Source of the DNA: Nevskiales bacterium
GTDB lineage: Bacteria; Pseudomonadota; Gammaproteobacteria; Nevskiales; DATLYR01
DNA: 39,661 nt
Direction: 5' to 3'
Assembly: GCA_035574475.1 (NCBI GenBank)
Contig: DATLYR010000025.1
Location: 1 to 39,661 of the forward strand
Under the pieces are notes generated by a model. The model did no database searches and was not told the DNA's origin. It saw only the letters and a program-made list of their open reading frames with translations. Below, in pieces: positions 1 to 39,661 of this stretch. Every line of letters begins with the position of its first letter. The stretch's first letter is position 1. The position numbers were made by a program, and so were the translations under genes.

Positions 1-16
1 TATCGCGCTGACCTCC

Positions 17-841
17 TCAGCGCCAGGCCTCCAGCGCACGCACGCGGTCGCCGCCCGGCTGGCTGCCGATCCGGCGCGTTTCCGGCAGTTCGCGGATTTC
101 GTGGATGGCGGCACGGCTGAAGCCGGCGGCCTGCATCAGGCCGATGCCGTGCCCGGCCGATTCGAAGTGGATATGCATGCGCCCGCGCACGAAGGCCTGG
201 ATCACGCCGCCGAACACCCTGGCCGCGAGGCCGCGATGCTGCTGCATGAAATACACGTCCGCCAGGTACAGCCCCTGCGGAAAGCCGGCCAGCGTGCGCG
301 CGATGCGCGCCCACACGCCCTGCGCGGCAACCGGGTCCAGGTAATTCATCAGGCCCTCGGTGATGATGGCCAGGCCCTGCTTCGGGTCGAGCCGGCCGGC
401 TACCTGCGCCAGCGAATCCGGGCCGCCGTCGGCCAGCGCATCGAGCGTGAGGACCTGATGGCGAGGGCCGAGCAGGCCGGCGTCGGCGAGGAGCTTGCGC
501 TTCAGCGCGGCCATCTGCGGCAGGTCGGTCTCGAGGTAGGTCAGCCGCTCGCCGTATTTCTGTGTCATGCGCACGCCTCGGCCGGACAGGCCCGCCGCGA
601 TCTCGATGACCTGCGTCACGCGCCCGTCGTCGATGGCGCGCGCCAGCAGCGCGTCGATGGCGGTATGGCGCGCCAGCATCAGGTTCTGGAACACCTCGCC
701 GCCCAGCAGCTTCATCAGCAGGCCGAAGGGCCGGTCCAGGCGCTTGCCCTTGGGCGTCGCCAGCGCCGCATGCGAGAGCCCGTGCTTGTACCAGAAGTAG
801 CCGGTGGCGTAGGCCGTGGGGCTGATGCGTTCGGAACTCAT
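17..841 (-). CDS. Class I SAM-dependent methyltransferase, LCMT-like
   Basis: The product is about 274 aa and resembles the leucine carboxyl methyltransferase-like family (PF04072), whose members move a methyl group from SAM to carboxyl or hydroxyl groups of small molecules. The SAM-binding segment is EIAAGLSGRG, followed by the acidic strand YLETDLPQM and the later motif IITEGLMNYL, all typical of this family. I start it at the ATG at 841, which leaves 2 bp to the stop of the upstream SDR. The open frame continues upstream but that part overlaps the SDR and has no family character. It is the last gene of a minus-strand pair with the SDR, so it is probably translationally coupled. The substrate is unknown and a steroid role rests only on the neighbours. 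Confidence 0.8.
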   Translation of the reverse strand: MSSERISPTAYATGYFWYKHGLSHAALATPKGKRLDRPFGLLMKLLGGEVFQNLMLARHTAIDALLARAIDDGRVTQVIEIAAGLSGRGVRMTQKYGERLTYLETDLPQMAALKRKLLADAGLLGPRHQVLTLDALADGGPDSLAQVAGRLDPKQGLAIITEGLMNYLDPVAAQGVWARIARTLAGFPQGLYLADVYFMQQHRGLAARVFGGVIQAFVRGRMHIHFESAGHGIGLMQAAGFSRAAIHEIRELPETRRIGSQPGGDRVRALEAWR

Positions 842-843
842 AC

Positions 844-1623
844 TCAGACTCCGGGGGCGCCGGGGAAGCCGACGTAGTACTGCCCGCACAGCATGCCGCC
901 GTCCACTGCGATCTCGGCGCCGCACAAGTAAGACGATTCATCGCTGGCCAGGAACAGGCTGGTCTGCGCCACCTCGATCGGCTCGCCGACGCGCTGCAGC
1001 GGCACCATGCCGTAGCGCTTGTTCACTTCGGCCTTGGGCTCGCCGTACGGGTTGCCCATCGCGGTGTCGATGCCGCCGGGGTGCACCGAGTTCACGCGCA
1101 CGCCCTTGTGGCCGTATTCCATCGCCGCTACGCGCGTCAGCCCGCGGATGCCCCATTTGCTGGCGCAGTAGGCGCCCAGGCCGTTGGCGCCCTTCATGCC
1201 GTCGGCCGAGGAGATGTTGACGATGCTGCCGCGACCGCGCGCCAGCATGTGCGCGCCGACGATCTTCGTGCCGAGGAAGCAGCCGGTCAGGTTGATGCCG
1301 ATGACGCGTTCGAAGTCGGCCTTGCTCGTGTCGGCGAGCGTCTTGAACAGCAGCACGCCGGCGTTGTTGACCAGCACGTCCACCGGCCCGAAGGCCGCTA
1401 CGGCCTGCTCGACCAGCGCCGCCCAGCCGGCCTCGTCGGTGACGTCGTGATGCACGAAGCGCACGCGATCCTTCAGTTCCTGCGCGAGCTTCGCGCCGTC
1501 TTCGTCGAGCACGTCGGCAATCACCACCTTCGCGCCTTCCCGGGCGAACAGCCGCACCGTCGCCGCGCCCATGCCGCGCGCGCCACCGGTCACGATCGCC
1601 ACCTTGTCTTTCAGTCGAGCCAT
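844..1623 (-). CDS. SDR-family NAD(P) dehydrogenase, possible hydroxysteroid dehydrogenase
   Basis: This is a 259-aa classical short-chain dehydrogenase. Visible features are the TGGARGMG cofactor loop (residues 12-19), NNAG (87-90), Asn111, Ser139 and the Tyr152-x3-Lys156 catalytic pair, and a C-terminal VDGG. The overall pattern resembles 3-alpha/20-beta-hydroxysteroid dehydrogenase-like SDRs, but specificity cannot be read from sequence. The start at 1623 is preceded by a strong GGAGGAG Shine-Dalgarno. The open frame extends to 1752, but the extra residues are not SDR-like. An alcohol-ketone interconversion on a steroid or a CoA ester is plausible given the surrounding pathway. Confidence 0.88.
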   Translation of the reverse strand: MARLKDKVAIVTGGARGMGAATVRLFAREGAKVVIADVLDEDGAKLAQELKDRVRFVHHDVTDEAGWAALVEQAVAAFGPVDVLVNNAGVLLFKTLADTSKADFERVIGINLTGCFLGTKIVGAHMLARGRGSIVNISSADGMKGANGLGAYCASKWGIRGLTRVAAMEYGHKGVRVNSVHPGGIDTAMGNPYGEPKAEVNKRYGMVPLQRVGEPIEVAQTSLFLASDESSYLCGAEIAVDGGMLCGQYYVGFPGAPGV

Positions 1624-1748
1624 GTCTCCTCCGGCGTGAGCATTTCGTCCCTCTGCGCCTGTGGGAAGGGGCTGGCGCAAGGGTTCGCTTCGGGCATGGC
1701 CGCCATCGTGGCACCGGGTGCGGGCAGCAGCCTCATCCAAATGCAGGG

Positions 1749-1774
1749 CCACGCGCGCCTCGCAGCGCGCGTGG
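1749..1774. terminator. Perfect GC hairpin downstream of the OmpA gene
   Basis: The arms CCACGCGCGC (1749-1758) and GCGCGCGTGG (1765-1774) are perfect complements with a 6-nt loop. It lies just after the stop of the minus-strand OmpA gene and before the SDR. There is no T tract, so it may be an mRNA 3' end stabiliser or a weak terminator. Confidence 0.45.
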
Positions 1775-1797
1775 CGGGATGCCGGCGGGTGTGACGG

Positions 1798-2868
1798 CTA
1801 CTGGCGCAGGATGTGGAACTCGACCCTGCGGTTCTTCGAGCGGCCGCTTTCCGTCTCGTTGGAGGCCACCGGCCGCGACTCGCCATAGCCCACGGCACGC
1901 AGCCGGCTGGCGGCGACGCCCCGGTCCACCAGGTAGTTCCTTACGGAATCCGCGCGGCGTTCGGACAACCGCTGGTTGTAGGCGTCGGAGCCCTCGCTCG
2001 AGCAGTGGCCGGCGATCTCGACCTCCATGGACGGCTGTCCCTGCAGGGTTTCAGCCACCTTGTCGAGGATGGTCATCGAGTCCGGGGTCAGGCGGGCGGA
2101 GTTGTATTCGAAATGCACGCCTTCCAGTGTGACCACCTGCTTGATCGCGCAGCCGTACTGGTCCACCTGGGCGCCGCGCAGGGTATTCGGGCAGCGATCC
2201 ACGCCGTCCACCACGCCGTCGCCGTCCGAATCGGCCTGCGGCTTCTCGCGCACCACCTCGCGCACCACCTCGACCTCGCGCACCTCCGTGCGGACCACTT
2301 CCTTGGTCTGACCGTAGGGGAACACCATCGCCAGACCGACGCGCAGGTCATCCGGCTGGTCCTCGAAATTGTCCTTCACGTAGCGAAGGTCGCCGCGCAC
2401 CCGGATGCCGGAGCTGCCGAACGGCTTGCTCATGAAGCCGAGGCCGAGGTTGACAAAGGCGTTGCTGTCGTCATCGACCGGCGACGGCGGATCGTTGCGG
2501 ACCGCGCCCAGTCCCGCCAGCGCAAAGGGCGTGAAGCCGTCCTTGCGACCCTGGAAATACCACAGGAAATCGATGCCCAGGCCACCCTGGTAGAAATTGT
2601 TGCGGTGGCCGCGGGCGACGCTCAGGTCGTTCAGGAAGACATTGAACTCGAGGCCCGAAGCCGATCCCAGCGTCTGGCCCAGGATCAGTTGCAGGCCGCC
2701 GCCGTCATCGACGTCCACGCCGCGCGCGCTGGCGTCGCTGTCGGCATCGATGTAGAGGATGCCGGTGCCGACGTAGCGATCCGGATAGTCGGCGCGGGCG
2801 GGCAGGGTAAGAAGCCCGAACAGGGTAATGACACAGGCGCTCTTTGCATACATTCGGTGGATGGACAT
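1798..2868 (-). CDS. OmpA-family outer membrane protein
   Basis: The product is 356 aa. Residues 1-26 form a signal peptide ending PARA before DYPDRY. Residues of about 27-190 look like an OmpA-type beta-barrel, with alternating aromatic strands and a terminal VGLAMVFPYG. A charged linker rich in EVVRE and a thrombospondin-3-like calcium loop (DSDGDGVVDGVDRCPNT) follow. The C-terminal OmpA peptidoglycan-binding domain contains VHFEYNSARL and the LSERRADSVRNYL and NRRVEF motifs. It should anchor the outer membrane to the cell wall. Whether it helps steroid entry is unknown. The start at 2868 has the Shine-Dalgarno AAGGGGGTG. It has its own promoter and stands apart from the catabolic genes. 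Confidence 0.9.
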   Translation of the reverse strand: MSIHRMYAKSACVITLFGLLTLPARADYPDRYVGTGILYIDADSDASARGVDVDDGGGLQLILGQTLGSASGLEFNVFLNDLSVARGHRNNFYQGGLGIDFLWYFQGRKDGFTPFALAGLGAVRNDPPSPVDDDSNAFVNLGLGFMSKPFGSSGIRVRGDLRYVKDNFEDQPDDLRVGLAMVFPYGQTKEVVRTEVREVEVVREVVREKPQADSDGDGVVDGVDRCPNTLRGAQVDQYGCAIKQVVTLEGVHFEYNSARLTPDSMTILDKVAETLQGQPSMEVEIAGHCSSEGSDAYNQRLSERRADSVRNYLVDRGVAASRLRAVGYGESRPVASNETESGRSKNRRVEFHILRQ

Positions 2869-2913
2869 GACACCCCCTTATTCTTGTTTGCAAAGCGGTT
2901 TTATTGTGCCTCT

Positions 2914-2942
2914 TACATACGCCAATCCCCCCGCGAGGTCAA
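2914..2942 (-). promoter_or_regulatory. Sigma70-like promoter for the OmpA gene
   Basis: Read on the minus strand, TTGACC (2942-2937) is followed after exactly 17 bp by TATGTA (2919-2914). Transcription would start near 2907, about 38 nt before the ompA-like start codon. This is the best consensus housekeeping promoter I found in the window. Confidence 0.6.
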
Positions 2943-2967
2943 TCCGCGCGTTCAGCCAGCGCCCGGC

Positions 2968-3882
2968 TCAGCCCTTGAAGGTGGACAGGCCGAAGTCGCC
3001 GAAGGGCTGGTCGCGTTCGCGCACCGCCTGCTTGAAGCCGACCTCTGCCGCGCGCTGCTGGAAGGCGTAACCCTCCTTGGTGTGTCGCGTGATGCCGTCG
3101 AACACGGTGCCGAGGATCTGGGTCGTGTGCAGGCCCTGCTGCATCACGCTCTGGTTGAGCAGCAGCTTCATCATCACCAGCTGGTTGATCGGCATGCGCG
3201 CGATGCGCTCCAGCAGCACCTCGAAGCGCGCGTCGAGCTGGTCCGCCGGCGCGGACTCGATCGCCAGGCCCCATTCTTTCGCCTCCTTGCCGCTCAGGCA
3301 GTCGCCGGTGAACAGCAGGCGCTTGGCCTTCTCCAGGCCGATGCGGTGGAACCACAGGGAGGTGGTGGGCGAGCCCCAGACGCGCGCCGGCGGATAGCCG
3401 ATCTTGGCGTCGTCGGCGATCACCAGAAGGTCCGAGCACAGCGCCAGGTCGGTGCCGCCGGCCACGCAGAAGCCGTGTACCTTGCACACGACCGGCTTCT
3501 CGCTGTGGAACAGGCTCATGAAGCCCTTCACGTTGCGTGACATCATCGCGTAGTCGAGCATCGGATCCCAGACTTCGCCGGGCGTGTGGTTCTGCAACTG
3601 CACCCGCGGGTCGAGCGGCGAACCGCGCGGGTGCGAGGGATGGTCCTCGCCGATCTGCATCTTCTCGGCGCTGTCCACCAGATCGTAGCCGCCGCAGAAG
3701 CCCGATCCGTTGCCGGACAGCGCGATGACGTGCACGGCCGGGTCGAGATTGGCGCGCTCGACACACTCGGCCAGCTCGCGCGGCATATCCATCGTGATGC
3801 CGTTACCGCGCTCGGGCCGGTTGAGCGTGATGCGCGCGATGCGGCCGGTGACCGCATAGGTCATGGTTTTCAGCGTGTCCAT
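2968..3882 (-). CDS. Enoyl-CoA hydratase/isomerase family protein (crotonase)
   Basis: The product is 304 aa, longer than a typical crotonase (about 260 aa) because of an insertion at residues of about 75-110. The two oxyanion-hole segments are visible as GNGSGFCGGYDL and HGFCVAGGTDLAL. Crotonases hydrate, isomerise or hydrolyse acyl-CoA esters. The usual catalytic Glu pair of hydratases is not obvious: the region after IGYPPARVWGSP lacks the common PE motif, so the reaction may differ from simple hydration. It lies 79 bp downstream of the next crotonase gene (3962-4747) in the same orientation, with a REP-like hairpin between. The gene context suggests a C/D-ring or side-chain step. Confidence 0.85.
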   Translation of the reverse strand: MDTLKTMTYAVTGRIARITLNRPERGNGITMDMPRELAECVERANLDPAVHVIALSGNGSGFCGGYDLVDSAEKMQIGEDHPSHPRGSPLDPRVQLQNHTPGEVWDPMLDYAMMSRNVKGFMSLFHSEKPVVCKVHGFCVAGGTDLALCSDLLVIADDAKIGYPPARVWGSPTTSLWFHRIGLEKAKRLLFTGDCLSGKEAKEWGLAIESAPADQLDARFEVLLERIARMPINQLVMMKLLLNQSVMQQGLHTTQILGTVFDGITRHTKEGYAFQQRAAEVGFKQAVRERDQPFGDFGLSTFKG

Positions 3883-3915
3883 GTCGTCCTCCCAATCCAG
3901 AATGTTCCGTGCATA

Positions 3916-3961
3916 CCCCCTCCCTCACCTCCCCCTTCATGAGGGAGGGCAGGGGTGGGGG
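3916..3961. repeat. REP-like palindrome, family A
   Basis: A hairpin built around CTCCCCCTTCATGAGGGAGG with flanking CCCC and GGGG runs. It fills the gap between two crotonase genes. The same element, with variations, recurs at least eight more times in the window. Confidence 0.75.
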
Positions 3962-4747
3962 TTAAAACTTCCCGTGCCGGCCCGTGCCCTCGGCAAAGCG
4001 CGTCGCGCCGGCCACGGTTTCGCCGGATTGCAGCGTCGCCAGTCCGTGCCGGAACTCGTTGGCGATGGCCGCGCGCTCGTCCAGGCCCCATTGCTCATAG
4101 GCGCTTGTGCGATCGCCGCGCAGGCAGGCCTGCGGGAATGCCGCCAGCTGCTGGGCCAGCGCCAGCGCCGCGGCCAGCGCCTGGCCCGCCGCGACGACGC
4201 GGTTGGCAAGGCCAAAGGCCAGCGCCTCGCGTGCATCCACCGGCCGGCCGGTCAGGATCAGGTCCAGCGCGCGGCTCATGCCGATCAGCCTGGGCAGGCG
4301 CAGGGTACCGCCATCGATCAGTGGCACGCCAAAGCGACGGCAGAACACGCCGAACACGGCGGTTTCGTCGGCCACGCGCAGGTCGCACCAGGCGGCCAGC
4401 TCGATGCCGCCGGCTACGCAGTAACCGGATACCGCCGCGATCACCGGCTTGGAAAGCTGCAGGCGCGTGGGGCCCATCGGCCCGTCGCCCTCGGGATCGA
4501 TGCGGTTGCGCCGCGCCGGATCGCCGGCCACAGCCTTGAGGTCGGCGCCGGCGCAGAAGTGCCCGCCGGCGCCGGTCAGAATGGCCACTTTCAGTTCCGG
4601 GTCGGCGTCGAAAGCGCGGAAGACATCAGCGAGGGCGGCGGCGGTCGGGCCGTCGACGCAATTGCGCACCTCCGGCCGGTTGATCGTCACGACCAGGACG
4701 GGTGCCTGGCGCTCGACGAGGACGGTTTCAGGCTGGGCTGGCGTCAT
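3962..4747 (-). CDS. Enoyl-CoA hydratase/isomerase family protein (crotonase)
   Basis: The product is 261 aa, the usual crotonase length. The oxyanion-hole segments are GAGGHFCAGADLKA and SGYCVAGGIELAAWCDL. The segment VFGVFCRRFGVPLIDGG replaces the common Glu-containing hydratase motif, so it may be a non-hydratase crotonase or act on unusual substrates. It begins at ATG 4747 and its stop abuts the REP-like element that separates it from the 304-aa crotonase. The two genes probably form one minus-strand transcript. A role in steroid-ring or side-chain beta-oxidation follows from the neighbours and not from the sequence itself. Confidence 0.86.
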   Translation of the reverse strand: MTPAQPETVLVERQAPVLVVTINRPEVRNCVDGPTAAALADVFRAFDADPELKVAILTGAGGHFCAGADLKAVAGDPARRNRIDPEGDGPMGPTRLQLSKPVIAAVSGYCVAGGIELAAWCDLRVADETAVFGVFCRRFGVPLIDGGTLRLPRLIGMSRALDLILTGRPVDAREALAFGLANRVVAAGQALAAALALAQQLAAFPQACLRGDRTSAYEQWGLDERAAIANEFRHGLATLQSGETVAGATRFAEGTGRHGKF

Positions 4748-4834
4748 GGAGGCTCCCCTGTTTCAGGCGGGTCGCGAGGCTCGATGGGCACACTCTAACC
4801 GACTGTCGCAGCCACGGCCCGCCCCACTCGTCGG

Positions 4835-4874
4835 CTCACCCTCCCCCTCATGGAGGAGGGCTGGGATGGGGGTG
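4835..4874. repeat. REP-like palindrome, family A
   Basis: CTCACCCTCCCCCTCATGGA followed by GGAGGGCTGGGATGGGGGTG forms the family A hairpin. It lies between divergently transcribed genes, 21 bp before the small membrane protein. Confidence 0.7.
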
Positions 4875-4895
4875 ATGTGTTAGGCTGCTGGCCGC

Positions 4896-5195
4896 ATGAA
4901 GACGCTGCTGCAAGCACTCGGTGTCGGCGCCATCGTCAGCCTGGGCATGTTCGGGCTGGGCTGGCTCGCGGTGCTGGCCGGCAATGTCGAGCTGTCGTAC
5001 TACCTTTACTGGCCGGGCAAGTTGCTGGAAGGCCTGGTGCCCTGCGACAACATCGGCCACGAGCTGTACCCGGTGTGCCGGGTCACGACGATGAACATGA
5101 TTGCGTTCTACGCCGGCATCCCGTTCGGCATCGCCGTGTACGCGCTGCTGGCCTGGCCGGTGCTGCGCCTCGCGCAACGCTTGCAGAAGCGCTGA
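4896..5195 (+). CDS. Small two-helix membrane protein, function unknown
   Basis: The product is 99 aa and I do not recognise a family. Two hydrophobic stretches at about residues 4-28 (VGAIVSLGMFGLGWLAVLAG) and 68-91 (MIAFYAGIPFGIAVYALLAW) are probable membrane helices. The loop between them contains two cysteines (PCDNIGHELYPVC) that could form a disulfide. The C-terminus is basic (RLAQRLQKR). No strong Shine-Dalgarno is visible. It is the only plus-strand gene in the first 11.8 kb and converges on the SDR at 5203-6069 with only a 7-bp gap. The coding call rests on membrane-protein composition, not on homology. Confidence 0.55.
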   Translation: MKTLLQALGVGAIVSLGMFGLGWLAVLAGNVELSYYLYWPGKLLEGLVPCDNIGHELYPVCRVTTMNMIAFYAGIPFGIAVYALLAWPVLRLAQRLQKR

Positions 5196-5202
5196 CCGGC
5201 GC

Positions 5203-6069
5203 CTACTGCACCACCGCCGGGTTGACGGGCGCGGGCCCGCCCAGCATCGGACGATGCGAAGGCGGCTGGCGGCCCTCGTCGGTGATGCCGTACTCCTGCG
5301 CCAGCTCGGCACCGATCAGCACCTTGCCGGATTTTTCCATGCGCCTATCGTCGCAGTACAGCGCGGCGAGCACATGACCTGTGAACTCCGGCGTCTCGGC
5401 GATCTCCCAGAAGCCCTGGTACTTGCTCGGGTCTTCCTCCATCACCTTCTTGGTGCGGTCGGTCCTGAGCATGCCCATCCAGATCGAGACCGCCGTCACG
5501 TCGTAAGGCTTCAGGTCGATGGCCATGTCGTGCGCGAAGCGGTCCACGCCGGCCTTCTGCGCGCCGTAGGCGGGGCCATGCATGTAGCAGTTGCCGCCGA
5601 AGGAGGAAGTGAAGGCAATCAGGCCGGATCGGCGCCGCGCCATCAGCTTGGCTGCGTGCCAGCTCGCCACATAGGCCGAGCGCAGGCCGACGTCGAGGAT
5701 GTCCACCAGGTGCAATGACTTGCGGAAGAACGGCCCTTTCTCGATCAGGTCGTCGTGCAGGAAGGTGGCGTTGTTGACCAGGATGTCGAGCCGGCCGTCC
5801 TGTTCGTCCTTGATGCGCTTGAACAGCGCCGACACCTGGCGGTCCCTGGCGTGGTCGCAGGCTATTGCAATCCCCTTGCCGCCAGCCTGAGTCACCAGCT
5901 CGGCCGTGTGGCCAATGGTGCCGGGCAGGGGCGCATCGCCTTCCTTCAGGCTGCGGCCGGTGACGTAAACCGTGGCGCCCTCGGCGCCCAGCGCGATGGC
6001 GATACCCTTGCCGGCGCCACGCGATGCGCCGGTAACCAGCGCGACGACATTGTTCAGTTTTCCGCTCAT
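5203..6069 (-). CDS. SDR-family oxidoreductase, DHRS1-like
   Basis: The product is 288 aa. It shows ALVTGASRGAGKGIA near the N-terminus and NNATF in the middle, and its active site is SSFGG then PAYGAQKAG (Ser, Tyr, Lys). The segment GKGIAIACDHARDRQVSALF and the following EQDGRLDILVNNA are characteristic of the DHRS1 branch of SDRs, some of which act on steroids. The ATG at 6069 has GAGGA at a good distance, so it is preferred over the GTG one codon upstream. The gene lies downstream of the FadD3-like ligase, separated by a 108-bp inverted repeat. An oxidation or reduction of a steroid-derived alcohol is likely, but the substrate is not known. Confidence 0.87.
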   Translation of the reverse strand: MSGKLNNVVALVTGASRGAGKGIAIALGAEGATVYVTGRSLKEGDAPLPGTIGHTAELVTQAGGKGIAIACDHARDRQVSALFKRIKDEQDGRLDILVNNATFLHDDLIEKGPFFRKSLHLVDILDVGLRSAYVASWHAAKLMARRRSGLIAFTSSFGGNCYMHGPAYGAQKAGVDRFAHDMAIDLKPYDVTAVSIWMGMLRTDRTKKVMEEDPSKYQGFWEIAETPEFTGHVLAALYCDDRRMEKSGKVLIGAELAQEYGITDEGRQPPSHRPMLGGPAPVNPAVVQ

Positions 6070-6125
6070 CACCGGGTCCTCAATTGGCTGAAGTCAATCG
6101 GAACGAGACTGACTAGGATAAAGAA

Positions 6126-6233
6126 ATAGAACAGGATGATCAGGATTCAACAGGACGCACAGGATAAGAGGATTCCTTCTTTAAATATTTCTTGTCCTGA
6201 TCGTCCTGAAAAATCCTGGTAATCCTGTTCTAT
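6126..6233. repeat. Long imperfect inverted repeat made of CAGGAT units
   Basis: The left arm (6126-6168) matches the reverse complement of the right arm (6191-6233) at about 35 of 43 positions, with a perfect ATAGAACAGGAT at the outer ends and a 22-nt A+T-rich loop. Each arm holds CAGGAT/CAGGAC units starting at 6132, 6141, 6151 and 6160, a spacing of 9-10 bp. It is much richer in A+T than its surroundings and contains no gene. Confidence 0.85.
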
Positions 6234-6242
6234 TCATCTGCC

Positions 6243-7817
<1,575 letters not shown>

Positions 7818-7866
7818 GGTTGTGATCTATGATTCCGCCGCGAGCGGGCATCCATACGGAAAGACT

Positions 7867-7908
7867 CTGGATTCCGGCTCGCGGCCTTCGGCCCTGGCCG
7901 GAATGACG
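7867..7908. repeat. REP-like element, family B (half element)
   Basis: CTGGATTCCGGC at the left end and GCCGGAATGACG at the right form the family B stem. It lies between the KshB-like reductase and the CoA ligase. Only one of the two usual hairpins is present. Confidence 0.6.
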
Positions 7909-7928
7909 ATAACGCTCCTGTTCGGCCG

Positions 7929-8969
7929 CTAGTTCGGATACTTGATCTTCACCTTGGGCGACTTGGCCACCGCCTGGCAGCCGAGGATCCAGCCCTGCTC
8001 GATGTCGCTCTCGTCCAGCACGTGGTTGTGCTGCATCTCGATCTCGCCCGCCTCGAGATGGCACATGCACGCCGCGCAGGCGCCGGCACGGCAGGAGAAG
8101 GGCGGCTGCAGGCCGGCGGCCTCCATCGCGTCGATGATGAGTTCGCCTGGCCGCAGCCGGATGTGGTGCGTCGCGCCGTCCAGCTCCACCTCCAGCTCGC
8201 TGCCGGCGGTGCCGGCAGGTGCGGCGGCCGGTGCAGGCGCATCGGCGTCCTCGGGCAGCGAGACGAAGCGTTCGATATGCACCAGCGCATGCGGCACGCC
8301 CAGCGCGTACAGTGCGGCGGCGGTGCTGTCCATGAACACCGCCGGGCCGCAGATATAGCACTCGGCGCCATCCAGGCCCCAGTCTTTTGCAATCGCGCTG
8401 ATCTGTTCCTGCGTCGGCGGCTGTCCCTGCACCGAGTCCAGCCAGTGGAACACCTGCAGCCGGTCCGGGTATTGCCGCGCCAGCTCGGTCAGCTCGTTGC
8501 CGAAGATCACGGAGTGCTCGTCGCGGTTGGCGTAGAGCAGGTTGATGCGCGCGGTGCCCTTGGCCAGCACGGTGCGGATGATCGAAAATACCGGCGTGAT
8601 GCCGCTGCCGCCGGCGAACATGCGCAGGTTGGCGTCCAGCGAGCGCGGCGTGAACACGCCGGCCGGCGGCATCACCTCCAGCGTATCGCCGGCCTTGAGC
8701 TGCGAGCAGATCCAGCTGGAGGCGCGGCCATCGGCCACGCGCTTGACGGTGACGCGCAGCGGCTCGTCGAAGGCCGGCGAGCTGGACAGCGAATAGCAGC
8801 GCGGCAGCGGCCTGGGTCCGCAGGGCACGTGCAGCTGCAGGTGCTGGCCCGGCTTGTAGCGGAAGGTCTCCCTGAGCGCGTCCGGAACCTCGAACACGAT
8901 CGAGCGCGCGTCGGCCGTCTCCTCGACGACCCTGGCGACTTTCAACGGATGATACTGGGGTCTAGTCAT
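7929..8969 (-). CDS. kshB: KshB-like ferredoxin reductase (3-ketosteroid 9-alpha-hydroxylase reductase)
   Basis: The product is 346 aa. Residues of about 5-110 form an FNR-type FAD domain with RCYSLSSSP (58-65), the NAD(P)H domain has FAGGSGITP (118-126) and CGPAVFMDS (208-215), and a C-terminal plant-type [2Fe-2S] ferredoxin domain carries Cys293, Cys298, Cys301 and Cys331. This order is that of KshB and its phenylacetyl-CoA-oxygenase-like relatives, which pass electrons to a Rieske oxygenase. No Rieske partner (KshA) is in the window. ATG 8969 starts exactly at the family N-terminus. A region of about 25 residues rich in Ala and Pro (241-255) links the NAD and ferredoxin domains. Confidence 0.82.
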   Translation of the reverse strand: MTRPQYHPLKVARVVEETADARSIVFEVPDALRETFRYKPGQHLQLHVPCGPRPLPRCYSLSSSPAFDEPLRVTVKRVADGRASSWICSQLKAGDTLEVMPPAGVFTPRSLDANLRMFAGGSGITPVFSIIRTVLAKGTARINLLYANRDEHSVIFGNELTELARQYPDRLQVFHWLDSVQGQPPTQEQISAIAKDWGLDGAECYICGPAVFMDSTAAALYALGVPHALVHIERFVSLPEDADAPAPAAAPAGTAGSELEVELDGATHHIRLRPGELIIDAMEAAGLQPPFSCRAGACAACMCHLEAGEIEMQHNHVLDESDIEQGWILGCQAVAKSPKVKIKYPN

Positions 8970-8985
8970 GCCCTTCGGGCAGGAA

Positions 8986-9007
8986 TGGGGTCGCGTCCGC
9001 GGCCCCA
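8986..9007. repeat. GC hairpin between SDR and reductase genes
   Basis: TGGGGTCGCG and CGCGGCCCCA form a 10-bp stem with one G-T pair and a 2-nt loop. It lies in the short gap between two minus-strand genes and has no T tract. Confidence 0.4.
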
Positions 9008-9065
9008 CCCCCATTAAGAAAATGATCCACGTAGGGTAGCCGATTATTCGGTGGCGTTGTGATTC

Positions 9066-9851
9066 TCAATCCCCCCACATCGAATAGCCGTTATCGATGC
9101 GCATCTCGGCGCCGTTGATGAAGCTGGACTCGTCCGAGGCCAGGAACAGCACCAGATCGGCGATCTGTTCCGGCGTGGCGAAGCGCGCCATCATCTGCTT
9201 CTGGTCCATCATGCGTACCTGCGTCTGCTTGCCCTTGGGCATGCTGCCCTGCAGGTTGGCGACCATCGGTGTCATGATGCCGTCCGGGTGGATCGAGTTG
9301 CAACGGATCTTGTGCAGGTTCATGCGGCTGTGTGCCGCGATCGAGCGCGTCAGGGCCGCCACCGCGCCCTTGGACGCGGAGTAGGCGCAGAACGAGCTGA
9401 CGCCGCGAATGCCCGAGATGGACGACATGTTGATGATTGAGCCGCCGCCGCGCCGGCGCATCGCCGCGTAGCCGTAATGGCAGCCGAGGAAATAGCCGTC
9501 ACCGTTGATCCGCTGGATCTTCTGCCAGGTGGCGAGGTCGGTATCCTCGATCGTGCCGTACAGCAGAATCGCGGCGTTGTTGACCAGGACGTCGAGACCG
9601 CCGAAAGCCTCTTCGGTCTTGGCGATCACCGTCTTCCAGTCGTCTTCCGAAGCGATGTCGTGCCGGATGAACAGCGCGCTGCCGTCGCCGTACTTGTCAT
9701 TGATCTGCCGGGCGGCGGCCGCGCCATCCTTCTCGTTGAGGTCGGTCAGCACCACCTTCGCACCCTCACGCGCCAGCACCATGGCATCGGCCTTGCCCAC
9801 GCCGCTGGCGGCGCCGGTCACGATGGCCACCTTGTTCGCTACACGTCCCAT
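9066..9851 (-). CDS. SDR-family NAD(P) dehydrogenase, possible hydroxysteroid dehydrogenase
   Basis: The product is 261 aa. It shows TGAASGVGK (12-20), NNAA (91-94), Asn116, Ser144 and Tyr157-x3-Lys161, a complete classical SDR set, and ends with a C-terminal DNGYSMWGD. The start has the Shine-Dalgarno GGAGCGAG. It is related to the first SDR in the window (844-1623) but clearly distinct. It follows the KSTD-type flavoprotein on the minus strand, with a REP-like element between, and precedes the KshB-like reductase. A ketosteroid or hydroxysteroid substrate fits this position; the sequence does not define it. Confidence 0.87.
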   Translation of the reverse strand: MGRVANKVAIVTGAASGVGKADAMVLAREGAKVVLTDLNEKDGAAAARQINDKYGDGSALFIRHDIASEDDWKTVIAKTEEAFGGLDVLVNNAAILLYGTIEDTDLATWQKIQRINGDGYFLGCHYGYAAMRRRGGGSIINMSSISGIRGVSSFCAYSASKGAVAALTRSIAAHSRMNLHKIRCNSIHPDGIMTPMVANLQGSMPKGKQTQVRMMDQKQMMARFATPEQIADLVLFLASDESSFINGAEMRIDNGYSMWGD

Positions 9852-9888
9852 GCTCGCTCCTGGATGTATCTCTGGATTTGCTTCATTC

Positions 9889-9960
9889 CGTCGCCCCGGC
9901 GCAAGCCAGGGTCCAGTGCCTTTTTAAAGTCGCTGGATTCCGGCTGTCGCCGGAATGACG
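9889..9960. repeat. REP-like element, family B
   Basis: Two hairpins, GCCCCGGCGCAAGCCAGGGT and ATTCCGGCTGTCGCCGGAAT, joined by GTCCAGTGCC and an A/T-rich spacer. The 3' end of the KSTD-type gene reads into it. Confidence 0.85.
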
Positions 9961-11660
9961 GACAAATCGTTCGTCATAATGCCCCTGGCCGCATTGGTTC
10001 CCGCCCGCCGTCCCGACCACAGGCAGTCCGCCAGCGACAGCCCGCTGACATATTTATTGGAGGCGATGCCCACCGCACAGCGGCCTGCGGCGTACAGCCC
10101 CGGGATCGTTCTGCCTTCCGCGTTCAGTACTGCGCCGGTCTGTTCGTCCACACGCAGCCCGCCCAGGGTGATGCTCGGGCAGGGGAAGGTCTTGTTGTCG
10201 ACCGAAATGTTCAGGGCGTAGTAAGGCGGGGTGTCCAGCGGCGCGCGCATGTCGTCGGCCTTGTTGAGCAAATCCGTCCGCCCCGCCTTGGCATCCTGGG
10301 TGTACTGCTCGATGCTGGCCTTGAGCGCGCGCGGCGGCAGGCCGATCTTCGCGGCCAGCGCCTCGGGTGTCTTCGCGCGCGGTGCGAACCCCATCAGGAA
10401 CAGCGCTGGCACGCTCTGGAAGAACCATAGCTTGCCGGACAGCGCCTCGCGCAGCGCGGCGCTGCGCAGCCTCTTGTCCAGGATCAGCCAGGCCTTGCCC
10501 TCGTTATGGTCCACCATCTCCACGCCCAGGCGTGCGCCGTAGACTTGCTCGTTGCAGAAGCGCTGCCCCTGGCGATTGACGACGATCCCCTTCGGCCAGG
10601 CCGTGGGCGGATTGATGAAGCGCCAGGCCGAGGCGGTACTCATGCGGTCCAGCGCACCACCCACCGAGGCGCCCAGGCGGATGCCACTTCCGTCGCAGCC
10701 GGTGGCGCCGAGGCGCATGGCCGGCAGGTACTTGGGCGCGTACTGGCGCAGCATCTCGCGGTTGAAGATGAAGCCGCCGGCGGACAGGATCACACCGCGC
10801 CGCGCGCGCACCAAAAGCGGCTGCGCCTCGGCCAGCTCGATCGCCAGCGCCTGGGCGCGCAGGCGGTCGGCGCGCCGCGGCGAAAAATTATGGATACGCT
10901 CGGCGCGCCGCATCAGGCGCTGGTGCCTGTGCGCAATGGGCGAGGCCGGCGGCAGCTGCCACACTTCCGCGCCGAGCACCGCGCCGGTCTTCGCGTCCGT
11001 GACCAGCCGCCGTACCGCGGATTGGCGCAGAACCGGGATGTTCTGTCGGGCGACTTCCTCGCGCAGCACGCGGTACAGCTCGCGACCGGAGTCGATGCCC
11101 GGCGCGCGCACCCGATGGCCGCGTGGCGCGGGCCGGGCCTGCGCCGCAAAGCTCGGTACGGCCTCGCTGCCGGAGTAATACAGGTACACGCCGTTGCGCG
11201 GGTAGGAGGTCTTGGGCGGCTTTTCGTAGGATTGAAACTCGACGCCGATCTTCTCCAGCCAGGCCAGCAGGTCGAGGCTGTCGTTGCAAAAGCGGCGCAG
11301 AGTGGCCTCACTCACCGCGTCGCCGGTTTCCTGGCGCAGGTACTTGAACATTTCCTCCGGTGTGTCGTCGTAGCCGGCTTCCTTCTGGTACTTCGTGCCG
11401 CCGCCCAGGTAGACCACGCCGCCGCTCTTCACGCTCGCGCCGCCGCCCTCGAAGCGCTCGGCGATGAGTACCCGGGCGCCGGCCTCCTGCGCGGCCAGCG
11501 CGGCGGCGCCGCCGGCGGCACCAAAGCCGACCACCAGCACGTCGCAGTCCTGCTGCCAGCCCAGGCTGTCGGGACTGTCCGTCGTCAGCGGCGCTTCGAT
11601 GGACAGGGTTCCGTCCTCACGCCGGGCCGGCGGGGTGTCGAGCGGGTTCTGATGCGGCAT
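9924..11660 (-). CDS. FAD-dependent oxidoreductase, 3-ketosteroid dehydrogenase family
   Basis: The product is about 578 aa. The FAD-binding Rossmann fold is DVLVVGFGAAGGAAALAAQ (40-58), followed by GGASVKSGGVVYLGGGT (72-88), a form of the SGG motif of fumarate reductase/KSTD flavoproteins. The C-terminal FAD contact is GLYAAGRCA and NKYVSGLSLADCLWSGRRAG. KSTD enzymes put a double bond into ring A (delta-1 or delta-4). The exact position cannot be told because the tyrosines of delta-1 KSTD are not clearly aligned. The ATG at 11660 is preferred; an upstream TTG at 11693 adds 11 residues. The last 12 residues (SVIPATAGIQRL) are encoded by a REP element, which also supplies the stop. Confidence 0.8.
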   Translation of the reverse strand: MPHQNPLDTPPARREDGTLSIEAPLTTDSPDSLGWQQDCDVLVVGFGAAGGAAALAAQEAGARVLIAERFEGGGASVKSGGVVYLGGGTKYQKEAGYDDTPEEMFKYLRQETGDAVSEATLRRFCNDSLDLLAWLEKIGVEFQSYEKPPKTSYPRNGVYLYYSGSEAVPSFAAQARPAPRGHRVRAPGIDSGRELYRVLREEVARQNIPVLRQSAVRRLVTDAKTGAVLGAEVWQLPPASPIAHRHQRLMRRAERIHNFSPRRADRLRAQALAIELAEAQPLLVRARRGVILSAGGFIFNREMLRQYAPKYLPAMRLGATGCDGSGIRLGASVGGALDRMSTASAWRFINPPTAWPKGIVVNRQGQRFCNEQVYGARLGVEMVDHNEGKAWLILDKRLRSAALREALSGKLWFFQSVPALFLMGFAPRAKTPEALAAKIGLPPRALKASIEQYTQDAKAGRTDLLNKADDMRAPLDTPPYYALNISVDNKTFPCPSITLGGLRVDEQTGAVLNAEGRTIPGLYAAGRCAVGIASNKYVSGLSLADCLWSGRRAGTNAARGIMTNDLSVIPATAGIQRL

Positions 11661-11728
11661 CTCGGGGTGCCTTGCGTGATAAGGTGCGGGCAAGACAGGC
11701 CCGCCAGGGCCTGCGGCCCGATGACGGG

Positions 11729-11771
11729 ATTATTTCGATCTGGCACGGACTAGCTTCGTCCGATGGGGTGA
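11729..11771 (-). promoter_or_regulatory. Candidate promoter module 1 (toward the KSTD-type gene)
   Basis: Read on the minus strand, the box TCACCCCATCGGACGAAGCT (11771-11752) is followed after 17 bp by AATAAT (11734-11729). It would start transcription near 11722, ahead of the KSTD-type gene. The box matches the plus-strand copy at 11807 in 16 of 20 positions. No normal TTGACA -35 is visible, so the box may bind an activator. Confidence 0.5.
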
Positions 11772-11824
11772 GAGTGCATGTTCCGCAGCGCTGTGGCGGC
11801 CCGCTCTCACCCCAACGGATGAAG
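11754..11824. repeat. Inverted repeat in the divergent promoter region
   Basis: CTTCGTCCGATGGGGTGAGA and its partner, 21-nt arms at 11754-11774 and 11804-11824, match at 19 of 21 positions with a 29-nt loop. The arms are the two oppositely oriented boxes of promoter modules 1 and 2. Confidence 0.75.
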
Positions 11825-11850
11825 AGGAAAGCGCGGCCGGCGCCAATAAT
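11807..11850 (+). promoter_or_regulatory. Candidate promoter module 2 (toward the dioxygenase-ipdAB operon)
   Basis: The box TCACCCCAACGGATGAAGAG (11807-11826) is followed after 18 bp by AATAAT (11845-11850). Transcription would start near 11857, about 31 nt before the dioxygenase start. The first 16 nt of the box form an imperfect dyad, TCAnCCnnnnGGnTGA, as expected for a dimeric regulator. Confidence 0.55.
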
Positions 11851-11887
11851 GCCTTCATCCAGAACGACATTCCCGAAGGCGGCTCTC

Positions 11888-12775
11888 ATGGCGAAAATCC
11901 AGGCGCTGGCGTACATCGTGGCCGAGTCCACGGACCTTGCGAAGTGGCGGCAATACGGCGAGCAGGTGCTGGGCATGTCCGCACAGGACGTCGGCGAGGC
12001 GCTGGCGCTGAAGATGGACGAGCGTCACGGCCGCATCCTGGTGGTGAAGAGCGGCGCCGACCGTTACCACGCCTCCGGCTGGGAGCTGCCGGACGAGGCC
12101 GCGTTCAAGGACACGGTCGCCGCGCTCGAGCGGGCCGGGGTGGTCGTCAGTGATGGCAGCGAGGCCGAGCGCAGGCTGCGCGGCATGAAGGGTCTGGCCG
12201 TGTTCACCGATCCGGCCGGCAACCGCCACGAGCTGTGCTGGGGCTATGAGGGCGCCACCGCGCCGTTCAAGTCGCCGGTCGGCGTGTCCGGTTTCAAGAC
12301 CGGTATCTACGGCCTCGGGCATACCGTGCTGCCGGCCATTCCCTTCGACGACACGCTCAAGCTGTTCCGCGACGTGCTCGGCTTCGGCCTGTCGGACGTG
12401 TTCAACTTCAAGCCGGCGCCGGATGCGCCGGTGATGCGCATCTATTTCCTGCACGCGGCCAGCGGCCGTCATCACAGCCTGGCGCTGGCCGAGATGCCGA
12501 GCCCGGCCGGTTGCGTGCACATGATGGTGGAAGTGAACTCCATGACCGAGGTCGGCCTGGCGCACGACCGCATGCAGAAGGCCGGCATCAAGCTCATGGC
12601 GACGCTCGGCCAGCACGAGAACGACAAGATGACCTCGTTTTACATGATGACGCCAGGCAACTTCGCCATCGAATACGGCTGGGGCGGTCTGATCGTGGAG
12701 CCGGGCAAATGGCAGACCACCGAGACCCGACAGGTCTCGATCTGGGGCCACGATTTCTCCGTCGGCTTCCGCTAG
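11888..12775 (+). CDS. hsaC: Type I extradiol dioxygenase, HsaC/TesB-like
   Basis: The product is 295 aa, with two VOC modules, the usual length for BphC/HsaC/TesB enzymes. The iron ligands of the second half are visible: His145 in YGLGHTVL, His211 in GCVHMMVEV and Glu262 in FAIEYGWGG, matching the known ligands of HsaC almost position for position. HsaC opens the aromatised steroid ring A by meta-cleavage of 3,4-DHSA. The start at 11888 gives the canonical N-terminus; the longer open frame upstream is not family-like. It lies 9 bp before ipdA, so a ring-A enzyme is co-transcribed with ring-C/D genes. Its usual partners HsaA, B and D are absent from the window. Confidence 0.88.
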   Translation: MAKIQALAYIVAESTDLAKWRQYGEQVLGMSAQDVGEALALKMDERHGRILVVKSGADRYHASGWELPDEAAFKDTVAALERAGVVVSDGSEAERRLRGMKGLAVFTDPAGNRHELCWGYEGATAPFKSPVGVSGFKTGIYGLGHTVLPAIPFDDTLKLFRDVLGFGLSDVFNFKPAPDAPVMRIYFLHAASGRHHSLALAEMPSPAGCVHMMVEVNSMTEVGLAHDRMQKAGIKLMATLGQHENDKMTSFYMMTPGNFAIEYGWGGLIVEPGKWQTTETRQVSIWGHDFSVGFR

Positions 12776-12784
12776 GCCAGGGAG

Positions 12785-13681
12785 ATGGCGCTCAACAAGG
12801 AAATGACGGCCGCGCAGGTCGTCGCGCAACTGCGCGACGGCATGACGATCGGCATCGGCGGCTGGGGCCCGCGCCGCAAGCCGATGGCGATCGTGCGCGA
12901 AATCCTGCGCTCGCCGCTGAAAGACCTCACCGTCGTCGGCTACGGCGGCCCCGACATGGGCATGCTCTGCGCCGCCGGCAAGGTGAAGAAACTCATCTAC
13001 GGCTTCGTGTCGCTGGATTTCATTCCGCTGGAGCCTTTTTTCCGCAAGGCGCGCGAGGCGGGCAGCATCGAGGCCATGGAGCTGGACGAAGGCCAGCTGC
13101 AGTGGGGGCTGCGTGCCGCTGCCATGCGTCTGCCCTTCCTGCCCACACGCGTGGGGCTGGCCACCGACCAGCTGACCAAGATCAACCCCGGCCTGCGTAC
13201 CGTGACCTCGCCTTATGAAGACGGCGAGGTGCTGCTGGCGATGCCCGCGCTGAATCTCGACGTCGCGCTGGTGCACGTGCACCGCGCCGACCGGTGCGGC
13301 AACACGCGGCTGTACGCGCCGGACCCGTTTTTCGATGAACTCTTTGCGCGCGCCGCCGAGCGCTGCTACGTGAGCTGCGAGGAACTGGTGGACAGGCTGG
13401 CCACCGACGAGGCCGACGCCCAGCGCAATCCCTTCGAGCGCAACCTGGTGAACGGCGTGATACTGACACGCGGCGGCGCACACCCGACCTCGAACGTTTC
13501 CATCAACGGCGGCGGCTACGGCTGGGATGCCGCGCATCTCAAGCGCTACTGCAACGCGGCCGAAGAAGAAGGCGGCTGGGCGAAGTACGCCGCGGAGTTC
13601 CTGGGCGCGAGCGAGGCCGATTACCAGGCGGCGGTCGGCGGGCTGGACAGGATTCTCGCATTGCCAAGGCAGGTGATGTGA
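12785..13681 (+). CDS. ipdA: IpdA, CoA transferase-like hydrolase subunit A
   Basis: The product is 298 aa, a class I CoA transferase alpha-type subunit with GMTIGIGGWGPRRKPMAIV (19-37) near the start. IpdA and IpdB together open ring C of the steroid-derived CoA ester COCHEA-CoA in Mycobacterium and Rhodococcus; they act as a hydrolase and not a true CoA transferase. Glu102 in LDEGQ is at about the position of the essential Glu of IpdA, but I have not aligned it. The ATG at 12785 has only AGGGAG directly against it; ATG 12803 is an alternative start. ipdB follows after a gap filled with two REP-like hairpins. Confidence 0.88.
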   Translation: MALNKEMTAAQVVAQLRDGMTIGIGGWGPRRKPMAIVREILRSPLKDLTVVGYGGPDMGMLCAAGKVKKLIYGFVSLDFIPLEPFFRKAREAGSIEAMELDEGQLQWGLRAAAMRLPFLPTRVGLATDQLTKINPGLRTVTSPYEDGEVLLAMPALNLDVALVHVHRADRCGNTRLYAPDPFFDELFARAAERCYVSCEELVDRLATDEADAQRNPFERNLVNGVILTRGGAHPTSNVSINGGGYGWDAAHLKRYCNAAEEEGGWAKYAAEFLGASEADYQAAVGGLDRILALPRQVM

Positions 13682-13704
13682 TGAGTGGGTTTATTCGATT
13701 TGGC

Positions 13705-13808
13705 ACCCCTATCCCAACCCTTCCCCCTCGAGGGGGAAGGGGTAAGAGTGTCCGTCCCCGGGGTCCGTGTTCCCTCCCCCTTGATGGGGGAGGGCTAGGG
13801 TGGGGGTG
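13705..13808. repeat. Two REP-like palindromes, family A, between ipdA and ipdB
   Basis: Two family A hairpins, CTTCCCCCTCGAGGGGGAAG and CTCCCCCTTGATGGGGGAG, lie in tandem. The second ends GGGGGTG, three bases before the ipdB ATG, so its 3' edge may act as the ipdB ribosome binding site. Confidence 0.85.
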
Positions 13809-13811
13809 CGC

Positions 13812-14609
13812 ATGAGCACCTCCGATTTCACCCTCGCCGAGCTGCTGATCTGCGCCTGCGCCGACGTCTGGCGCGAGGACGGCGAAGTGCTGGCCACCGG
13901 CATCGGCATCATCCCGCGTATTGCCCAGGGCCTGGCCAAGCTCACGCACAGCCCGGAGCTGCTCATCACCGACGGCGAGGCCTTCCTCACCGAGGAGCCG
14001 GTCGTGATCGGCGCCAGGAACCATGACGGCCGCACCTATGCCGGCTGGATGCCGTACGCGCGTGTGTTCGATCTCTTGTGGCGCGGGCGCCGGCATGCGC
14101 TGGTCGGCCCTGTGCAGGTGGATCGCTGGGGCCAGGCCAACATCTCCTGCATCGGCGATTTCGGTAAACCCAAACGCCAGATGCTCGGCCTGCGCGGCTT
14201 CCCCGGCAACAGCATCAACCACGTGAATTCGATGTTCGTGCCCAACCACGGCCCACGCGTGTTCGTCGAGGGCGAAGTGGACGTGGTCTGCTCGGTCGGC
14301 TATCGCAAGGAGCGCTGGCCCAGGGGCGTGAAGAGCGACTACGCGCGCATCCACCGCATCGTCACCGACCTGTGCGTGATGGACTTCGGCGGCCCCGAGC
14401 ATGCGATCCGCGTCATCAGCCTGCATCCGGGCGTGAGCTTCGAGCAGGTGCAGGGCGCCACCGGCTTCCCCTTGCTGAGGGCCGACGATCTGGGCGAGAC
14501 CGCGCATCCGACGGAAGAACAACTCGCGATCATCCGCAGACTCGACCCGCACGACATGCGCGCGAAGCAGCTGAAGGACAATCCCCCCGGCATCCGGAGG
14601 GCGTCATGA
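13812..14609 (+). CDS. ipdB: IpdB, CoA transferase-like hydrolase subunit B
   Basis: The product is 265 aa, a class I CoA transferase beta-type subunit. Characteristic segments are LPSVDRWG-like VGPVQVDRWGQANISCIGDF, LRGFPGNSINHVN and DYARIHRIVTDLCVMDF. It forms the ring-C-opening complex with IpdA. The ATG at 13812 follows the REP-derived GGGGGTG closely. The next gene (DUF35) begins 103 bp later, across a family B REP element. The pairing with IpdA in the same operon makes this assignment strong. Confidence 0.88.
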   Translation: MSTSDFTLAELLICACADVWREDGEVLATGIGIIPRIAQGLAKLTHSPELLITDGEAFLTEEPVVIGARNHDGRTYAGWMPYARVFDLLWRGRRHALVGPVQVDRWGQANISCIGDFGKPKRQMLGLRGFPGNSINHVNSMFVPNHGPRVFVEGEVDVVCSVGYRKERWPRGVKSDYARIHRIVTDLCVMDFGGPEHAIRVISLHPGVSFEQVQGATGFPLLRADDLGETAHPTEEQLAIIRRLDPHDMRAKQLKDNPPGIRRAS

Positions 14610-14632
14610 GCAAATCCTCAATGCTTATTCCT

Positions 14633-14705
14633 CGTCACCCCGGCGAAAGCCGGGGTCCAGCGCCTATGCAAAGTCACTGGATACCGGCTTTCCCCGGTAT
14701 GACGG
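14633..14705. repeat. REP-like element, family B
   Basis: CCCCGGCGAAAGCCGGGG and ATACCGGCTTTCCCCGGTAT form two hairpins joined by TCCAGCGCC and a short spacer. It fills the gap between ipdB and the DUF35 gene. Confidence 0.88.
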
Positions 14706-14712
14706 CGTAGCG

Positions 14713-15132
14713 ATGGATACGACAGTGCCAACCCCCGTGCTCGAAGGCTGGTTCACGCTCGATCGTGAGCGGCCGCAACTGATCGGCAGCCGCTGCTCCG
14801 CCTGCGGCACTTATTACTTCCCCAGGCTGAGTCACTTCTGCCGCAATCCCGATTGTGCGGGCGACACCTTCGAGGAGGTGCTGCTGTCGCGCACCGGCAC
14901 GCTGTGGTCCTACACCAACGCATGCTACCAGCCGCCGCCGCCCTATGTCGCCAACGAGCCCTTCCAGCCCTTCGGCATCGCTGCGGTGGAACTGGCGCAG
15001 GAAAAAATGATCGTGCTGGGCCAGCTTGCGAGCGGCGTCGATCTCGCTGTGCTGAAGGTCGGGCAGCCGATGGAACTGGTTCTGGAGCCACTGGATGACG
15101 GCAAGCTGACCTGGAAGTGGAGGCCGGTATGA
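14713..15132 (+). CDS. DUF35 OB-fold protein with zinc ribbon
   Basis: The product is 139 aa. The N-terminal rubredoxin-like zinc ribbon has Cys28-x2-Cys31 and Cys43-x4-Cys48, and the rest is an OB-fold (DUF35/ChsH2-like). These proteins are partners of thiolase-like lipid-transfer proteins, and in Mycobacterium such a pair (Ltp2 with ChsH2's DUF35 domain) is a retro-aldolase of the steroid side chain. The very next gene is an Ltp-type protein, which supports such a complex. It starts at 14713, eight bases after a REP element. The gap to the Ltp gene is another REP element, so the pair is not tightly coupled. Confidence 0.88.
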   Translation: MDTTVPTPVLEGWFTLDRERPQLIGSRCSACGTYYFPRLSHFCRNPDCAGDTFEEVLLSRTGTLWSYTNACYQPPPPYVANEPFQPFGIAAVELAQEKMIVLGQLASGVDLAVLKVGQPMELVLEPLDDGKLTWKWRPV

Positions 15133-15155
15133 ATACTCACCTGCACCCCTTTCCA

Positions 15156-15225
15156 CGTCACCCCGGCGGAAGCCGGGGTCCAGTGACTTTTAAGGCGCTG
15201 GATTCCGGCCTTCGCCGGAATGACG
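15156..15225. repeat. REP-like element, family B
   Basis: CCCCGGCGGAAGCCGGGG and ATTCCGGCCTTCGCCGGAAT form two hairpins. It fills the gap between the DUF35 and Ltp genes and ends about 10 bp before the Ltp start. Confidence 0.88.
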
Positions 15226-15235
15226 GCGTAAAGAC

Positions 15236-16417
15236 ATGACCCAGGAAATCGCCATCCTCGGCGCCGGCATGCACCCCTGGGGCAAGTGGGGCCGTAACTT
15301 CGTCGAATACGGTGTCAAGGCCGCGCGCGACGCGCTGGCCGACGCCGGCGTGAACTGGCGCGACATCCAATTCGTGTCCGGCGCCGCGACCCTGCGCTGC
15401 GGCTATCCCGGCTACGTCGCCGGCGCGACCTTCGCCCAGGCACTGGGTTGGCAGGGCGCGCAGGTGAACACGTCTTACGCTGCCTGCGCCTCCGGCTCGC
15501 AGGCGCTGGCCGCGGCGCGCGCCAAGATCCTGTCTGGCGAATGCGAGGTCGCACTGGTGGTCGGCGCCGACACCACGCCGAAGGGTTTCCTCGCACCGCA
15601 GAAGGGCGAGCGTCCGGACGACCCGGACTGGGTGCGCTTCCGCCTCGGCATCACCAACCCGACTTACTTTGCGCTCTACGCACGTCGCCGCATGGCGTTG
15701 TACGGCGACACGCAGGCCGACTTCGCCGCGGTCAAGATCAAGAATGCCGAGCACGGTTTGACCAACCCCAACGCGCGCTACCGCAAGAAATTCACCGTCG
15801 CCGATGTCGAGGCCTCGGCCATGGTGGCCGACCCGCTGCGGCTGATGGACGTCTGCGCCACGAGCGACGGTGGTGCGGCGCTGGTCGTATCCTCGCTCGC
15901 CTACGCGAAAAAAATCGGCAAGGCCAGGGCGCCACGCATCGCCGCCGTTTCCACCGTGACACCGAGTTTTCCCTCGGCGCTGGTCGAGATGCCGGACATC
16001 GCCACCGATTCCGCCGTGGCCGCACCGGCGCAATCCTTCCGCGCCGCCCTGCCCAGAAAGGCCTACGAGGAGGCCGGCATCGGCCCGCAGGACGTGAGCC
16101 TGGCCGAGGTTTACGACCTGTCCACCGCGCTCGAGCTGGACTGGATGGAAGACCTGCAGCTGTGCGAGCGCGGAGAAGCCGCCAAACTCCTGCGCGCGGG
16201 CGAAACGAAGATCGGCGGCCGCATCCCGGTCAACCCTTCCGGCGGGCTGTGCTGCTTCGGCGAGGCGGTGCCGGCGCAGGCCATCGCCCAGGTCTGTGAG
16301 CTCACCTGGCAGCTGCGCGGCCAGGCCGGCGCGCGCCAGGTCGCGAATGCCAAGGTCGGCATCACCGCCAACCAGGGCCTGTTCGGGCATGGTTCATCCG
16401 TGATCGTGAAGGCTTGA
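15236..16417 (+). CDS. Thiolase-like lipid-transfer protein (Ltp), probable aldolase subunit
   Basis: The product is 393 aa, a thiolase-fold SCP-x/Ltp protein. The first catalytic site keeps a Cys (Cys84 in YAACASGSQALAAA). The second half has NPSGGLCCFGEAVPAQ (333-348), where Glu343 replaces the thiolase GHP histidine, and NQGLFGHG replaces the CxGGG cysteine loop. True thiolytic chemistry is therefore doubtful; with the adjacent DUF35 protein a retro-aldol cleavage is more likely. Which C-C bond is cut is unknown; side-chain cleavage and ring degradation are both possible. The Shine-Dalgarno is weak. Downstream is a four-hairpin repeat block and then ipdC. Confidence 0.85.
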   Translation: MTQEIAILGAGMHPWGKWGRNFVEYGVKAARDALADAGVNWRDIQFVSGAATLRCGYPGYVAGATFAQALGWQGAQVNTSYAACASGSQALAAARAKILSGECEVALVVGADTTPKGFLAPQKGERPDDPDWVRFRLGITNPTYFALYARRRMALYGDTQADFAAVKIKNAEHGLTNPNARYRKKFTVADVEASAMVADPLRLMDVCATSDGGAALVVSSLAYAKKIGKARAPRIAAVSTVTPSFPSALVEMPDIATDSAVAAPAQSFRAALPRKAYEEAGIGPQDVSLAEVYDLSTALELDWMEDLQLCERGEAAKLLRAGETKIGGRIPVNPSGGLCCFGEAVPAQAIAQVCELTWQLRGQAGARQVANAKVGITANQGLFGHGSSVIVKA

Positions 16418-16435
16418 AGATGCGCGTGCGTAGCA

Positions 16436-16585
16436 TCACCCCCATCCCAACCTTCCCCCATCAAGGGGGAAGGGGCAAGAATCCACTCCCCCTGATATGG
16501 GGCAGGCGTAAGAATCCCCTCTCCATGGATTGGGCAGGAGTGAGAGTCCCCTCCCCCTGGATGGGGGATGGCTAGGGTGGGGGTG
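16436..16585. repeat. Array of four REP-like hairpins, family A
   Basis: Four degenerate hairpins follow each other, three of them ending in a trailer like AAGAATCC or GAGAGTCC. The last ends GGGGGTG directly before AACATG, the start of ipdC, so it may serve as its ribosome binding site. No protein-coding gene is present in the gap. Confidence 0.85.
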
Positions 16586-16588
16586 AAC

Positions 16589-17692
16589 ATGAGCCACACT
16601 CTGCAAACCCCGTTGACGCAGCGGCTCGGCTGCCGCTACCCCATCGTGCAGACCGCGATGGGTTGGGTGGCGGACGCGGAGCTCGTTGCCGCCACCGGCA
16701 ATGCCGGCGGCTTCGGTTTTCTCGCCGCCGCGACGATGTCCACGCCGGAACTCGAGACGGCCATCCGACAACTGCGCGAACTCACGCCGCACCGGTTCGG
16801 CGTCAACTTCCACATGTTCCAGCCGAACGCGCAGGACGTCATCGACGTCATCTTGAAGAACACGGACCGCGTGCGCGCCGTGTCCTACGGCCGCGGGCCG
16901 GATGCGAAAACCATCCGGCGCTTCAAGGACGCCGGCGTGCTGTGCATGCCGACGGTCGGCGCGCTCAAACACGCCATCAAGGCCGTCGAGCTGGGCGCCG
17001 ACATCATCACCATCCAGGGCGCCGAGGGCGGCGGTCACACCGGTGTGGTGCCGACCACGCTGCTCCTGCCGCAAGTGCTGGACGCGGTGCAGGTGCCGGT
17101 GGTCGCGGCCGGCGGTTTCTACAATGGCCGCGGGCTGGTCGGTGCGCTCGGTTATGGCGCGGCCGGCATCGCCATGGGTACACGCTTTCTGCTCACCACC
17201 GACTCGCCGGTGCCGCGCGCCACGCTACAGCGCTACCTGGACGTCAAGGACCCTGCCAAGATTCGCGTCTCCACCGCGGTGGACGGTCTGCCGCAGCGCA
17301 TGATCGACAACGATTGTCTGCTGAGCCTGGAGCGCGGCGGCCTGCTGCACCGTTTGTTCGTCGCGCTGGTCAGCGCCTGGAAGTGGAAGGCGCGCACCGG
17401 CATGACGGCGGCGCACATGGTCAAGACCCTCTTCGGCGCCCTGCGCGAGGGCGACAGTGCCATCCAGACGATGATGGCCGCCAATGCGCCGGTGCTGATC
17501 CAGCGCGCAATGGTGGAGGGCATGCCGGACGAGGGGGTGCTGCCGAGCGGACAGGTGGCGGCGGTCATCGACAGCCTGCCGAGCGTGGCCGAGCTGATCC
17601 AGTCCATCGTCGTGGAAGCGGAGCAGAGGATTGCCGCATTACGTTTCCCTCCTGCGAGCGCAGGGGGGACTGATTTTGGAGCACTGCCATGA
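16589..17692 (+). CDS. ipdC: IpdC, nitronate monooxygenase-fold flavin oxidoreductase
   Basis: The product is 367 aa with the FMN-dependent TIM-barrel fold of nitronate monooxygenases. The flavin phosphate segment is QGAEGGGHTG and the later VAAGGFYNGRGLVGAL is also typical. IpdC acts on the C/D-ring CoA ester before ring D is opened by EchA20. The next gene, echA20, overlaps its stop by 4 bp (ATGA), the same gene pair as in Mycobacterium. The C-terminal residues RFPPASAGGTDF are encoded by a small hairpin repeat and may not belong to the conserved protein. The start at 16589 avoids the non-conserved residues in the repeat upstream. Confidence 0.88.
   Translation: MSHTLQTPLTQRLGCRYPIVQTAMGWVADAELVAATGNAGGFGFLAAATMSTPELETAIRQLRELTPHRFGVNFHMFQPNAQDVIDVILKNTDRVRAVSYGRGPDAKTIRRFKDAGVLCMPTVGALKHAIKAVELGADIITIQGAEGGGHTGVVPTTLLLPQVLDAVQVPVVAAGGFYNGRGLVGALGYGAAGIAMGTRFLLTTDSPVPRATLQRYLDVKDPAKIRVSTAVDGLPQRMIDNDCLLSLERGGLLHRLFVALVSAWKWKARTGMTAAHMVKTLFGALREGDSAIQTMMAANAPVLIQRAMVEGMPDEGVLPSGQVAAVIDSLPSVAELIQSIVVEAEQRIAALRFPPASAGGTDFGALP
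17646..17669. repeat. Small hairpin inside the 3' end of ipdC
   Basis: TCCCTCCTGCG (17646-17656) pairs with CGCAGGGGGGA (17659-17669) with one mismatch and a 2-nt loop. It codes for the last residues of IpdC. Confidence 0.55.
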
Positions 17693-18444
17693 GCCAGCCC
17701 TTCAAGACCACGATAGCGGACGGCATCGCCGAGCTGGTCATCGACTGCCCGCCGGTGAATGCATTGAATGACGCCGGCTGGCACGCGCTGGCCGACGAGA
17801 TCACACGCCTGGGCCGGGAGTCCTCCATGCGCGTCATCGTCATCCGCGCCGAAGGCCGCGGCTTCTGCGCCGGCGTGGACATCAAGGAACTGGACAAGGA
17901 GCCGGAAAAGATCGTCTCCGTGAACGCCGGCAACTACCGTACGTTCGAGGCGGTGCACCGCAACCCGCTGCCGGTGATCGTCGCGGTGCACGGCTTCGTG
18001 CTGGGCGGGGGCATCGGTATCGCCGGCGCGGCCGACATCGTCGTGGCTGCCGACGACGCGAGCTTCGGCGTGCCGGAGGTGGACCGTGGCGCGATGGGCG
18101 GCGGCGCCCACCTGCAGCGGCTGTTCCCGATCCAGAAGGTGCGCATGATGTATTTCACCGGAGAACCCATTACCGCCGCGGAGGGCTACCGCCTGGGCGC
18201 GATCGAGGCCGTGGTGCCGAGGCCCGCGCTGCGCGACACCGCGCTCACCATCGCCCGCAAAATCGCGGCCAAGAGCCCGGCCATGATCCGGCTGGCCAAG
18301 GAATCGCTCAACGGCATCGAGGACGGCAACCTCGAGGCCAAGTACCGCTGGGAGCAGGGTTTCACCCTGCAGGCCTACATGGAGAAGGATTCCGCCGAGA
18401 CACGCCGCGCCTTCGTCGAGAAGCGCGAAGCGAAATTCGAATGA
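17689..18444 (+). CDS. echA20: EchA20-like crotonase (steroid ring-D hydrolase)
   Basis: The product is 251 aa. Oxyanion-hole segments are AEGRGFCAGVDIKEL and HGFVLGGGIGIAGAADIV, with FGVPEVDRGAMGGGAHL after them and YRWEQGFTLQ near the end. These match my memory of the EchA20 family closely. EchA20 opens ring D of HIEC-CoA by hydrolysis in the HIP pathway. Its ATG overlaps the ipdC stop (ATGA), so the two are translationally coupled. The following gap of 154 bp, before the acyl-CoA dehydrogenase, holds a family C repeat. Confidence 0.88.
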   Translation: MSQPFKTTIADGIAELVIDCPPVNALNDAGWHALADEITRLGRESSMRVIVIRAEGRGFCAGVDIKELDKEPEKIVSVNAGNYRTFEAVHRNPLPVIVAVHGFVLGGGIGIAGAADIVVAADDASFGVPEVDRGAMGGGAHLQRLFPIQKVRMMYFTGEPITAAEGYRLGAIEAVVPRPALRDTALTIARKIAAKSPAMIRLAKESLNGIEDGNLEAKYRWEQGFTLQAYMEKDSAETRRAFVEKREAKFE

Positions 18445-18506
18445 GGCGAGTGAATGAATTGCAGAGTGTCGAGCAGGGTTCATCTACCCCGTGGGCTGTT
18501 CAATTC

Positions 18507-18570
18507 TTGTGTAGAAGCGCGCCCTACGCGCGACAATCCAAGAGTCGCCTGCAGGGCAGACTCCTGCGGA
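18507..18570. repeat. REP-like element, family C
   Basis: TGTGTAGAAGCGCGCCCTACGCGCGACA is a variant of the TGTAGGAGCG palindrome, followed by a second, GC-rich hairpin (GCCTGCAGGGC). It lies between echA20 and an acyl-CoA dehydrogenase gene. Confidence 0.6.
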
Positions 18571-18598
18571 AGATGGTTCTTCTGTGAGGATAAGTAGA

Positions 18599-19768
18599 GT
18601 GAAGCTGGAATACACCGAACGACAACAGGCCTTCCGCAAGGAAATCCGCGACTGGCTCGCGGCCAACGTACCGCGGCAGCCGTTACCGAGCTTCGACACG
18701 AAGCAAGGCTTCGAAGCGCACCGCCAGTGGGAGCGCAAGCTGTTCGAGGGCCGCTGGAGCGCGGTCACCTGGCCCAAGGACAAGGGCGGCCGCGGCTGCG
18801 ACCTGATCGAGTGGCTGATCTTCGAGGAAGAATACTGGGCTGCCTCCGCGCCGCTGCGCGTCAACCAGAACGGCATCTTCCTGCTCGCGCCGACGCTGAT
18901 GGAATACGGCACGGAAGAGCAAAAGGCGCGCTTCCTGCCGAAGATGGCCGACGGTTCCGAGATCTGGGCCCAGGGCTGGAGCGAGCCGGGCGCCGGCTCG
19001 GACATGGCGGCGATCAAGACCAAGGCCATCAAGGATGGTGACCACTACGTGATCAACGGCCAGAAGACCTGGTCCACGCGCGCGGTCTATGCCGACTGGC
19101 TGTTCGGCCTGTTCCGCACCGACCCGGCCTCCGAGCGCCACAAGGGCCTGAGCTTCATCCTGCTGCCGCTGAACCTGCCGGGCATCACCATCCGCCCGAT
19201 CAAGCAGCTCAACGGCCTGCCGGGCTTCGCCGAGATCTTCTTCGACGACGTGCGCGTGCCGGTCGCCAACCGCCTGGGCGAGGAGGGTGCCGGCTGGAAC
19301 GTGGCCATGGCCACTGCCGGCTTCGAGCGTGGCCTGATGCTGCGCTCGCCTGGCCGCTTCCAGCAGACCGCGAAGCTGCTGGTGGACCTGTACCAGCAGC
19401 ATCGCGCGCGCGCCGATACCGACCCGGCCGTGCGCGACGCCGTGCTCAAGAGCTGGATGGACGCCGAGGCCTACACGCTGGCGACCTATGCCACCGCCAG
19501 CCGCCTGCTCAAGGGCGGGCGCATCGGTGTCGAAGCCAGCACCAACAAGATCTTCTGGTCAGAGCTGGACCTGTTGATGCACGAAACCGCCATGAGCATC
19601 CTCGGCGCGCACGCCGAGCTGGTCTCCCGCGCCGGCGAGACCGGCGCCGCGCAGCACGACTGGCTGGACGGTTTCCTGTTTGCGCAAGCGGGGCCGATCT
19701 ACGCCGGCACCAATGAAATCCAGCGCAACATCATTGCGGAACGAATGCTGGGGTTGCCGAGGGCATGA
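18599..19768 (+). CDS. Acyl-CoA dehydrogenase, large subunit type
   Basis: The product is about 389 aa from a GTG start with AGGA 8 bp upstream; the conserved start region is KLEYTERQQAFRKEIRDWLA. The FAD/substrate motif WAQGWSEPGAGSDMA and the C-terminal IYAGTNEIQRNIIAERMLGLP are clear. The usual catalytic Glu of the YEGT motif is Ala here (YAGT), so the base must lie elsewhere or in the partner subunit. Steroid acyl-CoA dehydrogenases usually work as alpha2beta2 pairs, and the next gene is the other type. Similarity is to the FadE31-33 group in Mycobacterium, but the exact member cannot be decided. Confidence 0.87.
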   Translation: MKLEYTERQQAFRKEIRDWLAANVPRQPLPSFDTKQGFEAHRQWERKLFEGRWSAVTWPKDKGGRGCDLIEWLIFEEEYWAASAPLRVNQNGIFLLAPTLMEYGTEEQKARFLPKMADGSEIWAQGWSEPGAGSDMAAIKTKAIKDGDHYVINGQKTWSTRAVYADWLFGLFRTDPASERHKGLSFILLPLNLPGITIRPIKQLNGLPGFAEIFFDDVRVPVANRLGEEGAGWNVAMATAGFERGLMLRSPGRFQQTAKLLVDLYQQHRARADTDPAVRDAVLKSWMDAEAYTLATYATASRLLKGGRIGVEASTNKIFWSELDLLMHETAMSILGAHAELVSRAGETGAAQHDWLDGFLFAQAGPIYAGTNEIQRNIIAERMLGLPRA

Positions 19769-19793
19769 TGTTATGGGCTGCGACTCGTTTTTC

Positions 19794-19888
19794 CGTCATT
19801 CCGGCGCAAGCCGGAATCCAGTGACTTGAACATAAGGTTCTGGACCCCGGCCCCGGATCGAGTCCGGGGCAGGCTCTGCGCCGGGGTG
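19794..19888. repeat. REP-like element, family B
   Basis: ATTCCGGCGCAAGCCGGAAT and a second stem with CCCCGG/CCGGGG arms around a longer spacer. It lies between the paired acyl-CoA dehydrogenase genes. Confidence 0.85.
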
Positions 19889-19914
19889 AAGAGATAAGAG
19901 AGGCTCAGGAATCG

Positions 19915-20970
19915 ATGGACTTTACTTTCGACGACCAGCAACTCGCTTTCCACGAGGCCGTGCGCAAGTTCCTCGTGGTCGAGGCCGCGCCCGAGAGACT
20001 GCGCGAGATCTGGGAGACCAAATTCGGCCGCTCGGCCGAGCTTCGCGCCAAGCTGGCCGAGCAGGGTCTGACCGCGCTGTCGGTACCGGAGGCCTATGGC
20101 GGCCTCGGCCAGGGCGATCTCGACTGGGTGCTGGTGCAGCAAGAGCTGGGTTATCACGCGATCCCCGATTCGCTCTCGGACACGGCTTATCTCGCCGCTT
20201 ACATCCTCGCGGGTCTTCCCGACGGCGCACAGCTCAAGACCGATCTGCTGCCGAAGATCGCCACCGGCACGGTGCGTATCGCGGTGGGTCATCCGATCAA
20301 CCCGCTGGTGGCGGATGCCGAGAATTCCGGCCTGCTGCTGATGTGGCACGACGACGAGGTGCACGCGATCAGGCCCGTGGACGCCAGGTTGTCGTTCCAC
20401 GCCAGCATCGACATGTCCCGCCGGCTGTATCGGGTGGAGTGGACGCCAAGCGCCGCCACACGCGTATGCGATGCCGCGCACGGCCGGGCGTTGTGGCAGG
20501 GCGTGATTGACCGCGCCTCGGCCGCCATCGCCGCGCAGCTGCTCGGACTGGCCCAGCGCATGCTCGATCTCGGCATCGACTACGCCGCACAGCGCAAGCA
20601 GTTCGGCAAGCCGGTCGGCGCCTTCCAGGCAGTCAAGCATCAGCTGGCCGACGTGGCGGTCAAGATCGAGTTCGCCAAACCCGTGGTGCACCGTGCAGCC
20701 TATGCGCTCGGTCACGGTGACAGGCACACCGGCGTATACGTATCGCACGCGCGGCTCGCGGCCGGCGAGTCGGCACGGCTGGCCGCGCGCAAAAGCATCC
20801 AGGCGCATGGCGCCATGGGTTATACCTGGGAGTCCGACCTGCAGATGTTCGCCAAGCGCGCCTGGGTGCTGGACGCCGCCTGGGGCGATCGCGCCTTCCA
20901 CAAGGCGCGCGTGGCCGATCACGTACTCGCCAGCGGCGCCCGGTTGGGGCCCGGTGAAACATTTAATTGA
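19915..20970 (+). CDS. Acyl-CoA dehydrogenase, small subunit type
   Basis: The product is 351 aa, shorter than a typical FadE (about 380-400 aa). Residues 1-15 are MDFTFDDQQLAFHEA, and the FAD-contact half is DYAAQRKQFGKPVGAFQAVKH with AHGAMGYTWESDLQMF. It lacks the SEPGAGSD loop, which its upstream neighbour has. The two genes thus carry complementary parts of the FAD site, as in the known ChsE1-ChsE2-type heterotetramers. A heteromeric enzyme for desaturating a C/D-ring CoA ester is inferred. Confidence 0.86.
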   Translation: MDFTFDDQQLAFHEAVRKFLVVEAAPERLREIWETKFGRSAELRAKLAEQGLTALSVPEAYGGLGQGDLDWVLVQQELGYHAIPDSLSDTAYLAAYILAGLPDGAQLKTDLLPKIATGTVRIAVGHPINPLVADAENSGLLLMWHDDEVHAIRPVDARLSFHASIDMSRRLYRVEWTPSAATRVCDAAHGRALWQGVIDRASAAIAAQLLGLAQRMLDLGIDYAAQRKQFGKPVGAFQAVKHQLADVAVKIEFAKPVVHRAAYALGHGDRHTGVYVSHARLAAGESARLAARKSIQAHGAMGYTWESDLQMFAKRAWVLDAAWGDRAFHKARVADHVLASGARLGPGETFN

Positions 20971-20997
20971 GAGTGGTGAAGCCCTTGTTTTTCTATC

Positions 20998-21097
20998 CTC
21001 ACCCCGGCGCAGCGCCTGTCCCGGACTCGATCCGGGGCCGGGGTCCAGTGACTTCCTGGTAACAAGGCACTGGATTCTGGCTTTCGCCGGAATGACG
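20998..21097. repeat. REP-like element, family B
   Basis: A compound element with CCCCGGCGCAGCGCCTGTCC, GATCCGGGGCCGGGGTCCAG and the terminal ATTCTGGCTTTCGCCGGAAT. It lies between the small acyl-CoA dehydrogenase gene and fadA6. Confidence 0.82.
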
Positions 21098-21136
21098 ACA
21101 AATACAGGCTGACATACTTTTACAAAGGTGAGAACC

Positions 21137-22288
21137 ATGGCCGAAGCCTATATCGTCGACGCACTCCGTACCCCCACCGGCAAGCGCAGGGGTTCGCTCG
21201 CGCATGTGCACGGCGCCGATCTCGGCGCGCACGCCATCAAGACACTGGTGGCGCGGAACGGCATTCCCGCCGAAGACTACGACGACGTGATCTTCGGCTG
21301 CCTCGATGCCATCGGCCCGCTGGCCGGCAACATCGCGCGCACCTGCTGGCTCGCCGCCGGCCTGCCGCTCCACGTTCCGGGCGTGACCATCGATCGTCAG
21401 TGCGGCAGCTCGCAGCAGGCGGTGCACTTCGCCGCCCAGGCCGTGATGTCCGGCGTCAACGACGTGGTCATCGCCGGTGGCGTACAGACCATGAGCCAGA
21501 TTCCCATCTCCTCCGCCATGACCTGCGCCAAGCCGCTGGGCTTCTCCGACCCGTTCTCCGGTTCCAAGGGGTGGGTGGCGCGCTTCGGCAGCGAACCGGT
21601 ATCGCAGTTCCACGGCGCCCAGAAGATCGCCGACAAGTGGAAGATCTCGCGCCGCGAGATGGAAGAATTCGCGCTGGAGAGCCACGTCCGCGCGCGCAAG
21701 GCGCAGAAAGAAGGCCGCTTCGACCGCGAGCTGATCGAGTGTGAAGGCCTGAAGATGGACGAGACGGTGCGCGACACCTCGCTCGAGCAGATGGCGCAGC
21801 TGGAGCCGCTCGCCCCCGGCGGCACGATCACGGCGGGCGTATCCAGCCAGACCGGCGATGCTTCGTCAGCGATGCTGATCGTCTCTGAACGCGCGCTCAT
21901 GCGCTATAACCTCAAGCCACGCGCCCGCATCCACCACATGAGCGTGTACTCGGACGACCCGATCTTCATGCTCACTGCGCCGATCCCGGCGACGAAAGTG
22001 GCGATGAAGAAGGCCGGCATGAAGCTGGAAGACATCGACCTGGTCGAGATCAACGAGGCCTTCGCGTCCGTGGTCATCGCCTGGCTCAAGGAGACCGGCT
22101 ACCCGCACGCCCAGACCAACGTCAACGGCGGTGCCATCGCGCTGGCGCACCCGCTGGGCGCCACCGGCACCAAGCTGATGACCACGCTGCTGCACGAGCT
22201 GGAGCGCACGAACAAGCGCTACGGCCTGCAGACCATGTGCGAGGGTGGCGGCGTGGCCAACGTGACGATCATCGAGCGGCTGTCTTAA
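21137..22288 (+). CDS. fadA6: FadA6-like thiolase
   Basis: The product is 383 aa. The catalytic triad is intact: Cys89 in DRQCGSSQQ, His338 in ALAHPLGATG and Cys368 in MCEGGG. The segments SQIPISSAMT and GLQTMCEGGG plus NVTIIERL at the end match the FadA6 branch as I recall it. FadA6 cleaves the open-chain beta-keto CoA ester left after rings C and D are opened. The start at 21137 has AAGGTGA upstream. A REP element lies on each side of the gene. Confidence 0.87.
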   Translation: MAEAYIVDALRTPTGKRRGSLAHVHGADLGAHAIKTLVARNGIPAEDYDDVIFGCLDAIGPLAGNIARTCWLAAGLPLHVPGVTIDRQCGSSQQAVHFAAQAVMSGVNDVVIAGGVQTMSQIPISSAMTCAKPLGFSDPFSGSKGWVARFGSEPVSQFHGAQKIADKWKISRREMEEFALESHVRARKAQKEGRFDRELIECEGLKMDETVRDTSLEQMAQLEPLAPGGTITAGVSSQTGDASSAMLIVSERALMRYNLKPRARIHHMSVYSDDPIFMLTAPIPATKVAMKKAGMKLEDIDLVEINEAFASVVIAWLKETGYPHAQTNVNGGAIALAHPLGATGTKLMTTLLHELERTNKRYGLQTMCEGGGVANVTIIERLS

Positions 22289-22295
22289 GTTCTTT

Positions 22296-22372
22296 CGTCA
22301 CCCCGGCGAAGGCCGGTATCCAGTGACATCCTTCAACAAAGGCACTGGATACCGGCTTTCGCCGGTATGACG
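22296..22372. repeat. REP-like element, family B
   Basis: CCCCGGCGAAGGCCGGTATC and ATACCGGCTTTCGCCGGTAT with TCCAGTGAC between. It fills the gap from fadA6 to the SDR gene. Confidence 0.85.
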
Positions 22373-22394
22373 AGCAAAGAGAAAAGGAGTTGAA

Positions 22395-23261
22395 ATGGGC
22401 GTCTGCGACAAGCGTACCGTCATTATTACTGGGGCCGGAGCCGGATTAGGCCGCGAGTATGCGCTGGCCTTCGCCGCCGAAGGCGCCAACGTCGTCGTCA
22501 ACGACATCAAGCGCGAAGCCGCCGAGGCCGTCGCGAAAGAAATCGGCCCGCAGGCCATCGCCAACAGCGACGACATCACCAGCATGCAAGGCGCGCAGAA
22601 GATCGTCGATGCGGCCGTGGCGAAGTTCGGCGACGTGCAGGTGATCGTCAACAACGCCGGCATCGTGCGCGACCGCATGTTCGTGAGCCTGTCCGAGGAA
22701 GACTGGGACCAGGTCATCCGTGTGCATCTGCGCGGGCACTTCTGCATCACCCAGATCCTGTGCCGACGCTGGCGCGACCAGAGCAAGGCCGGGCAGAAGG
22801 TGGACGCGCGCATCATCAACACCAGCTCCGGCGCCGGCCTGCAGGGCTCCGTCGGCCAGAGCAACTACGGCGCCGCCAAGGGCGGTATCGCCACGCTCAC
22901 GCTGATCCAGGCCGCGGAACTCGGCCGCTACGGCGTCACCGCCAACGCCATCGCGCCGGCCGCGCGCACCGGCATGACGGAGCCCGTGTTCGGCGAGGTC
23001 ATGAAAAAGCCCGAGAGCGGCTTCGACTTCTTCCATCCAGGCAATGTCGCGCCGCTGGTGGTGTGGCTGGGCAGCCCGCTGTCCGCGCACGTGACCGGGC
23101 GCGTATTCGAGGTGGCCGGCGGACAGGTGTCCGTGGCCGACGGCTGGCGCACCGGCCCGATGCGCGACAAGAAAGCGCGCTGGCAGCCGGCCGAGCTCAC
23201 CGACGCCGTCAACGCCATCCTCAAGGAAGCCGTGCCGCCGCAAAAAGTGTACGGGACGTAA
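22395..23261 (+). CDS. SDR-family oxidoreductase, Hsd4A-like
   Basis: The product is 288 aa. It has IITGAGAGLGREYALAFAAEGA near the N-terminus and VVVNDIKRE, a nucleotide-binding pattern like the N-terminal domain of 17-beta-HSD type 4 (MFE-2). NNAG and SSGAGLQG then NYGAAKGG supply the catalytic residues. Such enzymes oxidise 3-hydroxyacyl-CoA or 17-hydroxysteroids. It begins with a strong Shine-Dalgarno (AAAAGGAG) at the right distance. It is the last pathway gene of the operon before the accessory block. No second enzyme of a fused MFE is attached, so hydration must come from another gene. Confidence 0.86.
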   Translation: MGVCDKRTVIITGAGAGLGREYALAFAAEGANVVVNDIKREAAEAVAKEIGPQAIANSDDITSMQGAQKIVDAAVAKFGDVQVIVNNAGIVRDRMFVSLSEEDWDQVIRVHLRGHFCITQILCRRWRDQSKAGQKVDARIINTSSGAGLQGSVGQSNYGAAKGGIATLTLIQAAELGRYGVTANAIAPAARTGMTEPVFGEVMKKPESGFDFFHPGNVAPLVVWLGSPLSAHVTGRVFEVAGGQVSVADGWRTGPMRDKKARWQPAELTDAVNAILKEAVPPQKVYGT

Positions 23262-23267
23262 CTCTTA

Positions 23268-23307
23268 TCCCCTCTCCCTGAAAGGGAGAGGGGCAGGGGA
23301 GAGGGTG
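23268..23307. repeat. REP-like palindrome, family A
   Basis: CCCCTCTCCCTGAAAGGGAG followed by AGGGGCAGGGGAGAGGG. It closes the steroid operon on its right side and could work as a terminator. Confidence 0.7.
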
Positions 23308-23350
23308 TGGAGTAGAATGCGCCTCGGCAATTCACGACAAGCTGGTTGCG

Positions 23351-23920
23351 ATGCCAAAGGGATCATTGGCGGTACAAGAGAACATCACGTCATCCGTACG
23401 ACTGATTCGTGGCCAGCGAGTCATGCTGGACGCTGACCTGGCTTCGCTGTATGGCGTCGATGTAAGAACACTGAATCAGGCTGTTCGACGCAACGCAGAT
23501 CGCTTCCCGGGCGACTTCATGTTCCAACTGACATGGGAAGAAACCCAAGCCCTGACCGGGGAAAATAATCCAGTAAAATCAGATAGTGATGACTTGAGAT
23601 CACAGATTGTGACCTCAAGTTGGGGTCGCCGCCGCTACCGGCCTTATGCCTTTACCGAGCAGGGTGTCGCCATGCTCTCCAGCGTCCTGCGCAGCAAGCA
23701 GGCCGTGCAGGTCAACATCGAGATCATGCGGGCCTTCGTCCAGTTGCGCCGGATGCTCGCATCCAACGTCGAGCTGTCGCGTAAACTGGCCGTCCTGGAA
23801 AGGAAGTACGACGCCCAGTTCAAGGTGGTATTCGACGCCATCCGTGAACTCATGACGCCGCCCCAGCCCAAACGACGGCCCATCGGCTTTACCAACTGGC
23901 CAAAGGACGACAGTGAATGA
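23351..23920 (+). CDS. ORF6N-domain protein, probable DNA-binding
   Basis: The product is 189 aa. The N-terminal half (about 10-100) matches the ORF6N domain (PF10543): [20 protein letters not shown] then [24 protein letters not shown]. The second half includes [19 protein letters not shown] and a probable coiled coil. ORF6N domains occur in phage and mobile-element proteins and are often scattered in bacterial genomes; no enzyme activity is known to me. Its base composition is lower in G+C than the neighbours, a sign of transfer. Its stop overlaps the thioesterase start by ATGA, which is unusual for a transferred gene. Confidence 0.82.
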
Positions 23921-24363
23921 CCACGACCGCCGTCATGACTGCCAGCCTGCCTGACCCCACCAGCCCCACCAGCTATAAATTCTGGGTCACCGAGCACATC
24001 CGCTTCGCGGACCTGGACCTGCTCGGCCACGTCAACAACGTTGCTTTCCTGGTCTATGCAGAGAGCTGCCGCGCCGCGTTCATGGCGCAGACGGGCTTCT
24101 GGGTGCCCAACGCCCGGCGCCAGAACGTCATCGTGCGGATCGAGCTGGACTACCGCCGCGAGCTGCTCTATCCCGGCGAAGTCAAGGTCGGCCTGCGCGT
24201 GCTGAAGATCGGCAACAAGTCCTTTACGCTCGGGCAGGGGCTGTTCAGCGGCGAGCACTGCGTCGCCACCGCCCAGGCCGTCATCGCGCGCATCGACGCC
24301 GGCACGCGCAAGGCCGTGCCCCTCAACGACGAAGAGCGCGCCAGCCTGCAGCCGTATCTCTAG
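23917..24363 (+). CDS. Acyl-CoA thioesterase, 4HBT hotdog family
   Basis: The product is 148 aa, with the 4HBT active-site pattern [21 protein letters not shown] (residues of about 31-51; the conserved Asp/Gly-His-Val-Asn-Asn). The family hydrolyses acyl-CoA to free acid and CoA. The segment [22 protein letters not shown] is the second conserved strand pair. It overlaps the ORF6N gene by 4 bp. An alternative start at ATG 23935 would remove six residues. It may recover CoA from steroid-derived esters; this is inferred from position only. Confidence 0.87.
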
Positions 24364-24384
24364 GGTCAGCCAGGTCTGCTTGCG

Positions 24385-24404
24385 TGTATCACGAATGTGA
24401 TACA
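24385..24404. promoter_or_regulatory. Palindromic operator candidate upstream of dinJ
   Basis: TGTATCAC-GAAT-GTGATACA is a perfect 8-4-8 inverted repeat located 45 bp before the antitoxin start. Antitoxins of this type bind such palindromes and repress their own operon. Confidence 0.7.
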
Positions 24405-24449
24405 TTGTCAGTGCAGGGGAAAGCAGGATCGCACATGGAGGTGCGTGAG

Positions 24450-24836
24450 ATGGAAATGGCAAAAACAGCCACTGTGGCCGTACGGATTGACCCGAAGCTC
24501 AAGGCCGGCGCGGAACGGATATTCAAGCGGCTGGGGCTCTCCCCGTCGCAGGCCGTAAACCTGTTTTTTGCACAGGTGAGCCTGCGTGGCGGCTTGCCGT
24601 TCGGGGTGCGCATCCCGACGGCCGACACACTGGCAGCCATGAAGGAGGCAATGAGGCCGGCAACCCTGGCTTCATATGAATCCGTCGAAGACTTCATGGA
24701 TACATGGGGACAAAGGAGTGTCCGGAAAAAGAATCAGGGAAACGTCACGGTTTCGAAAGGACATGCGCCGGGCACTTCGACGGGGCGAAGACCCAGAACG
24801 CCTGCGCGCCATTCTCGCGTGTCTCGTCCAAAGTAA
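24450..24836 (+). CDS. dinJ: DinJ/RelB-type antitoxin with an extended C-terminus
   Basis: The product from ATG 24450 is 128 aa; GGAGG lies 8 bp upstream. Residues 1-55 form the ribbon-helix-helix region (KTATVAVRIDPKLKAGAERI then GLSPSQAVNLFFAQV), and LASYESVEDFMDTWG is where DinJ proteins normally end, at about 85-90 aa. Here the frame runs on for roughly 40 basic residues, overlapping the toxin gene by 119 bp. A lost stop codon is the simplest explanation. The N-terminal half should still bind DNA and the core of the toxin. Lower G+C than the catabolic genes suggests a separate origin. Confidence 0.85.
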   Translation: MEMAKTATVAVRIDPKLKAGAERIFKRLGLSPSQAVNLFFAQVSLRGGLPFGVRIPTADTLAAMKEAMRPATLASYESVEDFMDTWGQRSVRKKNQGNVTVSKGHAPGTSTGRRPRTPARHSRVSRPK

Positions 24837-24996
24837 GCCGCTATCGGATCGACACCGTGACCACGCGCTGGCCGGTCAATGTACCGGCATGCGTGAGTGC
24901 CATATCAGGCCTGATTGGCTGCTGATCTATCGGATCGAGGGCGAAGATCTGGTCCTCGTGCGAACAGGCACACATTCAGACCTGTTCCGGGAGTAG
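24718..24996 (+). CDS. yafQ: YafQ-family mRNA interferase toxin
   Basis: The product from GTG 24718 is 92 aa, the same length as E. coli YafQ. Catalytic residues are all present: His49, His62, Asp66, His86 and Phe90 (E. coli His50, His63, Asp67, His87 and Phe91). YafQ cuts mRNA on the ribosome. The GTG start choice gives the canonical length, but AAAGGA sits directly against it; ATG 24676 would add 14 residues. It overlaps the antitoxin frame and is likely co-translated. It should be functional. Confidence 0.85.
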   Translation: MSGKRIRETSRFRKDMRRALRRGEDPERLRAILACLVQSKPLSDRHRDHALAGQCTGMRECHIRPDWLLIYRIEGEDLVLVRTGTHSDLFRE

Positions 24997-24998
24997 TT

Positions 24999-25038
24999 TC
25001 CCTCTCCCGCTTGCGGGAGAGGGGCAGGGGAGAGGGTG
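24999..25038. terminator. Family A hairpin between convergent toxin genes
   Basis: CCCTCTCCCGCTTGCGGGAG with AGGGGCAGGGGAGAGGG. It lies between the stops of yafQ (+) and ccdB (-) and may be a shared, bidirectional 3' end. There is no T tract. Confidence 0.5.
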
Positions 25039-25041
25039 GCT

Positions 25042-25359
25042 TCAAATCCCTGTGAACAGCAGGTCCAGCGCGGCGATGATCTCGTCGCGCGCACGCGCGA
25101 GGTTCGTGACCCGGCCCCCAAGCTCCTTCAGTGGTAAGCCGGCCAGTTCCGGAGTTAGCAGGACATATGGTTTCCCCCGAATCTGGAAGGACGGCGTCAA
25201 TCTCGCCATCGGCTTTCCATCCACCGCTTCCGGTCTGCAGAGCGGGACTACCACGCGGGTCGACAGGTCACTCAGCAAATTCGACTGGACGTCCAGAAAG
25301 TAGGGGATCAGTTGCGCAGTGTCGGTGTTGGGGTTTTCGTAGATATCGAACTGCGCCAT
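25042..25359 (-). CDS. ccdB: CcdB-family toxin
   Basis: The product is 105 aa. It resembles F-plasmid CcdB (101 aa) across its length, for example FLDVQSNLLSDLSTRVVVPL near the N-terminus and ALDLLFTGI at the end. CcdB poisons DNA gyrase. In F-plasmid CcdB the last residues are W-G-I and the Trp is needed for gyrase poisoning; here the matching residue is Thr. The start at 25359 overlaps the antitoxin stop (TGATG), giving translational coupling. The longer open frame upstream overlaps ccdA and is not used. Confidence 0.85.
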   Translation of the reverse strand: MAQFDIYENPNTDTAQLIPYFLDVQSNLLSDLSTRVVVPLCRPEAVDGKPMARLTPSFQIRGKPYVLLTPELAGLPLKELGGRVTNLARARDEIIAALDLLFTGI

Positions 25360-25598
25360 CAGAATCTCCGAAGCCCCATGCTGAAGACCCCGTGACGTTC
25401 CACGTGGCGGTTGTAGGCTTCGATCGCTTCCTTGTTCTCGGCCAGCCACTGCTCGCGCCGCTTCTCGCGGACCGCCTGTTCCAGGCTGCGCTCAAAAACC
25501 TCGGACAGGTTCAGGCCCAGAGCCCGCGCCTGCTTGAGTAGCTCGGGATCCACACTCAGGTTGGTCGGTTTCTTGGCCATCGGCACGGGCAATCGCAT
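25359..25598 (-). CDS. ccdA: CcdA-family antitoxin
   Basis: The product is 79 aa. The N-terminal ribbon-helix-helix DNA-binding part is KKPTNLSVDPELLKQARALG and the C-terminal toxin-binding tail is ENKEAIEAYNRHVERHGVF, the recognisable CcdA signature. The start at 25598 has a perfect GGAGG 5 bp upstream; ATG 25580 is a second candidate. It is followed by ccdB with a 1-bp overlap. The genes are on the minus strand and converge on dinJ-yafQ. Confidence 0.87.
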   Translation of the reverse strand: MRLPVPMAKKPTNLSVDPELLKQARALGLNLSEVFERSLEQAVREKRREQWLAENKEAIEAYNRHVERHGVFSMGLRRF

Positions 25599-25624
25599 CA
25601 GCACCTCCCTGTGCGTAATGGGTA

Positions 25625-25645
25625 ATGCGCATGCTATATGCGCAT
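25625..25645. promoter_or_regulatory. Operator candidate upstream of ccdA
   Basis: Two copies of the palindrome ATGCGCAT, at 25625-25632 and 25638-25645, are separated by GCTAT, a centre-to-centre distance of 13 bp. They lie just upstream of ccdA, a typical place for the CcdA-CcdB repressor. Confidence 0.6.
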
Positions 25646-25898
25646 GATTCGGCAGGTCAATCCAGGCCCGGAAAAATGGGGACCGATCTGATTCTCTCTA
25701 CGAAAATCGGCTCTGACGCCCCCTTTTTTCTACCCCTTTTCCCAGGACCAGCTTGCGGGTACCTGGATTGCGTGTAAGCCGCTGCGAGACACCGTCATGA
25801 GCGGCAGGTGAGTCGAGTGTCGCTGGCTCACGCCATGAGCCATTCCGTCAGCCAAAATTGCCCGGTAGGGTGGGCATCAAGCTGCCGAGGGCTTCTTC
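25646..25898. other. Intergenic region without a recognised gene
   Basis: This stretch, between the ccdA operator and the small lipoprotein gene, has a lower G+C content than the catabolic genes. I see no convincing gene, RNA or repeat in it. It contains a pyrimidine run near 25720-25745. Confidence 0.5.
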
Positions 25899-26165
25899 AT
25901 GAAAATCACCGGGATTGTTGTTGTCGCAGTCGTTCTGCTCTGCGGCTGCGCGAATCTGCACCAGGCGGAGTCGAGTGGGTTTACCTGCATGGCCGGCACC
26001 GAGGAGTGTGATCGCTACCTGCGAACTGGGAACGCAACAGCGCCGGCGCGGGTGTGGGCGTACAGGCCACGAGACGAGGACTTCACCGTCATTCACAGTA
26101 ACCGCGGGCCAGTGACGATTTACCGGAAGGGAAATACGTACTGGGTGAATGACCGGAGACGATAA
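25899..26165 (+). CDS. Small putative lipoprotein, function unknown
   Basis: The product is 88 aa. Residues 1-17 form a lipoprotein-type signal peptide ending LLCGC, with the acylated Cys expected just after. The mature part (about 70 aa) contains a CMAGTEECDRY cysteine pair and ends in TIYRKGNTYWVNDRRR, which looks like a small beta-strand repeat. I do not recognise the family. It would be anchored in the outer or inner membrane. It sits between CcdAB and an acyl-CoA dehydrogenase. Confidence 0.6.
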   Translation: MKITGIVVVAVVLLCGCANLHQAESSGFTCMAGTEECDRYLRTGNATAPARVWAYRPRDEDFTVIHSNRGPVTIYRKGNTYWVNDRRR

Positions 26166-26268
26166 GCTCTCTCTATGCCCTTTCCCGAACGAGTTCCGTC
26201 AGGGTCACCAGCGGTCGTCCCAAAGGGTGAGTACCGCGGTGCCAGGATTCGAGGAGAATGAAACAAAC

Positions 26269-26303
26269 ACTTCTCCCCGCCCCTCTCCCGCAAGGGGAGA
26301 AAG
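26269..26303. repeat. REP-like palindrome, family A
   Basis: CTTCTCCCCGCCCCTCTCCC with GCAAGGGGAGAAAG. It ends 16 bp before the acyl-CoA dehydrogenase start. Confidence 0.65.
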
Positions 26304-26318
26304 AGTGACAAAAGCAGC

Positions 26319-27458
26319 ATGAACTTCGCCCTCACAGACGACCAGGCGATGATCCGCGACGCGGCGGCGGGTTTCCTCGCCGACGCGAGCAACTCCGCGG
26401 CCGTGCGCAGGGCGATGGCGAGCGCGGAGGGTTTCGACGTCGCCGTGTGGCAGCGCATCGGCGGCGAGCTGGGCTGGTGCGGGGTGGCGATCGACGAGGC
26501 CCACGGCGGCATGGGCCTGGGCCCGGTGGAGCTGGTGCTGATCCAGGAGCAGGCCGGTCGGCGGCTGCTGTGCGCGCCGTTTTATTCCAGCGTGTGCGTC
26601 GGGGCGCCGCTGTTGCAGGAGCTGGCCACCGATGCCGCGCAGGCCAAGTACCTGCCGCGAATCGCGGCGGGCACGCTGCGCACGGCGGTGCCGACCTACG
26701 GCGCGATCGAGGAGTGGGTGGCCGAAGCCTCGCACCTGCACGCACGGGCCGTGGGCAAGGGCTGGGTGCTGGAGGGCGAGCTGCATTACCTGATGGATGG
26801 CGCCTCTGCCGACCTGCTGTTGGTTTACGGCAAGCTGGATGACGGTGGGCTGGGCTTGTTCGCAGTGCCACGCACCGCGAGAGGCGTGGTGGTCACGTCG
26901 CTCAAGACCTGGGACCCGACTCGACGTTTTGCGGACGTGAAGTTCGCGGGCGTGACGGCGGGCGAGCGCATCGACGATCCGGCGCGCGTGGACGCGGGCG
27001 TGCTGCGCATGGCCTCGCTGGCGCGTCTGTACCTGGCGGCAGAGCAGCTGGGCGGCGCGCAACAGTGCCTGGACATGACGGTGGAATACACCGCCGGCCG
27101 CAAGCAGTTCGGTCGGCCGGTGGCGGGCTTCCAGGCGGTCAAGCATCGCTGCGCGCAGATGATGGTGCAGGTCGAGTCGCTGCGCTCGGCCGTGTATGGC
27201 GCGGCGGCGCTCGCGGCCGGCGCAGTGGATACGGAGGCCCTGGCGCTGGAATGCGCCATGGCCAAGGCAATGGCGTCGGAGGCGTTTTTCTTCTGCGCGC
27301 AGGAGGCGATCCAGCTGCACGGCGGCGTGGGCTTCACCTGGGAATACGACCCGCATCTGTACTTCAAGCGTGCGCAGGCGAGCAGCCACTGGCTGGGCAC
27401 AGCGGAACAACTGCGCGAGCGCATGGCGCAGCTGCTGCTGGACAGCCCGGCGGCCTGA
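26319..27458 (+). CDS. Acyl-CoA dehydrogenase, small-subunit type
   Basis: The product is 379 aa. It starts MNFALTDDQAMIRDAAAGFL, and the FAD-contact half is EYTAGRKQFGRPVAGFQAVKH with LHGGVGFTWEYDPHLYFKRA. It lacks the SEPGAGSD loop of the large-subunit type, like the gene at 19915. It is a candidate partner of the large-subunit-type gene at 28518, although an AbrB-Doc module lies between them. It was probably once next to that gene. In Mycobacterium the FadE31-33 cluster shows the same use of paired genes. Confidence 0.87.
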   Translation: MNFALTDDQAMIRDAAAGFLADASNSAAVRRAMASAEGFDVAVWQRIGGELGWCGVAIDEAHGGMGLGPVELVLIQEQAGRRLLCAPFYSSVCVGAPLLQELATDAAQAKYLPRIAAGTLRTAVPTYGAIEEWVAEASHLHARAVGKGWVLEGELHYLMDGASADLLLVYGKLDDGGLGLFAVPRTARGVVVTSLKTWDPTRRFADVKFAGVTAGERIDDPARVDAGVLRMASLARLYLAAEQLGGAQQCLDMTVEYTAGRKQFGRPVAGFQAVKHRCAQMMVQVESLRSAVYGAAALAAGAVDTEALALECAMAKAMASEAFFFCAQEAIQLHGGVGFTWEYDPHLYFKRAQASSHWLGTAEQLRERMAQLLLDSPAA

Positions 27459-27460
27459 GA

Positions 27461-27502
27461 CACCCTCTCCCCAACTCCTCTCCCGCAAGCGGGAGAGGGG
27501 AC
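27461..27502. repeat. REP-like palindrome, family A
   Basis: CTCTCCCGCAAGCGGGAGAG with a preceding CACCCTCTCCCCAACTC. It lies just after the acyl-CoA dehydrogenase stop, before the convergent doc gene. Confidence 0.65.
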
Positions 27503-27544
27503 AGGAACGCACTTCTCCTCCAGCGGGACTGGGGGGCCAAGCGA

Positions 27545-28000
27545 TCAACGTTTCCGCGCCTGCTTCTTCCTGGGTGCCTTGTATGCACGTTCGGGCTCGT
27601 GGACTTCGTCCGCCTTGTGTGGGCGGATGCGCGAGCGCAGCCAGGCGGCGAACTGTTCTACCGTCCACTGTCCTTCGGCGACGGCCAGCATGGCGAGGTA
27701 TTTGTCTTCGTCGCCGGCCTCGAAATCAGTGCCGTTGAGTGCCAGAAAGGTTCGATAGGCCACATGTGCGGTGCGTTTGTTGCCGTCAACGAACGGATGG
27801 TTGCGTGCCAGGCCGAAGGCCAGTGTTGCAGCCAGGTCTGCCAGGTCGGGCGGCGGATCGCCATAGGCATACAACTGCTGCGGGCGCGCCAGCGCGGATT
27901 CCAGCAGCGTTTCATCGCGTACGCCGCCCGTGCCACCGTGTTCCGCCAACTGGCGATCGTGGATGGCGAGCAGGAGTTCCTTCTCCAGCCAGATGATCAT
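27545..28000 (-). CDS. doc: Doc/Fic-family toxin (death on curing)
   Basis: The product is 151 aa. The Fic/Doc motif HPFVDGNKR is at residues 68-76 with His68, Asp72, Asn74, Lys75 and Arg76, the Doc version of HxFx(D/N)(A/G)NKR. Doc enzymes phosphorylate elongation factor Tu; the AMP-transferring Fic version differs. The C-terminus (about 130-151) is strongly basic and is longer than in phage P1 Doc. GAGG lies 5 bp before the ATG. The antitoxin gene is 7 bp upstream on the same strand. Confidence 0.87.
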   Translation of the reverse strand: MIIWLEKELLLAIHDRQLAEHGGTGGVRDETLLESALARPQQLYAYGDPPPDLADLAATLAFGLARNHPFVDGNKRTAHVAYRTFLALNGTDFEAGDEDKYLAMLAVAEGQWTVEQFAAWLRSRIRPHKADEVHEPERAYKAPRKKQARKR

Positions 28001-28007
28001 GGCGACC

Positions 28008-28232
28008 TCAGCTTTCCGACAGCTTGCGAAGTACGTTGCGATCCTCGCGCATGACTTGCTCGGCGACTTCCATCTGCGCGGCGAGCTTGGGGTCGAAGGG
28101 CGAGAGCTTGATGCCGTCCGGGGTTTCGATGGCGTAGAGCGTGTCGCCCTTTGCCACGCGCAGGCGGGCGAGCAGTTCCTTGGGCAGGATGACGCCGGCG
28201 GAATTGCCGACGGTGGTGATCTTGAGCTTCAT
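28008..28232 (-). CDS. AbrB/MazE-type antitoxin
   Basis: The product from ATG 28232 is 74 aa, starting MKLKITTVGNSAGVILPKEL, the AbrB/MazE swapped-hairpin DNA-binding fold. The following charged part should wrap the Doc toxin. It is not a Phd-type antitoxin as in phage P1; AbrB-Doc pairs are also known. GGAG lies 5-6 bp upstream. The open frame continues to 28373, but that part overlaps a promoter region and has no family character. Confidence 0.84.
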   Translation of the reverse strand: MKLKITTVGNSAGVILPKELLARLRVAKGDTLYAIETPDGIKLSPFDPKLAAQMEVAEQVMREDRNVLRKLSES

Positions 28233-28248
28233 GGCGGGCTCCGGTGTA

Positions 28249-28265
28249 GTTATAACGTATGTTAC
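28249..28265. promoter_or_regulatory. Operator candidate upstream of the AbrB antitoxin
   Basis: GTTATAAC (28249-28256), itself a palindrome, followed by GTAT and GTTAC. TAAC-GTAT-GTTA makes a second small dyad. This is an A+T-rich site just upstream of the antitoxin start, where AbrB-type antitoxins usually bind. Confidence 0.5.
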
Positions 28266-28317
28266 ATCAAGCGCCGGACGGCGGAAAGCGCAAGGCGGGG
28301 CGGCGCAGGCGAACCAG

Positions 28318-28362
28318 TCACCCCAACGGATGAAGAGCCGGGCCGCGCTTACTGCCCATAAT
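28318..28362 (+). promoter_or_regulatory. Candidate promoter module 3 (toward fadE30-ipdF)
   Basis: The box TCACCCCAACGGATGAAGAG (28318-28337), identical to that of module 2, is followed after 19 bp by CATAAT (28357-28362). CATAATGGGCTC is repeated 14 bp further on (28371-28382). The module is about 180 bp upstream of the fadE30-like gene, with a REP element in the leader. Confidence 0.55.
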
Positions 28363-28382
28363 GGGCTCTCCATAATGGGCTC
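28357..28382 (+). repeat. Tandem duplication of CATAATGGGCTC
   Basis: CATAATGGGCTC occurs at 28357-28368 and 28371-28382, 14 bp apart. Each copy could serve as a -10 region. The central CCCATAATGGG is a near-perfect dyad. Confidence 0.7.
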
Positions 28383-28427
28383 AATTCACAAGAAAAAGCC
28401 TGTACTGCTCCGCGTCATCGGGTTTCT

Positions 28428-28496
28428 GTCATTCCGGCGCAAGCCGGAATCCAGTGCCTTCAAAGACGCTGGACCCCGGCTTGCGCCGGGGTGACG
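28428..28496. repeat. REP-like element, family B
   Basis: ATTCCGGCGCAAGCCGGAAT and ACCCCGGCTTGCGCCGGGGT with CCAGTGCC between. It lies in the predicted leader of the fadE30-like transcript. Confidence 0.85.
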
Positions 28497-28517
28497 GATC
28501 AAGAGGGTACTGACTGC

Positions 28518-29699
28518 ATGAGGCTCGAGCTGACCCCCGAGGACGAGGCCTTCCGCGCCGAAATCGCGGCGTGGCTGCGCGCGCACCTGGTCGGGCGCTT
28601 TGCGGTTTGCAAGCACCGTGGCGGGCCGGGCGACGAGGCGTTCCAGCCCGCGCTGCGCAAGGAGTGGGAGCGCGAGCTGGCCAAGGGCGGCTGGACCTGC
28701 GTGGGCTGGCCCAAGGAATACGGCGGGCGCGGGCTGTCGATCGCGCAGCAGGTGATCTACCACGAGGAATACGCGCGCGCCGGCGGTCCGGGGCGGATGG
28801 GCCACATCGGCGAGGGCCTGATCGGCCCGGCATTGATACGCTTCGGCTCCGAGGCGCAGAAGCGTCGCTTCCTGCCGAAGATCGTTTCGGGCGAGGAATA
28901 CTGGGCGCAGGGCTATTCCGAGCCCGGCGCCGGCTCGGACCTGGCCAACGTACAAACGAAGTGCTGGCAGGAAGCGGACGGCAGCTGGCGCGTGAGCGGG
29001 CAGAAGATATGGACCTCCAACGCGCACGAGTCCGACTGGATCTTCGTGCTCGCGCGTTGCGAGCCGGGTTCCAGGGGCCACAAGGGCCTGGCCTTCCTGT
29101 TGCTGCCGCTCAGGCAAACCGGTATCGAGATCCGCCCGATCCGGCAGATGTCCGGCGGCGCGGAGTTCAACGAGGTCTTCTTCGACGGCGCGCGCGCGGA
29201 GGCCGAGCACATCGTCGGCGCGCCCGGCGACGGTTGGAAGGTGGCGATGGGCCTGTTGGAGAGCGAGCGCGGCGTGTCCACGCTCGGCCAGCAGATGCAT
29301 TTCGCGTACGAACTCGAGCTGGTGATCCAGGCGGCACGCGCCAATGGCAAGGTCAACGATCCGATGATCCGCCAGCGCCTGATGCAGGCCTGGGGCGGGC
29401 TGCGGGTGATGCGCTACAACGCGCTGCGCATGCTGTCGGGCGAGGCCACGCGCCTGAACCGCGAGGCGCTCATCTACAAGTACTACTGGAGCAACTGGCA
29501 CCGCGAGCTCGGCAAGCTCGCCGCCGACGTGCTCGGGCACCAGGCCGACGTGGTGTCCGACGACCCGGCCATCCGCCCGCTGCAGCAGATGTTTTTCTTC
29601 TCGCGCGCGGACACGATCTACGCCGGCACCAACGAGATCCAGCTCAACCTGATCGCCGAACGGGGCCTGGGCATGCCGAAGGAGCCGAGGCCCGCATGA
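28518..29699 (+). CDS. fadE30: FadE30-like acyl-CoA dehydrogenase
   Basis: The product is 393 aa, starting MRLELTPEDEAFRAEIAAWL. SEPGAGSD is present (WAQGYSEPGAGSDLA), as is the C-terminal IYAGTNEIQLNLIAERGLG. As in the gene at 18599, the YEGT catalytic Glu is Ala. In Mycobacterium FadE30 lies next to ipdF and desaturates the HIP side chain; here the next gene is an IpdF match, with a 4-bp overlap (ATGA), so the assignment is likely. A partner subunit gene at 26319 lies across the AbrB-Doc module. Confidence 0.85.
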   Translation: MRLELTPEDEAFRAEIAAWLRAHLVGRFAVCKHRGGPGDEAFQPALRKEWERELAKGGWTCVGWPKEYGGRGLSIAQQVIYHEEYARAGGPGRMGHIGEGLIGPALIRFGSEAQKRRFLPKIVSGEEYWAQGYSEPGAGSDLANVQTKCWQEADGSWRVSGQKIWTSNAHESDWIFVLARCEPGSRGHKGLAFLLLPLRQTGIEIRPIRQMSGGAEFNEVFFDGARAEAEHIVGAPGDGWKVAMGLLESERGVSTLGQQMHFAYELELVIQAARANGKVNDPMIRQRLMQAWGGLRVMRYNALRMLSGEATRLNREALIYKYYWSNWHRELGKLAADVLGHQADVVSDDPAIRPLQQMFFFSRADTIYAGTNEIQLNLIAERGLGMPKEPRPA

Positions 29700-30484
29700 G
29701 TACACCTGCCCCACCCTACGTCCCCGCCCATGGCCTGCTGCAGGGCAAGACCGTGCTGGTCACCGCCGCGGCTGGCGGCGGGATTGGTTTTGCCACCGCC
29801 AGGCGCGTGCTGGAAGAAGGCGCCCGTGCGCTGGTGATCTCCGACATCCACGAGCGGCGCCTGGGTGAGGCAGTGGCGAAGCTGCAGCAGGAATTTGCCG
29901 GCCGCCGCATCGAGGGCAAGCTGGCCAACGTCACGAACGAGGCCGAGGTGCAGGCACTGGTGGATTTCGCGGAAAGCGTGACCAACGGCGTGGACGTGCT
30001 GGTAAACAACGCCGGGCTGGGCGGCAGCAAGCGCGTGGTCGATATGCTCGATGAGGAATGGCACAAGGTGCTGGACGTCACCCTGACCGGCACCTTCCGC
30101 ATGACGCGCGCGATGCTCAGGAAAATGCAGCCGCGCGGCAAGGGCGTGATCGTGAACAACGCCTCGGTGCTGGGCTGGCGCGCGCAGAAGGAGCAGGCGC
30201 ACTACGCCGCGGCCAAGGCCGGCGTGATGGCGCTGACACGCTGCGCCGCGCTGGAGGCGGCCGAGCATGGCGTGCGCATCAATGCGGTGTCGCCCTCGAT
30301 CGCCTTCCACGAGCACCTGAAGAAGACTGCCTCGGCCGAGCTGCTGGAACAGCTGGCCAGCCGCGAGGCCTTCGGCCGCGCGGCCGAGGTGTGGGAGATC
30401 GCCAACGTCATTGTTTTTCTGGCGAGCGATTACAGCTCGTATCTGACGGGCGAGGTGATTTCTGCCTCGAGCCAGCATCCGTGA
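29696..30484 (+). CDS. ipdF: IpdF-like SDR (hydroxyacyl dehydrogenase of the HIP pathway)
   Basis: The product is 262 aa. The segments TAAAGGGIGFATARR, VLVNNAGLGG and VIVNNASVLGWRAQKEQAHY, then EAFGRAAEVWEIANVIVFLA and the ending SSYLTGEVISASSQHP, match what I recall of IpdF (Rv3559c). IpdF oxidises the hydroxyl group on the C/D-ring acid. The glycine-rich loop TAAAGGGIG is a variant of TGxxxGxG. Its ATG overlaps the fadE30 stop by ATGA. It is followed by a family C repeat and the MaoC gene. Confidence 0.87.
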   Translation: MSTPAPPYVPAHGLLQGKTVLVTAAAGGGIGFATARRVLEEGARALVISDIHERRLGEAVAKLQQEFAGRRIEGKLANVTNEAEVQALVDFAESVTNGVDVLVNNAGLGGSKRVVDMLDEEWHKVLDVTLTGTFRMTRAMLRKMQPRGKGVIVNNASVLGWRAQKEQAHYAAAKAGVMALTRCAALEAAEHGVRINAVSPSIAFHEHLKKTASAELLEQLASREAFGRAAEVWEIANVIVFLASDYSSYLTGEVISASSQHP

Positions 30485-30519
30485 AGATGCACGGGGCGCT
30501 GCCAGTGATCCGGCAAAGA

Positions 30520-30594
30520 GTCGCGAACAGGGTTCGCTCCTACATAAGAGCGATGGCTAAAGGGGTTTTGTAGGAGCGCGCCTGCGCGCGAATG
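30520..30594. repeat. REP-like element pair, family C
   Basis: GGTTCGCTCCTACA and TTTTGTAGGAGCGCGCCTGC with GCGCGAAT form an inverted pair, a BIME-like arrangement. It fills the gap between ipdF and the MaoC gene. Confidence 0.75.
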
Positions 30595-30603
30595 GGGACT
30601 GAC

Positions 30604-31062
30604 ATGGCGACGATATTTAATTCCGCAGACGAGATCCTGAAATCCGTCGGCAAGCCGCTCGGCGAGAGCGAGTGGATGACGATCACGCAGGAGCGCATCG
30701 ACCAGTTCGCCGACGCGACCGACGACCACCAGTGGATCCACGTGGACCCCGTGAAGGCCAAGGCCGGGCCCTTCGGTACGACCATCGCGCACGGCTACCT
30801 CACGCTGTCACTGTGCAGCCGTTTCCTGCCGCAGATCGTCGAGGTGCGCGGCATGAAGATGGGCGTGAACTATGGCTGCAACAAGGTGCGCTTCCCCGCA
30901 CCGGTACGCGCCGGCAGCCGCATCCGCGGCAAGGGCGAAATGATCGCCGCCGAGAAGACGCCGGACGGCGGCGTGCAAGCCATGATCCGCGTGACCGTGG
31001 AGGTCGAGGGGCAGTCCAAGCCGGGCTGCGTGGCGGACACCATCAGCCGCTATTACTTTTGA
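30604..31062 (+). CDS. MaoC-like (R)-specific enoyl-CoA hydratase
   Basis: The product is 152 aa, a single hotdog domain. The hydratase-2 motif is DATDDHQWIHVDPVKA, with catalytic Asp41 and His46, and GPFGTTIAHGYLTLSL after it. These enzymes hydrate enoyl-CoA in the (R) sense, a step otherwise done by crotonases. It is close to HtdZ-type MaoC proteins of Mycobacterium. The start at 30604 fits the family N-terminus; the upstream ORF extension is repeat-derived. It follows ipdF and precedes a thiolase, a natural beta-oxidation order. Confidence 0.86.
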   Translation: MATIFNSADEILKSVGKPLGESEWMTITQERIDQFADATDDHQWIHVDPVKAKAGPFGTTIAHGYLTLSLCSRFLPQIVEVRGMKMGVNYGCNKVRFPAPVRAGSRIRGKGEMIAAEKTPDGGVQAMIRVTVEVEGQSKPGCVADTISRYYF

Positions 31063-31069
31063 TGGGCGT

Positions 31070-31132
31070 TTGTAGGAGCGGGCCTGCTCGCGACTCTTTG
31101 CGCTGTTATCGCGTGCAAGGCAGGCGCCTACA
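31070..31132. repeat. REP-like element pair, family C
   Basis: TTTGTAGGAGCGGGCCTGCT with CGCGAC, and the opposite-facing GGCAGGCGCCTACA. It fills the gap between the MaoC and thiolase genes. Confidence 0.75.
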
Positions 31133-31150
31133 TCCGGAACAGAGGTCTCG

Positions 31151-32356
31151 ATGAACGAAGCCGTCATCGTCTCTATCGCCCGCACCCCGATCGGCAAGGC
31201 CTATCGCGGCGCCTTCAACGACACCGAGGCGCCGGTGCTCGGCGGCCACGTGGTGCGTGCGGTGGTAGAGCGCGCCGGCGTGAATCCGGCCGAGGTGGAC
31301 GACGTGCTGATCGGCTGCGCGGCACAGCAGGGCACCCAGGCCTACAACCTGGGTCGGCTCTGCGCCTATACCGGCGGGCTGCCGGATACCGTGCCGGGCA
31401 TGACGCTGGACCGGCAATGTTCCTCGGGCCTGCAGACCATCGCGATTGCCGCGAAGAACATCATGGCCGGCGAGCAGGACATCGTCGTCGCCGGTGGGCT
31501 GGAGTCCATTTCGCTGGTGCAGAACAAGCACAAGAACAGCTACCGCTTCGTGTCCGAGGCGGTACTGGCGGCGATGCCGACCGCCTACATCCAGATGATC
31601 GAGACTGCCGAGGTGGTGGCCGAGCGTTACGGAATCAGTCGCGCCGCGCAGGACGAGTATTCGCTGCAGAGCCAGCAGCGCACGGCGGCGGCGCAGGCGG
31701 CCGGGAGGTTCGACGATGAGATCGTCCCGCTCACCACGCAGAAGCAGCTGTTCGACAAGGAAGGCAACCCGACCACGAAGGAAACCGTCACGCTGGCCAG
31801 GGACGAGGGCAACCGTCCCGACACCACGCTGGAATCGCTCGCGAACCTGAAGCCCGTCTGGAAGGACGGCAAGTTCGTGAAGCAGGGGGCGCACATCACC
31901 GCCGGCAATGCCTCGCAGCTGTCGGACGGCGCCGCAGCGGTGCTCGTGACGAGCGCGAAGACCGCGAAGGCGCGCGGCCTTGCGCCGCTCGGCATCTACC
32001 GCGGTTTCGCGGTGGCCGGCTGCAGGCCGGACGAGATGGGCATCGGCCCGGTGTACGCGGTGCCCAAGCTGCTGGCGCAGCACAATTTGAAGGTCTCCGA
32101 CATCGGCCTGTGGGAGCTGAACGAGGCCTTCGCGGTGCAGGTGATCTACTGCCGTGACCGCCTCGGCATCCCGAACGATCGTTTGAACGTGAACGGCGGC
32201 GCGATCAGCATCGGTCATCCCTTCGGCATGAGCGGCGCGCGCATGGTGATGCACGCGCTGGTCGAGGGCCGCCGCCGCGGCGTGAAGTACGTGGTGGTGA
32301 CCATGTGTATAGGCGGCGGCATGGGCGCCGCGGGCTTGTTCGAGGTGGCCGGCTGA
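31151..32356 (+). CDS. Acetyl-CoA acyltransferase (thiolase)
   Basis: The product is 401 aa. The catalytic triad is Cys90 in [10 protein letters not shown], His356 in [10 protein letters not shown] and Cys386 in MCIGGGMG. Residues around 118-150 include an insertion, [12 protein letters not shown], typical of FadA-type thiolases with broad substrate range. It is clearly different from FadA6 at 21137. It probably cleaves beta-ketoacyl-CoA made by FadE30 and the MaoC hydratase. Its stop codon lies inside the stem of a perfect hairpin. Confidence 0.88.
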
Positions 32357-32374
32357 GCGTCCACTCAGCCGGCC
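32347..32374. terminator. Perfect hairpin spanning the thiolase stop codon
   Basis: GGCCGGCTGAG (32347-32357) and CTCAGCCGGCC (32364-32374) form a perfect 11-bp stem with a 6-nt loop. The thiolase TGA is in the left arm. It could stop transcription, protect the 3' end or slow termination of translation. Confidence 0.5.
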
Positions 32375-32444
32375 ATCCCGGCGAAGGCCGGGGTCCAGTG
32401 TCTTTGCGGTCCAAAGACACTGGATTCCGGCTTGCGCCGGAACG
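32375..32444. repeat. REP-like element, family B
   Basis: ATCCCGGCGAAGGCCGGGGT and ATTCCGGCTTGCGCCGGAAC, separated by CCAGTGTCT. It is directly after the thiolase hairpin. The following 125 bp to the next gene contain no recognised element. Confidence 0.75.
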
Positions 32445-32569
32445 AGGATGAAAACCCGCGTGCTTGCACGAGTGCGGAGTGGCAGGCGAGACTGGCCCGG
32501 CGAGTGGAACGACCGCAAACGGCCGCGAGAGCCGTCGTAACCAGAGCGTGATTGGGAGGAGACATCTCC

Positions 32570-33673
32570 ATGACTGAAAAGCAAATCCCGGCGTCGGCCG
32601 GCGCGAACGATGGGATCGCGGCGATGCTGGCACAGGGTTGGGCCGGCTGGGCGGTGGTGACGCTGGTGGTGCTGGTGTCCGTGTACTCGTTCTCGCCGCG
32701 TCCCGAGCCTGATTTCCCGCCGAGCGGGCTCAAGTCCGACCGCGTGCTGCTCAACGACGCCGCGCTCGACGCCGGCCGCGTGATTGCCGTGGGCGAGCAG
32801 GGCGTGATCCTGCTGGCGGACGATCCACGCGGGCCCTGGCGCCAGGCGAGTGTCAGGACCCCGCGCGGTTCGACGCTCACGCGAGTGATGTTCCTGGACG
32901 GCGGTGTGGCCATCGCAGTGGGCCACGACAGCTGGATCCTGCGCAGCACCGACCAGGGCAGCAACTGGCAGGAGGTCCACTTCGACCCCGAGCGCTCCGA
33001 GCCGCTGCTGGGTCTGGCCGGGCCCTATGACGGCCGGCTGTACGCCTTCGGCGCCTTCGGCCAGTTCTTCGTATCGCAGGACAACGGCCTGAACTGGCAG
33101 CGCGAAACCCTGGTCGAGGAGGGCGCCGCGCCCAAGCCGGTGGTGACGTCCACCGACCCGGCCGACATCTTCGCGGGCGCCGCCGACATCGGCGGCGGCC
33201 TGGGCGAGTCGCACCTCAACGACATGACGCGTGCGGGCGACGGCGCGCTGATCCTGGTCGGCGAGCGCGGGCTCGTCGCCCGCTCCACCAATGGCGGCGC
33301 CAGCTGGCGCGTCGTGCCGCAGTTCTACAGCGGTTCGTTCTACGGCGTGATGACGCTGGGCTCGGGCCGCCTGCTGGTGCACGGCATGCGCGGCCATGTG
33401 TTCTACAGCGACGACCATGGCCGCAGCTGGAAGCCGGCCAAGGTGCCGCTGGCCAACTCGCTGTTCGGCGGTACGGTGCTGCGCAACGGCGACATCATCC
33501 TGGTCGGCGCCAGCAATACCATGCTGCTGTCGCGCGACAACGGCGCCAGCTTCGTCAGCGTCGCGAAGAAAGGGCCGCACGGCCTGGCGTCCGTGCTGGC
33601 GTTCGAGAGCGGAGAGCTGCTCAAGATCGGCGAGGGGGGGCTATCCCTGGTTCGCCTGGGCCAGGGCCATTAG
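32570..33673 (+). CDS. YCF48/BNR-repeat beta-propeller protein
   Basis: The product is 367 aa. A membrane helix near the N-terminus (about 22-45, GWAGWAVVTLVVLVSVYSF) anchors it, and the rest is a beta-propeller of YCF48-like BNR repeats, seen as repeated SxDxGxxW units: STDQGSNWQE, SQDNGLNWQ, STNGGASWRV, SDDHGRSWK and SRDNGASFV. Such propellers are often paired with MMPL/RND transporters in steroid and terpene degraders. Here the RND gene follows at once (24-bp gap). A role as periplasmic partner or lid for the transporter is inferred. GGAGGAG precedes the start by 11 bp. Confidence 0.82.
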   Translation: MTEKQIPASAGANDGIAAMLAQGWAGWAVVTLVVLVSVYSFSPRPEPDFPPSGLKSDRVLLNDAALDAGRVIAVGEQGVILLADDPRGPWRQASVRTPRGSTLTRVMFLDGGVAIAVGHDSWILRSTDQGSNWQEVHFDPERSEPLLGLAGPYDGRLYAFGAFGQFFVSQDNGLNWQRETLVEEGAAPKPVVTSTDPADIFAGAADIGGGLGESHLNDMTRAGDGALILVGERGLVARSTNGGASWRVVPQFYSGSFYGVMTLGSGRLLVHGMRGHVFYSDDHGRSWKPAKVPLANSLFGGTVLRNGDIILVGASNTMLLSRDNGASFVSVAKKGPHGLASVLAFESGELLKIGEGGLSLVRLGQGH

Positions 33674-33697
33674 TCGGCTAGCGGGGGGAGATTACGC

Positions 33698-36100
33698 ATG
33701 AACGAACCCAACAAGGCATCGCAGGGCGGTCAGCCGGGCGGACTGCAGGCGCTGGTGGATCGCTGGAGCCACGGCCTGATCCGGCAGCGCCGCAAGTTCG
33801 CGCTCCTGTTCGCGCTCATCACCGTGCTGATGGCTGCCAGCGCCAGCCAGGTGCGACTGGATCCGGGATTCCTGAAGCTGATCCCGACCACGCACCCCTA
33901 CATGCAGACCATGATCGAGTACATGGACGAGTTCTCCGGCGCCAACACCATCCTGGTGAATCTGCGCTGGAAGGGCAAAGGCGACATCTACAACGAAGAG
34001 TTCATGCTCGCGTTGCAGAACGCTACCGACGACGTGTTCTTCATCCCGGGCATCAATCGCACGCGCGTCAATTCGCTGTTCACGCCCAACACCTACTACA
34101 TCGAGATCACCGAGGACGGCTTCGACGGTAAACCCGTCGTGCCGGCCGAGTTCTCGCGCACGCCGGAGCAGCTGGCACAGGTGCGCAGCAACGTCGAGAA
34201 CTCCGGCCAGATCGGCCTGCTGGTCGCCAACGACCTCAAGGGCTCTCTGATCCGCGCCGACCTGCTCGAGTACGATCGCAGCAAGCCGCGTGGCGAGCAG
34301 AAGGTGGACTACTGGGAGGTGCAGAAAAAACTGGAGGAAATCCGCGCCAAGTACGAGAACGAGAACATCGAGGTCCACATCATCGGCTTCGCCAAGCTTC
34401 TGGGCGACGTGATCAATGGCCTGCTCGGCGTGTTCGCATTCTTTGCGCTGGCCTTCCTGGTTACCGTCGCCTTGCTGTACTGGTACACGCGCTCCTGGCG
34501 CATCACCGGCACGGCGCTGGTGGTGGCCATGCTGCCGGTGCTGTGGCTGATCGGCTGCCTGCCGCTGATCGGCTACGGCATCGACCCGATGTCGATCCTG
34601 GTGCCGTTCCTGATCTTTGCCATCGGCGTGTCACACGCGGTGCAGATGACCAGCGTCTGGCGCACCGAGGTGATGAGCGGCCTGGAGTCGGGCGAGGCTG
34701 CCAGCCGCGCCTTCTCGAGCCTGTTCATCCCGGGGACCACCGCACTGCTGACCGACGGCCTGGGTTTCGCCGTGATCATGCTGATCGACATCCCGATCGT
34801 GCACGAGCTGGGCATCACCGCCAGCCTGGGCATCCTGCTGATGATCATCACCAACAAGATGATCCTGCCGATCATCCTCAGCTACCTGACGCTGGAAGAA
34901 TCCAGCAAGCGCCACTCCGAGAACGCGCTGTTCGACGAGGGTTCGCCGCTGCTCAGGATCGTGTCGGCCTGCGCCGAGAAGCGCGTGTCCTGGCTGGTGT
35001 TCGCCGGCACCCTCGTGCTGCTGGGCTTCGCCACTTGGCAGTCGCGCTTGCTGGTGGTCGGCGATTCCGGCACCGGCGTGCCCGAGCTGCACGAGGACTC
35101 GCGCTACAACATGGACAGCCGAGCCATCGCCAGCAGCTACAACATCGGCGTGGATCTGTTGACCGTCATCGTCGAGGCCAAGGACTTCCCCACCGACTCC
35201 TGCCTGCAGTACCCGGTGATCAACCTGATCGACCGCTTCGAGTTGTACATGCGCGGGGTGGAGGGCGTACAGTCGGTGACCAGCGTGGCTGGCATCGGCA
35301 AGCTGGTGATCGCCGCCTTCAACGAGGGTAACCCTCGCTGGCGGGCGTTGCCGCGCACCGAGGTCGGCCTGTCCACCGGTTCCAAGGCCTTCGACCCGAA
35401 CCTAGGCTTCAATACCGAGGGCTGCCGCGCGATCCAGGTAATGATCTTCACCAAGGACCACGAGGGCGCGACCATCGCCCACATCGTCAAGGAGATCAAG
35501 AAGTTCATCGCCGAGAACCAGGTCGAAGGCGTGACCATGCGCCTGGCCAGCGGCAACGTGGGCGTGATGGCCGCGACCAACGAGGCGGTGGGCGCCGCAG
35601 AGCTGAAGATGCTGCTGTCGTTGTTCGCGGCGCTGGTGGTCTTCTGCCTGCTGTCGTTCCGTTCCTGGATCGCCACGCTGTGCGTGCTGGTGCCGCTGAC
35701 GCTGGTCACGGTGATGTGCAACGGCCTGATGGCCTTTCTCGACATCGGCCTGAAGACTGCGACCCTGCCGGTGATCGCGCTGGGCGTCGGCGTGGGCGTG
35801 GACTACGGCCTGTACCTGTTCGAGCGCGTGCAGCACTACATGGCCGATCCCAAGGTGCAGTTCAAGGAAGCCTTCGTGAACAGCATGCGCGAGCGCGGCG
35901 CGGCCGCGGTGTTCACGGCCTTCACCATGTCCATTGGCGTGATGACCTGGACCATGTCGGCGCTCAAGTTCCAGGCCGACATGGGGCTGCTGCTGGCCTT
36001 CATGTTCCTGGTCAACGTGTTCGGCGCCATCTGCCTGTTGCCGGCGCTGGCCTGCTGGATCTACCGCCAGAAGGGCCGCGTCGCAACCGACATCTCGTAG
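33698..36100 (+). CDS. MMPL/RND-superfamily transporter
   Basis: The product is 800 aa, in two halves. The first membrane helix is about 34-52, then a large periplasmic domain, then a bundle of helices from about residue 245 to 400. The second half repeats this, with the motif GVGVGVDYGLYLFERVQHY near 690 (the proton-relay Asp of MmpL-type proteins) and the matching FAIGVSHAVQMTSVWR near 308. It resembles hopanoid, lipid and steroid-associated RND proteins; I cannot tell import from export. It probably forms one transcript with the YCF48-like gene. A perfect GC hairpin lies just past the stop. Confidence 0.85.
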   Translation: MNEPNKASQGGQPGGLQALVDRWSHGLIRQRRKFALLFALITVLMAASASQVRLDPGFLKLIPTTHPYMQTMIEYMDEFSGANTILVNLRWKGKGDIYNEEFMLALQNATDDVFFIPGINRTRVNSLFTPNTYYIEITEDGFDGKPVVPAEFSRTPEQLAQVRSNVENSGQIGLLVANDLKGSLIRADLLEYDRSKPRGEQKVDYWEVQKKLEEIRAKYENENIEVHIIGFAKLLGDVINGLLGVFAFFALAFLVTVALLYWYTRSWRITGTALVVAMLPVLWLIGCLPLIGYGIDPMSILVPFLIFAIGVSHAVQMTSVWRTEVMSGLESGEAASRAFSSLFIPGTTALLTDGLGFAVIMLIDIPIVHELGITASLGILLMIITNKMILPIILSYLTLEESSKRHSENALFDEGSPLLRIVSACAEKRVSWLVFAGTLVLLGFATWQSRLLVVGDSGTGVPELHEDSRYNMDSRAIASSYNIGVDLLTVIVEAKDFPTDSCLQYPVINLIDRFELYMRGVEGVQSVTSVAGIGKLVIAAFNEGNPRWRALPRTEVGLSTGSKAFDPNLGFNTEGCRAIQVMIFTKDHEGATIAHIVKEIKKFIAENQVEGVTMRLASGNVGVMAATNEAVGAAELKMLLSLFAALVVFCLLSFRSWIATLCVLVPLTLVTVMCNGLMAFLDIGLKTATLPVIALGVGVGVDYGLYLFERVQHYMADPKVQFKEAFVNSMRERGAAAVFTAFTMSIGVMTWTMSALKFQADMGLLLAFMFLVNVFGAICLLPALACWIYRQKGRVATDIS

Positions 36101-36105
36101 CGAAA

Positions 36106-36126
36106 CCCCGCCCCCCAGGGGCGGGG
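36106..36126. terminator. GC hairpin after the transporter gene
   Basis: CCCCGCCCC (36106-36114) and GGGGCGGGG (36118-36126) form a 9-bp stem with a 3-nt loop, starting 6 bp after the MMPL stop. A short family A palindrome (36141-36178) follows. Confidence 0.55.
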
Positions 36127-36140
36127 CCACCTTGCTCTTG

Positions 36141-36178
36141 CCCTGCCCCTCGATGGGGGAGGCTGGGGTGGGGGTGGG
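36141..36178. repeat. REP-like palindrome, family A
   Basis: CCCTGCCCCTCGATGGGGGA followed by GGCTGGGGTGGGGGTGGG. It lies between the transporter and amidohydrolase genes. Confidence 0.65.
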
Positions 36179-36268
36179 TGAAAATCCCTCTCACCCAAAT
36201 GAGGCAGGCACCCCCCGTTCCGGGGCCGGTAAAGTCCTGAAATCCAGCGAAAGATTGGAGGAGCGACC

Positions 36269-37372
36269 ATGACCGCAGCCCTGGCCCAGGAACGCCTGGT
36301 CTCCGTGGATTCCCACGTGCACTTCACCGACGAGTGGGTGAAGGCGCGCCTGCGCAAGGAGATGCACGCGGTCTGGGACGAGGCCAACAAGAAGGCCGAG
36401 GCCTATGCGGCCCAGGTGCTGCGCGGCGGGCAGAAGAACCTCTCGCTGGAAGACTTCGTGGACCCGGACGCGGCCAAGGACCCGGGCCATTTCGAGCCGC
36501 ATGCCAAGCTCAAGGCCATGGACCGTGACGGCGTCTACGCCGAGGTCATCTTCCCCGAGCTGGCCGGCGCCAAGATCGTCAACCCCGCGCTGATGGGCGA
36601 CGACTGGAAGGAAGTGTTCCAGGGCTACAACGACGCCATGGCCGACTTCGCCTCGGTCGATCCCGTGCGCCTGATGACCGCCTACCAGCTGCCGCTGTAC
36701 GACATTGACTTCGCGGTGAAAGAGGTCTATCGCCTGGCCAAGGAAAAAAAGGCGCGCTGCGTGCAGCTGACGCCGTTCCCCTCCGACCTCGGCCTGCCGG
36801 ATTTCTACCACGAGCGCTACGTGCCGCTGTGGAACGCGATCCAGGACACCGACCTGACGATCCTGAACCACCTCGACCTCAAGAAAGAGCTGTGGGACGT
36901 GTTCCGCCGCGACCCGACGCCGCAGAAGGGCATCTTCACCGGCCTGCCCTGGGCGCCGCTGGCGGAGACCATCTGCATGTGGATCCTGACCGGCACGCTG
37001 GAAAAGTTCCCCAGGCTGCGCGTGCTGTTCGTCGAGCCGGGCCTGGGCTGGCTGCCGTGGTTCTTCGAGTACCTGCTCGACCCGCGCATGCACCAGCACT
37101 ACGAGTTCCCGGGCGTAAAGATGGCGCCGAGCGATTACTTCCGCCGCCAGTGCGGTGCGACCTTCATGTACGAACCCAAAGGCCTCAAGCAGTGCTACGA
37201 CTACTTCGGCCCGGACTGCCTGTACTGGTCCACCGACTTCCCGCACCCGGCGACCTGCTGGCCGAACTCGCGCAAGCAGGTGGTGAGCCAGTTCGCGGAA
37301 GCCGGCATTCCGGAAGCCGATCGTGTGAAGATCACCTCCACGAATGCGTTGCGGACGTTCGGGTTGAGGTGA
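36269..37372 (+). CDS. Amidohydrolase_2 (ACMSD-type) family protein
   Basis: The product is 367 aa. The N-terminal metal motif DSHVHF (13-18) and the C-terminal WSTDFPHPATCWPNS (Asp ligand) are the marks of PF04909 amidohydrolases; the middle has LFVEPGLGWLPWFFEYLLD. These enzymes hydrolyse or decarboxylate a variety of substrates with a bound zinc. The substrate is unknown; genes of this type occur in steroid and terpene clusters. The start at 36269 has GGAGGAGCG upstream. The gap to the next gene is filled with a REP element. Confidence 0.85.
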   Translation: MTAALAQERLVSVDSHVHFTDEWVKARLRKEMHAVWDEANKKAEAYAAQVLRGGQKNLSLEDFVDPDAAKDPGHFEPHAKLKAMDRDGVYAEVIFPELAGAKIVNPALMGDDWKEVFQGYNDAMADFASVDPVRLMTAYQLPLYDIDFAVKEVYRLAKEKKARCVQLTPFPSDLGLPDFYHERYVPLWNAIQDTDLTILNHLDLKKELWDVFRRDPTPQKGIFTGLPWAPLAETICMWILTGTLEKFPRLRVLFVEPGLGWLPWFFEYLLDPRMHQHYEFPGVKMAPSDYFRRQCGATFMYEPKGLKQCYDYFGPDCLYWSTDFPHPATCWPNSRKQVVSQFAEAGIPEADRVKITSTNALRTFGLR

Positions 37373-37389
37373 CAGCGCGCCAAGCGCAC

Positions 37390-37509
37390 TGTCATCCCCG
37401 CGAAAGCGGGGATCCACCCGGGCGAGCCCCACAGCGGGGGCGAGATCCGGGATCCAGCGACTTCGTTCAAACAGTAAGACACTGGTCCCCGGCCTTCGCC
37501 GGGGTGATG
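37390..37509. repeat. REP-like element, family B, compound
   Basis: ATCCCCGCGAAAGCGGGGAT and CCCCGGCCTTCGCCGGGG are joined by a spacer with a GGGATCCAG duplication. It lies between the amidohydrolase and CoA transferase genes. Confidence 0.8.
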
Positions 37510-37532
37510 GATTCAGAGCCAATAGGTGCAAC

Positions 37533-39661
37533 ATGGCAGGCGTACTCGACGGTCTCAAGGTTCTCGATCTTTCCTGGGGCATTGCCGGCCCCATGGCCAC
37601 GATGCTGCTGGCCGACAACGGCGCGCAGGTGACCAAGATCGAACCGCCGGGCGGCGACCCGTTCCGCAATCAGCTGGGCTACAAGGTCTGGCAGCGCGGC
37701 AAGAAAAGCGCGATCCTCGATCTCAAGAACGCCGAGGACAAGAAGGCCTTTATGGCGCTCGCGAGCCGCGCCGATATCCTGGTCGAATCCTACCGCCCCG
37801 GCGTGACCGAGAGACTGGGCATCGACTATAAGACCCTGTCCGCCGCCAATCCGCGGCTGATCTACTGCTCCATCACCGGCTACGGCCGCGACAACGAGCA
37901 CTCGCAGCGGCCGGCTTACGATGCTCTCGTGCAGGCGCGCACCGGCCTCATGTTCGAACAGCGCGGCTGGCCCGAGGGTGCGCTGAACCACATCAGCGGC
38001 CTGCCGGATCCGTATCCCGACCTCGACATCCCCCAGGAGTGGGTGCAGGGCGCGCCGCGACCGGGACCGCTGTTCGTGGCCTCGCATTGGCCGAGCCTGG
38101 GTGCGTTCTTCAATGCGTCACTGGGCATTGCCGCGGCGCTGCGCGCGCGCGAGCTCACCGGCCGCGGCCAGTGGGTGGAAACCTCGCTGCTGCAGGGCGC
38201 GCTGGCCGGCGGCGCCGGCGTGTGGCAGCGCGCGGAGAAGCCGGACACGCCGGGCTTCGACACCTGGATTCTCAATTCCAAGTCGCCCAAGGGCCACTTC
38301 CAGGCCAAGGACGGCAAGTGGCTGCACAACTGGGTACCGAACCCGCGCTTCATCCTGCAAGCCGCTGCCGGCGACAAGATCAACGCGACGCCCGATCTCA
38401 CCGTGCAGAACGATCCGGACCGCTTTGGCACCGGCCCCGAGGAAATCCTCGTCATGGCGCATTACCAGCCGCTGCTTGCGGAAGCCGTGGCCAAGTTTCC
38501 GGTCAAGGACTGGATCGAAGCCGCCGCTATCGCCGAGATGACCATGCAGCCGGTGCGCTCGATCGAGGAATCGCTGGCCGATCCGGCCTTCCTCGAGGAC
38601 GGCTGCGTGACCGAGGTCGAGGATCCCGAGTTGGGTAGGATCCGCACCGTCGGTAATGCCTTCAACATGAGTCTGACCCAGGGCAGGCCGGGCCATGCGC
38701 CGGTCAAGCCGGGTGCGAACACGGCCGAGGTGAAGGCCGAGGCCGGGAAGATCATCGACGAGGCCAAGGCGGCCACCGCCGCTGCGAACACCGGCAAGTC
38801 GCTCAAGTCGCCGCTCGAAGGCATCGTCGTGCTCGACCTGGGCCTGGCCATCGCCGGCCCCTTCGGCACGCAGCTGCTGTCCGATCTCGGCGCCACGGTC
38901 ATCAAGATCAATGGTCTGTTCGACCTCTTCTGGCACCGCGTGCACATCGCCTACATGGCCAACCGCGGCAAGAAGAGCATCACGCTGAACCTCAAGGACC
39001 CGCGTGCGATGAAGATCCTGCTGGATCTCGTCGCCAAGGCCGACGTCGTTCACCACAACATGCGCTACGACGCCGCCGAGCGCCTGAAGATCGACTACGA
39101 GTCGCTGAAGAAGCTCAACCCGAAGCTCATTTACTGCCACACGCGCGGCTTCGAGCGCGGCAAGCGCGCGGCGCTGCCGGGCAACGACCAGACCGGCGCC
39201 TGCCTGTCCGGCATCCAGTACGAGGACGGCGGCATGAGCCGGCCGGGCGCCAACGGCGAGGTCGGCCGACCGCTGTGGAGCTTCACCTCCTTCGGCGACA
39301 CGGGCAACGGCTTCCTGTCGGCGATAGCGGTGTGCAATGCGATCTACCACCGCGACAAGACCGGCCAGGGCCAGTTCGTGGACACCTCGATCATCAACGC
39401 CGCGCTGCTCAACACCAGCTATGCGGTGGCGAAGCCCGACGGCAGCGGCTTCGACCGCCCGCGCATCGGCGGCGATCAGGTCGGCTACTCGGCCGGGCAC
39501 CGTATCTACCCGACGCAAGACGAGTGGCTGTGCTTCGTGCTGGTCGAGCAGTCGCACTGGGATGAGCTGTTCGCGGTGCTCGGCCTGCCGGAGCTCGTGA
39601 CCGACAAGCGCTTTGCCACGTTCGAGGCGCGCGCGCAGCACGACGCCGAGCTGGCGCGGCT
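37533..39661 (+). CDS. CaiB/BaiF CoA transferase, two domains in tandem (partial)
   Basis: The frame is open from ATG 37533 to the right edge, so at least 709 aa are encoded. Domain 1 covers about 1-400 (GLKVLDLSWGIAGPMATMLL at the start, catalytic Asp130 in RPAYDALVQA); domain 2 starts at about 428 (GIVVLDLGLAIAGPFGTQLL) and keeps an Asp at 552 (GNDQTGACLSG). Class III CoA transferases move CoA between acids or act as racemases. A single protein with two active-site aspartates is less common than separate subunits. The linker at about 395-425 is rich in Ala and Lys. The C-terminus is outside the window. It may move CoA onto a steroid acid. Confidence 0.85.
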   Translation, partial: MAGVLDGLKVLDLSWGIAGPMATMLLADNGAQVTKIEPPGGDPFRNQLGYKVWQRGKKSAILDLKNAEDKKAFMALASRADILVESYRPGVTERLGIDYKTLSAANPRLIYCSITGYGRDNEHSQRPAYDALVQARTGLMFEQRGWPEGALNHISGLPDPYPDLDIPQEWVQGAPRPGPLFVASHWPSLGAFFNASLGIAAALRARELTGRGQWVETSLLQGALAGGAGVWQRAEKPDTPGFDTWILNSKSPKGHFQAKDGKWLHNWVPNPRFILQAAAGDKINATPDLTVQNDPDRFGTGPEEILVMAHYQPLLAEAVAKFPVKDWIEAAAIAEMTMQPVRSIEESLADPAFLEDGCVTEVEDPELGRIRTVGNAFNMSLTQGRPGHAPVKPGANTAEVKAEAGKIIDEAKAATAAANTGKSLKSPLEGIVVLDLGLAIAGPFGTQLLSDLGATVIKINGLFDLFWHRVHIAYMANRGKKSITLNLKDPRAMKILLDLVAKADVVHHNMRYDAAERLKIDYESLKKLNPKLIYCHTRGFERGKRAALPGNDQTGACLSGIQYEDGGMSRPGANGEVGRPLWSFTSFGDTGNGFLSAIAVCNAIYHRDKTGQGQFVDTSIINAALLNTSYAVAKPDGSGFDRPRIGGDQVGYSAGHRIYPTQDEWLCFVLVEQSHWDELFAVLGLPELVTDKRFATFEARAQHDAELAR

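Follow-up and report, generated by a model that had tools for sequence, protein, structure and literature searches.

The window analyzed here is the whole 39,661-nucleotide stretch of contig DATLYR010000025.1 from a Nevskiales bacterium, whose genome is a 2.86-Mb draft; genes were called from open reading frame length and codon-position G+C, without a gene finder. On the minus strand, positions 9924–11660 encode a KSTD-type FAD-dependent 3-ketosteroid dehydrogenase (Pfam FAD_binding_2, E=4e-45), with the start inferred at the ATG at 11660; the C-terminus of this protein (SVIPATAGIQ) looks as if it were read from a REP-like repeat. Divergently, on the plus strand, an HsaC/TesB-type extradiol dioxygenase gene (11888–12775; Pfam BphC_D1 and Glyoxalase; orthologues 60–70% identical) is followed by ipdA and ipdB, of the CoA-transferase type (12785–14609), and then by more ring-degradation genes until approximately 23261. 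Farther along the same strand lie an acyl-CoA dehydrogenase gene (ACAD_c, 26319–27458) and an operon of acyl-CoA dehydrogenase, MaoC-type hydratase and thiolase genes (28491–32356). Toxin-antitoxin-like genes (ORF6N, RelB, CcdA/CcdB, Fic and MazE-type) are scattered among the acyl-CoA dehydrogenase genes between 23351 and 28373, and at 32552–36100, beside the steroid genes, a BNR/YCF48-type protein is encoded ahead of an MMPL-family transporter, with a putative role in steroid uptake or efflux.

The gap between the dehydrogenase and dioxygenase genes contains two boxes separated by 35 bp. Box 1, on the minus strand at 11754–11771, reads TCACCCCATCGGACGAAG(CT) from 11771 to 11754 and consists of the inverted repeat TCACCC-CATC-GGACGA (11756–11771) plus AG (box-model match, E=4.8e-6); 17 bp past its 20-mer stands the -10 hexamer AATAAT of the KSTD-type gene promoter (11729–11734, minus), with a predicted start near 11722. 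Box 2, on the plus strand at 11807–11824, reads TCACCCCAACGGATGAAG(AG) and consists of the inverted repeat TCACCC-CAAC-GGATGA (11807–11822) plus AG (E=2.8e-7); the AATAAT of the hsaC promoter (11845–11850, plus) lies 18 bp past its 20-mer, with a predicted start near 11857. A sequence-only reading of this DNA had described two boxes pointing apart, matching in 16 of 20 positions and followed by the same AATAAT, and direct reading of the sequence agrees exactly, including the 16 identical positions of the two 20-mers. With the start sites so assumed, the dyad centers fall at about -41.5 for box 1 and -42.5 for box 2. A sigma-54-like string, TGGCACG, near 11741 was dropped by eye, as its second element is misplaced.

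Allowing up to three mismatches, TCACCCCAWCGGAYGAAG has three matches in the window, all with zero mismatches, where shuffled sequences lead to an expectation of 0.12. The third, which the sequence-only reading had not listed, is an exact copy of TCACCCCAACGGATGAAG at 28318–28335 on the plus strand (box-model E=2.2e-6), with CATAAT 21 bp downstream, and it precedes the operon at 28491–32356. Between this copy and the gene, an inverted repeat with 36-bp arms, REP-like (TCATTCCGGCGCAAGCCGGAATCCAG...), spans 28425–28498 and makes the leader longer; similar sequence occurs on contig C34 of the same genome. A more degenerate palindrome search recovered a fourth, more diverged operator, TCGTCC-CAAA-GGGTGA, at 26215–26230 (plus), with GAGAAT 23 bp past the palindrome and the acyl-CoA dehydrogenase gene at 26319–27458 downstream. 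The window total is therefore four sites, standing before kstD, hsaC-ipdAB and two acyl-CoA dehydrogenase genes. ACAD_c and ACAD_d each have a box of their own in the window; in several relatives the two genes lie next to each other behind a single one.

Aligned sites yielded the consensus TCAYCCCAWCGGAYGAAG, which, written as a dyad, is the 16-bp inverted repeat TCRYCC-N4-GGRYGA followed by a trailing AG or TG. Its conservation was evaluated on a set of 41 hsaC upstream regions (40 Nevskiales orthologues and the window) that had been chosen regardless of the box. In 40 of the 41, a box occurs 54–99 bp before the start, and 39 carry it with at most two mismatches, a level reached in 0.2% of shuffles. 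The box is therefore conserved beyond the surrounding DNA, which is the check on orthologous gaps that the sequence-only reading had called for. More broadly, boxes with at most two mismatches were found in 63 of 100 relatives, well over the reversed control, and the combined pattern of box and -10 hexamer gave 22 sites in 18 of the 85 genomes of the order, compared with none for its reversed control. Across these genomes the box precedes orthologues of hsaC, kstD, acyl-CoA dehydrogenases, an SDR, an enoyl-CoA hydratase and a reductase resembling KshB; it stands upstream of KSTD orthologues in approximately 14 other loci, and before orthologues of the acyl-CoA dehydrogenase gene at 26319–27458 in approximately 12 relatives. 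A scan of named public genomes covering approximately 85,000 species placed all Nevskiales matches beside steroid genes and none of the non-Nevskiales matches there. Elsewhere in the window's own genome, the predicted regulon further includes kshA, with the box-like TCACTCAAACGGGTGATG approximately 66 bp before its likely ATG, hsaF (locus L094), an SDR gene with a SnoaL-type gene behind it (C34:19216), and an acyl-CoA dehydrogenase gene on contig C208. Boxes 1 and 2 are real copies of a symmetric DNA element, a probable switch, that recurs before steroid-degradation genes across Nevskiales.

The position of the box with respect to the -10 hexamer was examined in 43 non-redundant boxes with at most one mismatch, picked without selecting on the hexamer. 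At least five of the six GATAAT positions were matched 19–21 bp past the box in 29 of them, whereas 19 control offsets gave between zero and two. At almost every KSTD site, box and hexamer are 19 bp apart, and GATCGAAATAAT is common to several genomes. Measured from the dyad, the distance to the hexamer (GATAAT or AATAAT) is 22–23 bp, and the box-to-hexamer distance spans a 3-bp range across sites; given a start 6–7 bp past the -10, the dyad is centered near -42. It had also been observed that the box occupies the place of a -35 element without being TTGACA. This observation is borne out in the 41 hsaC upstream regions, where the match to TTGACA at 16–18 bp spacing averages 1.7 of 6 positions, below the background of 2.25, and no -35 element is visible by this scoring. 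In class II activator-dependent promoters, the operator lies near -41.5 and stands in for the -35; the StyR site at about -40 is one example (PMC2442086). The layout at these promoters is predicted to be that of a class II activator-dependent sigma-70 promoter, because the dyad sits near -42 at a near-fixed distance from the -10 and the match to TTGACA is poor. The earlier suggestion of either an activator or a special promoter class thus gains support from the Nevskiales-wide occurrence of the box before steroid genes and from the missing -35.

The first hint of a regulator came from five unrelated non-Nevskiales genomes, in which a GerE-domain gene lies directly past a box-like palindrome. 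In unrelated bacteria (L168, L174, L200, L210 and L212), such palindromes directly precede genes whose GerE-domain products differ in architecture, and they may be an autoregulatory site shared within a wider group of LuxR proteins. The stretches of steroid clusters that were fetched first contained no regulator gene conserved across loci. The window's own genome carries seven GerE genes, and the DNA-binding domain of one product resembles, by eye, two of the palindrome-adjacent GerE proteins. This LuxR/GerE protein of approximately 400 aa is encoded among steroid genes on contig C92 (G000:C92:1837-2973, locus L254), divergent from the ketosteroid isomerase gene ksi, and it adjoins ksi, kshA (KshA_C, E=1e-74), hsaA and a second kstD-type gene. 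A C-terminal GerE helix-turn-helix is recognized at 27.6 and 32.2 bits in two homologues; the C92 protein itself scores 26.1 bits for it in the genome search and 22.2 bits when taken as a single protein, the latter just under the Pfam cut-off of 23.5. Pfam detects no receiver domain in it, and its N-terminal part gives only a weak PAS-like match. No relative of solved structure came up in the Protein Data Bank when it was searched with a profile of the aligned regulators, and NCBIfam gave no specific name.

Orthologues of the C92 protein are present in 45 of the 85 genomes of the order, at 65–84% identity and at 42% in one genome (G024). The model of box plus -10 finds a match at E≤0.015 in 44 of the 45 regulator-bearing genomes and in none of the other 40, a line that was drawn after seeing the results and above which, from 0.0156 up, a few regulator-less genomes match. 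The Fisher p value of this co-occurrence is 1.4e-23, uncorrected for the relatedness of genomes of the same order. The 43 genomes with a close hsaC orthologue are all among the 45 that have the regulator, so that box, regulator and pathway co-occur near-perfectly and the profile alone cannot separate a box that follows the regulator from one that follows the pathway. The genome with the 42% identical regulator, probably Fontimonas thermophila (G024, locus L276), has the best-scoring box of the order, which suggests that its regulator was replaced or diverged fast while the operator was kept.

The gap between the regulator gene and ksi provides a further site. The ksi protein aligns in 28 of 30 loci examined, and a box-type palindrome is exact in the gap in 22 of the 30, compared with 0.27% of shuffles. 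As a control, the first 600 bases of the regulator gene were searched in the 30 loci and contained no such palindrome; one permuted half-site control matched 13 of the 30 regulator loci. The most symmetric form of the element, TCGTCCGNNCGGACGA, sits in this gap. On its ksi side, a hexamer with at least four of six GATAAT positions follows at 22–23 bp in most loci, and in the window's own genome the arrangement is TCGTCCGCTCGGACGA, 22 bp, GAAGAT, with the ATG 58 bp past the palindrome. The palindrome could serve ksi alone. What the analysis adds to the sequence-only reading is, then, that the box is an inverted repeat, that extra copies exist, and that its distribution follows that of a LuxR/GerE-type regulator gene, which has a palindrome of its own.

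While motif, geometry, gene context and co-occurrence with the regulator gene were computed directly, binding, activation and ligand are inferred for the C92 protein. We consider it highly probable that the boxes are operators of a dimeric LuxR/GerE activator of the TesR/TeiR kind, encoded on contig C92, which would serve kstD and hsaC-ipdAB back to back. A dimer of the regulator would bind the 16-bp dyad TCRYCC-N4-GGRYGA centered near -42 and contact the adjacent sigma-70 RNA polymerase, replacing the missing -35 by class II activation. A steroid or steroid metabolite would be sensed through the N-terminal part of the protein, upon which both promoters would switch on, the minus-strand one driving kstD and the plus-strand one hsaC-ipdAB. 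Further genes served by this operator would be kshA, hsaF, ksi, the SDR operon and the window's two acyl-CoA dehydrogenase genes.

The other readings of the box fare considerably worse. The best of them, itself improbable, is repression, in which a protein bound to the box would mask the -35 region until a steroid metabolite releases it, as happens with KstR and KstR2. A dyad over the -35 region suits steric repression, and mycobacterial steroid genes are under TetR-type repressors (PMC6678751). However, there is no usable -35 behind the box, the near-fixed spacing to the -10 would be unneeded for repression, and the gene that co-occurs with the box is of the LuxR/GerE type. Known systems point the same way, as TesR is described as a positive regulator (PMC13101464) and, according to a review, bile-acid-degrading Proteobacteria lack homologues of KstR (PMC8399759).

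Slightly less probable still is a LuxR-type operator bound by another GerE protein of the genome, either one of 317 aa (contig C26) or one of 372 aa (contig C38). Both are encoded in the genome, and one is conserved at 45–67% in most of the order. The 317-aa protein, however, has strong orthologues in the box-less family f4 and is missing from the box-bearing genomes G076, G016, G051 and G080, the 372-aa protein has no strong orthologues, and neither is found beside steroid genes in the loci examined. Both were dropped as the regulator on account of mismatched distribution and context. The 317-aa protein (G000:C26:1423-2373, L136) is often encoded beside a TolC-like gene and shows no steroid link.

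We regard it as very unlikely that an alternative sigma factor uses the box as its -35 element, together with an ATAAT -10. The conserved distance from box to -10 would fit such a promoter, and variation of 1–2 bp in spacing is normal among sigma promoters. Against it, an ECF-sigma factor would call for an asymmetric -35 element, whereas the box is an inverted repeat, most symmetric at the regulator-ksi gap; the palindrome also stands in front of GerE genes in unrelated genomes, and the -10 is sigma-70-like. Finally, that boxes 16/20 identical and 35 bp apart arose by chance or local duplication and lack regulatory meaning is hardly credible, since the box-to-hexamer spacers are unrelated, other contigs carry copies before genes that are not homologous, and the result across the order lies far past chance, the 41-region hsaC test refuting this reading.

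The preferred activator most likely resembles TesR, and a LuxR-type activator of this kind is most likely what binds the box. Outside the order, strong homologues of the C92 protein were found in one genome (G306, two copies) among 369 drawn from the class. They are 37–39% identical, and the 37% one, in another family, ends an hsaC-ipdA-ipdB-...-thiolase cluster. In Comamonas testosteroni, the tesB-to-tesR cluster has been described with tesR at its end (PMC13101464). It is by this synteny and by the 37–39% identity to the G306 homologues, and not by the TesR sequence itself, that the C92 protein is most likely TesR-like. Both in the window's own genome and in G306, a LuxR-type protein has its gene among those for steroid catabolism, as is characteristic of TesR/TeiR. 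In G306, palindromes with one or two deviations were found at two places, upstream of one copy of the regulator gene (L275:8583) and within the tesB-tesR-like cluster (L274:13898). Both have a -10-like hexamer 22 bp away that matches 4 of 6 positions; the numbers are too small for a family-wide claim, and no palindrome was seen directly before the hsaC orthologue of that genome. It is conceivable, if somewhat doubtful, that TCRYCC-N4-GGRYGA serves as operator throughout the TesR/TeiR family, and that steroid catabolism of the Comamonas type in other Proteobacteria would be switched by direct binding as well.

StyR, which governs styrene catabolism in Pseudomonas fluorescens ST, has a GerE-type DNA-binding domain; its half-site sequence differs from that of the box, and it is phosphorylated by a sensor kinase. 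As a response regulator, it is unlike the C92 protein, in which Pfam detects no receiver. The two systems share an inverted-repeat site at about -40 from the start, which for StyR is essential for activation (PMC2442086). TesR/TeiR of C. testosteroni shares with the C92 protein the LuxR/GerE C-terminal domain and a gene within the steroid cluster; it is required for induction, with a kinase-activity mode proposed, and TeiR has been described as a polar membrane protein acting via kinase activity (PMC6678751), whereas the C92 protein is predicted to bind a defined operator directly. KstR and KstR2 of mycobacteria govern regulons for steroid catabolism with a comparable set of genes (PMC6678751), but are TetR repressors, of another protein family, while the box operator is placed for activation. 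The protein family of the regulator is thus known; its DNA site and the extent of its regulon appear undescribed, as the literature searched held no operator for TesR/TeiR and no earlier account of this operator or regulon, with subscription papers mostly outside its scope and a published site therefore possible.

According to a 2021 review, regulation of bile-acid breakdown in Proteobacteria is largely unknown, and P. stutzeri Chol1 has two TeiR-like genes (PMC8399759). With an operator defined, the promoter architecture complete and a single candidate regulator to hand, this question of regulation can be tested directly. The operator also lets the steroid regulon be listed from sequence alone, and operator and regulator together could supply parts for a steroid biosensor.
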